From: Acidobacteriaceae bacterium
GTDB taxonomy: Bacteria; Acidobacteriota; Terriglobia; Terriglobales; Acidobacteriaceae
Direction of reading: 5' to 3'
NCBI GenBank assembly: GCA_025355505.1
Contig: JANXZM010000077.1
Span: 1 to 64,000, forward strand
DNA length: 64,000 bases
Positions within the stretch are counted from its first letter, which is position 1, and every line of letters starts with the position of its first letter. Below are positions 1 to 64,000 of the stretch, in pieces. The position numbers were made by a program, and so were the translations under genes. The notes beneath the pieces were generated by a model, which saw only the letters and a program-made list of their open reading frames with translations, was not told the origin of the DNA and did not search any database.

Positions 1-271
1 TTAAGATCTCGATCTGCAAATGCGATCGCCCCAGCGCCCGCTCCAGTTGCTTGATCCGCTTCTCCTGCTCGGCATCGGGCCGCGCGGCTGCGCTTCTCCC
101 CCCAGCGCAGCCTTGGCTCCCGCTTCCACTTCGTCTTTCCAACGGTAATAGAGGTTGGGAGCGATCTCGTACTTACGGCAAGTCTCAGCCACGTTGCCGC
201 TCTTCAGACCTTCCAACACAATCTGCCGTATTCTCTTCCGGGGTTCTCTGGACTCTCGGCTTTCTCGACAT
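1..271 (-). pseudogene. IS3-family OrfA-like transposase remnant, two frameshifts
   Basis: Read from an ATG at 271, the product begins MSRKPRVQRTPEE. The sequence then jumps frame to KRIRQIVLEGLKSGN, continues through a helix-turn-helix region (VAETCRKYEIAPNLYYRWKD), and jumps frame again to EKRIKQLERALGRSHLQIEI at the window edge. Joined together, the three segments read like the small DNA-binding OrfA of an IS3-type element. At least two indels break the frame. The partner OrfB would lie beyond base 1 and is not visible. The element is probably dead. Sequencing error in a metagenome assembly is an alternative explanation for the indels. Confidence 0.75.
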
Positions 272-473
272 TCTCGCCTCCTGGCGGAGGCCCCAAGCCT
301 AACTAACTTCCCTGTCCAGTTCTACTGGGGCGCACTACAAAGTCGTCTCTTCCTGACTTCCAGCTCTGCCAAATCCCTCAGTTCCTTAAAAGCGGGACTT
401 GAGGTGTCATAACAGTCGCCACTGCTCTTTTTGCAAGACATTGCTTCCTCCGAGATGAATTTGCCTTTTACGT

Positions 474-803
474 TCATTGACCATTCTTGCTTCTAGTGCA
501 GTAGTCACTGCACCCCTGCTCTTGCCAGTGCCCGTGCAGGCAGAAGAAGGCCAGGTCCTCGCGACTGCGGCCGACCCAACACTGTTCGTCTTCTTTCCGC
601 AGCTTTTGCAGATCTCCTCGCTCCATGTTGTCAATTGGACTCATCCCCGGTAAAGGTTCTGGCCGCTCGGGACACTGGCCGGTTGCGGACCACATTTCGA
701 GGTCGTCCATTGAAAGTGAGTCAAGGAATCGTTTGTGACGGACCCAGATCCTGAACCGCACTTCTGCTTCCAGCCTTTCGATTCGATTCCTAGTTGTCGT
801 CAT
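474..803 (-). CDS. Hypothetical protein, 109 aa, coupled to upstream gene
   Basis: The product starts MTTTRNRIERLEAEVRFR. A start further upstream (836) is open, but the ATG at 803 sits just inside the end of the preceding gene (stop at 790-792), giving a 14-base overlap typical of translational coupling. The protein is charged, with an amphipathic N-terminal helix and a Cys/His-containing C-terminal part (FFCLHGHWQEQGCSDYC) that could bind metal. I do not recognise the family. It probably works with the 145-residue protein encoded just upstream. Confidence 0.5.
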   Translation of the reverse strand: MTTTRNRIERLEAEVRFRIWVRHKRFLDSLSMDDLEMWSATGQCPERPEPLPGMSPIDNMERGDLQKLRKEDEQCWVGRSREDLAFFCLHGHWQEQGCSDYCTRSKNGQ

Positions 804-1227
804 CGTCGCTCCGCGTTGCCTGCTCTTGTGAATCACTTCTTAACATTGGGATTCGAATCAACCCGAGTGACCCTTCCAGTTTTGATATGCGCTGTTCCAT
901 GAGGCCCTGTTCCATTGAGCGCAGCAGGGTGCTCGCTAAGAAGCCGACGCCATTGGCAACTCGGGGGTCAAGCTGGCCTCGGCGAAGCTGATTGATCGAG
1001 TCAGTGATGAGTGCCGACACGTCAGAGGCGTCTTCAAGAGTTACACTCGGAGTGTCGGGTGGGAGTACAGCGGCAGGGCGACTCCGATTGATGCCGCCAG
1101 CGCGTCGGGCCCGACCAACGGTTTCCGATTGTTCGGGGTCATGAAAGACACAGACCTCTTTTCCTGTCTGGGCGTCTGCGTCACACCTTGACCCGTTCTT
1201 CTTACGAAATCGACATTTGTTTCCCAT
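790..1227 (-). CDS. Hypothetical protein with N-terminal Cys/His cluster, 145 aa
   Basis: The first 35 residues carry regularly spaced cysteines and a histidine (CRFRKKNGSRC, then EVCVFHD), which resembles a small zinc-binding knuckle. The next part is a Ser/Pro linker. The C-terminal half is predicted helical and ends in an acidic tail (RSDDDDN). The start ATG follows a purine-rich GTAGGTAAAG stretch. It is first of a two-gene operon. I do not recognise the function. Small zinc-knuckle proteins of this kind often sit in mobile or phage-derived regions, which fits the transposase remnant nearby, but that is inference. Confidence 0.55.
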   Translation of the reverse strand: MGNKCRFRKKNGSRCDADAQTGKEVCVFHDPEQSETVGRARRAGGINRSRPAAVLPPDTPSVTLEDASDVSALITDSINQLRRGQLDPRVANGVGFLASTLLRSMEQGLMEQRISKLEGSLGLIRIPMLRSDSQEQATRSDDDDN

Positions 1228-1974
1228 GAGTCTTTACCTACCTAAGTAGGGGGGGTGCCCCCACAGGGGTCTTGCAGTCTTATCCCACTTCTAAAGTCGG
1301 TTTCAATCTCCGCATATTTCGCGTTCGCCAGAGAATGCCACTTCTACAGTGCTGCTGGGGAAGGGGACTCAAACGCCGCCCCCTTCCCCAGACCTCTTCC
1401 CCGCTGCGAACAACTACGTTGATCTTGAGCGTGCTCACTGGAGAAGGCACCTGGCAGGCTTACAGCGATCGGCAGTGGTACTGGCACCAAAGTGTCTGAC
1501 GGGTTCCATACGGCCTTGGGAGTGCTACGGTGCCGAAATTTCCCCGTTGAGCGACACTTGTGACAAAACTAAGCAGCACGAAGGCCCCCGTTACGTCGAA
1601 CCAAGTCAACTTCCTGCAACCACGACACGATTCGGTTCCATCTCACGACCGTTAGCGCTACCAAACTCTCCACTTAGCTCAGATGCCCAGTGTCTACGGC
1701 ATGTTTCCGCTGATTGGGCAGTTTTTTTAGTCTCTCCTGTTCCCGTATTTCGCTCTCGTACCCGGCAGTCATGGACACCACAAGGGGTGAGGAGGTCCGG
1801 TTCTCATTTCCGGCGAGAGCAGACGAGAACGCGATCCTCCTCCTCCTCAGCTTTTGGCTCGTGGAAGTTCGGGTGTCCCAAACTTCGTTCGTATTGTGAA
1901 AGCGGACGCTGTCGAGTACGCGTCTCATTGTCGTTTGCTCGGCTAGGCGGGGGATCGCTTGTGGGTAGGAAAAC
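1228..1974. other. Intergenic region, no supported gene
   Basis: No reading frame here has convincing protein character. Frames open on both strands give low-complexity Arg/Ser-rich translations with no ribosome-binding sites. The only visible structure is a C/G run near 1248-1262 next to an imperfect palindrome around TACCTAAGTA, just upstream of the 145-residue gene. That could belong to its promoter region. Confidence 0.5.
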
Positions 1975-3264
1975 TTACAGCGTGCAGAAGTCCGCAGCCA
2001 CGCGTGCGGATGACGAATCGCTGAGACCCGCTTCTTTGGCGAAACCGGACCAGTTCTCCAGTGCTGTGCGCACATCGGCTAGCAAGTCGTTCGGTCGCCG
2101 GACCCCGAAGCGGTCTGCCTCCATCAGAAGGTCCTCGCGCGTGATGTGATCGAACTTGCCATTCACACTCATCAGGTGCTGATACGTCCATTGGCCTGTG
2201 GGGTTGTAGGCGTGCGTCAGGTCGTATGCCGGAGCGAGTTCCCAGCTTCCACCTTGTTTCATGCGGAAGGCGGAGTTCTTCGTGTGGTCGTCGCAGTTGC
2301 GGGCCATCACGTTGAAGACCATCCGGCGAAAAATTTGTCCCATGGCCTCATCTCCAAGTCTCAGCCGGGAGATCAGAATAAAAAGCTGAGCGTAGGCGTG
2401 GGTGCCCCGCTGCTTGAAGTCCAGGTGGTCCATCGCGCAGAGAGTCTGCACATGGTGCTTGATGGTGCGACCATTCACTACTTCGCGGTCAAAGCGGCGC
2501 GTCATGAAGTGGGCACGCCCATTCTCTTCCAGCAACCGGCATGGAGACATCTCGATACCAGCCTGCGTTGCCATCCGGTAGTAGGCGTACTCGATACGGC
2601 CGTAATCGGCACCGGTCCCCAGGTCCGGGTCCTTACCTACACCGTCGAACTTCAGAAGCCAATGCTCAAAGCCTTCTGCGGCATCGAATTGCCCACTCCG
2701 AATTTGGTCCGTCTCTGGATTCCAGGCGATCACCGCCTTTGCACGGGCACCACCAGCCGAGGTACCGACCCTAATGATGTTGGCAAGCGCAGCCTTGGCA
2801 TGTGTATCCAGGGAGAGCTTCCCCTCGATCAGTTTTCGCGCACCTTCCACGAGCGATTTCATCTGAAGGGGAGCGGCGCTCTGCTTGTGGGATCCGCGTG
2901 CGGGTTTGAATTCAAGTGCTCCCATGCCGCGCTTGCCCATGTATGCCAAGCGGTCAAGGATGGTTATGTCGTTCTTCGGCACACCATGTTCCGCCATCCA
3001 GGCATCGATGAGTGCATTCCCGAACTCATCGGGCAATGCGTCTGCCAGCATGCCCGGCAAACGGTGAAAAGTCGCCTCCGGCAGGTTGGGGAAGACGAAT
3101 GCGTCACCTCGATTATCGAGCGGCAAAGTCAGTGGAGCCAACTCGATTCCGGTACGCCGCCACGCCGGGTCGTAGGCAAATGCATAGCAACCGAGGCGCG
3201 GATCGGGTGCCACTGCGCCTACCCGCCGTCCCCAGGCTAGAACTTCAATGGCCGGGGTATTCAC
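1975..3264 (-). CDS. hipA: HipA-type Ser/Thr kinase toxin
   Basis: Type II toxin of the HipA kinase family. Known members phosphorylate aminoacyl-tRNA synthetases such as GltX and induce persistence. At 429 residues it is close to usual length. Visible motifs are GTSAGGARAK at about 167-176 (nucleotide loop), a lysine in HWLLKFD near 205, the catalytic NCDDHTKN near 323-330, and AYDLT near 346-350 in place of DFG. All key kinase residues seem present, so it is likely active. Its ATG overlaps the stop of hipB by four bases (ATGA), so antitoxin and toxin are translationally coupled. The target is unknown. Confidence 0.92.
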   Translation of the reverse strand: MNTPAIEVLAWGRRVGAVAPDPRLGCYAFAYDPAWRRTGIELAPLTLPLDNRGDAFVFPNLPEATFHRLPGMLADALPDEFGNALIDAWMAEHGVPKNDITILDRLAYMGKRGMGALEFKPARGSHKQSAAPLQMKSLVEGARKLIEGKLSLDTHAKAALANIIRVGTSAGGARAKAVIAWNPETDQIRSGQFDAAEGFEHWLLKFDGVGKDPDLGTGADYGRIEYAYYRMATQAGIEMSPCRLLEENGRAHFMTRRFDREVVNGRTIKHHVQTLCAMDHLDFKQRGTHAYAQLFILISRLRLGDEAMGQIFRRMVFNVMARNCDDHTKNSAFRMKQGGSWELAPAYDLTHAYNPTGQWTYQHLMSVNGKFDHITREDLLMEADRFGVRRPNDLLADVRTALENWSGFAKEAGLSDSSSARVAADFCTL

Positions 3265-3584
3265 GGATTTGCCTTTCGCGGTCCGCGCGGGCGTCGGACA
3301 CGCTGCGGCGGTTTCAACCTGTGCAATAGCGCGATTGGATCAATTGTGACCTCTGGTGCCAGCATCTCTATGCCTTGCAAATAGTCCAGCGCCTTGAGCG
3401 TTCGTAGGAGGGTCCCAACGGTAGAACCGCGGCCTGCTTCGAGATTGCGCAGTGCCTTTTCGGAAACACCCGCCTTCTCAGCAGTTGTGCGCTGGTCGAT
3501 GTTGCGCGAGAGGCGCAACCTGCGCACACGTTGGCCGAGAGCAACCTGCAATTCGCTGGAAGTGTTAAATATAAGTTCATTCAT
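3261..3584 (-). CDS. hipB: HipB-type helix-turn-helix antitoxin
   Basis: This 107-residue protein has an XRE/Cro-type helix-turn-helix at about residues 15-70, including GQRVRRLRLSRNIDQRTTAEKAGVSEKALRNLE split over the two recognition helices. An Arg/Pro-rich tail follows. It precedes hipA with a 4-base overlap, the usual antitoxin-first order. The family binds operator DNA as a dimer and represses its own operon together with HipA. The ATG lacks a Shine-Dalgarno sequence and has a TATAAT box 8 bases upstream, suggesting a leaderless mRNA. Confidence 0.9.
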   Translation of the reverse strand: MNELIFNTSSELQVALGQRVRRLRLSRNIDQRTTAEKAGVSEKALRNLEAGRGSTVGTLLRTLKALDYLQGIEMLAPEVTIDPIALLHRLKPPQRVRRPRGPRKANP

Positions 3585-3586
3585 AC

Positions 3587-3646
3587 GGTAAAATTATACC
3601 ATTTAACGACGATTATAATACTAAACAGCATATATTAACCATTTAA
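3587..3646 (-). promoter_or_regulatory. Putative hipBA promoter and operator
   Basis: On the minus strand TATAAT lies 8 bases before the hipB ATG, where a -10 box would place the transcription start at or next to the ATG. It is embedded in GGTA-N6-TACC (3587-3600), an inverted repeat. The string ACCATTTAA occurs twice, at 3598-3606 and 3638-3646. The 40-base spacing puts both copies on the same DNA face. The whole stretch is strongly AT-rich compared with its surroundings. The assignment as HipB operator is inferred. Confidence 0.5.
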
Positions 3647-4055
3647 TTGTATGTGTATTAAATAGATAGTATAGGCATAAATAATCCTATTAAAGCATTC
3701 GACTCGTTAGTAGAGGCGTATTTATACCGTTTATATACTTACGTTAAGCATTCACGAGAAATGTCCTTTAACACAGGAGATGGAAGAGGCACAAAACCTC
3801 GGGCTGGTTCTCGCCTATTTCGGTGGATTACCCGTCGGGAGGGCTTGCCGAGGGCAGCGTTGCTAAGGCCTTTGTCTTCTGGGGGATGTGGACTTGGGTC
3901 GATAATTGTTGTCGTTGATCCAATCGAGAATCTGCGATCTCAGGAAACGCACGTTCGACTGGAATGGAAGCTTAACTGGTAGCGGGCGCGCTCGGCGAGG
4001 GGCTGAAGTTTGCGTTGGGACGCGGCATTGGTCGCCGCAGATTTTGAGCGGGTTT
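3601..4055. other. AT-rich intergenic region between hipB and protease gene
   Basis: The first 160 bases are very AT-rich, with several TATAAT-like and TATTAA-like strings and another TACCGTTTA element near 3726. The remainder is average in composition. No coding frame is convincing. Confidence 0.5.
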
Positions 4056-5015
4056 TTACTGGACGACTGCGGCTGTTTCCAAAGCAGCTTGCTTAGCGGT
4101 TTCCAGCAGCGGACGCAGCGTGGCGGCGGTGATCCCCAGCGTGCCTCCCGAGAAGCCGTCAATGTAGGCGGAGTTGATGCCCACGACTTCGCCGCGCAGG
4201 TTCAGCACCGGTCCGCCGCTGCCTCCGCGAGCGGTGGGCGCGTCGTAGATCAGCTTGTCGCCGGTTACATCGCCGATGTGCCCGAACGTCGCGGAAGGCC
4301 TGATCAGCGACAGCGCGGCCAACTCGCCCGCGGTGTTGGCATCATCCGGATGCGAGGATAGGCGCTCATACACGATTGCGGGCGACTTTGCCACCATGCC
4401 CGTCACTCCCATGGGATAAGCCAGGACGCTCACCGATTCGCCTACATGCGGCAACGTTTGGGACAGAGTCAACGGGCGCAGATTCCTGGTGAAGGCGGTG
4501 GCTTCGAGGCGCAGCACGGCCAGATCTCCGTGGGTGGCCACGACCACAATTTCAAGTTTTACGGGTAGCGGCGAGCCTGGGAAATATGCCTCTAGCTCTT
4601 CCAGCACTGGCAACCCGCCCTGCCGCAATGCCACTGCGACGTCCCGGTCACCGTACCAGGGTTCAGCCACATGGCGATTGGTGGCCAAGAGGCCCGGCGC
4701 TACCACAAAGCCCGTCCCGGCCACGCGAGCGCGAAAACTGTGCACATTGCCGGACATGTGATAAATCCCGTAGATATAAGCCACCGACTCCCGCGCGTCG
4801 TCCACTGCCGCCGCCGAAAACGATTGCTCCCGCTCCAGATCCGCGACCTGGCGTGACAGTTGGTGAACCTGCTGCTCCAGTCCGATCGTCTCCGGGGGAG
4901 CGTAATAGTGCGCCATGACCAAGGCACCCACCAGCGCCAGCACGCCCAGCAGCCCCTGCACAAACCGCTGCCAGGTCTCGACCACTTCGATTTCTCCACG
5001 ATCGGAATTAAACAT
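4056..5015 (-). CDS. Membrane-anchored trypsin-like serine protease
   Basis: Chymotrypsin-fold protease of the S1C/HtrA-like type, 319 residues. It has one transmembrane segment (about 18-38) and then a short coiled coil rich in Gln/Glu (45-65). The protease domain holds the triad: His in NRHVAE (about 114), Asp in HGDLAVL (about 164) and Ser in ARGGSGGPV (about 266). There is no PDZ domain, unlike DegP/DegS. It is probably tethered to the inner membrane with the catalytic domain in the periplasm. Substrate is unknown. It stands alone, with no operon partner. Confidence 0.85.
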   Translation of the reverse strand: MFNSDRGEIEVVETWQRFVQGLLGVLALVGALVMAHYYAPPETIGLEQQVHQLSRQVADLEREQSFSAAAVDDARESVAYIYGIYHMSGNVHSFRARVAGTGFVVAPGLLATNRHVAEPWYGDRDVAVALRQGGLPVLEELEAYFPGSPLPVKLEIVVVATHGDLAVLRLEATAFTRNLRPLTLSQTLPHVGESVSVLAYPMGVTGMVAKSPAIVYERLSSHPDDANTAGELAALSLIRPSATFGHIGDVTGDKLIYDAPTARGGSGGPVLNLRGEVVGINSAYIDGFSGGTLGITAATLRPLLETAKQAALETAAVVQ

Positions 5016-5204
5016 GATCCGTCAGGCCCGGCAAGAAGGGAGGTTCCCGGGCAGCAACCACTATCCTGACGCATTCAGGGCAGGGCGAGTAGGGTACAGA
5101 AGTCGTGTGGCGGCGGACGAAGGTAACTGAAGAAGACTTGCGGCGAGGCCTAGCCGCTGCAGGACTCGGCGCGGAATAGGGGGCAAGCCCCGTATCTACA
5201 CGAT

Positions 5205-5459
5205 CTACTGCTCAACCCCCAGGCGCTTGGCCATGGCTTCATAGAGAAAGCCCTGGCCGGGACGGTAAGGTTGTACCCATTCTCCATCAATCACAAACTG
5301 CGGGATAGCACGCTTGCCGGTCCGTTTCACGACCTCGTCGGCGGCTCCAGGAGCGGTCTCGATGTTGATTTCGGTGTAAGGAAGCTGGTGCCGGTCGAGG
5401 AAGCGCTTGGCCTCGCGGCAATCTGGGCACCAGGGGGCGGAGTAGACGGTGATTTCCAT
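5205..5459 (-). CDS. Glutaredoxin-family protein, CPDC active site
   Basis: This 84-residue thioredoxin-fold protein begins MEITVYSAPWCPDCREAK. CPDC is the redox-active dithiol motif, and the cis-proline loop is KRAIPQFVID (about 50-59). Length and sequence match small NrdH/mycoredoxin-like glutaredoxins, which reduce disulfides or mycothiol/bacillithiol mixed disulfides in the cytoplasm. The electron donor cannot be told from sequence. It is a single gene, with no partner at close spacing. Confidence 0.85.
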   Translation of the reverse strand: MEITVYSAPWCPDCREAKRFLDRHQLPYTEINIETAPGAADEVVKRTGKRAIPQFVIDGEWVQPYRPGQGFLYEAMAKRLGVEQ

Positions 5460-5697
5460 GAGGTCAGATTCTGTTAGCTTTGGCGCTTTGAAGTTTAGCA
5501 GGCTGAGGAAAATCTAGCGGTCGCAGCGGGTATCCGCTCAGGATGATCGAAAGTTTGTTCGAAATCAGAGGGCGCCTTTCACTTCTGCAACCCGATCCTC
5601 TCGTCCGGCGGTCTCTCAAACCGGGCGTAGCGCGACGGATCGCCTCATTCCTGGACATCCAACCGAGAGACGCGACAAGCTACGCCAATACCAGAGA

Positions 5698-6057
5698 CTA
5701 CACTGGCTCCAGTTCGCGCACCGTCCACTCGTTTTCGACATTGCCCGGGTTCAGGGTGGTGGCAGGTTCAAACAGGACGATCCAGCACTCTTCGTTTGCC
5801 GCGGGACGGTGCTCCACCCCGCGCGGCACCACGATAAACTCGCGCTCTTCGATCCACTCATGCCGGTCGCGAAAATCCATGCGGAAGCGGCCCTTCACCA
5901 CCGGAAACATTTCGTCTTCGTACTGGTGATGGTGAAATACAAACTCGCTGTTCAGCTTGACGAACTTGACGTGCTGTCCGTTGAGCTCGGCAGCGATACG
6001 CGGCTTGTAGTATTCGGTGATTTTGGCGAACTTCTCAGCGATGTTGACTTTGGACAT
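5698..6057 (-). CDS. Cupin-domain protein
   Basis: Small single-domain cupin. Motif 1 is EFVFHHHQYEDEMFPVVKG and motif 2 is VVPRGVEHRPAANEE, supplying His, Glu and His ligands for a metal ion. The start MSKVNIAEKF at 6057 is preferred, since the extension to a GTG at 6102 adds a stretch without cupin character. About 119 residues. Cupins of this size bind small metabolites or act as isomerases or dioxygenases. No specific reaction can be assigned. Confidence 0.8.
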   Translation of the reverse strand: MSKVNIAEKFAKITEYYKPRIAAELNGQHVKFVKLNSEFVFHHHQYEDEMFPVVKGRFRMDFRDRHEWIEEREFIVVPRGVEHRPAANEECWIVLFEPATTLNPGNVENEWTVRELEPV

Positions 6058-6285
6058 TGCAAGCTCGGCGGCGGTGTGCTGTTTAGGATTCGCAACAGCC
6101 ACGGAAGTCGCAAAAGAAGCGCTGGCGACGATGGGTTTGCTGCTGATCGCGGGATGGTTTTTGAAGAACTGATTCGTGAATACCTTTCGGCCGCAGTGAT
6201 GGTTGGACGGGCGAGGACGCCCGTCGCTCCATCGGCAAAAGCAAAAACCGCCAGCTCGCGCCGGCGGCTGATTGCTGACGGCTTC

Positions 6286-7287
6286 CTAGAACCCTGTGAT
6301 CGCCGCGCTCGGATGTCCTCCGCGCAGAGTTACCCGCAGGCCGCGTTGGCTATTCACACGAGTGGTCGTGCTCCAGTCGACTTCGTCGGTGCTGATCACT
6401 CCGTTGCCGCCACTGGCGAGTGCGTAGTGGATGCGGCCTTCCTGATAGGTGTAATTGCCCACCTCCAGAAGCATGCCGGTCTTCAGCACAAACACCGGCA
6501 CTCCTGACGATGTGCCGCCTCCGCCCACCGCATTTTTGGAAATGTAGCTGGCGTAGGTGACTTGCGGGATTTCCTCGACCATCGGCGGTTCACTGGCTGT
6601 GATTTTTACGTTGCGTACTGCCAGTTGAGGAATAGCGTTGTCGCCCGACTGCGCGCTCGCGCCCTGGTACGAGCCCTGGTAGTACGAGTCTGTCTGCACC
6701 TCCGGGCGTCCGAAGAAATGCCAGTCGGGGCCGTTGGTGGCCTGAACCTGCGGGATCTGCACATCGTCCATGAGGCGCAGCGTTAGCATGCTCTCGCTTT
6801 TGAGCGTGGGACGCGGACCGCGCGCGGGGAGCATGATGATTTTCCACGGCCAGAGCGGCGGCAGCATCCATTCGACGATGTCGCGCCGGGCGTGACCTTT
6901 GCCTCGGATGTTGCCGTCTTTATCGACTTTGTAACCGCGCGTCGCGATCACCTTGGCGTCCAAAGGCATATCGCCATTCGGCATTCCGATGCGATCGAAC
7001 ATCAGTTTCATGTTGCCCTTGCCCCAGAAATGTCCTGGGTCCTGGGCTGATTCCAGATGTCCGACCAGGTAGCTGCCGCGGGGAAACGCCTGCTGGCCGA
7101 ATTCCGTCACCGAGTGCAGATGACAGAGCACGGGATCGCCGACCGCAACGGTCGAAGAAGAAAGGTTGGGTTCGTTCATGGTGCACTTCAAAAGGGTGCC
7201 GGCGGGCAGGACCATTTCCCGCGCACTGGCACTCAGGGTCAAGCTTAGAAGGGATACTGCCAGGACTGCATACGAGCTGGACTTCAT
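6286..7287 (-). CDS. Secreted protein of unknown function, 333 aa
   Basis: A clear signal peptide (MKSSSYAVLAVSLLSLTLSASA) is followed by a beta-rich periplasmic or extracellular protein. The early stretch LPAGTLLKCTMNEPNLSS followed by VAVGDPVLC resembles the beta-barrel start of TrbI/VirB10-like domains, which form channels in conjugation systems and occur in stand-alone acidobacterial proteins. No other conjugation genes are nearby. A Tyr/Gln-rich linker lies near 200-215. The C-terminal half contains a glycine-rich loop (AVGGGGTSSG). The role is unknown. Confidence 0.65.
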   Translation of the reverse strand: MKSSSYAVLAVSLLSLTLSASAREMVLPAGTLLKCTMNEPNLSSSTVAVGDPVLCHLHSVTEFGQQAFPRGSYLVGHLESAQDPGHFWGKGNMKLMFDRIGMPNGDMPLDAKVIATRGYKVDKDGNIRGKGHARRDIVEWMLPPLWPWKIIMLPARGPRPTLKSESMLTLRLMDDVQIPQVQATNGPDWHFFGRPEVQTDSYYQGSYQGASAQSGDNAIPQLAVRNVKITASEPPMVEEIPQVTYASYISKNAVGGGGTSSGVPVFVLKTGMLLEVGNYTYQEGRIHYALASGGNGVISTDEVDWSTTTRVNSQRGLRVTLRGGHPSAAITGF

Positions 7288-7829
7288 GACGTCACCTCGG
7301 TCTCACGCCCCGGAATTTCTGGTACCTATTCCCAAGCAACTGCGATGAGCCAGCCCCGATTGCAACGAGTAAAACATAAGTCTGTCTCGCGGTCAATTGT
7401 GGACTGCGGTTGGTTCTCAGTTCCCGGTTCTCAGTTTGAGCTGGTCGTCTTCCGCTGGGCGTCTCCGTGCTCTTGCCTGCTCTTTGACCGCGGAGGGCTC
7501 GCGGAAGGATTTCGATTTTGGGGAGGGGAATCGAGTTTACTACTTTAATACCCCACCCCCCTCCCCCCCTGTCTACTGGAATCAAGGGATTAGCGGGAAT
7601 TTTTCCACTCGGTCTTTGAATCGAAAGGACTTACATTAAAGTATTCCGGAATAAGGACTTAGCCTCCAAAAGAGCGCCGAAAATGGGTTTGGGGCAGATT
7701 CGAGGGCCGTCTTGGGAGACGGTCGCACCTCGGCACTGCCCCATCAGGGGATCATTATTGCATTGGGCGCATGCGAGTGTCTGTGATGGCGAACACGGAC
7801 GATTGTGATGAAAAAAATGAAAGGGCGCG
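7288..7829. other. Intergenic region with dispersed repeat and C-tract
   Basis: It contains one copy of the dispersed repeat GTTCTCAGTTCCCGGTTCTCAG at 7413-7436 and an almost pure C-run around 7551-7568. No coding sequence is supported. Frames that cross the C-run give Gly-rich nonsense. Confidence 0.5.
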
Positions 7830-8507
7830 CTAGGCGATCGCGAAAGCTCGGACCGGAAACGTGCCGAATCCCTTTACTTTTACGGGGACGGCGAAGAACT
7901 TGAAGTCCGACTGCGGGAGAGTTGACAGGTTCGTCATGTGCTCGACAATGGAAATTTCGTTTTTCAGGAGAATGGTGTGGACGGGGCGGCGCAAATCCTG
8001 GATGTCGTCGATGTTGTGCGAATCGATGCCTACGAGCGCGGCGCCGGAGTCGGACAGGAACCGCGCCGCGTCTTCGGTGAGGAACGGATGCCCTTCGTAG
8101 TACTGGGGAGTGTTCCAGTGTTGGGACCATCCGGTTTCTACGAGCACGGCCTTGCCCGCCAGAGTCTCTCCAAGTGGAAAGAGCGAGATATCGATTGCCT
8201 GTTTTTGCTGAGCAGATATTTTGATCGCGGGCAGGTTTGCCAGTTTTTGCAGTTCGAGTTGCGACAGGTCCTTGCCGTCGGCATAGCGGTGAAAGGGAGA
8301 GTCCAGATAGGTGCCGGTATTCGCCACCATCTCGATCTTGCCGATCTGAAATTCGGTTCCGGGCGCGTAGTGCTTGCGGGAGGCTTCGCGGCTCAGGTAG
8401 TCGCAGATGATGGGAGCGGGCAGGCCTTTGTAGGTGACGAGGCCGTGGGTGACGGTGTGGCTGAGGTCGATCAGGGTGTGGGGAGTAGTCATAGCGGCGG
8501 GAACCAT
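7830..8507 (-). CDS. Cyclase-family (kynurenine formamidase-like) hydrolase, variant metal site
   Basis: A 225-residue protein of the cyclase family that includes bacterial kynurenine formamidase and polyketide cyclases. The N-terminus (LIDLSHTVTHGLVTYKGLP) and the VGIDSHNIDD segment are characteristic. The usual metal-binding signature HxGTHxDxPxH is here NTGTYLDSPFH, keeping Asp and the last His but replacing two His ligands by Asn and Tyr. It may belong to a subfamily with altered metal binding or activity. The start could also be the second Met at 8492. It lies divergent from the DUF4160 gene. Confidence 0.8.
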   Translation of the reverse strand: MVPAAMTTPHTLIDLSHTVTHGLVTYKGLPAPIICDYLSREASRKHYAPGTEFQIGKIEMVANTGTYLDSPFHRYADGKDLSQLELQKLANLPAIKISAQQKQAIDISLFPLGETLAGKAVLVETGWSQHWNTPQYYEGHPFLTEDAARFLSDSGAALVGIDSHNIDDIQDLRRPVHTILLKNEISIVEHMTNLSTLPQSDFKFFAVPVKVKGFGTFPVRAFAIA

Positions 8508-8569
8508 TCTGTCATATTAACCAGGAATGGAATTAACCCAAGCGATTAGGTTTATGCTAGGATGATGTC

Positions 8570-8821
8570 ATGCCGACAGTGCTCAGGCGTGGGCGGCTGC
8601 GTATCGTGATTTATCCGGCCGATCACCGGCCAGCGCACGTCCACGCAATCGGACCGGACGGCGAGGCTGTCTTCAATCTCCACTGCCCGGCGGGTCCATG
8701 TGAGCTGCGGGAGAATTATGGATTCAAGGGGCGGGCACTGGCGGCAGTCGAACGCCTGATCAACGGGAACGTAAACGAACTCTGTCGAGCGTGGGAGGAG
8801 ATTCATGGTATCGCGCAGTAG
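8570..8821 (+). CDS. DUF4160 protein
   Basis: This 83-residue protein carries the DUF4160 signature, including the ADHRPAHVHAIGPDGEAVFNL segment (given here only in outline: a DH..PAHVH core) and a GFKGRALAAVERLI helix. DUF4160 genes are usually followed by a DUF2442 gene, as here, in compact pairs scattered through bacterial genomes and often suspected to be toxin-antitoxin-like. Biochemical function is not established. It overlaps the next gene by 17 bases. Confidence 0.8.
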   Translation: MPTVLRRGRLRIVIYPADHRPAHVHAIGPDGEAVFNLHCPAGPCELRENYGFKGRALAAVERLINGNVNELCRAWEEIHGIAQ

Positions 8822-9227
8822 CATCGAGTTGGCAAACAAAAAAGGAGAGCAGTTGCAGAGGGAATTCCCTCGCGCTGTCTCGGCCCGATACGACCGGGCC
8901 AGCGGGAAGGTCGTGGTTGACCTGAGTTCAAAACTGACATTGAGTTTTTCGCCGCAGGATGCGCAGGGCCTGGAAAATGCCACGCCGGCACAGCTCGAGG
9001 AAATTGAGTTGAGTCCGTCAGGAATTGGAGTGCACTTTCCGAAACTTGACGCGGACCTGTATATTCCGGGGCTACTGGAAGGGTTTATGGGATCGAAGAG
9101 ATGGATGGCGGCACGTCTTGGGCAGGCGGGCGGTCAATCGCGAAGCCGGGCTAAGAAAGCGGCATCGCGGGCGAATGGGCTGAAGGGCGGGCGGCCAAGA
9201 CGGAGGGGAGCTGCGGCGGGGGATTAG
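8805..9227 (+). CDS. DUF2442 protein with Arg/Lys-rich tail
   Basis: Partner of the DUF4160 gene. Residues 20-95 form the small DUF2442 fold (PRAVSARYDRASGKVVVDLS, later LSPSGIGVHFPKLDADLYIPGLL). The last 40 residues are an unusual basic extension (RSRAKKAASRANG, GRPRRRG) that could bind nucleic acid. It overlaps DUF4160, so the two are co-translated. The pair resembles a type II toxin-antitoxin module, with the DUF2442 member the presumed DNA-binding one. This is inference from organisation. Confidence 0.8.
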   Translation: MVSRSSIELANKKGEQLQREFPRAVSARYDRASGKVVVDLSSKLTLSFSPQDAQGLENATPAQLEEIELSPSGIGVHFPKLDADLYIPGLLEGFMGSKRWMAARLGQAGGQSRSRAKKAASRANGLKGGRPRRRGAAAGD

Positions 9228-9266
9228 GGAGTGAGACTCGGTAACCTCACGCCCGCCAGCGAGTCC

Positions 9267-9905
9267 TTAGGTTGGGTCCGACCAGGGATTTTCGAGTCCT
9301 TGTTCTAGTTCCTCATCAGTCAGCCGACTCCCCAGATAGGCCGCAAGCTTGATCTTAAACTTGACGCGATCACGGTCTGAGAGCTGTAGAATCTTTCGCC
9401 GTAGCAGCGTAGCGTACTCAGTGCCAGGCACTGACGATATCTGGCAGTAGTCAGCGACCCACTCCTTGTTGTTTAGTCGTTCATGGGCCGCAAGGTAGAA
9501 ATAGTCGATGTAACCTGGGCTGTTTGTGTTACGTGGATCCTTGTTTCCCCTTAGGCTTTCGATCTTAGCCTCGTCGTTAGAGATTGATGGCTTTACCGGC
9601 ACAAGTCGTGCTATGGGAATCGCTGGAAGCAAGCATTTTCCATGCCTGAGTTCCAATTCGCAACAATGTGCGAGAACCACGCCCAGGGAAAGGCGCACTT
9701 TAATCTGAGCAACGATGCAATCTACCGTATTGCGATGCTCGGTGGGAATGACCAAGACCTTTGGGTGAGGGGTTTGAACGTCGCCCTCGTAGTCGATCCT
9801 GCTCAAGACCGACATTTCGCCGTCTATTATAGGGAACGGAACGGCTCTTAATATGTCACCCTGCCGGAAGCAATCCACATCCATCACGGCAGGATCAACA
9901 TACAT
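9267..9905 (-). CDS. Unknown protein, third gene of TIGR04255-type operon
   Basis: A soluble 212-residue protein. Its early segment VDCFRQGDILRAVPFP and central HCCELELRHGKCLLPAIP are distinctive, with a Cys/His pair that might be catalytic or metal-binding. There is no signal peptide and no membrane segment. The ATG lies directly after the stop of the preceding gene with GAGG just upstream, so it is third in an operon of three. I recognise QGDIL-type proteins only as unannotated proteins found in accessory regions. Function unknown. Confidence 0.6.
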   Translation of the reverse strand: MYVDPAVMDVDCFRQGDILRAVPFPIIDGEMSVLSRIDYEGDVQTPHPKVLVIPTEHRNTVDCIVAQIKVRLSLGVVLAHCCELELRHGKCLLPAIPIARLVPVKPSISNDEAKIESLRGNKDPRNTNSPGYIDYFYLAAHERLNNKEWVADYCQISSVPGTEYATLLRRKILQLSDRDRVKFKIKLAAYLGSRLTDEELEQGLENPWSDPT

Positions 9906-9908
9906 GAA

Positions 9909-10274
9909 TCAGTCCTCGCTTGGTTCGCTGTGCCCGCTTAGTTGGGCCGCGGTCACTCTCGAACTTACAATGCTATCGAGCAAGCGGACGCTAGCATTAT
10001 TAAGCGTTGACGTTTCCAGTCTTAACTCCTCTGGCTGCGGGGGCCTTGGGAGAAGATCATCGACGAGAGCTCTGTAATGGACAACTTGCTGCTGCAATTC
10101 GAATATAACACGCTCGTAAGCTTGCAACAGTTGTAGCTTAACAGTCACTTGGTAGTCGTCAGCTCTTCCCTCTCGCGATACAGCTACGATCAAGGGCGTG
10201 CCCCCACTCATTGTTGCGGCGGGATCAGCATAAACCGGAGAAGAGTAGGTCGCGGATTGTGATGCCAAGTTCAT
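9909..10274 (-). CDS. Unknown protein, 121 aa, middle gene of operon
   Basis: The N-terminal third is low in complexity and possibly disordered. Residues 45-85 form a long helix (VKLQLLQAYERVIFELQQQV), probably a coiled coil. A Pro-rich segment follows (LLPRPPQPEEL) and then another helix. Its ATG overlaps the TGA of the TIGR04255 gene by four bases, so it is almost certainly co-translated and may be a subunit or adaptor. No homology recognised. Confidence 0.55.
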   Translation of the reverse strand: MNLASQSATYSSPVYADPAATMSGGTPLIVAVSREGRADDYQVTVKLQLLQAYERVIFELQQQVVHYRALVDDLLPRPPQPEELRLETSTLNNASVRLLDSIVSSRVTAAQLSGHSEPSED

Positions 10275-10990
10275 TGTTTGCCCCGCATTACTTCCCGATA
10301 TTCGTCGGTTACGTGTTCGAGAAACACGCGTTGCGCAGAATCGTGAAACCGCTCCATCAACAGTGGGACCTCACTTGCTGAGTTTACTACCTCAGTATAG
10401 GCGTCGATGTCCAAGATGTACGTTCGTATAGGACCAGCAAGCATTGCAGTACGAACCAAGATCATGTGATCGTTGTGGCTTGCAACCACCTGCATGGCGA
10501 ACTGTTGAACTGAATTGAGAGGAATGCGGTCGAATTCGACGAGCGGCGTCACGTATCTGGTGATTGATTCCGGGCTTTGGGTAGGTAATGGGATTTCATT
10601 GACATACCTGAGCCCGATTCGCGTCAGGGACGAAACCTCAAAGGTGCCGCAGAAGTTGGCGGTTCTCCGCTGAACCTCGTCTTTGAATTCCTCGAAATTG
10701 GCATATGAGGAAAATGCCAAGGCCATATTGTGAGAGGACACCTTTATGACCCTCGCTGCACGCGGATTTTGAAAAACAGTGACGTTAAGCGTGGTCCCGT
10801 TCGGAAGGATCGCTGTTTCTCGTCCCACGTCCGGGTAATCTTGAACTAGCTCTTCCTGGAATCGCCACATCTCCGCATCAATGCGGAGTCGGGGTGTAAA
10901 CCTGATCTCAAAGTCGACCTCCCGGATTGGATTAGCGGGGAATACTTCTTTGAGTTCCGCGTCGGAAATATCTCTGGCGGCGGGTGTCAT
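10271..10990 (-). CDS. TIGR04255-family protein
   Basis: A 239-residue protein with hallmarks of the sporadically distributed TIGR04255 family: an N-terminal PIREVDFEIRF strand, a central conserved RIGLRYVNEI, and a C-terminal helical region with FHDSAQRVFLEHVTDEYREVM. Members occur patchily in bacterial accessory regions, and the function is not established to my knowledge. GGAG lies 8 bases before the ATG. It leads an operon with two unknown genes. Confidence 0.7.
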   Translation of the reverse strand: MTPAARDISDAELKEVFPANPIREVDFEIRFTPRLRIDAEMWRFQEELVQDYPDVGRETAILPNGTTLNVTVFQNPRAARVIKVSSHNMALAFSSYANFEEFKDEVQRRTANFCGTFEVSSLTRIGLRYVNEIPLPTQSPESITRYVTPLVEFDRIPLNSVQQFAMQVVASHNDHMILVRTAMLAGPIRTYILDIDAYTEVVNSASEVPLLMERFHDSAQRVFLEHVTDEYREVMRGKQ

Positions 10991-11128
10991 GTAAAACTCT
11001 CCGGTCCATTAGCTAGTATCGGCAATATCCCACGACTGATGAACCTTATCTGGATGGAAGGACTCTACATTGTATACGTTCACGCGAGTTTCCAACCGCT
11101 AGCTTCTTTTTGACCGATGAGAAAACCT

Positions 11129-11174
11129 GCCGAGCTTTGCTCGGCTTGGGACGGACGAAGGCGTCCGTCCCTAC
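11129..11174. repeat. Double-hairpin dispersed repeat
   Basis: Two adjacent inverted repeats, GCCGAGC-TTT-GCTCGGC and GGGACGGACG-AAG-GCGTCCGTCCC, lie just downstream of clpC. A closely similar two-hairpin block occurs at 26505-26549. No T-run follows, so it resembles a REP-like element more than a terminator, although it could still protect mRNA ends. Confidence 0.6.
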
Positions 11175-11180
11175 GTAAGA

Positions 11181-13628
11181 CTAGCTTTCGTACAGCAGCA
11201 CACCCTCGGCCTTCTCCGCATCTACTGGACGGTAGTAGAGTTTGTTCGACTCCAGGAAAACCTCGATAAACGCCGGCCTCGTGGTGATGGTGCCCTGGAT
11301 CAGGGCCTCCGACAGCGGATCTTCGATGTACTTCTGCAACGCTCGCCGCAGCGGGCGCGCGCCGTAGTTGCGGTCGGTCAGCGTCTGGTTCAGAATCCAC
11401 TTCTTCGCCTCGTCGGCCACCGACACGGTGATCGAACGCTGGGCCAGGTTCTGGTTCAGTTGGTTGACCATGAGTTCCAGAATCTGGATCAGGTCCACTT
11501 CGCTGAGCGCCATGAACAGGATGATTTCATCCACGCGGTTGAGAAATTCCGGATTGAAAGTGCGCTTGACCTCGCTCTTCACCAGGTCCTCGACCTTCTC
11601 GGAAACCATTTCGCCTTTCGACGACTGGAAGCCCAGGCCCTCGCGCTTCATCAGGTGCCGGGCGCCGATGTTCGACGTCATGATAATGATAACGTTCTTG
11701 AAATCAACCGTGTTGCCAAGGCCGTCGGTTAGTTGGCCGTCTTCAAAAACCTGCAGCAGGATGTTGAACACATCCGGGTGCGCCTTCTCGATTTCGTCTA
11801 GCAGAACGACCGAATATGGCGCCCGCTTGACGCGTTCTGTCAGCTGGCCACCTTCTTCATAGCCCACGTATCCCGGAGGCGAGCCGATCAGCTTTGATAC
11901 GGAGTGCTTCTCCATGAACTCCGACATATCGAAACGGACTAGCGCCTTGTCGCTGCCAAACATAAAATGCGCCAGGGTGCGCGCGACTTCAGTTTTGCCA
12001 ACGCCGGTTGGTCCTAAGAACAGGAACGACCCGATCGGGCGGTTCGGGCTCTTCAACCCGGCACGCGAACGGCGGATGGCGCGAGCCAGTGCGCTGATGG
12101 CTTTGTCCTGCGAGATGATGCGCTTGTGCAACTCTTCTTCAATGCGCAGCAGCTTCTGCGTTTCTTCTTCTTTAATGGAAGTGATGGGAACGCCGGTCCA
12201 GCGCGATACGACGTCCTCGATGTCCTCCCGCCCGACAACGCCGGTGGAGGATTCATCGAGGTGGTATTTTTCGCGAAGGCCGCGCAGGTTCTCGCGCTCC
12301 TTGCGTTCTTCGTCGGAGTAGAAGCGCGCCTTCTCGAACTCGTGGTTGGCGATGGCGTTCTCCATGCGATGGACGATGAACTTGATCCGCTTCTGGACTT
12401 CCGTCAATTCTTCCGGCAGCGTGGTCTGGCGCAGTTTCACGCGCGCGCCTGCTTCGTCGATCAGGTCAATTGCCTTATCCGGCAGGAAACGGTCGGGAAT
12501 ATAGCGACTGGAATGCGACACCGAAAAATTGATGGCTTCGTCGGTGTAGGTGACGGCGTGGAATTTTTCGTAGCGTTCTTTTATGCCGAACAGAATTTTT
12601 ATGGCGTCGACTTCGTTTGGCGGCGGAACTTTCACGGCCTGAAAGCGCCGCTCGAGCGACCGGTCTTTCTCAATGGACTTGCGGTATTCAGAGGGCGTGG
12701 TCGCGCCGATGCACTGAATCTCGCCGCGCGACAGGGCGGGCTTCAGGATGTTGGCGGCGTCGAGCGAGCCTTCGGCCGATCCCGCGCCCACCAGGGTGTG
12801 CAGTTCGTCAATGAAGATGATGGAATTTTGCGACTCCATCAGCTCTTTCATGATGGTCTTGAGGCGCTCTTCAAACTGGCCGCGATACTTGGTGCCGGCG
12901 ACGATCAGAGAAAGATCAAGGGCCAGAATGCGTTTGTCGGCGAGGAATGAAGGAACTTCGCCGTCGGCGATGCGCTGCGCCAGGCCTTCTACGATAGCGG
13001 TCTTGCCAACGCCCGGCTCGCCGATAAGCACCGGATTATTCTTGGTGCGGCGGCAGAGAATCTGCACTACGCGTTCGAGTTCGCCGTCGCGGCCGACCAG
13101 CGGATCAAGCTGGCTGTCCATGGCGGATTGGGTCAGGTCGCGGGAAAACTCACTCAATAAAGAAGACTCGCGCTGTCCGCGTTGCGGTGGCGTTTTTTCC
13201 TGACTGGTTCGGGCCAGTTCCTCGCGGATGGTCGAAAGGCGCAATCCGCGCTCGTGCAAAATCTCAGCCGCAAAACACTTTTCTTCGCGCAACAGGCCCA
13301 GCAGCAGGTGTTCGGTCCCAATGTGTTTGTGGGAAAGGCGCTCTGCCTCTTCCGCGGCATACGCCAGCACACGCTTGCATTCGTTGCTGAGGGGAAGATC
13401 GACCGAGGTGGAAACCTTTTCCCGGATGGTGGTGTGACCCTCGATCTGTTTCCGAATCGATTCCACCGATGCATGAGAGCGCAGGAAGCGATTCGTCAGG
13501 GCCTTGTCTTCGCGCAGCAGTCCGAGCAGAAGGTGTTCGGTCTCAATATAAGGAGAACCGAACTGGCTGGCCTCGTATCGCGCAAAGAAAATAACGCGTC
13601 TGGCTTTCTCCGTGTAGCGTTCGAACAT
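11181..13628 (-). CDS. clpC: ClpC-type AAA+ unfoldase
   Basis: ATP-dependent Hsp100 unfoldase, 815 residues, full length for ClpC. Two Clp-N repeats (1-145) come first. The first AAA+ domain has GEPGVGKT near 203 and [15 protein letters not shown] middle region has a UVR-like helix ([18 protein letters not shown]). The second AAA+ domain has GPTGVGKT and [13 protein letters not shown]. It unfolds substrates for ClpP in the cytoplasm. No mcsA/mcsB/ctsR genes are adjacent, so it is not in the Firmicutes-type stress operon. It is monocistronic here. Confidence 0.97.
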
Positions 13629-13813
13629 AAACCGACTCCCCCGAACTTCCTGCGGAGCGCCCCGCCCTCCGCCAAACCTAACCCTTAATTATGCATTTAT
13701 ATCGCCTAATCTCCCAAGCGATATCCGCCTTGTAGTAACCCGTCTAGTTTTACCTTCGGGTACTCTCGATTCTCAACGTCCACTCTAGAAACGTGTTTCT
13801 GTTCTGCCTTTGG

Positions 13814-14548
13814 TTACGCCGGGAGCGACTCCGGCTCGACTTCTTCCATTTTGCCCTGATGCAACCGTAAAACGCGATGGCACCGTCGTGCAAAAGCCAG
13901 GTTGTGCGTTGCAATTACAGAGGTCAACTGGTGATCCCGGTGCAAACGCGCGACCAGTTCAAAAACTAATTCCCCGGTGCGGCCGTCGAGATCGCCGGTA
14001 GGCTCATCGGCCAGCAGCACTTGCGGCTGGGTGATGAGCGCCCGAGCCAGCGCCAGACGTTGCTGCTCGCCGCCGGAAAGCTCGCCCGAACGATGATGGG
14101 CGCGTTGCTCCAGTCCGACCTCGCGCAACCACCGCGAAGCTTGCTGTTCTGCCGAGGACAGCGCCAGCCCGCGCGTCAGCAGGGGCATGGCGACATTCTC
14201 CAATGCGGTGAATTCCGGCAGCAGGTAATGGAATTGCCAGACGTAGCCGATCTCGCGGTTACGAAACTCGGCGGCGTCGTCCTCGGAAAGCGCATTCACG
14301 TGGGAGTTGGCGCAGTATACGGCACCGGCAGAAGGACGATCAAGCGCCGCCAGGATGTGCAACAAGGTACTCTTTCCGGCACCCGATTGCCCCACGATCG
14401 CCAGCATGGTTCCTTTGTCGACATGGAAACACAGATTCTCAAAGAGCACGAGTTCGGCTTCGCCTGAGCGGAACCTCTTGCTTAACCCTTCGACCCTCAA
14501 CAGAGGATCTTGAGCTATTGGATGCAAGCACGCCCTCCTAAGTATCAA
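13814..14548 (-). CDS. LolD-like ABC transporter ATPase
   Basis: A 244-residue ATPase of the LolD/MacB subclass. Walker A is GQSGAGKST, the signature [14 protein letters not shown], Walker [13 protein letters not shown], and the switch His lies in IATHN. It lies 207 bases downstream of a LolC/E-like permease gene on the same strand. The likely role is ATP supply for release of lipoproteins from the inner membrane to a periplasmic carrier. Whether a LolE partner exists elsewhere is unknown. The N-terminal 14 residues may be an over-extension. Confidence 0.88.
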
Positions 14549-14606
14549 GCCACCTGGCCGACTGCCGCTGCAACGCAGTAGAAAACGGCCCCTGATCCAT
14601 TAGACC

Positions 14607-14636
14607 ATGATCGGTGAGAGCATGATCGGTGAGAGC
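14607..14636. repeat. Two-copy 15-base tandem repeat
   Basis: ATGATCGGTGAGAGC occurs twice in direct succession in the gap between the LolD-like and LolC-like genes. It is a local duplication with no evident function. Confidence 0.6.
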
Positions 14637-14755
14637 ATGAGGAGGAACAACCCGTTCCCGGGATTACGCTAGCGGGAATGAGGTATGCGAAAGACTGTAT
14701 ACCTCTGGAAAATAATTGCAATGTGACCGTGGTCACAGAGGGGGAGGCGGGAACC

Positions 14756-16114
14756 CTATTCATACCTAAGCGCCTCGGCCGGCAAAATCCGGGCCGCTGA
14801 CCACGACGGATAAATGGTGGCGACAAACGAAACCCCGATGGAAACCAGGGCCACGATCACTCCATCCATGAGCCGCGGCGCGAACGGCACGTAGTCAATC
14901 GAATAGACCTCGGGCGAGAGCGAAATAAAGTGATAGTGTCCGCCGGCCCATGAGATGGCGTAGCCGAGCACGAGGCCGATCGCGGTTCCAATCACGCCAA
15001 TCAGCACGCCCTGGGCTATGAAGACGCGGCGGATCTGCGCCTTCCTGGTCCCCAGGGACATGAGCACGGCAATATCTTTCGTCTTTTCCATGACCATCAT
15101 GATCAGCGAGATCAAGATGTTGAGCGCGGCCACGAACACGATCAGGCCGATGGTGATGAAGGTGACTACGCGTTCGAGGCGGAGGGCGCGGAATAGAGGC
15201 TTGTTCTGTTCCATCCAACTGGTGGCCATAAAGCCGTGTCCGGCGACCTGTTCGAGTTGTCGTGCAACGCCGCCCGCCAGGTAGATATCGTCGAGCTTGA
15301 ATTGGATGACCGAGATCACGTCGCCCAAGCCAAACAACTGCTGCGCGTCGGAGAGGCGGATGAATGCCCAGGAAGAGTCATAGTCGAAAAAGCCGGAGTT
15401 GAAGATTCCGGCGACATGAAAGCGGATGTATTTCGGCACCATTCCAAACGGAGTGAGTTCGCCCTGCGGAGAAGTGACGAGCACCACCGAGCCGACGGTC
15501 GCGCCGATTTCCTCGGCCAGGTCCTTGCCGAGAATAATCGGAGGCATCGCCGCGACGCGCTGCCGCACGCCAGTCAAGTCGTCGGGCGATTGGGGTTGTG
15601 TGGAGCGGACACTCTTGTCCGCTGTCGTTGCACTCGCATTTGTTTTTGAACTTGTTATATCGGACTTGCCAGCGGCGCCCGCAGGAGCTTCCTCCAGCGC
15701 CGCCGCCGACCCGAGCGTCACCGTTTTCAGCAGATCGCTGACCTTGCGCTCATATTGCGGCAGCATTCCCTTGAGCACCGCGCCGCGCGCCCGCGGACCG
15801 CGCGAAATCAGCACCTGCTCGTAGATCGCGGGAGCGGCGGCCACCACGTGCGGCTGCTTCGACAACTTATCGAGCAGCGGACGCCAATCGCGCATGCCGT
15901 CACTTTCGACGCGCAGCAGACTGATGTGCGCGGTCGAACCCAGCAGCCGCGCCTGCAAGTCCTGCCGAAAGCCGTTGTTGATGGCCAGCGCGACGATCAG
16001 TGAAGCGACTCCCGCCGCCACTCCCAGGATGGAGATTCCCGTGATGACGCCGATGAAGGCCTGGCGGCGCTTGGCGCGAAGATAGCGAGTCGCGATGAAG
16101 AGTTCGAAGCGCAT
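14756..16114 (-). CDS. LolC/LolE-like lipoprotein-releasing permease
   Basis: A 452-residue inner-membrane protein with the MacB/FtsX topology: one N-terminal transmembrane helix (about 20-48), a large periplasmic domain, then three helices at about 320-345, 370-400 and 415-440. The opening MRFELFIATRYLRAKRRQ and the MVMEKTKDIAVLMSLG loop are typical of LolC/E. It should work with the LolD-like ATPase downstream. The periplasmic domain has a Ser/Thr/Ala-rich linker at about 145-180, part of which is encoded by a dispersed palindrome inserted in frame. Confidence 0.88.
   Translation of the reverse strand: MRFELFIATRYLRAKRRQAFIGVITGISILGVAAGVASLIVALAINNGFRQDLQARLLGSTAHISLLRVESDGMRDWRPLLDKLSKQPHVVAAAPAIYEQVLISRGPRARGAVLKGMLPQYERKVSDLLKTVTLGSAAALEEAPAGAAGKSDITSSKTNASATTADKSVRSTQPQSPDDLTGVRQRVAAMPPIILGKDLAEEIGATVGSVVLVTSPQGELTPFGMVPKYIRFHVAGIFNSGFFDYDSSWAFIRLSDAQQLFGLGDVISVIQFKLDDIYLAGGVARQLEQVAGHGFMATSWMEQNKPLFRALRLERVVTFITIGLIVFVAALNILISLIMMVMEKTKDIAVLMSLGTRKAQIRRVFIAQGVLIGVIGTAIGLVLGYAISWAGGHYHFISLSPEVYSIDYVPFAPRLMDGVIVALVSIGVSFVATIYPSWSAARILPAEALRYE
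15607..15624. repeat. Dispersed palindrome inside the LolC-like coding region
   Basis: GCGGACACTCTTGTCCGC is an inverted repeat. The same 18-base element, with its loop on the other strand, lies in the intergenic space at about 31780-31797. In the LolC-like gene it encodes the residues around ADKSVR without breaking the frame. Confidence 0.65.
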
Positions 16115-16153
16115 GAGGGCGGCTGTCAGCTATCCGCTTTCAGTTACTGCGGA

Positions 16154-16750
16154 TTATAGCTGGCGCTGCGCAAACACTCGCGGCAGAACCGCAGGTACGG
16201 ATTGGCGATAAGCGCGGTAAGTATCGCCAAACCTCTTTTCCAACTCCGCGTCCTCCATTCGGATCATCACCGCGCCCGTGACTACTGCAAAGGCTGTCAG
16301 CCCCCAGCAGACCGCGAGGCCGGTCGCTACGCTCCATGCCAGCATCTCGCAGAGATGTGCCAGGTACACCGGATGCCGCACTCGCGAACGGATTCCATCG
16401 GTCACCAACCGCTGATCGCGATTCGCGCCGTGAATTTCCGGCAGACCGCCGAGTTGCCTGGCGCTGAAATTCTTTCCGGATTGCGAATAGACATATAGGC
16501 CGCAGACGAACAGCAGAGCCGCCGCCCCCCACGCCCAGTCTGTTCGATAGAGCAAGATGCCCTGCCAGGGCCGAGTGACCAGCGCGACCACTACCCACAT
16601 CGCCATCCACGCAGGCAACAGCACCATGTATGGAGAGCGATGCCGCGCACGCCAGCGCTCGGCAAACGGATGAATCATCAGCCAGAAGGCGGGGATGGTG
16701 GAGTAGACGATGCAGGCCAGCCATCCGACGAGTTCGAGGTACTGCCGCAT
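16154..16750 (-). CDS. Isoprenylcysteine carboxyl methyltransferase (ICMT)-like membrane protein
   Basis: A 198-residue polytopic protein with four or five membrane segments and the C-terminal ICMT/PEMT signature: GIRSRVRHPVYLAHLCEM, then RMEDAELEKRFGDTYRAY. These regions form the SAM-binding site in the family. Bacterial members methylate diverse lipids or phenolic products rather than prenylated proteins, and the substrate here is unknown. It lies 39 bases downstream of the LolC-like start, on the same strand as lolCD but transcribed away from them. A type III polyketide synthase, a frequent partner of ICMT genes, is 35 kb away. Confidence 0.85.
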   Translation of the reverse strand: MRQYLELVGWLACIVYSTIPAFWLMIHPFAERWRARHRSPYMVLLPAWMAMWVVVALVTRPWQGILLYRTDWAWGAAALLFVCGLYVYSQSGKNFSARQLGGLPEIHGANRDQRLVTDGIRSRVRHPVYLAHLCEMLAWSVATGLAVCWGLTAFAVVTGAVMIRMEDAELEKRFGDTYRAYRQSVPAVLPRVFAQRQL

Positions 16751-16831
16751 GATTGTTGACGAGATATTAGCAGTGGGACGGGCGATTTTGGCGGAATTTG
16801 GGCAGACCCCTTAAAGTCGGCGGCCGTGGAA

Positions 16832-16876
16832 TCCCACCCTAACGTCGCAAAAAGCGCGACGTTAGGATGGGGCACC
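16832..16876. repeat. Dispersed CCCACCC...GGATGGGG palindrome
   Basis: A long hairpin, CCCACCCTAACGTCGC then AAAAA then GCGCGACGTTAGGATGGGG. It shares its outer arms and A-rich loop with 57262-57300 inside alaS and, inverted, with 63093-63142. It precedes the ZIP transporter start. Confidence 0.75.
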
Positions 16877-16914
16877 CGCTGAGTACTGGCAACTTCCTGC
16901 TATTCTTTTCCCGC

Positions 16915-17646
16915 ATGTCTCCCATTCTGACCAGTTTGCTGCTGGGGTTGACCGCGGCGGGCGCGAACGTGTTCGGCGGCGCCATCATCGTTCAAAAGCA
17001 TTGGGAGCGCTCCTACCTGCGCTACTTCATCGCGCTTGGAGCAGGTTTCATGCTGGCGACGGCGCTGGTCGAAATGGTGCCGGCCAGCATTGAGTTGCGT
17101 GGCGGGTATGCCGGATTTCTCATCCTGCTTGGATACCTGCTCGTGCATTTCTTTGAGCATACGGTCACGCCGCATTTCCACTTTGGAGAAGAGACGCACG
17201 CTGACCAGTTCGTGCATGCTCACAAGGGATATTCGGTTCTGATCGGGTTGCTGATTCACACGTTTTTCGATGGGATTGCGATTGCCTCCGGGTTTCTGGT
17301 TTCTCCGGCGCTGGGGTGGATTATTTTTGTGGCGGTTTTTCTGCACAAGATTCCGGAAGGATTCACGGTCTCATCGGTGATGCTGGCCAGCGGGCGGAGC
17401 CGGGGGTTTGCCTGGGGAGCTTCCGTGGCGCTGGGCGTGGCGACCGTGGCTGGGGTGATGACTATGGCGCTTTTCCGGCACGAGGTGAGTTTCGGGTTGC
17501 CGTTGTCGGCGGGCGTTACGATTTATGTCGCTGCTTCGGATTTGATTCCAGAGGTGAATAAGGAGCCGGGCGTGAAGATGGCACTACTGGTCTTCGTCGG
17601 GGCGGCGTGCATGTTTGTGCTGGATCGGTTTTTCCATGTGCATTGA
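16915..17646 (+). CDS. ZIP-family divalent metal transporter
   Basis: About 243 residues from the ATG at 16915 (MSPILTSLLLGL). An earlier ATG at 16867 lies in a dispersed repeat and is unlikely. Eight membrane segments are expected. Metal-site helices are HTFFDGIAIASG and HKIPEGF, both with the His/Asp/Glu pattern of ZIP transporters. A His-rich loop (HFFEHTVTPHFHFGEETHADQFVHAHK) precedes the first. The likely substrate is zinc or another divalent cation moved into the cytoplasm. It is a single gene with no metalloregulator adjacent. Confidence 0.9.
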   Translation: MSPILTSLLLGLTAAGANVFGGAIIVQKHWERSYLRYFIALGAGFMLATALVEMVPASIELRGGYAGFLILLGYLLVHFFEHTVTPHFHFGEETHADQFVHAHKGYSVLIGLLIHTFFDGIAIASGFLVSPALGWIIFVAVFLHKIPEGFTVSSVMLASGRSRGFAWGASVALGVATVAGVMTMALFRHEVSFGLPLSAGVTIYVAASDLIPEVNKEPGVKMALLVFVGAACMFVLDRFFHVH

Positions 17647-17694
17647 ACGAGGCTTTCAGCCGTCAGCTTTCAGTCAGGCCATTGAGCTTTCGAT

Positions 17695-18780
17695 CTATCC
17701 ACTGTGCCTGATGTGCATGACATCTCCATCCTGCACGATGTAATCCTTGCCTTCCAATCGCAGTGTGCCTTTGGCTCGGGCGTTTGCTTCGGAGCCTGCT
17801 TCTAATAGTTGATCCCAGCGAATCGTTTCCGCGCGGATGAAGTGCTTTTCCAGGTCGGAGTGAATGGCTCCGGCGCCGTTCTGCGCTCGCGTATTTAGCG
17901 GGATCGTCCAGGCGCGGCATTCATCTTCGCCGGCGGTGAAAAACGAGATCAGACCCAGCAGGTGATAGCTCTTACGGATCAGGCGCGAGAGTCCGCTGTC
18001 GGTCAGTCCGTAGCTGCCTAGAAATTCCGCGGCGTCTTCGTCGGTCATTTCTGCGAGTTCGGCTTCCACTTTGCCGCAGATCGCGCTGGCTCCGGCATTG
18101 GGACGCGCGGCCACTTCGGGGAGGTTGTATTTCGCAACCGCCGCTTCGAGATCCTTGCCCAGTTGCGTGCTCTCGCCGATATTGAGCACGTAGAGGATCG
18201 GCTTCTCGCTCAGAAACATGAAGCCTCGGATACGCTTCTTGTCCTCGGGCGTCATTTCCATTTCGCGCAGGGGCTTTTCGGTTCCGAGATGAGCGTTGGC
18301 CTTGATGAGCAGCTCGTTCTCTCTTTCGAGTTCCGGCGTCTTCATCTTCTTCAGGTCTTTTTCGAGGCGCTCCAGCCGCTTTTCGATCTGGCCAAGGTCG
18401 CTGACCATGAGATCGAACTCGACGTTCTTGATGTCGCGCAGGGGATCGATGGGGCCGACGTGCGGAATGGCGTCGTTTTCAAACGCCCGGAGAACGTGAA
18501 TGAGCGCGTCCACCTGGCGCAGATGGCCAATGTAGGCGGTCTCTTTCAGCGCATCCTGGCCGATGGCGCCTACGTCCACATACTCGACCGAGGCGTGCGT
18601 CAGCTTCTTCGGGTTGTAGAGCGCGGCGAGTTTGTCGAGGCGCTCGTCGGGGACCTTCGCGACGCCGATGTGCGCTTCGCGCGGGTTGGAATAGGCCTGC
18701 TCGGAAAGGCGTAGTTTTGTCAGGATGCCAAATAGAGATGTCTTGCCGACCTGCGGCAGACCGATGATGCCAGTTTTCAT
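17695..18780 (-). CDS. ychF: YchF/OLA1-type GTPase/ATPase
   Basis: A 361-residue Obg-family protein of the YchF branch. The P-loop is GLPQVGKTS, with Gln in place of the usual Asn. The nucleotide-specificity region reads YVLNIGES, consistent with ATP preference in YchF. A coiled-coil insert (EKRLERLEKDLKKMK) and a C-terminal TGS domain (ARAKGTLRLEGKDYIVQDGDVMHIR) are present. YchF binds ribosomes and negatively influences oxidative stress responses. The ATG lies directly beside a dispersed GTTCCCAG-type repeat. Confidence 0.95.
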   Translation of the reverse strand: MKTGIIGLPQVGKTSLFGILTKLRLSEQAYSNPREAHIGVAKVPDERLDKLAALYNPKKLTHASVEYVDVGAIGQDALKETAYIGHLRQVDALIHVLRAFENDAIPHVGPIDPLRDIKNVEFDLMVSDLGQIEKRLERLEKDLKKMKTPELERENELLIKANAHLGTEKPLREMEMTPEDKKRIRGFMFLSEKPILYVLNIGESTQLGKDLEAAVAKYNLPEVAARPNAGASAICGKVEAELAEMTDEDAAEFLGSYGLTDSGLSRLIRKSYHLLGLISFFTAGEDECRAWTIPLNTRAQNGAGAIHSDLEKHFIRAETIRWDQLLEAGSEANARAKGTLRLEGKDYIVQDGDVMHIRHSG

Positions 18781-18782
18781 GA

Positions 18783-18825
18783 TGAGTTCTCAGTTCCCAG
18801 TTCCCAGTTCTCGGTTCTCAGTTGA
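18783..18825. repeat. Dispersed GTTCCCAGTTCTCGG-type repeat
   Basis: TTCTCAGTTCCCAG and its near-copies are stacked here. The same word family recurs in at least eight other intergenic spots in this window. It is located in the ychF 5' region. Confidence 0.65.
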
Positions 18826-18955
18826 ATCAAAAGAATAAATCATTGTGGTCGGTACGCAAACGCGCCTTACGGTGGAGCGACGGGCGTCCCTGCCGGTCTT
18901 GCACGCGCCAACATCATCGTGGCCGGGCGGGGACGCCCGGCTCTCCACTGGCAGG

Positions 18956-19438
18956 TTACCGGAAGGCTTGCGCGGTCGAGTATAACGCTACCAATCCTAG
19001 CAAGAGTACCGCCTCCTCGAACTTTTCCGACCAGACATGCAGACGGTTGAACTCCATGCGTGGCGGACTGTCGAGAGGCACGTTATCGATCACGGCTACC
19101 TCGGCGCGAAGGGCGTGCATCTTGGGGGAGATGGCGAACTGCGAGATCAGGGTGAGCAGCAGCATGAGCACGATCAGAAGGTGCCGCAGCGCCAGCGGCC
19201 GCGCATTTCCTGTAGTCATCCGGCTGTAAAGCATGGAGGCGATCAGAAAAACAATTCCAGAGACGATGGCCATGTAGTGCAGTAAATCGAGCGAGCGGCC
19301 TACGAGGGATCCAGCCATGTGGCGGGTGGGGAGAAGGCCGGAGGAAAAGGCAGTGGGCGCGAGTACGAATGCCAGGAAGATCAGGCCGCCGAGCCAGACT
19401 ACGAGGGACAAGAGCATGAGGAAGCGGAGAAAGGACAT
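18956..19438 (-). CDS. DUF4149 membrane protein
   Basis: A 160-residue integral membrane protein with four transmembrane helices. The start MSFLRFLMLLSLVVWLGG at 19438 is chosen. The upstream extension is basic and not membrane-like. Features of DUF4149/TMEM205-like proteins are WLGGLIFLAFVLAPTAF and the C-terminal helix SEKFEEAVLLLGLVAL. The function of this family is unknown. It lies downstream of a hairpin-rich region and has no operon partner. Confidence 0.82.
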   Translation of the reverse strand: MSFLRFLMLLSLVVWLGGLIFLAFVLAPTAFSSGLLPTRHMAGSLVGRSLDLLHYMAIVSGIVFLIASMLYSRMTTGNARPLALRHLLIVLMLLLTLISQFAISPKMHALRAEVAVIDNVPLDSPPRMEFNRLHVWSEKFEEAVLLLGLVALYSTAQAFR

Positions 19439-19820
19439 GAGCGGAATTATAGATGGGAGCGGGCAGCGCCTGAAGGCGCATTTCTTTGAGCAATTCTTGG
19501 CATGCCTGAACAGGCTCGGAAAAATATTATTTGCGCAGAGGCGTGACCTCGGCGGCTGAAGCCGACGTTGCAAATACGCCATTTATCGCAGCGCTGAAGC
19601 GCTGCGCCACCCAAAATCAAATGCTACGGCGAGTTTTTCCGCAAGCTGTGACGGCATGCCCTGATACGAATCGCGCCTCCGCGGCGCGGCTGGGGTTTCG
19701 CGGCATCGACGCGATCCGTGCGACCAGTTATCCACAGGCGGAACCAGCGCCGTCACTTACTGGTGTGCGTGCAAGTGTTTACCCTCGACCTTCCTCAATG
19801 TCCGGAGAGAATCATCCAAG
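19439..19820. repeat. Intergenic region with CTGAAG hairpins
   Basis: Three short hairpins of the form stem-CTGAAG-stem occur: GCGCCTGAAGGCGC (19466-19479), CGGCGGCTGAAGCCGACG (about 19550-19566) and GCAGCGCTGAAGCGCTGC (19588-19605). Two more of this type lie between ccmF and ccmH (about 32289-32301 and 32324-32341). No gene is supported in the stretch. Confidence 0.5.
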
Positions 19821-20672
19821 ATGGAGCGCTCGCTGACGATCGCCGACGTGAATTTTGTTTCATTGCAGACGGCGGTATTTTGCGCGCAGTGTGAAATGCT
19901 CAGTGACAACAACACGCCGCGGTGTCTGGCGTGCGGGAGTGCGGCGGTGCTGAGCCTTGCGCGCGTGCTGGGCGGATCGCTTCGCGGACAGCAGACGGCG
20001 CATCTCATCGCGGACGCGGAACTGGACCGGCTGGTGCGGTCGCTGCTCTATACGGTTCCGCAGGTTGCGGAGGGCGGCGAGAATCTAGACAAGTATCGAA
20101 TCGGCTCAAATGAGATTGAGCTTTCCGCGGCGGCTGGTTTTTCCAGTCGCCATCGGATGCGGCCTCGCCATCACGGCCCAGCTCCGGCCCCGCATCCGCT
20201 GATTAACGCGGGAGAGATGGACCTTGAGCCTTGCATCAGCATCATTGCGGAAAAGGCGCAAGCTTTGACCGGCGCTACGGGGGCTGCCATCGCGCTGCGC
20301 CGGGGCAACGAAATTGTTTGCCGGGCGCGCACCGGGCGGACCGCTCCAGATATTGGAGTACGTCTGCAAACCGATAGCGGACTCTCCGCCGATTGCGTGC
20401 GCACGGGCGAAGTGCTGCTGTGCAACGACGCCGAGTCGAACCCGCGAGTGGATGGGGCGAGTTGCCGGCGGATGGGCGTGCGCTCAATCCTGGTGGCTCC
20501 GCTGCGCCACTTCCAGCGGACGCTGGGAGTTTTTGAAGTTTTGTCGTCAACGCCCAACGCGTTTGACAACAACGATGTGGCCACCATGCAGTTCCTCTCC
20601 GGAATGATGGTGGCGACAATTTCGCGCCTTTCCAGTTTGCAGCCGGCGCCGCCGGTGGCGGCGGGCGAGTAA
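19821..20672 (+). CDS. GAF-domain protein with N-terminal zinc ribbon
   Basis: A 283-residue cytoplasmic protein. The N-terminus carries two CxxC knuckles (FCAQCEML and RCLACGSA) that resemble a small zinc ribbon. A GAF domain fills roughly 135-270, including ISIIAEKAQALTGATGAAIAL and GVRSILVAPL, and should bind a small ligand or sense a signal. There is no output domain such as kinase or cyclase, so it may act through protein contacts. No operon partner is evident; the next gene on the plus strand is broken. Confidence 0.8.
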   Translation: MERSLTIADVNFVSLQTAVFCAQCEMLSDNNTPRCLACGSAAVLSLARVLGGSLRGQQTAHLIADAELDRLVRSLLYTVPQVAEGGENLDKYRIGSNEIELSAAAGFSSRHRMRPRHHGPAPAPHPLINAGEMDLEPCISIIAEKAQALTGATGAAIALRRGNEIVCRARTGRTAPDIGVRLQTDSGLSADCVRTGEVLLCNDAESNPRVDGASCRRMGVRSILVAPLRHFQRTLGVFEVLSSTPNAFDNNDVATMQFLSGMMVATISRLSSLQPAPPVAAGE

Positions 20673-20750
20673 ACTCGTCTCAGGAAATTCACGGCTTAGT
20701 GGAGACAGGGCTTGCCCCGTCTGCCTTTGGGCGTCGGAAGGGTGATTCCG

Positions 20751-21105
20751 ATGAAGTATTTCTTCGGGATCGCGCTGGTTGTGGCGGCGGTCATGGCGGG
20801 CTGGGAAATTCTCGCGCCCGAAGTCACCAACATTGTGTTTCAAGATGAGGTGCATGATATGGCAGCGCAAGCCGGCGCCCACATCGGGCTGGTGGCGCCG
20901 CCCTCAGACGGAGTGCTTCGCAATCTCGTGATTCGTAAGGCGGAAAAACACGAGATCACGCTCGATTCCGCGCAGGGGACGGTGCGGCGGAGCGCCGGAG
21001 AACCCCGCGCTCTACATCGCGGTGGATTATACGGCGCCCGTGAATCTGGTCGTCGATTCGTTCGCCAGACGCCTCCACCCCACGAGCTTTGGCGGAAGAC
21101 TTTGA
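20751..21105 (+). pseudogene. Small membrane-anchored protein gene, frameshifted
   Basis: It starts MKYFFGIALVVAAVMAGW, a single transmembrane anchor. The reading then runs to about 20990 (LDSAQGTVRR). At that point the coherent protein continues in another frame as NPALYIAVDYTAPVNLVV and ends at a TGA (21103-21105). A one-base indel is the simplest reason. The whole would be a short single-pass protein with a soluble periplasmic domain. A sequencing error is possible. Confidence 0.55.
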
Positions 21106-21138
21106 TACCAGCGGCAGCTTGGGGCCATTGCGCAATCG

Positions 21139-23520
21139 TTACGGTTTCAGGCCCATGCGCTTGAGCAGATCGAGGTAGCGCGGGTCTTTGCGCCACGGGT
21201 CCAAAGAAGCGACGATTTTGATGCGCTCCAGCCCCCCAGATTTTTCCGCCGCTGCCTTGTCGAGCCAGGCGAACGTTTGCTCCTTGTCGCCCAGGGAAGC
21301 GTATTCGTAAGCGATGTCGGCGGGGTCCACATAGCGGTGCTTGGCCAGTTCTTTGCGCAGCTCGATCTGTCGCAGAAGCGCGGGCTTCAGGCCAGATTTG
21401 GAATAGACTTTGGAAACTTCTTCCGCGATCGCCAATTCATCGGGGAGCTGAAACAGAGTCGCTGCTTTCGTATTCAACTCCAGCCACAAATCGTATTTGC
21501 CCATCTCAAAATATTCGTGCTCCAACTGGCTGATGGCTTGCGGGTAATTGGGATCCATCTCCAGAGTCTTCTTGAGCTGCTCCACGCTGGCATCGTATTG
21601 GCGGGCATTCCCGAACGCCTGGCCGAGGTTGGTGTTGTATTGCATATTCAAAGGATCAAGTTCGACGGCGCGGCGAAGATGAGAAATGGCTTCGGTGGGA
21701 CGCGCATCCCACGAAAGGAATTCTCCGTACCAATGGTGCGCGTTGGCATAATTCGGATTCAGTTCCAGGGCACGGCGGAATTCCAGCTCGGCGTCGGCAA
21801 ACTCCTGCAACGACCAGTGGGCCCCAGCCAGGGCCGTGTGAGCTTCCGCCAAGGAGCCATCAATGGCCAACGCCTTCTCGGCGGCGGCCCGGCCTGCGGG
21901 TCCGGATTCGCTATTCGGTATGGGGCTATAGTCGGACACTACGTTGTAGTAGTCGGCCAGACCGACATAGGCTTGGGCGTAATTCGGATCTCGCTGGATC
22001 GCTTGGTCGAAATATTCTTTCGACTTTTTCAGCGACTCCTGGGTGCGTTTTCCCCAGTAATAGCGGCCCTTCAGATAGAGTTGGTAAGCCTCGGGATCGC
22101 GAGTGCCTCCCGGGGCAACTTCCTTCTTGGGGTCGGCGGACAGGCGCTCGCGCAGATGGGCGGCAATGGCGCCGGTGATGTCCTGCTGCACCGTAAGCAG
22201 GTCCGACATCTTGCGGTCGTACTGGTCTCCCCAGAGGTTGTGGTTGGTGCGCGCATCGATCAATTCTGAGCTGACGATGATCTGGTCGCCGCGCTGGACG
22301 ATGCGTCCGGTGACCACCGCCTGTACCTTCAAATCTTTGGCAACCGTCTGCGGATCAATGTCGCGTCCCTTGTAGCGAAATACGGAAGACCGCGCCATGA
22401 CTGCCAGGTTCGGCAACTGGGACAGGCTGTTGATGAGGCTTTCCGTGATTCCGTCGCTCAGGTATTCGGTGTTCGGGTCGTTTCCGCTGTTGACGAAGGG
22501 CAGGACGGCGATGGAGGAAATTTCCTTAGGCTCGCTCTGGCCGCGGATGATGAAGAAGGCGGCGGCGGCGAGGATCGCCAGCAGCGCGGCGGCGCCCACT
22601 CCGGCGAAAAGCATCCTCCGGCTGCGTCGGGCGGGCTGCGTATCGATTACGGCCTTTACCTGCGCGGAACTGGAGTCGCGGCGCAGACGCCTCAGATCCG
22701 CCAGAATGTCGGCGGCCGTTTGGTAACGCAGGGCCGGATCTTTTTCCAGAGCCTTGTTGACAATGTGTTCCAGTTCGGACGGCAGGTCGGGGTTGATGCG
22801 CGCTGGCGACGCCGGGGCCTTGTGCAGGATGGCATCGAAGACCAGCGCCGACGTGTTTCCGCTGAACGCCATGCGGGCGGTGGACATCTCGTAGAGCACG
22901 GCCCCGAAGGAGAAAAGATCGCTGCGGCGGTCGAGGGTCTCGCCGCGCGCCTGCTCGGGCGACATATAGGCAATTGTGCCGACGGTGCTGCCGGGACTGG
23001 TGAGGTTCTGCTCAATCGTCGCTCCCTCGCCTAACGAGGCTTCGGGCTTGCCGGTCAGTTTGGCCAGGCCGAAATCGAGCACCTTTGCCGTACCGCGCTT
23101 GGTGATGAAGATGTTGGCGGGCTTGATGTCGCGATGGACGATACCCTCGCTGTGCGCGGCGTCGAGCGCATCCGCGATCTGGACGGCGTTTTCGAGCAGT
23201 TGTTCCAGCGGGAGCGCGCCGGTTCCCAGGCGGTGCTTGAGGGTTTGCCCGCTCAGCATTTCCATCACGATGAAATGCTCGCCTTGATCCTCGGCAATCT
23301 CGTGGATGGTGCAGATGTTGGGATGGTTCAAAGCCGACGCAGCGCGGGCTTCACGGCGAAAACGCTCCAGGGTCTGGGGATCGCGAGCTAACTCTGGGGG
23401 AAGAAATTTCAGCGCGACGCGGCGTCCGAGGCTAAGATCCTCGGCCTCGTACACGACACCCATGCCGCCACCGCCTAGTTTCTCCAGGATGCGGTAGTGG
23501 CCGATAGTCTTGCCGATCAT
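21139..23520 (-). CDS. Ser/Thr protein kinase with TolB-like and TPR domains
   Basis: A large receptor-type kinase, about 793 residues from the ATG at 23520 (MIGKTIGHYRILEKLG). The cytosolic PknB-type kinase domain (1-270) has GGGGMGVVYEA, ALKFL, HRDIKPANI and DFGLAK. One membrane helix lies near 310-330. The extracytoplasmic part begins with a FlgO/TolB-like domain (IAVLPFVNSG), followed by at least six TPR repeats (about 460-770), such as the AQAYVGLADYY type. Such kinases are abundant in Acidobacteriota. The ligand and substrate are unknown. An upstream start at 23571 seems too early. Confidence 0.92.
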   Translation of the reverse strand: MIGKTIGHYRILEKLGGGGMGVVYEAEDLSLGRRVALKFLPPELARDPQTLERFRREARAASALNHPNICTIHEIAEDQGEHFIVMEMLSGQTLKHRLGTGALPLEQLLENAVQIADALDAAHSEGIVHRDIKPANIFITKRGTAKVLDFGLAKLTGKPEASLGEGATIEQNLTSPGSTVGTIAYMSPEQARGETLDRRSDLFSFGAVLYEMSTARMAFSGNTSALVFDAILHKAPASPARINPDLPSELEHIVNKALEKDPALRYQTAADILADLRRLRRDSSSAQVKAVIDTQPARRSRRMLFAGVGAAALLAILAAAAFFIIRGQSEPKEISSIAVLPFVNSGNDPNTEYLSDGITESLINSLSQLPNLAVMARSSVFRYKGRDIDPQTVAKDLKVQAVVTGRIVQRGDQIIVSSELIDARTNHNLWGDQYDRKMSDLLTVQQDITGAIAAHLRERLSADPKKEVAPGGTRDPEAYQLYLKGRYYWGKRTQESLKKSKEYFDQAIQRDPNYAQAYVGLADYYNVVSDYSPIPNSESGPAGRAAAEKALAIDGSLAEAHTALAGAHWSLQEFADAELEFRRALELNPNYANAHHWYGEFLSWDARPTEAISHLRRAVELDPLNMQYNTNLGQAFGNARQYDASVEQLKKTLEMDPNYPQAISQLEHEYFEMGKYDLWLELNTKAATLFQLPDELAIAEEVSKVYSKSGLKPALLRQIELRKELAKHRYVDPADIAYEYASLGDKEQTFAWLDKAAAEKSGGLERIKIVASLDPWRKDPRYLDLLKRMGLKP

Positions 23521-23658
23521 TCCCGAGCGGTCCCCCCCAAGCGTGCAATGGTAGGCTGGGCTGCCGGGCAAGTCAACAAAACCAGTGCTCAGTTCCCGGT
23601 TCTCAGTTCTTAGTGCGTGCCGCTCAGCACTCGGGTTGCACTGAGAACCGGGAACTAC

Positions 23659-23955
23659 CTACACCGGCACCGGAACGCTCTCCACGATCTCGCGGAGCAC
23701 TTGCTCGGCTTGCTCGGATTTTTTCAGAGTGGAAGTGTAGAGCGAACTTACTACTGCGCGGTGAGCAAAGACGGAGACAACCAGCGGCTTAAAATCTTCG
23801 GGCGTGCAGTAATCGCGGCCTTCGAGAAAGGCCATCGCTTGGGCGGCACGGTAGAGCATTTGCGAGCCTCGGGGAGAAACTCCGAGGGAGAGATACTCGG
23901 ACTCGCGGGTCTTTACGACGATGTTGAGCATGTAGGTGATGAGCGATTCATCCAC
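23659..23955 (-). pseudogene. Duplicated 3' fragment of moxR
   Basis: The 98 codons correspond almost exactly to the C-terminal lid domain of the complete moxR gene at 26576-27535, starting at DESLITYMLNIV. Only a handful of codons differ. The AAA+ core is missing, so it cannot be functional as an ATPase. The similarity ends abruptly at about 23955. Both copies abut a GGGAACT-type dispersed repeat on their downstream side. Confidence 0.85.
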
Positions 23956-24212
23956 AATGGTTCCAGGTTAGGGCACGGCTTGTGTCAGACTAGCGCAAAA
24001 CTTTGCCACTTCCATTGCAGGCTGGGTTCCGGCGCTGGTAGCCGTTTCTCCTTGGGTATTCCTTCCCGGTGTTGTATGCTACGGAGAATTTGGTAGGTGT
24101 ATTGCGCGAGCTGGCGTGTGGGCTGGCGTGCTCGACACACCCTGCAAAGGCAGGCCAAAGGTCAGGACTCGCCCCCGGTCCGACCGCATCCCAGTCTCAT
24201 CAGGAGAAATCA

Positions 24213-26408
24213 ATGCTTCGAACGTTCACCAGGGTTAGTATTGCGTCTGTCTTCGCGCTTACAGCAGCGCTGGCATTCGCCCAAGGCGTCAACACGAAGG
24301 CAACCGTAAAATACCCGTCTGCGCATGCGATCTCGCGGCCGTTGTCGGAAATGCCGATCGACTCACTGGCCGTCGAAGGAAAGGAAGCTGCCCGCCCCAT
24401 GCCGATTCCACTGCGATCTCGCGCCGGCGCTCCCACCACGAAGGACCCCGTGTTGCAGAAAGAGGTACGGCCCTTCGTTTCGGCCACGAAAGGTATTGAT
24501 TTCGATGGCATCGGGGCGCAAGGCTTCGCGCCTTCGGACGTGAATCTTGCCATCGGGCCTAACCACATTGTCCAGACGGTGAATGTGCGGCTGGCGGTGT
24601 ACAGCAAGAGCGGCACGCTGCTTTCGGGTCCAACCAATATCACCACCTTCTTTGGCGCGCTCGGCGGCAACTGCGCGGCCGGGGCAAGCGATCCGGTGGT
24701 GAACTATGACCGGCTGGCGGACCGCTGGGTCATCAGCGACATCGGTATCGCGAACACCTTCTCGGAGTGCGTTGCGGTGTCGAAGACCAACGATCCGACC
24801 GGGGCCTATACTCTTTACAGCTATTCCTTTGGCGTCAATCTAAACGACTATCCGAAACTAGGCGTTTGGCCCACCACCAGCAACAGCGCCTACCTCGCCA
24901 CCTACAACATTTTCCTGAATGCCCAGAATTTCGGTGGTGCTGACCTCTGCGGATTTGACCGTACAAAAATGCTTGCCGGTAACGCGACGGCGGCCCAGAT
25001 CTGCGTCATCACGCCCAACACCGAGGGCGGATACCTGCCATCGGACCTGGATGGCGCCACTCCTCCCACAGACGGCACGCCCGGACTCTTCCTGACCTGG
25101 CAAAACAACAATCCTGGCCAGTTGTTCCTGCGCAAGCTCACGCTGAACTTCGGCGCGGGCACGGGTTCTCTGTCGGCGCCGACTACGATTGCGGTAGCTA
25201 ACTCCAGCCTGGCCTGTGGTAACGGCGGCGCGTGCGTTCCACAAAAAGGTACAACGGAAACGTTGGACACGCTCGGCGACCGGCTCATGTACCGTATGGC
25301 CTACCGGAAGTTTTCCGATCACGAGCGCGTGGTGGTGAACCACGCCGTCGGCAGCGGGAGTCAGGTGGCTATCCGCTGGTACGAAATCTTGGACCTGAGC
25401 GGCGCGGTAACCGTGAATCAGCAAGGCACCTTCGCCCCAGATACAACCTACCGCTGGATGGCGAGCGCGGCCATGGATAAGAACAACGACATCGCCATCG
25501 GCTACAGCGCCTCCAGCAGCACGATTAATCCCGCGATTCGCTTTACCGGCCGCGTGCCCAGCGATCCACTCGGAACGCTGGAAACCGAAGCCAGCATGCT
25601 CGAAGGTACCGGATCGCAAACTACCGGGCTGAGCCGGTGGGGCGACTACACCGCGCTGCAAGTTGACCCGAGCGACGATTGCACATTCTGGTACACAAAC
25701 CAATATCAGAAAGTAAATGGCACGTTCGATTGGAGCACGCACATGGGGTCGTTCGTCTTCAGCGGCTGCAGTGGCAGCGGAGGCCCGATTGTGTCGTTGT
25801 CCACGGCCAAGCTGAACTTCAGGAAGGTCCCGATCGGCTCTACCAGCGCACCTAAGACTGTTACGCTGACCAACACCGGCACTGCAACGCTGCACATCTC
25901 CAGCGTCGCGGCCACTGGCGATTACACCATCGCCAGCAACACTTGCGTCTCTCAGGTGGCAGCAGGCGCCAACTGCGTTGTCGGCGTAACCTTCAGGCCC
26001 AACGCGAAGGGAACCCGCACGGGCAACCTGAGCTTTACCGACGATGCTCCGGGCAGCCCGCAAATCGTAGCCTTGACCGGCGTCGGTGTCTCAATCGTGC
26101 TGAACCCCACGGCCTTGAACTACGGGACCGTAACCGTCGGCCAGACCAGTTCGCCGCAGCCCATCACGGTGAGCAATGTGGGCCCGGCCACCGTCACCTT
26201 TAGCGGGTTCACGTTCAGCGGGACGGCCCCGCTCGACTACAACATCTCGGCCAACACCTGCGGTGCGACGATTGCTCCGGGCGCCAACTGCTCGGTCAGC
26301 ATCGCTTTCAAGCCGACGGTGACTGGGAGACGGAACGCTAGGTTCAACGTGGGGAATAATGGTGGCGGAAGCATTGCAACCGCGACACTCACTGGCATCG
26401 GAGGTTAG
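24213..26408 (+). CDS. Secreted protein with C-terminal ASH-type immunoglobulin-like repeats
   Basis: About 731 residues from the ATG at 24213, preceded by CAGGAGAAATCA. A signal peptide (MLRTFTRVSIASVFALTAALAFA) is followed by an N-terminal region of about 480 residues without a recognised domain, with conserved Trp/Tyr motifs (DRWVISDIGIA). Two C-terminal ASH/choice-of-anchor-D-like modules follow (SLSTAKLNFRKVPIGS and NPTALNYGTVTVGQ). Such proteins are exported and common in Acidobacteriota, probably cell surface. It is sandwiched between two copies of moxR sequence and ends with a rho-independent terminator. Confidence 0.85.
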   Translation: MLRTFTRVSIASVFALTAALAFAQGVNTKATVKYPSAHAISRPLSEMPIDSLAVEGKEAARPMPIPLRSRAGAPTTKDPVLQKEVRPFVSATKGIDFDGIGAQGFAPSDVNLAIGPNHIVQTVNVRLAVYSKSGTLLSGPTNITTFFGALGGNCAAGASDPVVNYDRLADRWVISDIGIANTFSECVAVSKTNDPTGAYTLYSYSFGVNLNDYPKLGVWPTTSNSAYLATYNIFLNAQNFGGADLCGFDRTKMLAGNATAAQICVITPNTEGGYLPSDLDGATPPTDGTPGLFLTWQNNNPGQLFLRKLTLNFGAGTGSLSAPTTIAVANSSLACGNGGACVPQKGTTETLDTLGDRLMYRMAYRKFSDHERVVVNHAVGSGSQVAIRWYEILDLSGAVTVNQQGTFAPDTTYRWMASAAMDKNNDIAIGYSASSSTINPAIRFTGRVPSDPLGTLETEASMLEGTGSQTTGLSRWGDYTALQVDPSDDCTFWYTNQYQKVNGTFDWSTHMGSFVFSGCSGSGGPIVSLSTAKLNFRKVPIGSTSAPKTVTLTNTGTATLHISSVAATGDYTIASNTCVSQVAAGANCVVGVTFRPNAKGTRTGNLSFTDDAPGSPQIVALTGVGVSIVLNPTALNYGTVTVGQTSSPQPITVSNVGPATVTFSGFTFSGTAPLDYNISANTCGATIAPGANCSVSIAFKPTVTGRRNARFNVGNNGGGSIATATLTGIGG

Positions 26409-26440
26409 GCGCCAGTTGCATCAACCCCCAGAACAGCAAG

Positions 26441-26468
26441 GGCGGGACTTCGGTCCCGCCTTTGTTTT
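26441..26468 (+). terminator. Rho-independent terminator
   Basis: GGCGGGACTTCGGTCCCGCC forms an 8-bp stem with a UUCG tetraloop, followed by TTTGTTTT. It lies 32 bases after the stop of the ASH-domain gene. Confidence 0.9.
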
Positions 26469-26504
26469 GGTGCCGAGCATGATTGACAGCCTGGAGGTGA
26501 AACT

Positions 26505-26549
26505 GCTGAGCTTCGCTCCGCTGGGCGGACGATGGCGTCCGCCCCTACC
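26505..26549. repeat. Double-hairpin dispersed repeat, second copy
   Basis: CTGAGCTTCGCTCCGCTGG followed by GGCGGACGATGGCGTCCGCC, matching the layout and spacing of the block at 11129-11174 with compensating changes in the stems. Confidence 0.6.
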
Positions 26550-26575
26550 GAGAACTGAGAACTGAAAACCGGGAA

Positions 26576-27535
26576 CTAGACCGGCACCGGTAGGCTCTCT
26601 ACGATCTCGCGGAGCACTTGCTCGGCCTGCTCGGATTTTTTCAGGGTGGAAGTGTAGAGCGAACTTACTACTACGCGGTGAGCGAAGACGGAGACGACCA
26701 GGGGCTTGAAATCTTCGGGCGTGCAGTAATCGCGGCCTTCGAGAAACGCCATAGCCTGGGCTGCGCGGTAGAGCATTTGCGAGCCTCGGGGAGAAACTCC
26801 GAGGGAGAGATACTCGGACTCGCGGGTCTTTGCGACGATGTTGAGCATGTAGGTGATGAGCGATTCATCCACGTGAACTTGGGCCACGGCTTGCTGAATT
26901 TCGACTACGTCGGCGGCGTTGAGTACGGGGCGCAGGTTGTCGAGTTGGGCGGCGCCGGCTTCGGAGCGCAGGATCTCGCGCTCGGCGTTGCCTTCGGGAT
27001 ATCCCATGCGAATTCGCATCAGGAAACGATCGAGTTGGGACTCGGGCAAAGGATAAGTGCCGTGGTGCTCGATGGGATTCTGCGTGGCGATGACTAGAAA
27101 AGGTTGCGGCAGCGCGTAGGAATGCGCGTCGATGGTGACTTGGCCCTCGTTCATGGCTTCGAGCAGGGCGGACTGCGTTTTCGGAGTGGTGCGGTTAATT
27201 TCGTCGGCTAGCAGAACGTTGGCAAAGACTGGCCCACGCTTGAATTCAAATTTTTGATCGATGGCGGAGTAGATCGAGATGCCCAGCACGTCGGAGGGCA
27301 ACATGTCGCTGGTGAACTGGATGCGCTGGAAGGTGCAGTCGATGGCGCGGGCCAGGGCCTGGCCAAGCGTGGTCTTGCCGACGCCGGGGACGCCCTCGAT
27401 CAGCAAATGGCCCTTGGCGAAAATGGAAACCAGGGCCAGGCGGAGGACGTCGTCTTTACCGCGGATGACGCGGCGCAGACTGTTCTCGAGTTCCGCGGCG
27501 CGGCGAGAGGTTGCTACCAGAGTTTCGGGAGCCAT
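26576..27535 (-). CDS. MoxR-family AAA+ ATPase
   Basis: About 319 residues from the ATG at 27535 (MAPETLVATSRR). The GTG at 27586 would run into a dispersed repeat and is not preferred. Walker A is GVPGVGKTT, Walker B VLLADEINR, and sensor 1 lies in IATQNPIE. MoxR ATPases act as chaperones that mature metal-cofactor or VWA-domain proteins, typically encoded next to DUF58 and VWA genes. No such partners are adjacent here, since the downstream side is occupied by the ASH gene inserted through a duplication. Confidence 0.92.
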   Translation of the reverse strand: MAPETLVATSRRAAELENSLRRVIRGKDDVLRLALVSIFAKGHLLIEGVPGVGKTTLGQALARAIDCTFQRIQFTSDMLPSDVLGISIYSAIDQKFEFKRGPVFANVLLADEINRTTPKTQSALLEAMNEGQVTIDAHSYALPQPFLVIATQNPIEHHGTYPLPESQLDRFLMRIRMGYPEGNAEREILRSEAGAAQLDNLRPVLNAADVVEIQQAVAQVHVDESLITYMLNIVAKTRESEYLSLGVSPRGSQMLYRAAQAMAFLEGRDYCTPEDFKPLVVSVFAHRVVVSSLYTSTLKKSEQAEQVLREIVESLPVPV

Positions 27536-27636
27536 TGTTGCCGATTCTACTATGCGCTTGCCGGAGTTAGCGGTTACCAATGTCACAGGAAAGTTCTCAG
27601 TTCCCGGTTCTCAGTTCTCAGTAAGAACAAACCTGC

Positions 27637-28002
27637 TTACGCCGCGCGGCTTTTGATTGAGGCGATGAGTCCATTCAGGACTCTGCCTAGTTCGTCGGCT
27701 GTTGCCAGCAGTTCGTCCGCCTTGGCCGGTTGGATGTATTTCAGGTTTCTGGCGATGAGAAGCTGAGTCTCGATTTCAACCAGAGAGCCGCGTGCCTGAC
27801 TCAGAAAGTGATGAAACTCCTTTTGCGAGAAACGAGCCTGCCCTTCCGCAATGTTACTTGGTACAGAAACGGAGGCTCGCCGCAATTGATTGGTAAGTCC
27901 GTATCGTTCCTCGCTCGGAAACCGCTGAGTCGAATCGTAGATTTCGGTGACGAATTTCATGGCTTTCTGCCACGCGATCAGATCACGATAAGAACGGCCC
28001 AT
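27637..28002 (-). CDS. Four-helix-bundle protein (23S rRNA IVP family)
   Basis: A 121-residue protein with the sequence pattern of the family first described as 23S rRNA intervening-sequence protein (DLIAWQKAMKFVTEIY; SEERYGLTNQLRRASVSVPSN; LIARNLKYI). GGAGG lies 4 bases before the ATG at 28002, which selects this start over the one at 28023. Members form pentameric bundles of unknown role and occur widely. No 23S rRNA is present here. Confidence 0.88.
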   Translation of the reverse strand: MGRSYRDLIAWQKAMKFVTEIYDSTQRFPSEERYGLTNQLRRASVSVPSNIAEGQARFSQKEFHHFLSQARGSLVEIETQLLIARNLKYIQPAKADELLATADELGRVLNGLIASIKSRAA

Positions 28003-28097
28003 AGTGCCTCCAAAGAAGCACATTGTGGAACTGTCATGGCAAAAAAACTGTGACCTGCAACCGAACAGACTGTTCGGTTTTACTGAGAACCGGGAAC

Positions 28098-28964
28098 TTA
28101 CTGGGTAAACTCCGCCGGCCTTCCCGTCAGCCGCTCGATTCGTTTCGCGGTCGGCGGATGGGTCGAGAACAGGTTGCCGAAACTAGCTCTGCCAAGGAAC
28201 GGCGCGATGATGAAAAGATGCGCGGTGGATGGTGTCGCTACCAGCGGACGCTGGCGGGAATAGGCGTCGATTTTTGCCAGAGCGCTGGCGAGCGCGTAGG
28301 GATTGCCGGTCCAGTGGGCTCCGGTGTCGTCGGCGCCGTATTCGCGGGAGCGCGAAACGGCGAGCTGTATGAGCATGGCTGCGAATGGGGCGAGGAAGAT
28401 CATGGCAATGGCTGCGATGCCACCACCACCGTCGCGATCTTCGCGGTTGCCTCGCATGCCGCCAAAGATCATGCCCCACTTCGCGATGGACGCGAGATAG
28501 GTGATAGCGCCGGCTAAGGTGGCGGCGATCGAACTGATGAGGATGTCGCGATTGCGGACGTGGCCAAGTTCATGGGCCAGCACGCCTTCGAGTTCGTCGT
28601 CGGTGAGCAGTCCGAGAATGCCTTGGGTTACGGCGACGGAGGCGTGGTTCGGATTGCGTCCGGTGGCGAAGGCGTTGGGCGAATCGCTCGGGATGAGGTA
28701 AACCTTGGGCATGGGCAGGCTGACTTTTTGAGCCAGGCGCTCGACGATGTTGAAAACGCGCGGCAGATCGTCGCGGCCGACGGGCTGGGCGCGGTAGGTG
28801 GCGAGCGCGATCTTATCGGAAAAGAAATAGGAAACGAAATTCATGAGGGCGGCGAAGGCAAGCGCCATCAGCATTCCGCGCTGGCCGCCGAAAGCACGGC
28901 CGGCCAGCATGAGCAGCAGCGTCATGACGGTGAGCAGGAGCGTGGTTTTGAATATATTGCTCAT
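28098..28964 (-). CDS. htpX: HtpX-type membrane metalloprotease
   Basis: A 288-residue M48 protease. Two N-terminal membrane helices (about 5-50) and two after the active site surround the zinc site HELGHVRNRD, with the third ligand Glu in SREYGADDTG. HtpX degrades misfolded membrane proteins at the inner membrane. A Met-rich GMRGNREDRDGGGG loop is in the cytoplasmic insertion. It is a single gene; its 3' end lies beside a GGGAACTTACTG repeat. Confidence 0.95.
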   Translation of the reverse strand: MSNIFKTTLLLTVMTLLLMLAGRAFGGQRGMLMALAFAALMNFVSYFFSDKIALATYRAQPVGRDDLPRVFNIVERLAQKVSLPMPKVYLIPSDSPNAFATGRNPNHASVAVTQGILGLLTDDELEGVLAHELGHVRNRDILISSIAATLAGAITYLASIAKWGMIFGGMRGNREDRDGGGGIAAIAMIFLAPFAAMLIQLAVSRSREYGADDTGAHWTGNPYALASALAKIDAYSRQRPLVATPSTAHLFIIAPFLGRASFGNLFSTHPPTAKRIERLTGRPAEFTQ

Positions 28965-29116
28965 GGTGTTGCCTCAGTGTTGTTGGTTCGATCGATTAGA
29001 TGCCGGACGCCGGCATTTGGGTTCTGGGGCGTAGCCGCTGGTGGAGGGACGGGCGTCCTCGCGCGTCCAAGCCGCTCACGGCTCGGCACCTTGCTAGTGG
29101 TCAAAGCAACTCTGGG

Positions 29117-30433
29117 CTATCCCTGCCGCTTCAGCGCCCGCTCCAGTGTTTGGTCGAGGGCGGCTCTGGCCTTTTCGTAGTCCGCGGGAGCGATCTTGCC
29201 TTGTTTTCGTTCCACCTCGAGTTGGAACATTTCTTCTTTGAGTACTTCGAGCAGCATCGATGATTTTGCCACCGGAGCGCTGGTTGCGGGCACCGTCGCG
29301 GTTGGCCCGGTTGGATGGAGGGCTGCACCGTAGCCGGCGGTGGCGGCAACAGGCCTGGCAGCGGAGGTCGCGGCGCCTGGTACAACGGGTGGCCGTTTCG
29401 TCACTATCCATCCGCCGATGGCGAGCAGCACGGCAAATCCGACGAGGATGGGCCAGCGGTATTGCTGCAGAGCATCGGGAGCGTCGATGGGGACGCCGAG
29501 TCCGCCGCCGGGGCGAGTGTCGCCTCGCTGCTGCTGATCCTGCTGTTGGGCCGCGCCCGAGGCGGTTTCTCCGGGCGACTCGGTGATCACTCCGTTGCCC
29601 TTAAGGGTGAAGGCGAGCGACTGGCCGGCCTTGGTCTGTTGCGCGACTTGCACGTTGGAGTCGCCCTGTCCGGGATTCTGAACCGGCTGGAAGCTGGCGG
29701 GATTCGCGGCCGTGAACTGCATTGTCTTGGGAAGAACGACGACCAGGTGCTCGGAGGCATAGAGCGGCTTGGGATCGATCTTGATCTCGCCGGGGTAGGG
29801 CAGGGTGAACTCCAGCTGAAACTGCGTTTCTCCGGGACGGAGCGGGAAGGCGATGGCGTAGCGGTTTTTCTCGGCCTGGGGCGCGGCTTCGGCGGCAATC
29901 GGCTTGCCGTTCGGGGCGCGGGCCTGTACTTGTTCAATCTTTGCGCCAGGAGGCAGGAAGAATTCGAAGTTGTGATCGTTCATCTGCGTCTTCGCTGGGG
30001 ACGAGGTGTTATTGACGACGAACAGGCGCACGCCCTGCATAGTTCCGCTGTCAGCCTGGATGCGAATGACGTCGGCGGTCACGTTGAGGCCGGCGACTTT
30101 GGTGGCCACGTCATACACCTTGACGTCGACCGAGTTGGTGCCGGGAGGCGCCATCTGATGATAAGTAACTCCCTGATGGACGGCGCGGATGAGGTGGGGC
30201 CCGGGACCATCGGTGAGATTGAAGCTGAATTTTCCGCTGCTGTCGACCTTGGCGCTGGCGGCCACGTCCATGCCGTTGCTGAGGTTGATGAGAATGACTT
30301 CATCGCCGGCGGCGGGTTTGTTGGTGGTGCCGTTGGTGACGGTGCCGGAGAGGGTGGAATCCTGCGCGATGGCTGAGCCGAGGGTCAGCGCGAAGACCGC
30401 GGCTAGTAAGGCGGAATTTGCTAGTTTGGTCAA
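29117..30433 (-). CDS. Membrane-anchored carboxypeptidase-regulatory-like protein of the ccm region
   Basis: It starts at a TTG with AAGGAG six bases upstream. A signal peptide (MTKLANSALLAAVFALTLGSAIA) leads a carboxypeptidase-regulatory-like beta domain (25-100), a beta-rich middle, a Gln-rich linker, one membrane helix (about 330-347) and a cytoplasmic coiled-coil tail (LLEVLKEEMFQLEVERKQGK). The tail resembles that of the small ccmI-like protein encoded at 31450-31731. It lies downstream of the ccmFH cluster, so a role in cytochrome c assembly is possible but unproven. Confidence 0.75.
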   Translation of the reverse strand: MTKLANSALLAAVFALTLGSAIAQDSTLSGTVTNGTTNKPAAGDEVILINLSNGMDVAASAKVDSSGKFSFNLTDGPGPHLIRAVHQGVTYHQMAPPGTNSVDVKVYDVATKVAGLNVTADVIRIQADSGTMQGVRLFVVNNTSSPAKTQMNDHNFEFFLPPGAKIEQVQARAPNGKPIAAEAAPQAEKNRYAIAFPLRPGETQFQLEFTLPYPGEIKIDPKPLYASEHLVVVLPKTMQFTAANPASFQPVQNPGQGDSNVQVAQQTKAGQSLAFTLKGNGVITESPGETASGAAQQQDQQQRGDTRPGGGLGVPIDAPDALQQYRWPILVGFAVLLAIGGWIVTKRPPVVPGAATSAARPVAATAGYGAALHPTGPTATVPATSAPVAKSSMLLEVLKEEMFQLEVERKQGKIAPADYEKARAALDQTLERALKRQG

Positions 30434-30457
30434 AAGAACTCCTTATTTCGTACCGAT

Positions 30458-30699
30458 CTAATCCCAGCATGCATCAGTCCCCGAGGGTCTTGTCATCCAC
30501 TCGCTGGCCGTACCATCGAGTTTCCTGTCGAGAACTTCTCTGGTCTTCACGCGAATACCGTCCTTATTGGCGAGATAGACATTCCGATACCTGCCCGTGA
30601 GCAGCGTGGCCGCCGAGCCGAACTGGAAGAGCTCTGAGCTGTTACGGCTCCCGGCCAGCAACTGACGAACATTAGAAAAAAGGCCACGCCCTTTGTCAT
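30458..30699 (-). pseudogene. Remnant of a small secreted protein gene
   Basis: The ATG at 30699 gives a signal-peptide-like start (MTKGVAFFLMFVSCWPGAVTA) and then loses sense. A different frame continues SSELFQFGSAATLLTG through REVLDRKLDGTASEWMTRPS to a stop at 30458. The simplest reading is one gene split by a frameshift. It lies between a higA gene and the carboxypeptidase-regulatory-like gene. Confidence 0.4.
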
Positions 30700-30772
30700 G
30701 CAGGTCCTCGATCGGTGTTTGTAGCGGAGAGGAACATGAGAAGACTTTCGCATGTTGACACGCGTGGCTGCC

Positions 30773-31078
30773 TCACTGTGCGTGGAGTTCGTGGAGCATG
30801 TGCTGGCGTCGGACCTTGATTTTGCTCTCGTCCTTGCGGGCCCGTGCGAGATCGTAAGCAAGCTGCATCCGTAACCAGGTCTCGGGCGTGCTGCCAAAGG
30901 CCTTCGAGAGCCGAATTGCCATCTCGGGGCTGATACCCGACTTGCCATGAATGACGTTGTTGAGCGTTTGCCGGCTGACGCCGAGAACCTCCGCTCCCTC
31001 GGTTACGGACAAGCCCAAAGCCTCAAGGCACGCGGTTCGAATACTGCGTCCGGGGTGTGGTGGGTTCTTCATCGGCAT
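30773..31078 (-). CDS. higA: HigA-type antitoxin
   Basis: A 101-residue XRE helix-turn-helix protein with the HigA signature: HPGRSIRTACLEALGLSVTE and SRQTLNNVIHGKSGISPEMAIRL. It follows higB by 26 bases, in the toxin-first order typical of higBA. AGGAG lies 9 bases before its ATG. It should neutralise HigB and repress the operon. Confidence 0.92.
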   Translation of the reverse strand: MPMKNPPHPGRSIRTACLEALGLSVTEGAEVLGVSRQTLNNVIHGKSGISPEMAIRLSKAFGSTPETWLRMQLAYDLARARKDESKIKVRRQHMLHELHAQ

Positions 31079-31104
31079 GGTGTTGCACTCCTAATTATTC
31101 TTGC

Positions 31105-31383
31105 TCAATGGTAATCCGTCAGTTCAACGTCCAACGCATCCACACCCTCAAAGCGGAAAACAATGCGCCAATTGGCTCGCACGGTGACCGACCAAAAACC
31201 CTTCAGGGCGCCTTTCAGCGGGTGCAAGCGATAACCGGGAAGGTTCATGGCTTGCGGCGTTTCCGCTTCGTCCAGCCGGGCGAGAATGTCTTCAAGCGTC
31301 TCGACCATGTCGGGCCTTATTCCGCCGCGGTGGTCGCGCTCGTAAAGCCGTTTAAGGCCGCGATGCTTAAAACTCCTGATCAT
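31105..31383 (-). CDS. higB: HigB-type RelE-fold mRNA interferase toxin
   Basis: A 92-residue RelE/ParE superfamily toxin. Conserved stretches are FKHRGLKRLYERDHRGGI, LPGYRLHPLKGALKGFWSV and NWRIVFRFEG. The Arg and Lys in the central strands are the usual ribosome-dependent cleavage residues. It precedes higA. The module is wedged between the ccmI-like gene and the remnant upstream of the carboxypeptidase-regulatory-like gene. Confidence 0.92.
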   Translation of the reverse strand: MIRSFKHRGLKRLYERDHRGGIRPDMVETLEDILARLDEAETPQAMNLPGYRLHPLKGALKGFWSVTVRANWRIVFRFEGVDALDVELTDYH

Positions 31384-31449
31384 TAAGGGTACACTGTAAA
31401 GTGTCCATTGTCACTTGTCACATCTCGCTTCCTGGCAGACTTCCGCAAC

Positions 31450-31731
31450 CTACGCGATCTGCCCGGCGGCCTGCTCCAATCGCGTGATCTCGGCCATGAT
31501 GGCGGCCGCTTCGTCTTCGAGCGAGGCGCGCATGGATTGATAGTCCACGTCAGCCACCTTGCCGGCTTTGTATTCAAAATTCAGATCGCGCAGGTTTTCG
31601 TAGACCGCTTCCTTGCGCTCGCGGAGATAGCCGAGGCGCGTTTTTTCCTCTCCGGCGTAGACTTCGCCGGGAAAGAAGAAGACGTAATAAAGAGCGGCGG
31701 CGGTGACGATGGAGCAGACGAAGAGAATCAT
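31450..31731 (-). CDS. Short CcmI-like protein
   Basis: A 93-residue protein with one N-terminal membrane helix (MILFVCSIVTAAALYYVFFF) and a cytoplasmic coiled coil of about 60 residues (LRERKEAVYENLRDLNFEYK). This matches the membrane-coiled-coil part of CcmI but has no TPR domain. It follows ccmH, consistent with a role in presenting apocytochrome to the heme lyase. The name is inferred from location and fold. Confidence 0.7.
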   Translation of the reverse strand: MILFVCSIVTAAALYYVFFFPGEVYAGEEKTRLGYLRERKEAVYENLRDLNFEYKAGKVADVDYQSMRASLEDEAAAIMAEITRLEQAAGQIA

Positions 31732-31810
31732 CGGCCGGTCTCCTTATCCCTAACGTCATTATCAGATCGCGGCTTTTCGCGGACAAGAGTGTCCGCGCTA
31801 CACTGAATCG

Positions 31811-32275
31811 TCATAGGTCGGTCTCCTTGCGGGCCTTCTGGCGGAGTTCGTCGAGTTCGCTGCCTTGCGGGATGGCGATGCCATCGGCGAGAGCGGGTGC
31901 GGGCCGGTTCTTCCACGAGTGCACGACGTAAACGACGAAGGTGATGCCGAACGCCAACGCGACGAAGGGCATGATCCAAGCCACACGATTGAAGCCGGTG
32001 GCGGTGGGCGCGGCCATCACGGTCGGTCCGTATTCCTGCACGAAGCCTTGCAGAATGAGGTCGTCGTTATTATTGTCGCCTTTATCGAGCGCGGCCAGGA
32101 GTTGGTTGCGCATTTTGTCGGAGGACTGGCAGCCGACATGATTGCATTCGAGCAATACCTGGCTGCATCCGCAGGTGCACATCATGCGGTGGCCGAGGTC
32201 CTTGAAGCGCGCGGAATCGTCGCCGGCGCCCATGAAGAGGAAGACGGCGGCGGTGAGGATGAGGGCGTGGAGCAT
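31811..32275 (-). CDS. ccmH: CcmH-type cytochrome c maturation protein with CxCxC motif
   Basis: About 154 residues from the ATG at 32275. The open frame extends further upstream, but through repeat sequence. An N-terminal signal anchor (LHALILTAAVFLFMGAG) precedes the redox motif MCTCGCSQVLLECNHVGC, which differs from the LRCxxCQ of proteobacterial CcmH. A second membrane helix follows (VAWIMPFVALAFGITFVVYVV). It reduces the heme-binding cysteines of apocytochrome c in the periplasm. It lies between ccmF and a ccmI-like gene. Confidence 0.85.
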   Translation of the reverse strand: MLHALILTAAVFLFMGAGDDSARFKDLGHRMMCTCGCSQVLLECNHVGCQSSDKMRNQLLAALDKGDNNNDDLILQGFVQEYGPTVMAAPTATGFNRVAWIMPFVALAFGITFVVYVVHSWKNRPAPALADGIAIPQGSELDELRQKARKETDL

Positions 32276-32402
32276 TCGGCGGACCGCTGGGGCTGAAGCC
32301 CGCAGGAATTTAATACGACCAACGCGGCCCTGAAGGGCCGCTCTTCCACGGCGATGTAAACGTTCACTGTGATGTCCGTGATTTCTTTCGCTGTATTTCA
32401 TT

Positions 32403-34442
32403 TCAGTCCACTGCTCCCACCTGCGCCGGAGTCCGAGTGGGCACCGTAGCGGCCACTTGGACGGGCACGGCATTCGGCACGAGCGCGACGATGGTGCCGA
32501 AGACCATGATGATCAGGCCAATCCAAATCCAGGGTACCAGCGGGTTCACGTGTGCCTTAATGATGGGCCGTCCGGTGGTGTCGTTCTTGCCTTCATAGAC
32601 CAGATAGAGGTCGCCGACCAGAAAAAAATCTTCGCGGAAGCTGGGGTAAATGCGGGGCAGTGTCTGCGGCTGTTGGCTGGCTTTATAGAAGCGGCGCTCG
32701 GGATACATGGTGGTAATCTGCTTGCCGCCGCGGAACACGTTGATGATCGCCCATTCGTTGCCATAGTTGGGATTGTCGTCCTGCGTGAAGGACTGGCAGA
32801 CCAGAGTGTAGGGGCCGATGGAGATTTTGTCGCCGAAGCCCATTTCTTTTTCAACTTCTTTATTGAAAGGGGTCCCGAGGATGCCAATGACGACTAACGC
32901 GACGCCGAAGTGGACGATGTAGCCGCCGTAACGGCGAGTATTTCTGTGACAGAGGTGAGCCATGGCGGCGAACAGGTTTTGCCGGGTCTTGGCGGCGATG
33001 ACGCGGCCTCCGCGGAGGAACTCGGAAATGACGGTAAAGATCACCAGTGCCGACAGAACCGCGGCCAACGAGGCGTAAAAATAAGAAGGATCTTCCCAGG
33101 GGCGGACGCCGAATACAATCATCATCACGCCAATGGAAACGGCGCCGATTGCGGGGAACAGGAAATTTCGTTTGAGGCTTTCGATGGAAGTCTTACGCCA
33201 GGCCAGCAGCGGTCCGACGGCGGTGAGCAACATCAGCAGCAAGGCTACCGGAACAATAACGCGGTTGAAAAAGGGCGGCCCGACGGTGACTTTGTGTCCC
33301 TGAACAAATTCAGAAATGATGGGGAAGAAAGTGCCCCACAGTATCGTGAAACAAACGGCCAATAAGAGGACATTGTTGAACAGGAAACTGGATTCGCGCG
33401 AAACCACCGCTTCCAGCTTGTGTTCGGTCTTGAGGTGCGACCGGTTTGCCACCAGGAAAAAGGTACAGACCGCGAGGGTCAACCCTATGAAAACCAGGAA
33501 CCAGGTGCCGATGGAGGATTGCGCGAAAGCGTGCACCGAACTGATCACACCCGAACGCGTGAGGAAGGTTCCGAGCATCGAGAGCAGGAAGGTCGCGAAA
33601 ATGAGCGCCATGTTCCAGACTTTCAGCATGCCGCGTTTTTCCTGCATCATGACGGAATGGAGAAACGCCGTGCCGGTGAGCCATGGCATGAGCGAGGCAT
33701 TTTCGACGGGGTCCCATCCCCAGTAGCCGCCCCATCCGAGGACAGCGTAAGCCCAGTGGGCGCCGAGGAAAACGCCGACCGTGAGGAAGCACCAGGTCAC
33801 CATGGTCCAGCGGCGCGTGATCTGAATCCATTTCTCGCCGGGGTATTTCATGATGAGCGCGCCCAGGGCGAAGGCGAAGGGAACGGTGAAGCCGACGTAT
33901 CCGAGGTACAGCATGGGCGGATGGATGACCATCTCGGGATATTGCAGAAGAGGATTGAGTCCGCTGCCATCCTGGGGGAGCGAGCCCTGCATGATGGCAA
34001 AGGGGTGCGCCGCAAAATTTAGAATCAGCAGAAAGAAAACCTGCACCGAAGCGATCACCACCGAAGCGTACGCAAACAGGCGCTGATCGGTCTTGTAGCG
34101 CAAGCGGAGAACGAATCCGTAGCCGGCCAGGAGCAGCGACCAGAACAGCAGCGAGCCTTCCTGCCCGGACCACAGCACGGCAAACTTATAGGCGGCGGGC
34201 AAGTCGCGGTTACTGTGATGGAAGATGTAGGCGATGGAGAAGTCGTCGTTGAACGCGGACACTACAAGAACGATGCCAGCCAGCAGCACAGCGCCGAAAG
34301 TGGCGATACCGGCGCGGCGCGCGGTCTCACCGACGCGAGCCGAAACGGCATCCTTACCGAATAATGCCAAAAGGCCTGCCAGGAAAGAGTACGCACTCAG
34401 GCCGAGCGCCAGGAGGAGCGCAAAGCTTCCGATTTGAGACAT
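32403..34442 (-). CDS. ccmF: CcmF heme lyase subunit
   Basis: A 679-residue protein with about 15 membrane helices. The WWD heme-handling domain appears as WGGYWGWDPVENASLMPW. Conserved His residues lie in HPPMLYLGYVG and in later periplasmic loops. CcmF with CcmH joins heme to apocytochrome c cysteines on the periplasmic side. Length and features are normal. The ccmABCDE genes are not in the window, although a c-type cytochrome gene is at 53085. Confidence 0.97.
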   Translation of the reverse strand: MSQIGSFALLLALGLSAYSFLAGLLALFGKDAVSARVGETARRAGIATFGAVLLAGIVLVVSAFNDDFSIAYIFHHSNRDLPAAYKFAVLWSGQEGSLLFWSLLLAGYGFVLRLRYKTDQRLFAYASVVIASVQVFFLLILNFAAHPFAIMQGSLPQDGSGLNPLLQYPEMVIHPPMLYLGYVGFTVPFAFALGALIMKYPGEKWIQITRRWTMVTWCFLTVGVFLGAHWAYAVLGWGGYWGWDPVENASLMPWLTGTAFLHSVMMQEKRGMLKVWNMALIFATFLLSMLGTFLTRSGVISSVHAFAQSSIGTWFLVFIGLTLAVCTFFLVANRSHLKTEHKLEAVVSRESSFLFNNVLLLAVCFTILWGTFFPIISEFVQGHKVTVGPPFFNRVIVPVALLLMLLTAVGPLLAWRKTSIESLKRNFLFPAIGAVSIGVMMIVFGVRPWEDPSYFYASLAAVLSALVIFTVISEFLRGGRVIAAKTRQNLFAAMAHLCHRNTRRYGGYIVHFGVALVVIGILGTPFNKEVEKEMGFGDKISIGPYTLVCQSFTQDDNPNYGNEWAIINVFRGGKQITTMYPERRFYKASQQPQTLPRIYPSFREDFFLVGDLYLVYEGKNDTTGRPIIKAHVNPLVPWIWIGLIIMVFGTIVALVPNAVPVQVAATVPTRTPAQVGAVD

Positions 34443-34584
34443 CGCAGGGACCCCTCGGTATCTTTAACAGTATTTTTTCAGAGAAGCGCGTGGTATGCAA
34501 TCCGGCGGACGCCGCGGAAGTGCAGTTTCGTACAGGAATCCAGAGATGCCGGTGGCGTGCCGGGCGCCGCTGGCAAGGCGCTGC

Positions 34585-34965
34585 TTAGCGTGGTTTCTCC
34601 AGCGGGTAGCCCCGTTCGCGCCAATCGCGGATTCCGCCGTCCATGGAGATGACATTGGTGTATCCCATTTTTTGCAGGTTATCGGCTGCCAGCGCGGAGC
34701 GGAAGCCGCCGCCACAATAAAGTACAAGTTCGGTGTGCAGGTCGGGATACTTGCCCTCAATGTCTCGCTCGATGATGCCCCTGCCCAGATGGACGGCTCG
34801 TGGCAGGTGATCGGAGTCGAATTCGCGGTCTTCGCGGACGTCGACCAGAACAAATTTCTCGCCGCGATCAAGCCGGGCTTTGACTTCGTCAACATTAGTT
34901 TCGCGGACGCGCTGCTTGGCGTCTTCGACAATCTTCAGAAAGCGCGGTGGATGCTGATGAGCCAT
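34585..34965 (-). CDS. Rhodanese-domain protein
   Basis: A 126-residue single rhodanese domain. The active-site cysteine is in LVLYCGGGFRSALAADNL and the domain ends MDGGIRDWRERGYPL. It should transfer sulfane sulfur to a thiol acceptor in the cytoplasm. It starts MAHQHPPRFLKIVEDA, with no signal peptide. It is divergent from the SET-domain gene and 142 bases downstream of ccmF. Confidence 0.9.
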   Translation of the reverse strand: MAHQHPPRFLKIVEDAKQRVRETNVDEVKARLDRGEKFVLVDVREDREFDSDHLPRAVHLGRGIIERDIEGKYPDLHTELVLYCGGGFRSALAADNLQKMGYTNVISMDGGIRDWRERGYPLEKPR

Positions 34966-35126
34966 GGCCGCTGGTCTCCCACTGGTTGGTCTTCTTGTTT
35001 ACTCCCAAGAATGATAGCAGGCGGCCGGAGAATGTCTCCTGTTGCTCGATGCCGATCCCGTGGCGGGTGTGCGAAAGACCTCTGCTGCAGATAAAATCGA
35101 ATGACGCTTTATATCAATCGCGATCC

Positions 35127-35576
35127 ATGACGCTCATCATTCGCCAGTCTCGCATTCACTCCTACGGCTGCTACTCCACGCGGCCGATTCGCAAAAAGAC
35201 GTTGATCGTGGAATACGTGGGCGAGTACCTGACCTACGAACAGGCCGACGATCTTTACGACGACTATCCGAACACGTATCTGTTCGGACTGGATGGCGGC
35301 AAACGCATTATTGACGGCTACGGGGTGGCCGCCTTCGTCAATCATTCCTGCAAACCGAACTGCGAGACCGATCAGATTCGGGGCAAGATGTGGATCATTG
35401 CGCTGCGCGATATTGAGGCTGGGGAAGAATTGACATACGACTACAACCTCTTCGATGGCGAGGATGATGCGCCCTGTTTATGCGGGACAGGGCGCTGCCG
35501 GGGAAGTCTGTATTCGGCGACGCACCTGCGCAAGCTCGCCAAAAAGCGCGCTAAGGCGGCGGCGGCGGTTTCGTAA
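35127..35576 (+). CDS. SET-domain protein methyltransferase
   Basis: About 149 residues from the ATG at 35127. The SET domain contains GCYSTRPIRKKTLIVEYVGE, the NHSCKPNCE motif that forms the SAM knot and ELTYDYN, which contributes the catalytic Tyr. A post-SET cysteine cluster follows (CLCGTGRCRG). SET enzymes methylate protein lysines. Bacterial members are less common, and the substrate is unknown. A basic tail (KKRAKAAAAVS) ends the protein. Confidence 0.88.
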   Translation: MTLIIRQSRIHSYGCYSTRPIRKKTLIVEYVGEYLTYEQADDLYDDYPNTYLFGLDGGKRIIDGYGVAAFVNHSCKPNCETDQIRGKMWIIALRDIEAGEELTYDYNLFDGEDDAPCLCGTGRCRGSLYSATHLRKLAKKRAKAAAAVS

Positions 35577-35647
35577 AAGAGACGCAACATTTTCCGATGC
35601 TACAATTATTTTCATTCTGATCGCGCTCGCGACTCTGGAGTCATGTT

Positions 35648-35932
35648 TTGAACCGTGCTTCCGCCGGCTTGGAAACCATCATCGCCAAAGCTCTTCATCG
35701 CGCGCCGCCGGGCGAGAGCGCGCTGCTGGCCTGGCCGATCGTGTGTGGCAGTGCGGTGGCCGATCGGACTCGGGCCCTGAGTTTTTCCGACGGTATTCTG
35801 CGAGTGGAAGTTGCTGACGCGGGATGGCGGCGGGAACTGGCAAGCCTGGCACCGCGTTATTTGGCCTTGATCAACAAATACTCCGGGACTCCGGTGAAGC
35901 GGATTGAATTCGTGGTGAAGGCCGCCCCGTAG
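35648..35932 (+). CDS. DUF721/DciA-like protein
   Basis: A 94-residue protein starting at a TTG (an ATG a few bases earlier hits an immediate stop). DUF721 features are AWPIVCGSAVADRTRAL and GILRVEVADAGWRRELA. The family includes DciA, the replicative helicase loader of most bacteria, which here would be the short version. It starts an operon with gatC and gatA. Confidence 0.8.
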   Translation: MNRASAGLETIIAKALHRAPPGESALLAWPIVCGSAVADRTRALSFSDGILRVEVADAGWRRELASLAPRYLALINKYSGTPVKRIEFVVKAAP

Positions 35933-35936
35933 ACTT

Positions 35937-36275
35937 ATGAAAGTTACCGACCAAGACGTCGCCTACGTGGCCGATCTTGCCAACCTCGAGTTAACCGAGG
36001 AAGAGCGCGCTCACATGCTCCGCGATTTGAATTCCATTCTTGAATATGTCGAGCGACTCAGCGAGCTGGAGACCGACAAAGTTGCGCCTATGGCCCAGGT
36101 CTCCGACCGCTACGGCGTGGACGAATCGCGGCAGGGGAGCGACCGGTTCGCGTACGCCATCCGGGAGGACGTGAAGGACGGTCTGCGGGAATCGCTGGCG
36201 CATGACGCCGCCGTGAAAAATGCGCCGGACACGGACGGGACGTTTTTCGAGGTGCCGAAGGTGATTGAGAGATAG
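35937..36275 (+). CDS. gatC: Asp/Glu-tRNA amidotransferase subunit C
   Basis: A 112-residue GatC that stabilises GatA in the transamidation of Glu-tRNAGln or Asp-tRNAAsn. Signatures are VTDQDVAYVADLANLELTEEE, LNSILEYVERLSEL, and a C-terminal DGTFFEVPKVIER. It lies 4 bases after the DUF721 stop, and gatA begins directly after its stop. Confidence 0.95.
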   Translation: MKVTDQDVAYVADLANLELTEEERAHMLRDLNSILEYVERLSELETDKVAPMAQVSDRYGVDESRQGSDRFAYAIREDVKDGLRESLAHDAAVKNAPDTDGTFFEVPKVIER

Positions 36276-37724
36276 ATGGTGTCCGCATTGACAATTGACG
36301 ATGTCAGGAATGCGATCGAAGCGGGGCAGACGACGGCGGCCGCGCTGGCTCGCGAATTCTACAGGCGCATCCGGCAGGAAGATTCCGAGATTGGCGCGTT
36401 TCTGACGTTGTGCGAAGAGCGCGCGCTGGCGCAGGCTGGGCGCATCGACCAGATGGCCGCGGAGGGCAAGCCCTTGCCTCCGCTGGCGGGAGTTCCGGTT
36501 GCGATTAAAGACGTCATGGTGACGAGTGGCGTGCGTACCACCGCTGGTTCGAAAATTCTCGAGAATTTTATTCCGCCGTATGACTGCACGGCGGTGGCTC
36601 GCCTGGAAGCAGCGGGCGCGGTGATTTTGGGCAAGCTTAACTGCGATGAGTTTGCCATGGGCTCGTCCAATGAGAACTCGGCGTATCACGCCGTGCACAA
36701 TCCGCGCGATAAGAGCCGCGTGCCGGGCGGCTCGTCGGGTGGATCGGCGGCAGCGGTTGCCGCGGAGCTGGCGGTGGCAACGCTTGGCTCCGATACGGGG
36801 GGATCGATTCGCCAGCCTGCGTCGTTCTGCGGCGTGGTCGGTCTGAAGCCGACCTATGGACGGGTGTCGCGCTATGGGCTGATTGCGTTTGCGTCATCGC
36901 TTGATCACGTCGGCCCGTTTGCGAAAACGGTGAAGGAAGTCGCGCTGGTGCTGCGCACGATTGCGGGCCGCGATCCCATGGATGCAACCTCCGCCGAGGT
37001 GCCCGTGCCCGACTATGTGGCGGAACTTGAGAAGCCGCTGAAAGGTTCGGGCGAAGCGTTGAAGATCGGCGTGGCCAAAGAATACTTCGGCTCGGGGCTC
37101 GACCCTGAAGTGCGGGCGGCGGTTGAGGCTGCGATTCAGAAGCTGGCTGAGTTAGGATGCGAGGTTGTGCCGGTAAGTTTGCCGCACACCGAGTATGCGA
37201 TTCCCACGTATTACATCGTGGCCACGGCGGAAGCGTCGTCGAATCTGGCGCGCTATGACGGTGTGCGCTACGGCTTCCGGGCCAAGGCAAGCAATCTTTC
37301 TGAAATGTACCGCTTGAGCCGCGATGGCGGATTCGGCATGGAAGTGAAACGCCGCATCATGCTCGGCACGTACGCGCTGAGCGCTGGATACTACGACGCC
37401 TACTACCTGAAGGCACAGAAAGTGCGCACGCTGCTGACGCGCGACTTCGACGAGGCATTTAAGAAAGTGGATGTGATCGCCACACCAACCTGTCCAACGC
37501 CTGCGTTCCGGCTGGGCGAGAAGGTGAACGATCCGCTGGCGATGTATCTTGCCGATATCTACACGGTGACTGCGAACCTGGCGGGCATTCCCGGAATCTC
37601 AGTGCCGTGCGGGGAGAATCACGAGAAGCTGCCGATTGGGTTGCAGCTGTTTGCGCGGCACTTCGATGAGGCGACGCTGCTGCGGGTGGCGCATGCGTAC
37701 GAGCAAGCGAGAAAGGCTGCGTAG
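36276..37724 (+). CDS. gatA: Asp/Glu-tRNA amidotransferase subunit A
   Basis: A 482-residue amidase-signature enzyme that produces ammonia from glutamine for tRNA transamidation. The Ser-cisSer-Lys triad is in [11 protein letters not shown] (Lys) and [17 protein letters not shown] (cis-Ser), with the nucleophile in [15 protein letters not shown]. Full length. gatB is not next to it and must be elsewhere in the genome. The start overlaps the gatC stop region. Confidence 0.97.
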
Positions 37725-37809
37725 AGACAGCTGGGCGTGCGCACCACCCCGGCTGTTCAAGAAACCTGCCTCGAGATATTCTTTTGCGTTACACTGCGAG
37801 CAAAACGGA

Positions 37810-38097
37810 ATGTCACAAATTAATCTGCCCGAGCCTCTGGAGAAAGACGGCTTCAATCCCAAAGCGAGGATTCCATTCGGCGTCACCACCGCTCACATAC
37901 ACGCGGCAATGCAGGATTTCATCGACTTTGCGACCGCGGTTGACACGCAGCTTTACGCCAAGGAAATGGCCAGCCTGGAAAATACAATGATGCAAGCGAA
38001 CTTCAGCAGCTTGGTTGGCGAAATCATGGGCGCGCGCATTCCCAAGCACTGCCCAACGGTGGTTAAGAACCTTTACCACAACGGGCACCCGGTATGA
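37810..38097 (+). CDS. Unknown 95 aa protein, first gene of DUF262 block
   Basis: It starts MSQINLPEPLEKDGFNPK at an ATG 86 bases after gatA. The rest is helical and mildly hydrophobic (TTAHIHAAMQDFIDFATAVD, ENTMMQANFSSLVGEI). I do not recognise the family. The next start codon overlaps its stop (ATGA), so it is co-translated with the nucleotidyltransferase-like protein. Base composition is less GC-rich than gatA. It may be a small partner or antitoxin-like subunit. That is inference. Confidence 0.6.
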   Translation: MSQINLPEPLEKDGFNPKARIPFGVTTAHIHAAMQDFIDFATAVDTQLYAKEMASLENTMMQANFSSLVGEIMGARIPKHCPTVVKNLYHNGHPV

Positions 38098-38678
38098 CCG
38101 CGAAAGAATTGTCCGCGTTAGCAAGCAGAGGCCAGATCGAGGAAATCATCGGACAGCTTTTCTCAGGGGTCCCGTCCGCTTTCAACGACCGACCCACCGA
38201 CTACCCGAAGTTCCTTGGTCAGATTGCGGGTGCATTGAAGTGTGATGTCGCAAATGTCGCCGTAGTGGGCAGTGGAAGATTTGGGTTCAGCCTCGCACCT
38301 CATAAGTTTGGCCGTCCGTTCAATGACCGCTCAGATATTGATGTCGTTATCGTTGACCCCAATTTCTTCGACTCGGCATGGCTGGAACTCATCCGTTACG
38401 ATTTCAAATCCCTCACATTCGATCGTGACGTCTCACAATCGCTTTGGGATCATCACAGAAACCATGTATTCTGGGGCTATCTCGAACCCTACAATCTCAA
38501 GACGGCGCTTTCGGTGTACCGGAGGGTCTGGTTTCCGATGGTCGCCAGTTTAGGATTTTTCCGCGCTGCGGCAGGAAGACCCGTCAAGGCACGCGTGTAC
38601 CGAACTTGGGAACATGCGAAGAGTTATCACAGGTTTGGCATTAGGCTAATTACGTCATCGAAGATGGGAGAGCGCTGA
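38094..38678 (+). CDS. Nucleotidyltransferase-like protein
   Basis: A 194-residue protein with a motif typical of minimal nucleotidyltransferase folds: GSGRFGFS near 59-66 and DID near 81-83 in the SDIDVVIVD strand. An all-alpha part follows, without a clear HEPN domain. The family is likely to act as a nucleotidyltransferase, possibly on RNA, nucleotide or protein, but the substrate is not assigned. Its stop TGA overlaps the ATG of the DUF262 gene, so it is the middle gene of three. Confidence 0.7.
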   Translation: MTAKELSALASRGQIEEIIGQLFSGVPSAFNDRPTDYPKFLGQIAGALKCDVANVAVVGSGRFGFSLAPHKFGRPFNDRSDIDVVIVDPNFFDSAWLELIRYDFKSLTFDRDVSQSLWDHHRNHVFWGYLEPYNLKTALSVYRRVWFPMVASLGFFRAAAGRPVKARVYRTWEHAKSYHRFGIRLITSSKMGER

Positions 38679-39760
38679 TGAAATTCGACGTAACGTCTTA
38701 CTCGTTGAGCTGGTTTAAAGATCGCTACAACGAGGAGACCCTCACTATCAAGCCGCCCTACCAGCGTCGACCTGTTTGGGGTTTGCGTCAGAAGGCGAAG
38801 CTGATCGAATCCGTTTTGCTAGAGCTGCCGATCCCAGAACTGTTCCTTGACGAAACCACCGACGATGAGGGCAAGACTCGATTTGCCATTATTGACGGTC
38901 AGCAGCGTACTCGAGCCGTGCTGCAGTTCTTGGGTCTGGATCGTGACCCACTGGAGCAGGAGTACAATGATTTCGAATTAGGCACCCTCGACAGTGATTC
39001 GCCTTACAAAGACAAAAACTTCAAAAACTTGAGCCCCGCCGAGCGTAAAACCTTCTTCAGCTACAAATTTAGTATACGGACACTATACAATCCGAGTGAC
39101 CTGGAAGTGCGTGACACCTTCAAGCGGATCAACCAATATCTCACCAAGCTTAACGATCAAGAACTCCGCAACGCGACCTATTCGGGTCCATTTGTCCGTC
39201 TCGTTGAAGCATTAGCGGACAACAAGTTTTGGACAGAGCAGGGCGTGTTCAGGACCTCACATATAAGACGGATGAAAGATGTCCAATATGTCAGCGAATT
39301 AGTTATCGGTGTCGCTTCCGGTCCTCAGGGAGGATCTACCAGTGTCATAGACGACTATTACAGCAACTTCGAGGACTATAAAGACGAGATTCCCAATGAA
39401 GAGGACATTAAGGAGCGTTATGAGAGCGCGATCGAAACGATAAAGGCAATTTTTCCAGAGTTGAAAAAGGCGGGCAGATTTAAGAACCTAGCCGATTTCT
39501 ACTCGCTGTTTGTGTCAATCGCCGCTTTGAACCGGGAGGGCATCGAATTTCCTAACAATGGAAAAGGCTTAACCAACCTCCGACAGGCTCTCGTGGGTTT
39601 TTCAGATGCGGTAGACAAACGGTTAAGTAACCCCAAGGCACAGATTAGTGACCCGGCAATACAATATGCGCGCGCCATCGAAAAGGGCGTTAACGACAAG
39701 AGCCGAAGGTCAGCACGACATAAAGCATTAGTCACCGTCTTGGAGAGGCACGGGGTTTAG
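38678..39760 (+). CDS. DUF262-family (ParB-fold) protein
   Basis: A 360-residue protein with an N-terminal DUF262 domain: PPYQRRPVW near 26-34 and IIDGQQRTRAV near 72-82, the ParB-like active-site signature known from GmrSD restriction enzymes. A C-terminal helical region has no HNH/DUF1524 nuclease motif, so it is unlike complete GmrSD. DUF262 proteins hydrolyse NTPs and often function in defence against phage. It ends 4 bases into the convergent methyltransferase gene. Confidence 0.8.
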   Translation: MKFDVTSYSLSWFKDRYNEETLTIKPPYQRRPVWGLRQKAKLIESVLLELPIPELFLDETTDDEGKTRFAIIDGQQRTRAVLQFLGLDRDPLEQEYNDFELGTLDSDSPYKDKNFKNLSPAERKTFFSYKFSIRTLYNPSDLEVRDTFKRINQYLTKLNDQELRNATYSGPFVRLVEALADNKFWTEQGVFRTSHIRRMKDVQYVSELVIGVASGPQGGSTSVIDDYYSNFEDYKDEIPNEEDIKERYESAIETIKAIFPELKKAGRFKNLADFYSLFVSIAALNREGIEFPNNGKGLTNLRQALVGFSDAVDKRLSNPKAQISDPAIQYARAIEKGVNDKSRRSARHKALVTVLERHGV

Positions 39761-40680
39761 ACACATACACCAGCATCGACACTGACCCGTGACAGGTGCT
39801 TGATCGCGGTTGCTGCGAGTTCAAAGTAATTCTGACATTTCTCAACACCGATACAACTCACGCCCAATGCCTCTGCAGCCGCCACCGTGGAGCCGGAACC
39901 CATAAACGGGTCGAGCACGGTGCCTTTCCCCAGCGGCAGCACGGCAAAAACCAAGTCGCGCAACAGTGCTTGGGGTTTCAGACTTGGGTGCGCCGCAAGT
40001 TTGCGTTCCTCTCGTGGCGTGCGCCCCCCTTTCACTAAATCTGAAAACGGCAACCCTTCCGGCAGCCGTCGCAAGCCGCCCGTTTCAAATTGGCGCAGGC
40101 AATCGCTCACCTTCATGCCGGCGAGCAGCGGTTTGCGCAGTATGCCCCATGGCTCATAGCAGCCGCGCGGCAAGGAGCACACGTCCGGAAATTCCTCCTC
40201 CGCATTCTTTGGCCGGTCGCCGCCGCGCAGCGTCTGCACCACGCGGATTAGCTGCCCGCGAAATTCCAGGCCGCCAGCCACAAGCGCGCTGTAGACCATT
40301 TGGCACATGAAGGAATTGCAAGCGATGAAAACGTGACCGCCCGGCCTAAGCACATGCGTGGCAACCTTGGCCCATTCGGTGAAGAACCGGCAAACCTGTG
40401 CGCGCTCTTTGGCGTTCAGCGCCGTAAATCGGGGAAGCGGCTGGCGCACGGAGCCATCGAAAGACGGTGGGATGCGCCAGATGCCGCCATTGCCGTTGGC
40501 CCGCTTTTCAAGCTGGTCGAACTCATACTCCTTCAAGCCATAGGGCGGGTCGGTGACAATCCCGTGGATTGAATTCTCCGGGGTACGCCCCATCCACTCT
40601 AAGCAATCGGCGTGGACGATGAGGGATTCGCCAACGGTCTTGTGCGCGTAATTAAGGGCAAACTTTGCGAGCGGAGGCAT
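39757..40680 (-). CDS. Site-specific DNA methyltransferase (N4/N6)
   Basis: A 307-residue amino-methyltransferase with motif IV DPPYGL near 43-48 and motif I DPFMGSGST near 255-263. This order (IV before I) places it in the beta class. It could modify adenine-N6 or cytosine-N4. No restriction endonuclease gene is next to it in the usual place, but the convergent DUF262 gene overlaps by 4 bases. The target site is unknown. Confidence 0.88.
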   Translation of the reverse strand: MPPLAKFALNYAHKTVGESLIVHADCLEWMGRTPENSIHGIVTDPPYGLKEYEFDQLEKRANGNGGIWRIPPSFDGSVRQPLPRFTALNAKERAQVCRFFTEWAKVATHVLRPGGHVFIACNSFMCQMVYSALVAGGLEFRGQLIRVVQTLRGGDRPKNAEEEFPDVCSLPRGCYEPWGILRKPLLAGMKVSDCLRQFETGGLRRLPEGLPFSDLVKGGRTPREERKLAAHPSLKPQALLRDLVFAVLPLGKGTVLDPFMGSGSTVAAAEALGVSCIGVEKCQNYFELAATAIKHLSRVSVDAGVCV

Positions 40681-40803
40681 CTCTATTTTGGCAAGTATAA
40701 CCCACCATCGGCGAGACTATAGCGTAACCCTGCACACGAATGGACGCTGCCGGGTGTCCCGCTCAAGCTCCGCTTGAGCGGGGTGTTCGCCGATCCTCTT
40801 AAC

Positions 40804-41385
40804 TTACAGCACCTTGTAATACCGCTCGCCCGCGCACGCTCTGCAAAGCACGCGCCCGTCGCGCAGAACTTCGCGGCGGAAGTTGATGCCTTCGCCGCAT
40901 TCGGCGCAGACTATGCGGTCGCCTTTGTATCCGGGGAACTCTTCCGCCGGGAGATCGACCTTCACCCACTGCTTGGTAAATAAGTCGTCCTCCGGCATTT
41001 CGCGATAGGCCAGCATCTGCTGCTGGTTCTTGCTTTCGATTTCGGGGTGCATTGAGCGCGCCAGTGCCTTGGACGATTCTTTGGCGGCGATGCGGATGGC
41101 TTTGCCGGTGCTCACGTCCACGAAGGTCGCGGCCATTTTTCCCCAGTCGCGAAATTTCAGGGCGCGCTTTCCGAGACGGCATCCGGTGACCACGGCGATG
41201 GCGTCGGTGGCGCAGCGGTCGATTTCGACGAAGGTGACCAGACGCTTGCGATCTTTTCCGCGAGGATCGTCGATGCTCAGCTTCTCTAGCCCCAACATGG
41301 CCAGGCGCACGCCCAGTACCTGGCCCGCGCAAAGATGGCCGTGGGCTTGCTCGGCTTCGAGAAGGTAGTCGTCTAAGGACAGCAT
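40804..41385 (-). CDS. FmdE-family protein with zinc-finger tail
   Basis: A 193-residue protein. Residues 1-140 belong to the FmdE family (HGHLCAGQVLGVRLAMLG; EIDRCATDAIAVVTGC), first known from formylmethanofuran dehydrogenase subunit E. A TRASH/zinc-finger-like tail carries CAECGEGINF and LCRACAG. Such stand-alone proteins in bacteria are thought to bind a molybdenum or tungsten cofactor-related ligand or metals. The exact role is unknown. Confidence 0.8.
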   Translation of the reverse strand: MLSLDDYLLEAEQAHGHLCAGQVLGVRLAMLGLEKLSIDDPRGKDRKRLVTFVEIDRCATDAIAVVTGCRLGKRALKFRDWGKMAATFVDVSTGKAIRIAAKESSKALARSMHPEIESKNQQQMLAYREMPEDDLFTKQWVKVDLPAEEFPGYKGDRIVCAECGEGINFRREVLRDGRVLCRACAGERYYKVL

Positions 41386-41427
41386 GGGATATTGTAATTT
41401 TGTAATTCTGTAAAGTTGGTAAAGTTT

Positions 41428-41508
41428 GTCATCCTGAGCGAAGCGAAGGACCTACGCATTCCTACGCTGCGAGCAAATGCGTAGGTCCTTCGCTTCGCTC
41501 AGGATGAC
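41428..41508. repeat. Perfect 33-bp inverted repeat
   Basis: Arms 41428-41460 and 41476-41508 are exact reverse complements (GTCATCCTGAGCGAAGCGAA...), separated by 15 bases. Folded as RNA it would form a very stable stem. A half-copy, CTCCGCTCAGGATGACAT, is at about 63220-63238. It lies between the FmdE-like gene and cysS. Confidence 0.9.
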
Positions 41509-41512
41509 ATTT

Positions 41513-41608
41513 TTTGAACTGCCACCTGTTTGAACTGCCACCTGTTTGAACTGCCATCTGTTTGAACTGCCATCTGTTTGAACTGCCATCTGTTTGAACT
41601 GCCACCTG
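41513..41608. repeat. Six-copy 16-base tandem repeat
   Basis: TTTGAACTGCCACCTG occurs six times head to tail. Copies 3, 4 and 5 have GCCATCTG. It starts 4 bases after the long inverted repeat. It is too short in unit and has no spacers, so it is not a CRISPR. Confidence 0.9.
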
Positions 41609-41650
41609 GGACTCTTCAGGTCGCCTGATTACACAATTACGAAATTTCCT

Positions 41651-43135
41651 TCATTTTCTTCGCCACCGCACTCCGTCTTTGGTGTTCTCCACGATGATGC
41701 CGGCAGCGGTCAGTTCGGCTCGCAGCGCGTCGGAGGCTTTGAAGTTTCGAGTTTTTCTCGCAGCTTCCATTTCGGCCAGCATCCGATTGACTTGTTCGTC
41801 GGCGAGTTGCGCGGAGCCGGCGACCTCCATCAATTCCGGGCTGATTTCTTTTTCCCGCCCTTCGGCGCGGGCCCAGTCGAGGATGGCTTTCATCTTGGGC
41901 TGGTCGTCGTCTTGCAGCACGCCGAATATCTCGTCGAACTTTTCGAGCGCACCGAGCAGCGGCTTCACGTCGTCCTGGCGAACCTCTGTCGCATCGAGGG
42001 CGGTGTTGGCTTTGCGCAACATGTCGAACATGGCGGCTTGCGCTTCGGCGGTGTTCAAGTCATCGTCGAGCGCGCTTTTTATCTGCGCGATGGTTTCGTC
42101 CGCCAGTTGCGCCATGGGCTGGGTCGCGCCAGCGAGGAACGGCGTGCTCGTCAGGCGGAAGCGGAAGTTGCGCAATTTTTCCACCGAACTTGCCGCGGAC
42201 TTCAAGCCATCGAAAGTGAAGTTGAGCTGATTACGATAGGGCACCTGGGTCAGCAGCCAGCGGATCGATGACGGCTTGTGCCCGCGCAGCACAAGATCCC
42301 GGATGGTGAAAAAGTTCCCGAGACTTTTTGACATCTTCTGGCCCTCGACCAGCAGAAAGCGCGAATGAAACCAATAGCGCGCAAGCTGCTTTCCGCTAAG
42401 CGCTTCCGACTGCGCGATTTCATTTTCGTGATGCGGAAAAATCAGGTCTTCGCCGCCAGCGTGCAAATCAAAACTCGGCCCCAGTTGCTCCATCGACATC
42501 ACCGAGCACTCGATGTGCCAACCCGGACGCCCCGGCCCAATCGAAGTGTTCCACGAGGCCTCGCCCGGCTTCGGAGCCTTCCAGAGCGCGAAGTCGCGGG
42601 CGCTGTCTTTTTCATATTCGTCCAGATCGACGCGCGCGCCGTCGGTCATGCCGGCAAAATCTTTTTTTGAAAGCTTGCCGTACTCGGGAAATTTCGCGAT
42701 GCGGAAATAGTAAGAACCGTCGTCGGTGCGGTACGCGAAACCTTTCTTCACCAGTTCGGCAATGAAGCCGGCCATCGCATCGATGTGTTCGGTAGCGCGC
42801 ACCAGAACCGGTGGCTCAATGCTCAAAGTAGCCGAATCTTCCAGAAAGGCCTGGGTAAACTTCGCAGTGTACTGCTGCACGGTCACGCCGTCACGCGCGG
42901 AGTTGCGGATGATCTTGTCGTCCACGTCGGTGATGTTCATGACGTAGCGGACGTCGTATCCGCTCTGACGCAGAAAGCGATAGAGAAGATCGACGGCGAT
43001 AAATGTGCGGAAATTGCCGATGTGGCCGTAGTCATAGACGGTCGGCCCGCAGGCATACATGCGGACGCGGTTGCCATCGAGCGGATGGAAGTCTTCGATC
43101 TTCCCGGAAAGAGTGTTATAGAGACGCAGTGCCAT
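41651..43135 (-). CDS. cysS: Cysteinyl-tRNA synthetase
   Basis: Class Ia synthetase, about 494 residues from the Met of MALRLYNTLSG. The earlier Met at 43168 is possible, but homologues begin here. HIGH appears as GHIGNF and KMSKS as KMSKSLGN. Zinc ligand Cys lies in MYACGPTVYDYG with the others in the CSVMSMEQLG region. The enzyme attaches Cys to tRNACys. The C-terminal anticodon-binding domain is complete. Confidence 0.97.
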   Translation of the reverse strand: MALRLYNTLSGKIEDFHPLDGNRVRMYACGPTVYDYGHIGNFRTFIAVDLLYRFLRQSGYDVRYVMNITDVDDKIIRNSARDGVTVQQYTAKFTQAFLEDSATLSIEPPVLVRATEHIDAMAGFIAELVKKGFAYRTDDGSYYFRIAKFPEYGKLSKKDFAGMTDGARVDLDEYEKDSARDFALWKAPKPGEASWNTSIGPGRPGWHIECSVMSMEQLGPSFDLHAGGEDLIFPHHENEIAQSEALSGKQLARYWFHSRFLLVEGQKMSKSLGNFFTIRDLVLRGHKPSSIRWLLTQVPYRNQLNFTFDGLKSAASSVEKLRNFRFRLTSTPFLAGATQPMAQLADETIAQIKSALDDDLNTAEAQAAMFDMLRKANTALDATEVRQDDVKPLLGALEKFDEIFGVLQDDDQPKMKAILDWARAEGREKEISPELMEVAGSAQLADEQVNRMLAEMEAARKTRNFKASDALRAELTAAGIIVENTKDGVRWRRK

Positions 43136-43400
43136 GGATGAGTTCGCGAGCGCAGTATGAACTTTCATTCTAGGTGCGCGCTGGAAAAGGGGTCAAATGG
43201 GGTGCGGGGTAGCGATACAAACGGGAAAACTGCCACCCCTGCGCCTCTGGGCTGGCATCGGGTGCGCGGGAAGGCGTAATTTGCGCATGGTGGGAGAGTG
43301 AGCGGCACCCGGCGATTCCGATCAGGGCTAGCGACATGGGCCCGGCTTCGGAGGTGGATGAGTCTGTAGACGAAAGTCGCGAGACGGACAAATGAAAACC

Positions 43401-43637
43401 CTAGAACAAAATTCCGATTCCAGACAGCATGGGCAAAAGCGTAATGCCAAAAGTGTTTGCGCCGTAGAAGGTCCAGTACGAACCAACCACCTTCACCGGA
43501 TTGGCGATGAGATATCCGCCAATACAAGTGATGAAGAAACCGAGCGGGAAGTGGCCAAGCCCGCCCGGCGTGCCACCCACATCGCTAAAGGAAGGGTTTT
43601 CCAGGTGGTTGAGGATGTCAGAGCGCTTGAGCGCTCG
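43401..43637 (-). pseudogene. Truncated small membrane protein remnant
   Basis: Without an ATG, one frame reads NHLENPSFSDVGGTPGGLGH, then FPLGFFITCIGGYLIANPVKVV and GSYWTFYGANTFGITLLPML before a TAG at 43401-43403. This is coherent membrane-protein sequence, but with the start missing and a stop near the expected end of the second helix. It is probably a decayed gene. Confidence 0.45.
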
Positions 43638-43661
43638 CGAGGAACGTCATCCGGTGCCCGT

Positions 43662-45935
43662 TCATTGCATCGCCATCAACTCACCAAAGGGTGTTCGCAG
43701 CAGGAAATATTCGTTGATCGGGCGATCGTCCGTAAGCGCAGGAGTAGCCGGCGAGAGTGCGATGATCTTATCGATGGACGTCTGGTAGGAAAGGACCCGA
43801 TTCACCTGCTGTTCAGGGGTCGGCGCTGGCCCCCATTCCATCATGTCGGTCACCGCGCCGGGGAGCATCCGTGCCACCAGTTCCGCCGCGGTCCGAATGG
43901 GAATGGGACGTTCACTCGCCAGGAAATGCCAGCCCCACCCTTCGATGCCGCGAAACACGCGAACGTAAGGAAAGGAACTTTCGATCGCCCGCGCTACCGC
44001 GGCTTGCGTGGGATGGTCAGCCTCGGGCAGCCATTGCTGCAAGATTCCACCCGGCTCCAGTCGCTGCCTGGCAACGGTGTAGAACTCCTGCGAATAGAGC
44101 AGGCTCGAACCTGCCGTCTGCACCGGCGGAGGAGGGTCCACAATGATGGCGTCGTATTTGGCGGGCGAACGTTCGAGGAAGCGCCGGCCATCGTCGATGA
44201 CCACATGCGCGAGCGGCGACGCCATTAACTGCGGTGCATCCGCGTGGAAATAGCTGAAGAGCTTCGGGACGCTGGGGACAAGCTCGACCGCCGTGCCGGA
44301 GATATTCCACGACACCACCGAACGGAACGTGGTTCCCATGCCGAAACAGATGATCAAGGCACTGTGGGGCGTGTGGTCGAGCGAGGCCAGCGTCAGGTGT
44401 GCCATCATTTTGGTGATGGGGGTCAGCTTGGTCATCCCCATCCCATTCACCAGCAGCCGCCGCTGCATGCCTTCTCCGTAGGCAACCACGGTTGCAGTCG
44501 AGTCGCGCCGGACCTTCCGGTCAGGGAACTGGGTCTCGAAATCCTTAGTTGCCAGCAGCACAACCAGCGCGAGCATCAGAATGCCGTAAGCCGAGGCGCG
44601 GCTGAAAGGCCGGAAGCCGGGTGCGCGCCGGATGGGAAAGGCCATGGCGAACCACGGCAGAGCAAGCAGAAGCACGGACCAGTGCTCGCCTACCAGAGGT
44701 AGCAGCAGGAATCCGCAAACCAGCGGACCCACGATGCAGCCCATCACGTTGACGGCATAGGCGCGACCCGCCCGGTCGGGATCGCCTCCCGACCACCGGT
44801 CCACCAGCATCGGAGTAAGGAATCCGATCATTCCCGCGAATGGCATGACGCCCAGGAAAACACGCGCCACCAGATGCAAAGGGACGCGAGCATCCGCGGT
44901 AAGCAGCGGCAGCATGCCGAGCAGTGCCAGCGATATCCAGGTAAGCCGGCTTTCCTGGGATCGGTTGCGGCTCCAGTAGCGGTAAATCTGCGATCCGGCA
45001 AAGGTGGCCAACAGGTAAGCCACCAGAATCATGCCAAAAGAATAGACCACCGGGCCGACCCAGGGGGTGAAGACCCGAATCCAGATCAACTCCATGCCCA
45101 TGGTGGCCAGTCCGGTGGTGAACAGCAGGACCAGCGCACTTCTGTGGCTGCCGGTTGGGCCATAGGCAGTGCCGGAAGAGCTTGAGGTGCGCGGCTGAAG
45201 CGGACGAGATGCGAGGGTTACCACGAAGGCTGAAACGGCGATGGCGACATTCAGAACCGCCCCAATCCGCAGGGTCCTATGAAATCCGTAAGGCTCGATG
45301 AGGAGCAGCGGCAGGAACGAACCAAGCACCGCGCCCAGCACATTCGCAAGATAGAGAAAACTGAACGAGCGGCGATCGGCTTCTTGCTGGCGGCGGCGGA
45401 TCGCGAACATGGCCACTGGAATGGTCGCGCCCATGCAAGCGCAAAACGGAACCATGGTCGCCGCCAACCACACTCCAGAGATCAAGTAGTAGGCTGCCGA
45501 AGACACGGCTGCGCGATCCGCAAGCCCCTCCAGCAGGCGATGCCCCCAAACCAGTTCCGCCGGAACCACCAGAGCCGACAACCCGATCAGGAGTTCAAGC
45601 ACGGCGTACAGTCGCAGGGGATGGAATCGGATGCGGTCTCCATAGCGCCGCACCATCGCGCCCGCGAACCACGATCCCACCCCAAGTCCCGCCATGAACA
45701 CGGAAAGGACGATCGAGGTCAGGGCCGTGGTCACGCCAAACTGCGCCATTGACAGGCGCAACCATATGAGTTCGTAGAGAACGCTACAAAATCCAGAGAC
45801 AAAGAAAAACACAAAAAACCACGCCACTCTTTTACCTTTCCAAACCGGGCTTCGCGATTGGATGCAAGAATCGGAGCCAGTTACCGCCTCCGGATGCGCT
45901 CCTCGCCTCACGGCGAAGATAGCGGCATGATTCAC
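43662..45935 (-). CDS. Fused MFS-like membrane domain and spermidine-synthase-like domain
   Basis: A 757-residue protein. Residues 35-470 contain about 12 membrane helices. Residues 490-757 resemble the Rossmann-type polyamine synthase domain, with IICFGMGTTFRSVVSW as the SAM-like loop, a VIDDGRRFLERS acidic motif and DAIIVDPPPPV. Such fused proteins are common in Acidobacteriota, and the role may be other than spermidine formation. The start is uncertain by up to 30 residues. Confidence 0.85.
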   Translation of the reverse strand: MNHAAIFAVRRGAHPEAVTGSDSCIQSRSPVWKGKRVAWFFVFFFVSGFCSVLYELIWLRLSMAQFGVTTALTSIVLSVFMAGLGVGSWFAGAMVRRYGDRIRFHPLRLYAVLELLIGLSALVVPAELVWGHRLLEGLADRAAVSSAAYYLISGVWLAATMVPFCACMGATIPVAMFAIRRRQQEADRRSFSFLYLANVLGAVLGSFLPLLLIEPYGFHRTLRIGAVLNVAIAVSAFVVTLASRPLQPRTSSSSGTAYGPTGSHRSALVLLFTTGLATMGMELIWIRVFTPWVGPVVYSFGMILVAYLLATFAGSQIYRYWSRNRSQESRLTWISLALLGMLPLLTADARVPLHLVARVFLGVMPFAGMIGFLTPMLVDRWSGGDPDRAGRAYAVNVMGCIVGPLVCGFLLLPLVGEHWSVLLLALPWFAMAFPIRRAPGFRPFSRASAYGILMLALVVLLATKDFETQFPDRKVRRDSTATVVAYGEGMQRRLLVNGMGMTKLTPITKMMAHLTLASLDHTPHSALIICFGMGTTFRSVVSWNISGTAVELVPSVPKLFSYFHADAPQLMASPLAHVVIDDGRRFLERSPAKYDAIIVDPPPPVQTAGSSLLYSQEFYTVARQRLEPGGILQQWLPEADHPTQAAVARAIESSFPYVRVFRGIEGWGWHFLASERPIPIRTAAELVARMLPGAVTDMMEWGPAPTPEQQVNRVLSYQTSIDKIIALSPATPALTDDRPINEYFLLRTPFGELMAMQ

Positions 45936-46049
45936 GCAAACCCCAACCTCGGCGGGTGGCGCATATCTCCGGCGGGTAAGTATAACTCGCGATGCCCTGA
46001 GGTGTTGGTGGAGAAGAAAACGAAAAACGCCCCGCCTTGATCCCGCTGG

Positions 46050-46628
46050 CTAAGACTCGATAGCGGGGGGTGGCGGGGGCAGGCGCAATCGGTGCTGCAC
46101 CAGAAATGCATAGTGTACGGCGGAGACGATGGTGAAAATAAACGTGGCGCGCAGGAAAGTGGTGCGCGCGATCCAGACCCAGCGTACAGGCTCGACGAGC
46201 AGCAGCAGCGCGAAGAAAATCGCGGCCACTTGGGCGAAGGTGTTGGCTTTGCCGAAAATGCTGGGACGAAAATCGCGCAGGCCGGCAATCATGAACAGCA
46301 CGCCGCTGATCAGCAGGATGGAGATGTCGCGGCTGAACACCATGACCGTGAACTTCCAGGGAACCATCCGCTCGATGGAGAGCACCAGGAACATGGTGCT
46401 CATCAGCAGCTTGTCGGCGATGGGGTCGAGATACTGGCCGAGCAGGGTTTGCTGATGCAGGGTGCGGGCGAGGAGGCCGTCGAGGCCGTCGCTCAATCCG
46501 GCGAGAATGAACAGCGCCAGCGCCCATTTGAAATCGTGCTTGACCAGATTGATGACGATGAACGGCAGAAAAATCATCCGCAGCAGCGTGAGCTGGTTGG
46601 GCGCGGTCAGGATCTGCCGAAAGTTCAC
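46050..46628 (-). CDS. pgsA: CDP-alcohol phosphatidyltransferase (PgsA-type)
   Basis: A 192-residue membrane enzyme starting at a GTG with GGAGAG upstream. The CDP-alcohol motif D-G-x2-A-R-x8-G-x3-D-x3-D is present (LSDGLDGLLARTLHQQ, then LLGQYLDPIADK). It likely forms phosphatidylglycerophosphate from CDP-diacylglycerol and glycerol-3-phosphate. It is in an operon with the upstream unknown gene, 2 bases apart. Confidence 0.92.
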   Translation of the reverse strand: MNFRQILTAPNQLTLLRMIFLPFIVINLVKHDFKWALALFILAGLSDGLDGLLARTLHQQTLLGQYLDPIADKLLMSTMFLVLSIERMVPWKFTVMVFSRDISILLISGVLFMIAGLRDFRPSIFGKANTFAQVAAIFFALLLLVEPVRWVWIARTTFLRATFIFTIVSAVHYAFLVQHRLRLPPPPPAIES

Positions 46629-46630
46629 CG

Positions 46631-47107
46631 CTATTTCTCTCCTCCGGTTTTTTCTCCGGCATCTCTTCCAGAACTCGCAAGAAACTCGCTCACCAGCAGC
46701 GGGGCGGGATCCTGCCCGGTCTTTTCGGCGAAGCGCTGGGAGAGCGAGAGGAGGTTTCCCTCGGGAAGATCGAGTTCCATTCGCTCCACGCGGTGCATGG
46801 GAAAAAAGACGACGCCGGAGGTGAAGGGCTCGCCGCTCTTGATCTGCGAGGCCAGATCGTCGAAAGACGCAACATCAACACCGCGCAGGCTGAGACCTTC
46901 GCCTGCAAGATGGAGAATCGCGCCCCAGAATTTTTCGCGCGGGTTGGTCAACGTCGCGATCACGAGCGCGCCGGGACGGAAGGGGCTGACAGCTTGGGGG
47001 TCCTGATAAAAGCTAGTGCTGGGCACAATGTGATTGTCGTCTGTGGGAGATAGAAATTGCAAACGGGCGGGCGGGGTGGGAGCCGGCGGTGAGCTCTCAG
47101 CGATCAC
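46631..47107 (-). CDS. Hypothetical protein upstream of pgsA
   Basis: A soluble 158-residue protein (RLQFLSPTDDNHIVPSTSFY; LVIATLTNPREKFWGAIL; GVVFFPMHRVERMELD). Neither signal peptide nor membrane helix. The family is unknown to me, but it reads as genuine coding sequence and is two bases from pgsA. Its start overlaps the tail of a decayed NtrC-type gene. Confidence 0.65.
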   Translation of the reverse strand: MIAESSPPAPTPPARLQFLSPTDDNHIVPSTSFYQDPQAVSPFRPGALVIATLTNPREKFWGAILHLAGEGLSLRGVDVASFDDLASQIKSGEPFTSGVVFFPMHRVERMELDLPEGNLLSLSQRFAEKTGQDPAPLLVSEFLASSGRDAGEKTGGEK

Positions 47108-47599
47108 TCTCGTTCCGCGTGGCTTTCAGATCAATCCCTGCCTGTTCGGCTTTTTTATAAAGATTAAGATCGCTCCAATCCCAGTGCCCGCGCGGTGTTT
47201 GAGATGTGGTGGTGATTGCGTTTCAACTCCGCCAGGATGGTTTGTTTCTTGAAGGCGCGCACGCGATCGGCTAACGGGCCGGTACCGGCCGATACAGAAT
47301 CGGGCGCGGTCACGGAAGCGGGCAGCGCCAGGGTTTAGGCAGTCACTTCATCGGAAGTTGCCCGGCCACGGATGTTCTTGCAGCGCGGCCATCGCGTCTC
47401 CGGTGAAGTGCATGGGCTTCCATCTGTTGGTGGCGCTGAGCTGCAGAACAAAGTGTTCGATCAGAGCCGGGATATCTTCGCGGCGTTTGCGCAACGGGGG
47501 CAGGCGCAGGGGGAAGACGAAGACGCGGTGAAATAAATTTTGCCGGAATTTGCCGCTGCGTCCCCTTCTATTTGCCAATGCCGAACGGCAGACGACCAA
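47097..47599 (-). pseudogene. Remnant of an NtrC-family sigma-54 response regulator
   Basis: Fragments of the AAA+ sigma-54 interaction domain (GKFRQNLFHRVFVFPLRLPP, then REDIPALIEHFVLQL and ALQEHPWPGNFR) are followed after a gap by a Fis-type helix-turn-helix (KKQTILAELKRNHHHISNTA, RALGLERS). A one-base shift then leads into NLYKKAEQAGIDLKA. The receiver and most of the ATPase are gone. It is a decayed gene. Confidence 0.75.
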
Positions 47600-47672
47600 C
47601 GACGAGTCTGAAACTTAGTCCCCACTTCCGCATCCCATCCTGTGCTAAGGTCTGTTCTCTAGAAGGGCCACC

Positions 47673-48398
47673 ATGATCACTAGACTCGAAGACAAGGACC
47701 TCAAACGGCAGAGTCGGCGTCAACTGCTCAAACTGGCGCCCGTTGCCGCGTTGGGTGTTTTTGCGTTTCCCAAAGTGAGCGACCGGCTGGTTGCGGCCGG
47801 GGTTCGTTTCAGCGACTGGGCGTCCGGCGGGCTATTTCGTCCACAGCACCTTGCCCAGATGTTTTCGGATTCCGACGTCGTCCCGTTCGCGAAATTTCCT
47901 TACAACGGTTACGACGTACTTGACCCCGAAATCGATCTGGAGAAGTGGACGCTGACGGTCGAGGGCGACGTGCAGCACCCGGGCGGATACACGCTGGAGC
48001 AGATCCAGGCGCTGCCGAAGATCAGCCAGAACACGCGGCATGTCTGCGTGGAAGGCTGGGACGTTGTGGGCTCGTTTGGCGGCTCGCGCATCTCGGACTT
48101 CCTCACGCTGGTGGGAGCGAACACCGGCGCGCGCTTTCTGGAAATCGAGTGCGCTGACGATTACTACGAGTCGATCGATATGGCTTCGGCGCAGCATTTG
48201 CAGTCACTGCTCTGTTACGAGATGTATGGGCAGCCGCTCGATCGCGGGCACGGCGCGCCGCTGCGCCTGCAGATGCCGACAAAGCTGGGATACAAGCAGG
48301 CCAAGTATCTGGACAGCATCCGCGTGACCAATGTTCTGAAGCCCGGCAAGACCGGCTACTGGGAAGACCAGGGCTATAGCTGGTTCGGAGGACTGTGA
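47673..48398 (+). CDS. Molybdopterin-binding oxidoreductase (sulfite oxidase/MsrP-like)
   Basis: A 241-residue protein with the sulfite-oxidase molybdopterin fold: NTRHVCVEGWDVVGSFGG contains the molybdenum-ligating Cys, and the rest includes GGYTLEQIQALPK and LRLQMPTKLGYKQAK. The N-terminus (RQSRRQLLKLAPVAALGVFA) looks like a twin-arginine-type or membrane-anchoring leader. It may reduce methionine sulfoxide or oxidise small substrates in the periplasm. A cytochrome b gene follows with a four-base overlap. Confidence 0.88.
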   Translation: MITRLEDKDLKRQSRRQLLKLAPVAALGVFAFPKVSDRLVAAGVRFSDWASGGLFRPQHLAQMFSDSDVVPFAKFPYNGYDVLDPEIDLEKWTLTVEGDVQHPGGYTLEQIQALPKISQNTRHVCVEGWDVVGSFGGSRISDFLTLVGANTGARFLEIECADDYYESIDMASAQHLQSLLCYEMYGQPLDRGHGAPLRLQMPTKLGYKQAKYLDSIRVTNVLKPGKTGYWEDQGYSWFGGL

Positions 48399-49213
48399 TG
48401 GAGCGCGAGGAGAAAAACGAAGACAAGAAAGATGCAGCGGCGCCGCAGCCGGAACCACTGCCGATGGCAAAGTCCGGCGCGGTCGAAGGCCCGGAGGTGA
48501 AACCGGAGACGGTTGTCGCCGAGCCCGTGCCGACTCAGCCGCTGGCGAAAGCAGAAGAGCCGGCACTAGTCCGCGCCGCCTATGAACATCCTCTGCCGAT
48601 CAGGATCACCCACTGGGTCCATGCCATCAGCTTGTTCGTGATGGTAACCAGCGGGCTGCGCATTTTCCGCGCGTTTCCCAGTTTTGGCCCGAAGATTCCA
48701 GAGAAGGTTCTGCTCGATATACCGAAGTCGCTCACGCTCGGCGGATGGCTTGGCGGGGCCTTGCAGTGGCATTTCACATTCATGTGGTTCTTTGCCGCGA
48801 GCGGCGTTCTTTATCTCGCGTATCAAGTCATCAGCGGCCACTACCGCACAGTGCTGTTCATGCCCCGCGACATTTCAGGCGTGTGGCCGATGGCGCGACA
48901 CTATTTTTTCTTTGGTCCCAGGCCCCCGGCGATGGGGCAGTACAACCCGCTGCAAAAACTGGCTTACACGTCCACCGTCGGTTTCGGCGTGCTGTCGCTG
49001 CTCACTGGAATCGTCCTCTATAAACCCACCCAGTTTTCATGGCTGGCATTTCTATTCGGTGGTTTTCATCTGGCGCGCGTGTGGCATTTCGCTGCGATGT
49101 GCGGATTCCTTGCGTTTATTCCCGGCCACCTGATTATGGTTGTGCTGCACGGCTGGGCAAATTTCTTCGCAATGCTTTCAGGATGGAAACGCGAGCCTGA
49201 GTATCAGGAGTAA
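48398..49213 (+). CDS. Cytochrome b/b561-like membrane subunit
   Basis: About 271 residues from the ATG at 48398, overlapping the previous stop (TGATG). A Pro/Glu-rich N-terminal extension of 55 residues precedes four or five membrane helices. Heme-ligating His are in RITHWVHAISLF, LGGALQWHFTFMW and HFAAMCGFLAFIPGHLIMVV. It should pass electrons to or from the molybdopterin subunit. Confidence 0.88.
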   Translation: MEREEKNEDKKDAAAPQPEPLPMAKSGAVEGPEVKPETVVAEPVPTQPLAKAEEPALVRAAYEHPLPIRITHWVHAISLFVMVTSGLRIFRAFPSFGPKIPEKVLLDIPKSLTLGGWLGGALQWHFTFMWFFAASGVLYLAYQVISGHYRTVLFMPRDISGVWPMARHYFFFGPRPPAMGQYNPLQKLAYTSTVGFGVLSLLTGIVLYKPTQFSWLAFLFGGFHLARVWHFAAMCGFLAFIPGHLIMVVLHGWANFFAMLSGWKREPEYQE

Positions 49214-49313
49214 CAGCATTCCTTGTTCGCTGAAACAGCGACGGGCGCCGTAGCGCCCGTCCCATGCCGCAATTTTACGGCGGAATTCTCCAGGGCAAGC
49301 CGTCCAGTACACC

Positions 49314-49571
49314 TTAGTGCTGCATAGCGTCGTCATGCTTCATTCCGTCTTTCTGCATGGCGTCTTTCTTTGCTTTCTTGGACTTCTTCTGTTGCTTGGA
49401 TGAGTCTTTCGCCATATCGTCCTTCGTTATGTTGTCGCTGCTCTTCATTTGGTCGTGCTTCATTTCATCTTTTTTCATGTCGTCCTGCTTCATGGCATCG
49501 CCCGACTGCGCAAAGGCCATGGCGCCGAAAAGCATAACGGTGGACATCAGTTTTACAAACGTAGTTTTCAT
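49314..49571 (-). CDS. Small secreted Lys/Asp/Met-rich repeat protein
   Basis: A signal peptide (MKTTFVKLMSTVMLFGAMAFA) is followed by about 60 residues of near-repeats of the DxMKxD type (KQDDMKKDEMKHDQMKSSD). It is extremely hydrophilic and probably unstructured. It may be a metal-binding or stress-related exported peptide, but no function is known. Single gene. Confidence 0.7.
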   Translation of the reverse strand: MKTTFVKLMSTVMLFGAMAFAQSGDAMKQDDMKKDEMKHDQMKSSDNITKDDMAKDSSKQQKKSKKAKKDAMQKDGMKHDDAMQH

Positions 49572-49697
49572 GAACTTACATCTCCTGTGTTTGAATTTGT
49601 CCGTGGGATTGTCGCCCTGATTTCGCAGGGCCAGACATGAGATGCGGCGAGCGGGGGGAAGTTACAGGCCTCTTGCAGCCGGAACCCGATAAGACAG

Positions 49698-49732
49698 AAA
49701 AAAGCCGCCATCAGATTTGCGCTGATGGCGGC
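49698..49732 (-). terminator. Rho-independent terminator of the PEP-CTERM gene
   Basis: On the minus strand GCCGCCATCAG-loop-CTGATGGCGGC, an 11-bp perfect stem, followed by TTTTTT. It lies 58 bases beyond the stop of the PEP-CTERM gene. Confidence 0.9.
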
Positions 49733-49789
49733 GATCAAAGGAGCACGAGGAAAACTTGATTTGCGAAAACGTGAATAACCAAACTCGAG

Positions 49790-50419
49790 TTAGCCGCGAA
49801 GCAGCTTGCGCCGCATCATTCCTGCAATCCCGATCAGGCCCGTCGAGAGCAGCATCAGGCTACCCGGTTCCGGGGTAGTCAGCCCTGCTCCTCGATAGCC
49901 GATGAATTCCTGCGGTCCGTGGCCCGGGCTTCCGCCGACAGGCGTGTACAGCACCAGCCCTTTAAACTCGCTCGACGGAGCGTGCTGTGCCAGCAACAAA
50001 GCGTTCTTGTCGAGAACCAGGACCGCAGCGTTTGTCGTGATGCCTTTGGTGAACAGGTTCCAAACCGCAAAGTTGCCGATGGTGGCGCTAATCGTCCCAT
50101 TCATCACACCCATGAAAATAATGCCCGCCGCTTTGTAGTCCCTGCTGTCGTTGCCGAACATGCCTTTGCCGGAAAGCAGCCCGCTGACGCGAGCATTCCA
50201 GTTTTCGCCCATCGAAATATGGTTGTTGAACGCGTCACACATCATGGGCGTGGCCTTCCCACCATTGATCGAAAAATAGTAGGGATAAGTGTAGTAACCA
50301 CCGTAGGCGTTGGTGCCCGGGTGAAGAAACGTCATATTGACAGTGGCGGAATTGGCCGAGGCCAGCGTCGAGAGGGACAGGGCTACAACCAGCGACAGGA
50401 GAAAGCGGCGACTAAGCAC
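49790..50419 (-). CDS. PEP-CTERM exported protein
   Basis: About 209 residues from a GTG at 50419 with GGAG nine bases before it. The TTG at 50440 lacks such a site. A signal peptide (MLSRRFLLSLVVALSLSTLA) leads an exported domain, and the C-terminus has the sorting signal TPEPGSLMLLSTGLIGIAGM followed by a basic tail RRKLLRG. Such proteins are processed by an exosortase and attached at the surface or in biofilm matrix. The exosortase gene is not in the window. Confidence 0.88.
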   Translation of the reverse strand: MLSRRFLLSLVVALSLSTLASANSATVNMTFLHPGTNAYGGYYTYPYYFSINGGKATPMMCDAFNNHISMGENWNARVSGLLSGKGMFGNDSRDYKAAGIIFMGVMNGTISATIGNFAVWNLFTKGITTNAAVLVLDKNALLLAQHAPSSEFKGLVLYTPVGGSPGHGPQEFIGYRGAGLTTPEPGSLMLLSTGLIGIAGMMRRKLLRG

Positions 50420-50720
50420 GTATAGGTTCTCCAAAAACAAATTCGGATTCGATTACTCTCGTTCTGGGCGAACTTTTCTACTGAGAGGGACGCTACATAG
50501 AAGTGCAACCACGATGCCAATAAGCGCGGAAGTCTATGCTCGCCGATGCAAGCACTTGCAGATTGCGGAGATGGGAAAGTGAAAAGAGTTGCAGATGTCT
50601 CGTCGCTGCGTGGAAGTCAATCGGAGTTGGTAACGATGTTCAGTAACTTCTGGTAACCGTAAGGAAGTAACCATGGCGATGTAGATGCCAGAGATGGTTC
50701 CGACCGGGGCGCGCAATGCG

Positions 50721-51854
50721 TCAGGCCGTCAGCAGTTGCCACCCCAAGGCAATTCCGTTCGAGATATGATCCCGCGTGGAGCCTTGGCCGACGTGCATGG
50801 CCAACATTCCGGCAAAAGAGCGGGGGCTCGACTGGAAAACCTGCATGGTGCGCTGCCGCAGATGGGTGTGTTTGGCCATAAACAGCATCATGTGGGCCAT
50901 CAGGGCGGGACGACGGATCAGCGCGCGATGAGCGTTTTGATAGCGACCGAGGTCACCGCTCGCCAGGCAATCGCCTAGTAGCGTGGCTTGCCGAAAGGCC
51001 AGGCAAAGACCTTCCCCGGTGATGGCGTCCACTCCGCCCGAGGCGTCGCCTACCAACACCGCGCGGTTACGATACACGCGCCGCAGTCTTCGGGTGACGG
51101 TGATCGCGCCGCGTTCGCTGGAAGCGTGTTCCGCATTTTTGAGGCGCGTGCAAAGTTCCGGGAATTCCGCGAGCCCGTCTTCCAGCCGCAACTTTGGGCC
51201 AGACGAGATCAGCGCCACACAAACTTCTTCGCGGCTGACGGGCGTGACGTAAACCTGACTATGACGGCCCCAGTGTAGTTCCATGAATCCGGTCCAGGGC
51301 GCGACGCGATAATGGCTCCGGAACGCGAAGCGCAGATTTTTTTTCTGAGGCGTATCCAACTCGTGTTGGTCCAGCTTGGCCCAGCTACGGACGCGGGAAC
51401 TGGTTCCGTCGGCGCCCACCACCCAGCGCGCACGCACCAATTTTCCCGCGACCAGCACGCCTTCTGGATGAAGCCCGGTGACCGCTGCCTGCCACAACAT
51501 GTGAACACCGCGGGCCTCCGCATGATCCGCCATGACGCGATGCAGATGGATACGCCGGATTCCGTACGCGGTTCCACGGGGAAACGCGGCTTCGGCTTTT
51601 ACGCCGTCGCTCACAAAACGAATGCCGCGGAAAGGATACGCCTGGCCCTCGGGAATGGTGATGCCGAGCTGGTGCAGAGCCTCCACTCCGTCCGGCATCA
51701 GTCCTTCGCCGCAGGGTTTGTCGATGGGCGGAACCGCGCCATCCGCCAGCACCACGCTCAAACCGTGGCGGCGCGCCGCGATGGCCGTCGCCAGACCGGC
51801 AGGTCCGCCGCCGACTACGAATACATCCCACGGATTTGGAAAACGGGCAACCAT
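50721..51854 (-). CDS. FAD-dependent oxidoreductase (geranylgeranyl reductase-like)
   Basis: A 377-residue flavoprotein with an N-terminal dinucleotide fold GGGPAGLATAIAARRHGLSV, then CGEGLMPDGVEALHQLG, and the second FAD motif VLVGDASGGVDAITGEGLCL. It belongs to the p-hydroxybenzoate hydroxylase/geranylgeranyl reductase superfamily. It follows a type III polyketide synthase gene by 48 bases, so it probably tailors the polyketide product. Confidence 0.88.
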   Translation of the reverse strand: MVARFPNPWDVFVVGGGPAGLATAIAARRHGLSVVLADGAVPPIDKPCGEGLMPDGVEALHQLGITIPEGQAYPFRGIRFVSDGVKAEAAFPRGTAYGIRRIHLHRVMADHAEARGVHMLWQAAVTGLHPEGVLVAGKLVRARWVVGADGTSSRVRSWAKLDQHELDTPQKKNLRFAFRSHYRVAPWTGFMELHWGRHSQVYVTPVSREEVCVALISSGPKLRLEDGLAEFPELCTRLKNAEHASSERGAITVTRRLRRVYRNRAVLVGDASGGVDAITGEGLCLAFRQATLLGDCLASGDLGRYQNAHRALIRRPALMAHMMLFMAKHTHLRQRTMQVFQSSPRSFAGMLAMHVGQGSTRDHISNGIALGWQLLTA

Positions 51855-51902
51855 AAATTCTTTATCAACGAACTTCTTGCTTTCGATCGTTCAGCGACCC
51901 TC

Positions 51903-52952
51903 TTACCATTCCAGTAACACGAATTCCGAGCAGAAGCCCGGGCCCATGGCGGCCAGCAAACCCAGCGTGCCGGGTTCGGGGCGGCGATTTTTCATAACTT
52001 CTTCGAGCACGACCAGGACGGAGGCGGAGGACAAATTGCCAGTCCGGCGCAAGCATTGCCAGGAAACGTCGAGTTCACCATTCTTCAATCCGAGCGCATC
52101 GGCGGTTGCTTCCAGGATCTTCGGCCCGCCGGTGTGCAGCACCCAGCTGCCGATGTCAGCGCGAGTCAATCCGCGCTCGGCAAGAAAATCGTCGAGATCG
52201 AGCGCGAGGTTTTTTCGAACCAGGTTCGGAATTTCGCGAGAGAGAACAATGCGAAAGCCCTTTTCCGATACGTCCCAGCCCATCATCTCTTCGGTGTTGG
52301 GATAGAACACGGAGCGGGTTGCGAGGATGCGGGGGCCGGAAAGTCCGCAATCCGCGCCAGCCACGATCACCGCGGCCGCGCCGTCTCCGAATAGCCCCGC
52401 TGAAATCATGTTAGCCATGGAGACATCCTCGCGCTGCAGCGTGAGCGAGCAAAGTTCGACCGAGAGCACCACCGCGACCTGATCCGGATACGCGCGCACA
52501 TAATCTGCCGCGCGCGAAATGGCCGCCGCGCCTGCCACACAGCCGAGTCCAAAAATTGGAACGCGGCGAATGTTTCGGCACAAGCCCATCTGGTTGATCA
52601 GCAGCGCGTCAATCGATGGACTGCAAATACCAGTCACCGAAACAAAAAAGAACGCGCCCAGATTTTGGCCATTCAAACCCGCGTCCGCCAACGCGCCGGT
52701 AACCGCCTTCTCACCCAACTCCTTGGCCGTGCGAATCCAGTGATGGTTGGCCTCGCCCCAGGTTCTCATCTTCAGGTATTCTTCTTTGGGCAGGGAGAGG
52801 AATCGTCCGTCGACGCCGACGTGACGATGCAGACGCCGCAGCACGTGCGGGTTTTTGATCTGATCGCCCCAGTATTCCTGCAGGGCCTCCAGCAACATCT
52901 CCTGGGAGTAGTAATGCTGTGGAAACGCGCTCGCTGCGCTAACAATTCGCAT
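51903..52952 (-). CDS. Type III polyketide synthase
   Basis: About 349 residues from the ATG at 52952 (MRIVSAASAFPQHYYSQ). The chalcone-synthase-like triad is Cys in GLGCVAG (about 138), His in LHTGGPKIL (about 273) and Asn in RTGNLSSAS (about 306). It condenses a starter acyl-CoA with malonyl-CoA units to give a phenolic or pyrone product. It is followed by an FAD oxidoreductase gene. No starter-supply gene is adjacent. Confidence 0.92.
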   Translation of the reverse strand: MRIVSAASAFPQHYYSQEMLLEALQEYWGDQIKNPHVLRRLHRHVGVDGRFLSLPKEEYLKMRTWGEANHHWIRTAKELGEKAVTGALADAGLNGQNLGAFFFVSVTGICSPSIDALLINQMGLCRNIRRVPIFGLGCVAGAAAISRAADYVRAYPDQVAVVLSVELCSLTLQREDVSMANMISAGLFGDGAAAVIVAGADCGLSGPRILATRSVFYPNTEEMMGWDVSEKGFRIVLSREIPNLVRKNLALDLDDFLAERGLTRADIGSWVLHTGGPKILEATADALGLKNGELDVSWQCLRRTGNLSSASVLVVLEEVMKNRRPEPGTLGLLAAMGPGFCSEFVLLEW

Positions 52953-53084
52953 GTTTGTTCCGTCTCGGAAAACCTGGGCCAATCTCGCCAGGCTACCCAA
53001 AATTGTATGCCGATTAGAAGAAATTAGATGCGGATGGTAATGTTAAATTTGTAAAGATTTAGTAAAGAACATAAGGATGAACCA

Positions 53085-53669
53085 GTGAAATTCGTCGTCG
53101 GGCTACTCTTCGGTCTCCTCGTCGTGCCCTTCGGGGCTTATCTGTATTTCACCGGCGGCAGCGCTCCCGTTGCCACCACCGACTCGGACATGCCCTTCGA
53201 AACATTCTTCGCGAAGAAGGCTTTGCATGCGCGTATCGCCAAAGACATGCCGAAGAATATCCCAATTCAACCGAACGAAGCCAACTACGTGGCCGGTGCC
53301 GAGCTTTACAAGCAGCATTGCGCCGTTTGCCATGGCTTGCCGCTGACGCCGAAGACGGCGATTGCGGTGGGGATGTACCCGAAGCCGCCGCTGCTGTTGG
53401 AGGGCAAAGGCGTGACCGACGACGAGGCGGGCGAAAGCTACTGGAAGATTTTCAACGGCATTCGCCTGACCGGCATGCCCGGCTTCAGCAAGTCGCTTTC
53501 TGAAACTCAGATGTGGCAATTGGCGCTGCTGTTAGCCAACGCCGACAAACTGCCTCCGTCGGCAAAGGTGGCGCTGGTGGCGCCTGCGCCCGCGGCAAGC
53601 ACGCCATCCGCGACGAGCGCACCGGTCTTTCCGAGTTCGGTGCCGAGCCCGGTGCCGCCGCCAAAATAA
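53085..53669 (+). CDS. c-type cytochrome
   Basis: A 194-residue protein starting at a GTG with AAGGATG upstream. An N-terminal membrane anchor (FVVGLLFGLLVVPFGAYLYF) leads one cytochrome c domain with CAVCH (about 87-91) and the axial Met in LTGMPGFSK. A Pro/Ala/Ser tail ends it. It is a periplasmic electron carrier. Its heme attachment would use the ccm genes at 31-34 kb. Confidence 0.9.
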   Translation: MKFVVGLLFGLLVVPFGAYLYFTGGSAPVATTDSDMPFETFFAKKALHARIAKDMPKNIPIQPNEANYVAGAELYKQHCAVCHGLPLTPKTAIAVGMYPKPPLLLEGKGVTDDEAGESYWKIFNGIRLTGMPGFSKSLSETQMWQLALLLANADKLPPSAKVALVAPAPAASTPSATSAPVFPSSVPSPVPPPK

Positions 53670-53759
53670 GCCGGACCCGGAATTCAAGAACTGCGTCGTC
53701 CGGCAAGCGAAGCCAGTGAGCGCTAACTCCCAAGCCCCCTCTCGCGCTATCGTGTAGGC

Positions 53760-54305
53760 ATGGCGTTTGGCCGTCCCAGAAAACTTTACACCGAAGCGGA
53801 GCTTTACGACTACGCCGTAGGTGCGCTGGGGCGCCGCATGCGCTCGGTCGCGGAACTGAAGCGCCTGCTGCGGAACCGCGTGGAAGCCGATACGGAGATC
53901 GGTAAGACGCTGGTGGAACTGATTGTCGTCCGCCTGAAAGACCAGGGCTATTTGAACGACGCCAAGTACGCGGCGGCTTTTTCGTCCTATCGCCGCGACA
54001 ACGAGAAGTTCGGGCGCATCCGCGTCGTCAATGACCTGAAGGCGAAGGGTGTGCACGGCGAGGTCATCGAGAAAGCGGTGTCTTCCGTCTATGACGACGT
54101 GAAGGAAGAAAGTCTGGCTCGCGACTATCTACGCCGCAAGCGCCTGCAGAAACCCAAGGATCAGAAACAGGCGGCGCGCATCTTCCGCCGGCTGATGCGC
54201 GCAGGATTCGGATCGAAAACCATCTTCACCATTCTGAAAAAATGGGATGTGGACGAAGAAACTCTCACCGAACTGGAGAGCGAGACCTCCGAGGCATCCC
54301 ACTGA
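53760..54305 (+). CDS. recX: RecX-family regulatory protein
   Basis: A 181-residue helical protein with three-helix repeats of RecX (YDYAVGALGRRMRSVAELKR, GYLNDAKYAAAFSSYRRDN, RIFRRLMRAGFGSKTIFTIL). RecX modulates RecA filaments. recA is not in the window. Confidence 0.88.
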   Translation: MAFGRPRKLYTEAELYDYAVGALGRRMRSVAELKRLLRNRVEADTEIGKTLVELIVVRLKDQGYLNDAKYAAAFSSYRRDNEKFGRIRVVNDLKAKGVHGEVIEKAVSSVYDDVKEESLARDYLRRKRLQKPKDQKQAARIFRRLMRAGFGSKTIFTILKKWDVDEETLTELESETSEASH

Positions 54306-54402
54306 AATTAGGACTTAATCAAGTTCTACACTGGTTGCGCGCATCCTTCATATCTGATAAAACTCTGCAACTGAAGAACTCTTTAATCCCTTTGGAGGAA
54401 CT

Positions 54403-54822
54403 ATGAAAACGAAGTTCTCTTTAATGATTGCAACCGCGCTACTGGCTCTGACTGCGTTCTCGTATGGTCAAGCCGGAACCGACGTGAAGAACGCGGCCGA
54501 AGATACCGGCAAAGCAACCAAGAAAGCCGCGGTGAAGACGGGCCACGCCACCAAGAAAGCAGCCGTGAAGACTGGCGAGGCCACTGAAAAGGTTGCCGAC
54601 AAAACCGAAGATGCCACGGAGGCAGCCGCGAAGAAGACGGGGCACGCCACCAAAAAAGCAGCCGTGAAGACCGGCGAAGCCACGGAAAAGGCCGCCGACA
54701 AAACCGGCGACGCCACTGCGACCGCTGCCAAGAAAACCGGGCACGGTGTGAAAAAAGGCGCCAAGGCGGTTGGCCACGGCGTGAAGAAGGGCGCCGAGAA
54801 AACCGAAGACGTAGTGAAGTAG
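54403..54822 (+). CDS. Secreted LEA-like repeat protein
   Basis: After a signal peptide (MKTKFSLMIATALLALTAFSYG), about 115 residues of 11-mer repeats follow (KTGHATKKAAV, KTGEATEKVAD, KTGDATATAAK). The pattern is like group 3 LEA and apolipoprotein-type amphipathic helices, which protect against desiccation. GGAGGAA lies just before the ATG. The role is inferred from composition. Confidence 0.8.
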   Translation: MKTKFSLMIATALLALTAFSYGQAGTDVKNAAEDTGKATKKAAVKTGHATKKAAVKTGEATEKVADKTEDATEAAAKKTGHATKKAAVKTGEATEKAADKTGDATATAAKKTGHGVKKGAKAVGHGVKKGAEKTEDVVK

Positions 54823-54994
54823 TAGTTGCATCGGTTCGTGGAGGGACGGGCGTCCTCGCCCGTCCTGTTCGCGCCGCTCGTGAAGCCGCGAGTGGATGCG
54901 TCATTTCTTCCTTCAGACCTGCTGGCTGGCTTTCCGCCGATCCCGCCCACCAAGCGAAGCCGATTATTGTTTATCGTTTAGAATTTAATCAGCC

Positions 54995-57787
54995 ATGCCC
55001 ACAGGCAACGAAATCCGCCGCAAGTTCCTGGACTTCTTCATTCAAAAAGGACACCGCGAGGTGCACTCCTCGTCGCTCGTCCCGGCAAACGACCCGACGC
55101 TGCTCTTTACCAACGCCGGCATGAACCAGTTCAAGGACGTCTTCCTCGGCCTCGAAAAGCGCGACTACGCGCGGGCGACGACGTCGCAGAAATGCGTGCG
55201 CGCGGGCGGCAAGCACAACGATCTGGAAAACGTAGGCTTCACCAATCGCCACCACACGTTTTTTGAGATGCTGGGGAATTTTTCGTTTGGCGACTACTTC
55301 AAGAAAGATGCCATCGCCTACGCGTGGGAGCTGATTACTTCGGCGGAGTGGTTTGGGATTGATAAGAAGAAACTTTACGTCACGATCTTTGAAGGTGTCG
55401 GTCCCGAAGGCGGGTTGATCCCTCTCGATGGCGAAGCACGGGAAGCGTGGATCAGCGTTGGCGTACCGCAAGAGCGCATCTTCCCGATGGGGATGAAAGA
55501 TAATTTCTGGCAGATGGGCGACACCGGGCCATGCGGGCCGTGCAGCGAGATTCACTACGACATGGGCGTTGTGGCGAGCGATCATGGGCATACGGACTGC
55601 ACTTTCGGCTGCGATTGCGGACGCTATGTTGAACTCTGGAATCTGGTGTTCATGCAATTCGACCGTGATGCCAGCGGCAAGCTGAATCCATTGCCCAAAC
55701 CGTCGATTGATACAGGCGCAGGACTTGAGCGGCTGGCGTCCGTGCTGCAAGGGGTGATCTCGAATTACGAAACGGATTTATTCGCGCCGCTGATCGCAGC
55801 TGCCAGGGGCTTTGGCAACCTCACGGAAAAGGGAGTACAGTCTTTCAACAAACAGCCATCGCTGCGGATCATCGCGGATCATTCCCGCGCCGCCACTTTT
55901 CTGATTAGCGACGGGGTAATGCCCGCTAACGAAGGTAGAGGTTATGTCCTGCGCAAAATTATTCGCCGTGCGGCTCGACATGCACGCCAATTAGGAACTG
56001 GTGATCCTAACTTTTTGCACAAAATGGTCTACGTCATTCGTGATCACATGAAGGAGGCCTACCCTGAAATCGAGTCGCAAGCCGACCGTGTATCTGCTGT
56101 TGTTTTGGCGGAAGAAAGGAGATTCTCCCATATCCTGACCCGCGGCCTTGACGAACTGGATAAGTACATCGATCAGGAAAGATTTTCGATTCAGAAGAAC
56201 GAGGATCCAGCGGGAATCAAGAATTTCAAGCTGGTTATTCCGGGCGACGTCGCCTTCAAGTTCTACGACACCTTTGGATTGCCCCTGGACTTTGTGCAAG
56301 ACGCGGCCAGAGACTCTCTGGTCGAGGTCGATGTAGATGGTTTTCATCGCGCCATGGCCGAGCAGCGCGAGCGTGCTCGCGCCTCCTGGAAAGGCGGTGC
56401 AAGGCAAACTGCAGATCCCGAATATCAGAAACTCCCAGTTTCAAGGTTCGAGGGCTATCAGCAGACGCGTTCTTCAAACTGTCTGGTGCTAGGAATTTTC
56501 AAGCCGAACTCTCCTGTGACTTGCGAACTGCAACCGGGCGAGGAGGGGGAAGTTATTCTCGACCACACACCCTTTTACGCCGAATCTGGCGGGCAGGTTG
56601 GCGATCGCGGATGGCTCTACTCCGACGATCACAATACGGTTGTTGCCGAAGTTACGGGATGCTACTACCCGGTGCAGGGCGTTCGCGCGCATCAGGTCAG
56701 AGCCAAGCAGGCAATTCGCGTTGGGCAGAAAGTGGATGCCGTTGTCGACGCCGCGATTCGCGAGGCCACCATGCGCAATCACACGGCTACGCATCTACTG
56801 CAGGCTGGGCTGCGCGAGGTTTTGGGTAAGCATGTGAAGCAGGCGGGATCGCTGGTCGATCCCAATCATCTGCGCTTTGATTTCTCGCACTTCACCGGAG
56901 TTGCCGAAGAAGAGCTGCAAGACATCGAAGACATCATCAACAAAGAAGTCCTGCGCAACGAGCGGGTCGAGATCATTGAGAACGTTCCGATTGATGTCGC
57001 GGTCAACGAATATCACGCGATGGCGCTGTTTGGCGAGAAATACGGCGACAAGGTGCGGGTCATCAAGATCGGCGATTTTTCGACGGAACTGTGCGGCGGC
57101 ACGCACACTGGCGCTACGGGCGAGATTGGGCTGATCAAGATTTTGAAAGAGGGAAGCGTTTCATCGGGCGTGCGGCGCATCGAGGCCGTGACCGGCGAAG
57201 GCTCGCTGCGCCACTTCCGCAAAGATTACGAACTGGAAGGCGTGGTGGCAAGCTTTGTTGGGCCCACCCTTTCGCAAAAAACGCGAAAGGATGGGGCACC
57301 CTCGACGGGAGAAGATCCGGCGTCTCCCGCCGAGGCGCTGCGCGCGGAACTGGAAAAGCGCGATTCGGAAATCAAGCGGCTCACACGCGAACTTGACCAG
57401 GCGCGGATGAAGTCGGCTTCGTCTTCGGCTGCTTCGGCGGCCGACAAAGTAAAAGAAGTTCGCGGCGTCAAAGTCCTCGCGCATCGCGTGGATAATCTCG
57501 AACGCGCGCAGTTGCGGACGCTGGTCGATCAGCTGCGCGACAAACTTGGCTCGGGCGTGGTGGTGGTCGGATCGGTTGCGGATGGAAACGTTTCGCTGAT
57601 TGCGGGCGTCACCAAGGATTTGACCAGCCGCATCCAGGCGGGCAAAGTGGTGGGTGCGGTGGCCGAGAAAGTTGGGGGCAAAGGCGGCGGGCGTCCGGAT
57701 TTGGCCGAAGCGGGCGGTAAGGATGCAGCGGCGCTGGACTCGGCGCTGGCCGCAGTGTACAAGATCGTGGAGTCGCTGTTAGGGTAA
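54995..57787 (+). CDS. alaS: Alanyl-tRNA synthetase, C-terminal region with in-frame repeat
   Basis: A 930-residue class II synthetase. The catalytic domain has [20 protein letters not shown] and other class II motifs. The editing domain contains [16 protein letters not shown] and [13 protein letters not shown]. The DHHA1 tail includes [16 protein letters not shown]. At about residues 756-769 a dispersed palindrome encodes [13 protein letters not shown] without loss of frame, in the linker to the coiled coil. The rest is normal. Confidence 0.97.
57262..57300. repeat. Dispersed palindrome inside alaS
   Basis: GCCCACCCTTTCGC then AAAAAA then CGCGAAAGGATGGGGCACC. It matches the intergenic palindrome at 16832-16876 in its ends and loop, and in inverted form the one at 63093-63142. 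It keeps the alaS reading frame. Confidence 0.8.
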
Positions 57788-57887
57788 CCCTGTGAGGTGG
57801 GCGTTTCTGCCCGCCTGCCGAGTTTTGCGCGGTCCCCGGACGAGGGCGTCCGGGGGTACGTGTTCAGGGTACGCTTCAAGTGCGCTT

Positions 57888-58250
57888 ATGGATGAACCCA
57901 TACGATTCATCGAGCACAAGGGCAAGCAGATTTTGCTGCTGGACCTTTCGCACGCCAATGCACACGAGATGCTGCTTCTGATCGAGGAGGTGCGGGTCAC
58001 GGTGGCGCAGCACACTCGCTAGTCTTTGGTCACCCTGGCCGACTTCACCGGCTCCACAGTGGATCACACAGTTGCCACCAAGATTAAAGAAGTGCTGACG
58101 CTCGACCGGCCGTTTGTGAAGAAAACGGCTTGGGTTGGCAGTGAAAGTATCCCGCACGCCTTGATGGAAAGCTTCCACACTTTTTCCCAGCGCGAGATTG
58201 TGACGTTCAAGACGCGGGAAGAGGCGCTGGACTGGCTGGTGGGAGAGTAG
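57888..58250 (+). pseudogene. Small protein gene split by an in-frame amber codon
   Basis: The first half starts MDEPIRFIEHKGKQILLLDL and runs to HTR. A TAG (58020-58022) follows, and the same frame continues as SLVTLADFTGSTVDHTVATK to a TAG at 58248-58250. Both halves read as one STAS-like or SpoIIAA-like protein of about 120 residues. It is either a recent pseudogene or, less likely, readthrough. Confidence 0.6.
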
Positions 58251-58307
58251 TCCCCGGTTTCCGGTTCTCAGTGAACCAAATCTATATACATAGCTATCTC
58301 AAATGGC

Positions 58308-58320
58308 TATAATGGAAACA
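58308..58320 (+). promoter_or_regulatory. -10 box of the Phd/VapC module
   Basis: TATAAT (58308-58313) lies six bases before the ATG of the antitoxin gene, which would place the transcription start at or near the ATG. Upstream, ATAGCTAT and GGCTATAA repeat the GCTAT string and may be binding sites for the antitoxin. Confidence 0.4.
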
Positions 58321-58565
58321 TGCAAGTCAGCGTAGCCGATGCCAAGAACAAGCTGCCGGAATTGATTAAGGCGGTCGAGGATGGACAGCCGGTGACCATC
58401 TGCCGCCGGGGTGTGCCCGTGGTGGACATTGTGCGCACGGAAAAGCCGACTCGTAAGAAGCGGGCGCTGGGGACACTGAAGGGAAAAATCCAGGTGCTCG
58501 ATCCGGACTGGTGGAAGCCGACGACCGGGGATGAGGTGGAAGATTTCCTGGCAGGACGCGGGTAA
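58320..58565 (+). CDS. Phd/YefM-type antitoxin
   Basis: An 81-residue antitoxin with the Phd start MQVSVADAKNKLPELIKAVE and the GQPVTICRRGVPVVDIVRTEKP strand, which together form the dimeric DNA-binding fold. The C-terminus (WWKPTTGDEVEDFLAGRG) should bind the toxin. It is followed after one base by a PIN-domain toxin gene. Confidence 0.9.
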   Translation: MQVSVADAKNKLPELIKAVEDGQPVTICRRGVPVVDIVRTEKPTRKKRALGTLKGKIQVLDPDWWKPTTGDEVEDFLAGRG

Positions 58566-58566
58566 G

Positions 58567-58947
58567 GTGCGCCTGCTTCTCGACACCGCAATTCTGATTT
58601 ATGCGGTCGAGGCCCCGGAGCGGCTCAGCAAACGCGCGGCCGCCGCTTTGGAGAACCGGGAAAACGTCCTCGAGTTAAGCGTAATTTCCATAACAGAAAT
58701 CGCAATCAAAACATCTTTGGGTAAGCTGAGGGTCACAACCGCAATGGCGCGTCAGGCGGTTCAGGACCTGGATATTCGGATATTGCCGTACACCGGCGAG
58801 CATGCCTTGCGATTATTCGAACTGCCACTTCATCACGGCGATCCCTTTGATCGCCAGATCATCGCTCAGGCATTGTCCGAGAAGATTCCAGTGGTGACGC
58901 CTGACGAGAAATTCAGGTTGTATAGCGGAGTCAAAATCATCTGGTGA
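58567..58947 (+). CDS. vapC: VapC-type PIN-domain toxin
   Basis: About 126 residues from a GTG at 58567. PIN-domain acidic residues are in LLLDTAILIYAVEAP (Asp), SVISITEIAIKTSLG (Glu) and HHGDPFDRQIIAQA (two Asp). It is an RNase that cleaves tRNA or rRNA in known members. An ATG further upstream (58531) overlaps the antitoxin and would add non-PIN residues. Confidence 0.92.
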   Translation: MRLLLDTAILIYAVEAPERLSKRAAAALENRENVLELSVISITEIAIKTSLGKLRVTTAMARQAVQDLDIRILPYTGEHALRLFELPLHHGDPFDRQIIAQALSEKIPVVTPDEKFRLYSGVKIIW

Positions 58948-59046
58948 TGGGCTTTGACAGTTCTCACTTCTTGGCGATTCGATTTAATGTGGTTTAGGTT
59001 GCCGGGTGTTTCTGAGAACTGAGAGCCGGGAACCAAGACCTTTCCT

Positions 59047-60162
59047 TCAGCTTCTCCACTTAAGCGTCACCGGCCCGCTCATCGGATGCCGGAAATCGCC
59101 GCCGTTCTTCTTCATTTCCAGCATGGCGTTCTTCAAACCGAAATACCACTTGGCGGGGCGGTCGGCGTCGTCGATCAGCATTAGGTGCGGGTTATGTTTC
59201 AGGCCCTCGGATTGGAGTTCCATGGTGCGGCGATCCTGCTCCACGAATTTTGCGAAGACGAATTTCAGCAGCTCGGGGCCGAAGGGGATCCAGCGGAACA
59301 GGTTCCAGGCGGCCACTACGTCGATGCGGCACTGGTTGCGCGTGATGGGAGTGACGGTGGTCAGGCTTGAAAACCAGTATTTGCCGGCGCGAATGATTTC
59401 CGAGCGCAGGTTGGGCAGGACGAAATCGATGGTCGTGGTGATCGAATCGGCGTCGGCGTAAAGGCGCAGAAGCTTGTAGGGAGCGCTGTTGGAGCTGGGC
59501 GTGTGCGCGCTCATGCGAAACCCGCAGGGGATGGGTTCGAAGTTCTTGTGCTTCTCGTGAATCGACTTTTGCGTGCGCCACCACCATGCCTGGTGGACGA
59601 AGGGGCCGTGCGCGGGATCCATCAGGCCGATGATGCCGTGGTCGACGGAGCAGGGCAGATCGGCGGTGAGATAGGCGAGTTTGTAATGCTCGCTGAATTT
59701 TGGAATCTCGGGGACGGGAGTGGGCGCGGGCGCGGGCTTCGAGAATCCGGCGCCGGCGGGACCGGGATCGGGAATGAAGACCCAGATGAAATCGTCGCGC
59801 TCTTCGCAGGGATAGCTGCCGGCGTAGATGCGGTCGATTCTCAACGTTTGATCGGGGACAAGCGACGGGATCAACTTGCACTGGCCGGAGTGGGCGTCAA
59901 ATTTCCAGCCGTGGTAGGAGCATTCGATTTGTCCGCCGTCGAAGTGTCCGCAGGAAAGCGGCATGCCGCGATGAGGGCAGGCGTCGCGCAGGGCAAAGGC
60001 TTGGCCTTGGCGGTCGCGTCCGATGACTAGCGGCTGTTCCAGCAGCGTGGTTTTGGCTAGTTGTCCGCGACGGAGTTGATTTGCCGGGAGCGCACGGTAC
60101 CAGAAGCCGAAGAGCATGAGCGCATCGGGCGTCTGGGACTGGAGTTGGAAGTCGTCAGGCAT
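59047..60162 (-). CDS. Rieske-type aromatic-ring oxygenase, alpha subunit-like
   Basis: About 371 residues from the ATG at 60162 (MPDDFQLQSQTPDALM). The Rieske 2Fe-2S cluster is bound by CPHRG and CSYHGWKFD in the N-terminal third. The catalytic domain holds a DHGIIGLMDPAHGPFVH motif with His ligands for mononuclear iron. It would hydroxylate or demethylate an unknown substrate. No reductase gene is adjacent. Confidence 0.88.
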   Translation of the reverse strand: MPDDFQLQSQTPDALMLFGFWYRALPANQLRRGQLAKTTLLEQPLVIGRDRQGQAFALRDACPHRGMPLSCGHFDGGQIECSYHGWKFDAHSGQCKLIPSLVPDQTLRIDRIYAGSYPCEERDDFIWVFIPDPGPAGAGFSKPAPAPTPVPEIPKFSEHYKLAYLTADLPCSVDHGIIGLMDPAHGPFVHQAWWWRTQKSIHEKHKNFEPIPCGFRMSAHTPSSNSAPYKLLRLYADADSITTTIDFVLPNLRSEIIRAGKYWFSSLTTVTPITRNQCRIDVVAAWNLFRWIPFGPELLKFVFAKFVEQDRRTMELQSEGLKHNPHLMLIDDADRPAKWYFGLKNAMLEMKKNGGDFRHPMSGPVTLKWRS

Positions 60163-60315
60163 TGGAGAGGTGAGGATACCGCAGCGGCTGCAAAATCTGA
60201 AACCTTGAACCGGTGAGACGCGGAGAACGCCGCGAAAAGCTAAACCTTGAACCACGGGGGACACCGGGGAGCACAGGGGAAATCAAGATCTTGAAACTTT
60301 AAGAACTTCAAGAAA

Positions 60316-62034
60316 CTATGCCCGCTGCCCGGGGCGTAGCCGCGCTCTTAACTGGATGTAGGTTTCGCGGGCCACGCCGGGCAGTTCGATGTGGGTGAGG
60401 AAAAGCTTGCGCAAAGCGGCGGTGGTGAGGCGGCCTTCCAGGTAGGCGTCGTAGAGATCGTTGCCGGCGAGATATCCGAGTTGCTCGGCGGCGTATTCGT
60501 ACTTGCGGCCGGTGAAGGCTGGAGCTTGCGCGAAGGATTCGGACGGCTGGCGCTGAGAGCGCTGGTTGCCGCGAAAATCGTGTTCGCGGTGCTGGGTCAG
60601 ATAGTCGAGAGCTTCGACGGCGTCGGCGAAAGGAAGCGATGTCTGCTGTTCGAGGTCTTCACGCGTCACGTCGAACAAGTCCGCTATATCGGCATCGCGG
60701 AGAGCGGGGCGCGCGGGGTGTAAGATGCGCGATCCGAAAAAGGCGAGTGCGTGCTCGAAGACGGTCATGTAAAACGCGTCGTTTTTGTCCAGCGACTGAG
60801 CGACTGGCGCGGTGTGCTGTGCTAAAGCCTTGCCGTTCGAAAGATTCGGCAGTCCGCGACAAGCCTGATGAAGAAAGCGCGTGGCGTCCTCGGCGGAGGA
60901 GGTCATGCGGAACTGGCGCACGTACACGGCATTGATCGGGGTGAGGTAAACGCTGCCGCGCTCGCGGACCTGGCGAAGCAACGATCGCCGGTGTTCGGCA
61001 GTGAATCCTTTGCGGGATAACAGGCGGCGCAGGAGCGCGTCAGAGCTGCGCGAATAGACTTCGGGCATGAGGTCGACCAAAAGCATGGGCTGCGTCGTGT
61101 TGTGCGGGGAGTACTGGTTGATGCCGAGAAAACGCACCATGCCGTCGATCAGGTTGTAGAGGGTGGGGCCGAGGTCGGGTGCGCCGTGGTCATTATCACT
61201 ATCACTATCACTGCGTCCCCAGCGGTCGAGGCAAAGGCGGTAGTGTGCGCATTTTTCGAGCGGCGTGGCGTTGAAGACGCAGAGAACATTTTCGCGGACT
61301 TCGACGGCTTCGACCTGATCGTGGGCTTCTCCGGCGGCGCGCCAGTAGAGGGCGTCGACGTTTTGCAGAACGGTAAGCATGGGTTCCGCGGGGAGCCGCT
61401 GCTGGAGCAGAGCCGGCAAATGCTGGGGCGCGAGATGCGACTCGCCGAACAGAACAAGGACCAGCGCGTCGGAATGGCGGCGGCGGATTTCGGCAATCTT
61501 GCCGGCGGCGTGGCGGTCGCGGGCCCCGATTTTGCGCAGATCTTCGCGAGGCATGCAATCCAGGCCGTAGATGGAAGCGCCGTGGTCGCGGGCGGCGGAG
61601 AGTAGTTCGTAAAATGGGAGCCAGTCGTATCCCCAGTCGAGTTCAAACCGTATGCGCTGGCGCAGTTCGTCTTCGTCAATCTCGCCGCGGAACCATTCGT
61701 CGAGAATGTGCTGGTCGCGAGAAAAAATAGTTTCCACTCCCAGCACGACGGGGCGTTGGTGGAGTTGGGGATCGCGGAGGAGCGATGCCAAGTAGCGCTG
61801 CGAGTTGGGCAGGGCGTGGTAGTCGCCGACGAAAACGATTCCAGCTTTTGCGATTTGGCGGCGGACGTCGCTTGCGGCGAGAACTTTTTCGTAGGAGCGG
61901 AAGGCCTCGCGAAAGTCGCGAAGATATTTGCGTCCGGCGACGGGATCGATGGCGCGAATCTCACGCTCGACGCCGGCGATGGCGTGGAGTTGGGCGGCAC
62001 TGCGCCGCGATCGTAAGATGCCGGTGGTTGCCAT
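60316..62034 (-). CDS. ChaN-like heme-binding-domain protein
   Basis: About 572 residues from an ATG at 62034 (MATTGILRSRRSAAQ). The N-terminal half carries the ChaN-type fold, with GIVFVGDYHALPNSQRYL and LVLFGESHLAPQHL as heme/iron-binding features, but without the lipobox of Campylobacter ChaN. The C-terminal half is helical and of unknown role. A tandem TATCAC run encodes an SDSDSDND stretch at about residue 280. Confidence 0.75.
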   Translation of the reverse strand: MATTGILRSRRSAAQLHAIAGVEREIRAIDPVAGRKYLRDFREAFRSYEKVLAASDVRRQIAKAGIVFVGDYHALPNSQRYLASLLRDPQLHQRPVVLGVETIFSRDQHILDEWFRGEIDEDELRQRIRFELDWGYDWLPFYELLSAARDHGASIYGLDCMPREDLRKIGARDRHAAGKIAEIRRRHSDALVLVLFGESHLAPQHLPALLQQRLPAEPMLTVLQNVDALYWRAAGEAHDQVEAVEVRENVLCVFNATPLEKCAHYRLCLDRWGRSDSDSDNDHGAPDLGPTLYNLIDGMVRFLGINQYSPHNTTQPMLLVDLMPEVYSRSSDALLRRLLSRKGFTAEHRRSLLRQVRERGSVYLTPINAVYVRQFRMTSSAEDATRFLHQACRGLPNLSNGKALAQHTAPVAQSLDKNDAFYMTVFEHALAFFGSRILHPARPALRDADIADLFDVTREDLEQQTSLPFADAVEALDYLTQHREHDFRGNQRSQRQPSESFAQAPAFTGRKYEYAAEQLGYLAGNDLYDAYLEGRLTTAALRKLFLTHIELPGVARETYIQLRARLRPGQRA

Positions 62035-62254
62035 CGAATTATTTCCGCGCCCAGCAAAACCCTGAACCACCAGGGACACGAAGTATCACGAAGGCTTTTG
62101 GCCTCAGGCGGTTCCTTCGTGTACCTTGGAGGCCTTGGTGGTTAACGGCTGCGCACGACCCGCTACTTGCTGCCGCCTTGACTTGCTTTTCGCGCGTCCC
62201 TATCCTCAGTTTTTCGAGGCTGCGAAATAATTTACGCCTCGTGGAGCGCCAACT

Positions 62255-62857
62255 TTGCCTCTTCTTGCGCCGGAAAACCTGACTGTTGCCACTACCGGCG
62301 CCAGTGGGTCGTTATTCCTAAAGCACTTTCTGCTCACCGTGGAACGCGATCCGCGGGTGAAGACGGTGAACTTCATCGCTTCTGACAGCGGCCTGCGGGT
62401 CATGGCCGAGGAACTTGGTATCGAAGGCCGATCCGATCTCCTACGTCAAATCATCGGCGCGCCTTCGGTAAAGATTCAGCAGCAGTCAAACAGCGACATC
62501 GGGGCAAACGTGGCCAGCGGGTCATATCCTTCGGACGCGATGGTCGTGATCCCGTGCAGCGTCGGTACGCTGGGCCGCATTGCCAACGGTACGGCTTCGC
62601 GCCTGATTGAGCGCGCCGCCGACGTGAGTCTCAAAGAACGTCGACCGCTCGTGCTGTGCGTTCGCGAGACGCCGCTGAACAAGATCCACATCCGCAACAT
62701 GTCGTTGGCGGCGGACGCGGGCGCGACGATCTTCCCGCTGATCCCGACGTTTTATAACCATCCGCCGAGCGCCGATGCGATGGCGCAGGAATTCGCGAAC
62801 CGGGTGCTTGCGCATATAGGACTAGCCCAACAAAATGCATACCAGTGGAAGGGCTGA
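62255..62857 (+). CDS. ubiX: Flavin prenyltransferase
   Basis: A 200-residue UbiX enzyme starting at a TTG with GGAG eight bases before it. Motifs are TVATTGASGSLFLKHFL, PSDAMVVIPCSVGTLGRIAN and LCVRETPLNKIHIRNMSLAA. It makes prenylated FMN, cofactor of UbiD decarboxylases. No ubiD is adjacent. Confidence 0.95.
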   Translation: MPLLAPENLTVATTGASGSLFLKHFLLTVERDPRVKTVNFIASDSGLRVMAEELGIEGRSDLLRQIIGAPSVKIQQQSNSDIGANVASGSYPSDAMVVIPCSVGTLGRIANGTASRLIERAADVSLKERRPLVLCVRETPLNKIHIRNMSLAADAGATIFPLIPTFYNHPPSADAMAQEFANRVLAHIGLAQQNAYQWKG

Positions 62858-63303
62858 AGCAGTTCCCAGTTCCCAGTTCTCAGTTCTCAGTTCGGAACTT
62901 ATTGAAAGATCGATGACTTCGGGGGAAGCCCCGCCTGCTTTGCAGGAGTCTTTTCAGTCTATGGAAGGGGCAGTAACGAAGGTAGGTATCTGGCGGGCAT
63001 GTACTGCGAGTGCCGGGCGAGTCCAGGAGCTGAATCCCTCCTCCATTTTCAACGCCGGAAGGCGGGTGGCCCAGACATCCGCACCACCACGCGGGGTGCC
63101 CCCATCCTTCGCGCGCTTTTCTTTTCGCGAAGGGTGGGTGGCAGTCTGTTCGCACAACGGTACACGCCCCTCACGACGCGCGGGAAGAACTCCCTTGAAG
63201 GCCGCGAGCGAGCCGCCATGCTCCGCTCAGGATGACATTTTTCGTATTATCGCGAAAAAAAAGCCCTGCATTGCGGCAGGGCTTCTCTGTCAACGAGTCG
63301 CGG
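62858..63303. repeat. Repeat-rich intergenic region
   Basis: It contains a GTTCCCAGTTCTCAG repeat cluster (about 62862-62893), the inverted copy of the CCCACCC/GGATGGGG palindrome (63093-63142), and a half-copy of the CTCAGGATGACAT element (about 63220-63238). No gene is supported. Open frames there are translations of repeats. Confidence 0.6.
63255..63283 (-). terminator. Rho-independent terminator of the 48-residue gene
   Basis: On the minus strand AGCCCTGC-CGCAAT-GCAGGGCT followed by seven or eight T. It lies 21 bases after the stop of the small secreted peptide gene. Confidence 0.9.
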
Positions 63304-63450
63304 TTATCGGAATATCCCCAGCAGGTACGTGAACCAACTGGGGGCCGGCGCCGGCGTCTGCACCTTAATCTCCGGAGGGGTAGCCCAAAGGCTCGGGACG
63401 GCCGACATCAGGATCGTACCTACGGCGAGCAACAGCAGGACTTTCTTCAT
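63304..63450 (-). CDS. Small secreted peptide, 48 aa
   Basis: AAGGAG lies 9 bases before the ATG. The product is a signal peptide (MKKVLLLLAVGTILMSAVPS) plus a short tail: LWATPPEIKVQTPAPAPSWF and TYLLGIFR. It has a clear ribosome-binding site and its own terminator, so it is likely a genuine short gene. It could be a secreted signal, lipid-active peptide, or RiPP-like precursor. Function unknown. Confidence 0.7.
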   Translation of the reverse strand: MKKVLLLLAVGTILMSAVPSLWATPPEIKVQTPAPAPSWFTYLLGIFR

Positions 63451-63546
63451 TTTGCAATTCTCCTTACTTGAGTTAGGACCCGGGGAACGCGATTACTCTA
63501 CCCCCCCCCGGGCGAGAATTGTCAAATAAAAACCGCAACTTCAGCC

Positions 63547-63819
63547 CTATTGAACTTTGATCGTGGGGTTCGTATCCTCATCGCAGCAAGCGGGCGTGTA
63601 TGGGTAACCCTTAGGGTTCACAACAGAGGGCGGTGGATTGAGCGGGACAGTTATGGTCCCCGGTTGTGAGCCTACCCTTGCTGGCACCTGCACGTCCGGA
63701 GGTATTGGCGGGAATCCGGGCAGGTCGCAACTTGTGATGTTACAGGGCTCAGGGTGGTTGTTGGTAAAGGTGATTGATGTCGCCCCAATGCTGATCGTGC
63801 CTCCAGCACATACGTCCAT
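63547..63819 (-). CDS. Small Cys/Pro-rich protein, first of two paralogues
   Basis: A 90-residue protein with AAGGAGG before its ATG. It has Cys pairs (DVCAGG; PCNITSCDLPGFPPIPP; TPACCDED) and ends TNPTIKVQ. A second paralogue further along ends in the same TNPTIKVQ. No signal peptide is visible. The family is not known to me. Confidence 0.65.
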   Translation of the reverse strand: MDVCAGGTISIGATSITFTNNHPEPCNITSCDLPGFPPIPPDVQVPARVGSQPGTITVPLNPPPSVVNPKGYPYTPACCDEDTNPTIKVQ

Positions 63820-63877
63820 AAAAGTTCCTCCTTAAGGAACATTTGAACTACTACTGACTACTTCCCTGGGTTCGGCC

Positions 63878-64000
63878 TTATTGGACTTTGATCGTTGGGT
63901 TCGTCTTCTTCCTGCAGCAGTTGGGAATGTAGGTATACGTGCCAACCGACGCAGGTTGGGTGAGATCCACAGTTCCGGTGCCAGGGTTTGAGTTTTGTCT
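63878..64000 (-). CDS. Partial paralogue of the preceding protein
   Basis: The last 40 codons of a gene that runs off the window. It reads NPGTGTVDLTQPASVGTYTY, then IPNCCRKKTNPTIKVQ and TAA. It matches the ending of the complete paralogue (CC...TNPTIKVQ), so the two are tandem duplicates. Confidence 0.6.
   Translation of the reverse strand, partial: RQNSNPGTGTVDLTQPASVGTYTYIPNCCRKKTNPTIKVQ

Follow-up and report, generated by a model that had tools for sequence, protein, structure and literature searches.

A nucleotidyltransferase-like/DUF262 gene pair appears to occupy the place of the catalytic half of the endonuclease in a type II restriction-modification locus of an Acidobacteriaceae bacterium

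The stretch of Acidobacteriaceae DNA analyzed here (64,000 nucleotides; hereafter, the window) carries, between gatA and an FmdE-like gene (names taken from an earlier reading of the sequence alone), four tightly packed genes that a first-pass annotation had proposed to form one defense system, which raises the question of whether the four belong together and of how they came to lie side by side. Open reading frames confirmed the positions and overlaps originally given for these genes [Table 1]: p95 and NT194 (NT) share 4 bases (ATGA), NT and the DUF262 gene share 1 base, and the convergent DUF262 and methyltransferase (MT) genes share 4 bases at their stop codons. The block was considered an insertion because the aligned ends of gatA and the FmdE-like gene nearly adjoin (~10-100 bases apart) in four of the 11 relatives examined, out of 23 family relatives harboring the FmdE-like gene. 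Transposon insertion was rejected, since repeats at the block edges examined did not exceed 7 bases (direct) or 8 bases (inverted), and a sigma-70 promoter scan returned nothing exceeding shuffled sequences. Across 396 genomes of the phylum, MT was found in 20, including all four that carry a DUF262-type NT gene (hypergeometric 5e-6, adjacency being left out of the calculation). Since the four NT-bearing genomes of this sample all have an MT that is itself so sparsely distributed, the gene arrangement lies beyond chance. Judged from its sequence, the block is almost certainly a type II restriction-modification (R-M) locus with NT-DUF262 in place of the catalytic half of the restriction enzyme (RE).

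Table 1 Features of the gatA-FmdE-like interval in window coordinates
Feature	Position	Strand	Basis or remark
Whole insert between gatA and FmdE-like gene	37725..40803	.	gatA/FmdE-like ends close together in L079, L081, L082, L085
p95 (95 aa); RE N-terminal half (94 shared codons)	37810..38097	+	Open reading frame; RE identity by alignment; catalytic core missing
5' junction	38092..38097	+	RE frame enters GTATGA; NT start ATG overlaps p95 stop TGA
NT194 (194 aa); divergent nucleotidyltransferase-like (GSG...SDID)	38094..38678	+	Open reading frame; motif, structure model; probably Pol-beta type
DUF262 protein (360 aa); GmrS-like NTPase domain, DGQQR, NsnA-like	38678..39760	+	Open reading frame; Pfam, PADLOC, alignment
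Beta-class MT (307 aa)	39757..40680	-	Open reading frame
MT 3' tail (~last 37 codons)	39757..39870	-	History differs from MT body
Probable imported segment (NT, DUF262, MT tail), ~1.78 kb	38092..39870	.	Divergence from L056

Alignment identified p95 as the truncated N-terminal half of a PD-(D/E)XK type II RE, which rules it out as a new defense subunit and sets aside its initial description as a separate part of the system. Over 94 shared residues, p95 is 80% identical to the intact RE of the sister locus L056; identity is 79% to the RE of a viral contig (L103) and 47-55% to the RE N-termini of L043, L044, L045 and L047. The protein ends HNGHP/V*, where close relatives read NGHPD, and is cut exactly ahead of the catalytic Asp; the corresponding junction reads CACCCGG/TATGACC in the window and CACCCGG/ATGTTC in L056. 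Truncated p95 was the only RE match in this genome, and the view that the system lacks a nuclease of a known kind has to be amended, in that the R-M family does own one, lost at this locus. The intact RE is probably EcoRV-like, as suggested by a Foldseek search in which the L056 RE model returned EcoRV for all of its top 14 matches (best E 6.4e-3, probability 0.94), with TM-scores of just 0.32-0.37 and none at E <0.001. The PADLOC REase_II model PDLC03564 weakly matched four of seven RE relatives, and the RE alignment found no relatives in the PDB by sequence. The 95-residue gene is thereby explained, and cautions against naming a truncated enzyme a new defense protein.

The DNA methyltransferase was correctly recognized from the outset (Pfam PF01555, E 4.7e-21). 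Its best PADLOC model is MTase_II PDLC03215 (E 4.7e-90), and its profile retrieved CcrM, DpnA and MboIIA from the PDB (best E 2.5e-15), a match that leaves the target base undecided. The enzyme introduces a modification and does not read one. MT is 89% identical to that of L056, whose adjoining RE is intact. Gene neighborhoods indicate that MT is the usual partner of the RE, the two together constituting a type II R-M pair. This pair was also found on 12 viral contigs (L111 and L112 both being counted despite identical gene lists), and the 4-base overlap of the MT stop with a convergent RE recurs in L044 and L048 (a second, broken MT copy in L044 was excluded from counts). Because it partners the RE and stands without NT-DUF262 in most MT genomes (15 of 20), MT has in part the independent distribution that the first-pass annotation had named as speaking against a single system.

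How NT-DUF262 came to lie within this R-M locus is suggested by the uneven divergence of the window from L056. The MT body is 93% identical between the two loci and the tail only 53%, with pS values of 0.38 and 0.82, respectively; at 30 tail positions, L056 and L103 agree at 24, whereas the window agrees with either at 16. These values point to a probable second breakpoint near 39870. The DUF262 protein is only 50% identical to its L056 counterpart, with saturated synonymous sites, against a dS of 0.68 for p95 and 0.52 for the MT body (NT, which lies off the L056 contig, was not part of the comparison). Since p95 and MT have remained so much closer to L056 than DUF262, we infer that recombination probably brought NT-DUF262 and approximately the last 37 MT codons into an R-M locus already in place; that recombination replaced the catalytic half of the RE by NT-DUF262 is very likely on the same comparisons. 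A related locus probably served as donor, given that the window and L056 DUF262 proteins are sisters on the tree (98/96, the bootstrap being not settled), and an unrelated donor is not supported. That the window DUF262 is a fast-evolving resident gene rather than an import retains a little probability.

The truncated RE could also mark the locus as a decaying R-M system consisting of a dead RE, inert imported genes and an orphan MT. In line with decay, the window branch collected more amino-acid changes relative to L103 than that of L056, both in p95 (11 vs 5) and over the MT body (11 vs 4), and a locus of the same kind, L055, is reduced to fragments. However, the NT, DUF262 and MT frames are open and full or nearly full length, with motifs kept, both junctions leave the reading frames and overlaps intact, and dN/dS against L056 is 0.19 for p95 and 0.07 for the MT body, making decay improbable. 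The L103 branch comparison, in which p95 shows 9 synonymous changes on the window branch and 5 on the L056 branch, fails to tell a functional from a dead p95. The same constraint on p95, together with its intact frame and its overlap with the NT start, would suit the four-part, modification-dependent system of the first-pass annotation, with p95 as a working subunit. This we consider very improbable: in no other NT-DUF262 locus compared does an open truncated RE lie beside NT, the second RE remnant found, in L066, being frameshifted, and L010, L011, L012, L060 and L061 having neither an RE nor a remnant of one; moreover, the constraint on p95 may be older than the truncation, MT is a maker of modification, and nothing points to a type IV system. 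On the reading favored below, p95 would be an inert leader that keeps the old RE upstream region, whose likeness to that of L056 was judged by eye only, and couples translation to NT.

Among the inserted genes, DUF262 was identified as before (Pfam PF03235 GmrSD_N, E 3.5e-21). Its best PADLOC match is NsnA (E 3.1e-43, residues 6-355 of 360), and its domain also fits PDLC03418, a PADLOC model of a type II restriction enzyme (E 3e-11). The DGQQR motif is present in 18/18 DUF262 sequences, and the C-terminus of the window protein is a few residues shorter than in most relatives. A HEPN motif (R-x4-H near the C-terminus) was rejected as a general DUF262 feature, H occurring in just 12/18. Pfam searches with p95, NT, DUF262 and MT gave no DUF1524 match up to E 1, nor was a nuclease domain recognized in NT or DUF262 using Pfam, PADLOC and NCBIfam. 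The DUF262 alignment had no relatives in the PDB by sequence and alignment A6 yielded one distant match, L070, on viral contigs.

NT194 is probably a Pol-beta-type nucleotidyltransferase-like protein, as suggested by the G[GS]...DxD signature of that superfamily and by a structure model (pLDDT 85). Residues G59, S60, D81 and D83 are invariant in 17/17 sequences (the window and 16 relatives). Foldseek matches of the model were led by TUT4 (E 1.2), then cGAS, CdnD and many lactate/malate dehydrogenases, none at E <0.001, and VIA-align gave weak Z-scores of 2-3.6 to CutA, AadA, poly(A) polymerases and cGAS, unrelated BolA-like (Z 5.0) and ribosomal protein (3.7) chains scoring higher. No column other than those of D81 and D83 is acidic throughout the 17 sequences, and a shifted acid may exist; at D93, located on a helix in the model, 14 sequences have D and one has E, with N and A in the other two. 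A third catalytic carboxylate was not recognized in this alignment, and NT may thus be inactive. The family has no model in Pfam or PADLOC and a single NCBIfam row (E 0.094); NT matches phrog_32008, of unknown function, at E 1.6e-18. Phage records and viral contigs yielded no close relative of the window NT, of the E. coli NT or of NT alignment A10, and phage records none of the Cronobacter NT; one viral contig, L102, was found with NT alignment A9. NT alignments had no PDB relatives by sequence.

Gene adjacency and parallel divergence indicate that NT-DUF262 is a genuine two-gene unit. DUF262 adjoins the DUF262-type NT gene in 13/13 genomes, and pairwise identities of the two proteins correlate (r 0.77 over 10 triads, 0.79 over 17 pairs; Mantel p <0.001), the correlations being lower for NT-MT (0.41, p 0.022) and DUF262-MT (0.48, p 0.014). 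MT resides in the same cluster in eight of the 13 genomes; no such MT lies beside NT-DUF262 in the other five, so the pair does not need this MT (the genome-wide MT check covered G402, one of the five, plus G403 and G405 outside that count). Next to MT, the pair recurs in differing gene orders and several bacterial phyla (L010, L011, L012, L057, L058, L060, L061, L063 and L066; L059 and L062, with the same genes, were counted once with L011 and L012, and the distant DUF262s without NT of L068 and L069 were kept out of association counts). The idea of one system across genomes thus stands for NT and DUF262, together with their recurrence beside MT, but not for p95, which is no component. The first-pass annotation had not recognized the combination as a named system; PADLOC, Pfam and NCBIfam yielded no model for NT, and the literature searched no description of the pair. 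NT-DUF262 also occurs on a Cronobacter plasmid and, as one copy of this undescribed module, in a P2-like prophage of E. coli strain 1500, at L089 3286-4880 between gpA and portal, both without MT; that prophage site is described as an anti-phage hotspot (PMC9122126).

RE was intact in four of 11 MT loci accompanied by NT-DUF262, compared to 12 of 15 lacking the pair (Fisher p 0.043), or 0/4 vs 12/15 in the phylum sample only (p 0.009), p values that are indicative only as the sequences are related and were gathered in two ways. L056 was counted here on DUF262 alone, and L055, all parts of which are fragmented, was left out. In five triad genomes that lack RE at the locus, no RE was seen elsewhere in the assembly either. 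Replacement is not the rule, as RE and DUF262 are both intact in L056, L057, L058 and L063; RE is broken in three of the 15 loci lacking NT-DUF262.

On balance, we favor an NTP-dependent anti-phage module that may replace the endonuclease as effector arm, the locus illustrating how an R-M system may switch effector while retaining its MT. NT-DUF262 would take over the restricting role and MT would give the self mark; DUF262 would bind or hydrolyze NTP via DGQQR and act as the switch or executing part, while NT, first in the operon, would be the controlling partner that nucleotidylates DUF262 or holds it in check, releasing it on infection or on unmethylated DNA. An anti-phage function of NT-DUF262 is likely; chances are even that MT is used as a self mark, and NT may as well be a toxin as a controller. 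Besides DUF262, the NT family partners an unrelated enzyme, a small transglycosylase, which fits a shared controller. More tentatively, the locus may represent a form of R-M whose endonuclease has been displaced by a pair lacking a recognized nuclease, MT marking self and NT-DUF262 answering unmarked DNA not with site-specific cutting but through a mechanism that is nucleotide-based or abortive, with the window catching the displacement. If NT-DUF262 restricts unmethylated DNA, the reader of a type II MT self/non-self mark need not be a site-specific nuclease, and restriction would gain a wider definition.

The pair could instead be a self-contained anti-phage or toxin-antitoxin-like cassette, often a neighbor of R-M within an island or as a second defensive line, with MT no self mark and RE loss incidental, which we hold to be rather unlikely. 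It occurs without MT in L064, L065, L067, L074, L075, L098, L099 and L102, as on the Cronobacter plasmid and in the E. coli prophage, the genomes of L064, L065 and L067 lacking MT throughout (other stretches were judged at the locus, L075 ending with its contig). Precedents for such cassettes beside R-M are RloF (PMC4619093) and PrrC (PMC3710099), described in type I R-M loci, and TgvAB, described as embedded within a type I R-M cluster (PMC12409362). Against a loose neighbor, the tree groups the MT-linked DUF262s together (2 label changes vs a shuffled mean of 5.7; 0/500 shuffles as low), the five RE-less triads retain MT, and in L012, L060 and L061 the end of DUF262 and the start of MT share 4 bases, a coupling unexpected for mere neighbors.

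Compared to type II R-M systems with an EcoRV-like RE and a convergent beta-class MT, the window shares the MT, the RE N-terminal half, the convergent orientation and the 4-base stop overlap, but has the RE catalytic half replaced by NT-DUF262 and the MT tail exchanged. In HEPN-MNT (type VII) toxin-antitoxin systems, a GS-x(n)-DxD nucleotidyltransferase gene is likewise coupled to an effector gene, the partner here being DUF262 and not HEPN. The DUF262 domain with its DGQQR NTP-binding motif is common to GmrSD, BrxU and SspE (DUF262 + DUF1524), from which the window differs by the missing DUF1524 nuclease match, a separate NT gene and a methyltransferase, presumably instead of modification-dependent cleavage. 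DUF262 without DUF1524 is shared with Menshen, Dazbog and PD-T4-2, and with Menshen also the best PADLOC match, NsnA, Nsn being what we take to stand for Menshen. PADLOC presumably includes models of other Nsn proteins; no Nsn rows were found for p95, NT or, among the best 25 of its 55 matches, MT, nor did Pfam assign an OLD or ATPase family to any of the four proteins. The Menshen partner is described as a predicted OLD nuclease (PMC10952713), whereas NT has no PADLOC match and the block no OLD-type nuclease. RloF and TgvAB resemble the window in linking a DUF262 module to R-M, which here is of type II, with a nucleotidyltransferase-like partner and the module inside the RE gene. Finally, the MAE_28990 HEPN gene, described in an operon with a ParB nuclease and a DNA methylase (PMC3710099), provides the same set of small regulator/effector, ParB-like protein and DNA methylase; in the window, NT stands instead of HEPN, the R-M family is identified and replacement of the RE is seen.

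On re-reading of the window, the four ORFs and the overlaps between them reported in the first-pass annotation were borne out, as were its assignments of the DUF262 protein (Pfam PF03235, E 3.5e-21) and the methyltransferase (MT; PF01555, E 4.7e-21). The 95-aa protein (p95) and the 194-aa nucleotidyltransferase-like protein (NT) had no match in Pfam or PADLOC and nothing significant in NCBIfam (one row, E 0.094); the NT matched phrog_32008, of unknown function (E 1.6e-18), and the DUF262 protein phrog_2598 (E 1e-41). The genome from which the window comes consists of 119 contigs (4.16 Mb). An FmdE-like gene was present in 23 family relatives, 11 of which were inspected with 1.5 kb flanks. The flank included gatA in eight of the 11 and, since the aligned ends of gatA and the FmdE-like gene nearly adjoin (~10-100 bases) in four of these eight (L079, L081, L082, L085), the gene block separating them in the window is an insertion. 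Elsewhere in the window, a 16-base tandem repeat, TTTGAACTGCCACCTG (six copies, 97% match), adjoins a long palindrome recognized by eye (arms ATGCGTAGGTCCTTCGCTTCGCTCAGGATG), and an ORF of 209 aa is SET-domain-like by eye (EYVGEYLT...FVNHSCKPNC...YDYNLF...CLCGTGRCRG), which is unusual for a bacterium.

Proposed at first as a further part of a modification-dependent system, p95 aligned instead to the N-terminal half of a ~200-aa family (RE), with 47-55% identity to the nearest four of eight relatives (BLASTP E 1e-32 to 2e-24) and 19-30% to the remaining four. It breaks off at HNGHP, a point at which all eight aligned relatives have PD (NGHPD in six), with an (E)xK motif further on (EGIEIKAS or similar). 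PADLOC REase_II model PDLC03564 was weakly matched by four of seven RE-family proteins (E 5e-7 to 9e-4), and a Foldseek search with the AlphaFold2 model (pLDDT 81) of the RE from sister locus L056 returned EcoRV as all 14 highest matches (best E 6.4e-3, prob 0.94, TM 0.32-0.37). Judged from alignment, the 95-aa gene is half of a predicted restriction enzyme. Among 396 genomes of the phylum, a profile search (E 1e-30) detected the MT in 20; in 15 of the 20 it adjoined a gene of the ~200-aa family or its remains, and the stretch contained neither NT nor DUF262. This speaks in part against the MT as part of one four-gene system. Scanning viral contigs with the RE gave 12 loci (L103-L114; L111 and L112, whose gene lists are identical, were both counted), in all of which the MT adjoined the RE (convergently in 11) and the stretches covered contained neither NT nor DUF262. 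Given the features of the RE and the presence of the MT beside it in genomes and in 12/12 viral loci, RE and MT are, by sequence, a type II restriction-modification (R-M) pair, found on viral contigs too; from these twelve loci, the pair looks like regular cargo of phages or prophages. At L044, a broken MT copy (several frames, stops) lies upstream of an intact MT in the same genome. The MTs of L048, L049, L051, L052, L053 and L058 carry a ~80-aa N-terminal extension, winged-helix-like by eye (PGxVRDAI...SSIRSYLxLN); at L063 this stretch forms a separate 73-aa ORF with no NCBIfam match.

The NT was searched for in 396, 294, 396 and 395 genomes, first with the single protein (E 1e-3) and then three times with alignment A7 (E 1e-6), the centre genomes always being included in the last three. 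These searches yielded 8, 3, 3 and 5 genomes (19 in total), five of which (G397, G398, G401, G402, G404) were known beforehand from a DUF262 scan of genome contigs. Of the co-occurrence expected of the block, the adjacency of NT and DUF262 stood, DUF262 being the next gene in 13 of the 19 genomes; that of the MT held in part, with the MT in the same cluster in only eight of these 13 and not in five. With the five beforehand-known genomes left out, the figures were 8/8 for DUF262 and 4/8 for the MT. The NT of the remaining six genomes falls in a different, second subfamily whose ORFs span 179-255 aa, and the stretches fetched lacked DUF262. The DUF262 scan itself gave 14 loci (see table), and no MT of this family was found elsewhere in the whole genomes of the three loci with NT and DUF262 alone. 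Gene orders and strands vary among NT-DUF262/MT loci, so either the genes came together repeatedly or their arrangement was shuffled. NT and DUF262 identities were correlated (r 0.77 over 10 NT-DUF262-MT triads, r 0.79 over 17 pairs), more strongly than NT-MT (0.41) or DUF262-MT (0.48). MT-linked sequences clustered in the DUF262 tree (2 label changes vs a shuffled mean of 5.7), whose inner support was poor (3/15 branches well supported; bootstrap not settled). By gene neighbourhood, NT-DUF262 is a unit. At L099, an NT-DUF262 pair is wedged, with small overlaps, between argD-like and argF/argG-like genes (named by eye), by appearance an arginine biosynthesis operon. In the same stretch as the pair at L067 lies another kind of two-gene DUF262 module, in which a further DUF262 gene overlaps a HEPN gene of the MAE_28990 type (PF18737, E 2e-42).

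Features of the window and of related loci
Feature	Locus	Coordinates (strand)
SET-domain-like ORF	window	34947-35576
p95	window	37810-38097 (+)
NT	window	38094-38678 (+)
DUF262, 360 aa	window	38678-39760 (+)
MT, beta-class, 307 aa	window	39757-40680 (-)
Palindrome	window	~41430-41510
Tandem repeat	window	41513-41608
Broken and intact MT	L044	6755-7678 and 9746-10690
Winged-helix-like ORF	L063	5963-6184
NT-DUF262 between arg-like genes	L099	6931-12006
Second DUF262 and HEPN	L067	4237-5993
NT+DUF262+RE+MT	L057, L058, L063	
DUF262+RE+MT	L056	
NT+DUF262+MT, without RE	L059 (=L011), L060, L061, L062 (=L012)	
NT+DUF262+RE remnant+MT	L066	
NT+DUF262 alone	L064, L065, L067	
Distant DUF262, without NT	L068, L069	
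NT subfamily 2 directly behind small stand-alone peptidoglycan transglycosylase (PF00912)	L013	7274-8742
Same	L016	4105-5407
Same	L017	5349-6603
Same	L100	6573-7884
Same	L101	7644-8819
NT subfamily 2 between uvrB-like stretches	L014	5661-9403

Sister locus L056, from an Acidobacteriaceae MAG, comprises DUF262, an intact RE and a convergent MT; its contig begins within DUF262, so that any NT there lies off contig. Identity between the window and L056 was 80% for the RE N-terminus, 89% for the MT and 50% for DUF262. Synonymous divergence was 0.68 in p95 and 0.52 in MT codons 1-270, and synonymous sites were saturated in DUF262 and in the last 37 MT codons (pS 0.82 in each). Viral contig L103, without NT-DUF262, encodes an RE 79% identical to p95 and an MT 84% identical to that of the window; over 30 positions of the MT tail, L056 and L103 share 24, and the window shares 16 with either of them. 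The simplest account is that a single segment, running from the RE catalytic codon at 38092 as far as ~39870, was imported, and since the window DUF262 is sister to that of L056 (support 98/96), it probably came from a related locus. That the 38092-39870 mosaic instead arose as an assembly chimera is unlikely, because both junctions are in frame and the ATGA overlap is present.

Where NT-DUF262 was present, the RE was intact in 4/11 MT loci (L056 being counted on its DUF262); of the other seven, five yielded no RE in a search of the whole assembly (one assembly being 65% complete) and two, the window and L066, retained a fragment. MT loci without NT-DUF262 had an intact RE in 12/15 cases and a broken one in three (L049, L050, L052; Fisher p 0.043); in the phylum sample only, the RE was intact in 0/4 with and 12/15 without NT-DUF262 (p 0.009). 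Because the rows are related and two routes were used to collect the loci, the apparent loss of the RE alongside NT-DUF262 is a tendency, not proof. Genome G131, with fragments of NT, DUF262 and MT at L055 and an RE match on another contig, was left out of this comparison.

The DGQQR motif, through which DUF262 is linked to NTP binding or hydrolysis in GmrSD, BrxU and SspE (excerpts of PMC10952713), was invariant in 18/18 DUF262 sequences. Those systems have an accompanying DUF1524 nuclease, whereas none of the block's four proteins had a Pfam match to DUF1524; in this the window DUF262 resembles Menshen, Dazbog and PD-T4-2, which have DUF262 without DUF1524 (same source). A PADLOC model for type II restriction enzymes, PDLC03418, also matched the window DUF262 domain (E 3e-11). 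In the NT, G59-S60 and D81-x-D83 were invariant in 17/17 aligned sequences, among which no third carboxylate was recognized. Its structure model was good (pLDDT 85) and the structure matches weak, Pol-beta-type enzymes being frequent alongside many dehydrogenases. The second NT subfamily had a small PF00912 transglycosylase partner in 5/5 neighbours scanned (E 7e-36 to 1e-22; L014 and L015 lay outside the scan), and this pairing argues for the NT as a constant controller and the partner protein as effector. We infer every step beyond the gene anatomy: the MT would mark self DNA, the NT would hold or modify DUF262, and DUF262 would act once freed.

DUF262 genes are embedded in type I R-M loci in the cases of RloF (PMC4619093) and TgvAB (PMC12409362), whereas the window's R-M locus is type II and NT-DUF262 lies inside the RE gene; a MAE_28990 HEPN gene occurs in an operon with a ParB nuclease and a DNA methylase (PMC3710099). 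The excerpts of PMC3710099 and PMC12409362 hold no description of an NT-DUF262 pair, and none associated with type II R-M and sited inside an RE gene was found in the open-licence literature searched, as represented by excerpts. NT and DUF262 occurred without MT on a 6.2-kb Cronobacter plasmid (L018), in E. coli strain 1500 (L089) and on viral contig L102. The E. coli NT, 55% identical to that of Cronobacter, is flanked by the replication endonuclease and portal genes of a P2-like prophage, a site described as a hotspot of anti-phage systems (excerpt of PMC9122126). NT-DUF262 was rare: among 5,426 E. coli genomes, a search at blastn sensitivity located it in one; two plasmid records held any relative of the window NT, and phage records searched with the window, Cronobacter and E. 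coli NTs held none.

The NT-transglycosylase pair is possibly an undescribed defence or toxin-antitoxin pair. At L013, it sits inside a type I R-M locus, with hsdM (carrying a PIN domain) on one side and an hsdS-like gene on the other; at L017 it is plasmid-borne, and genes for DUF4365, phospholipase D-like and TIR proteins lie nearby. At L014, a uvrB-like N-terminal stretch, TEDMAFRLGIDYQPRGD (uvrB by eye), is present on both sides of a subfamily-2 NT, a layout resembling a partial duplication of uvrB with the NT in between.
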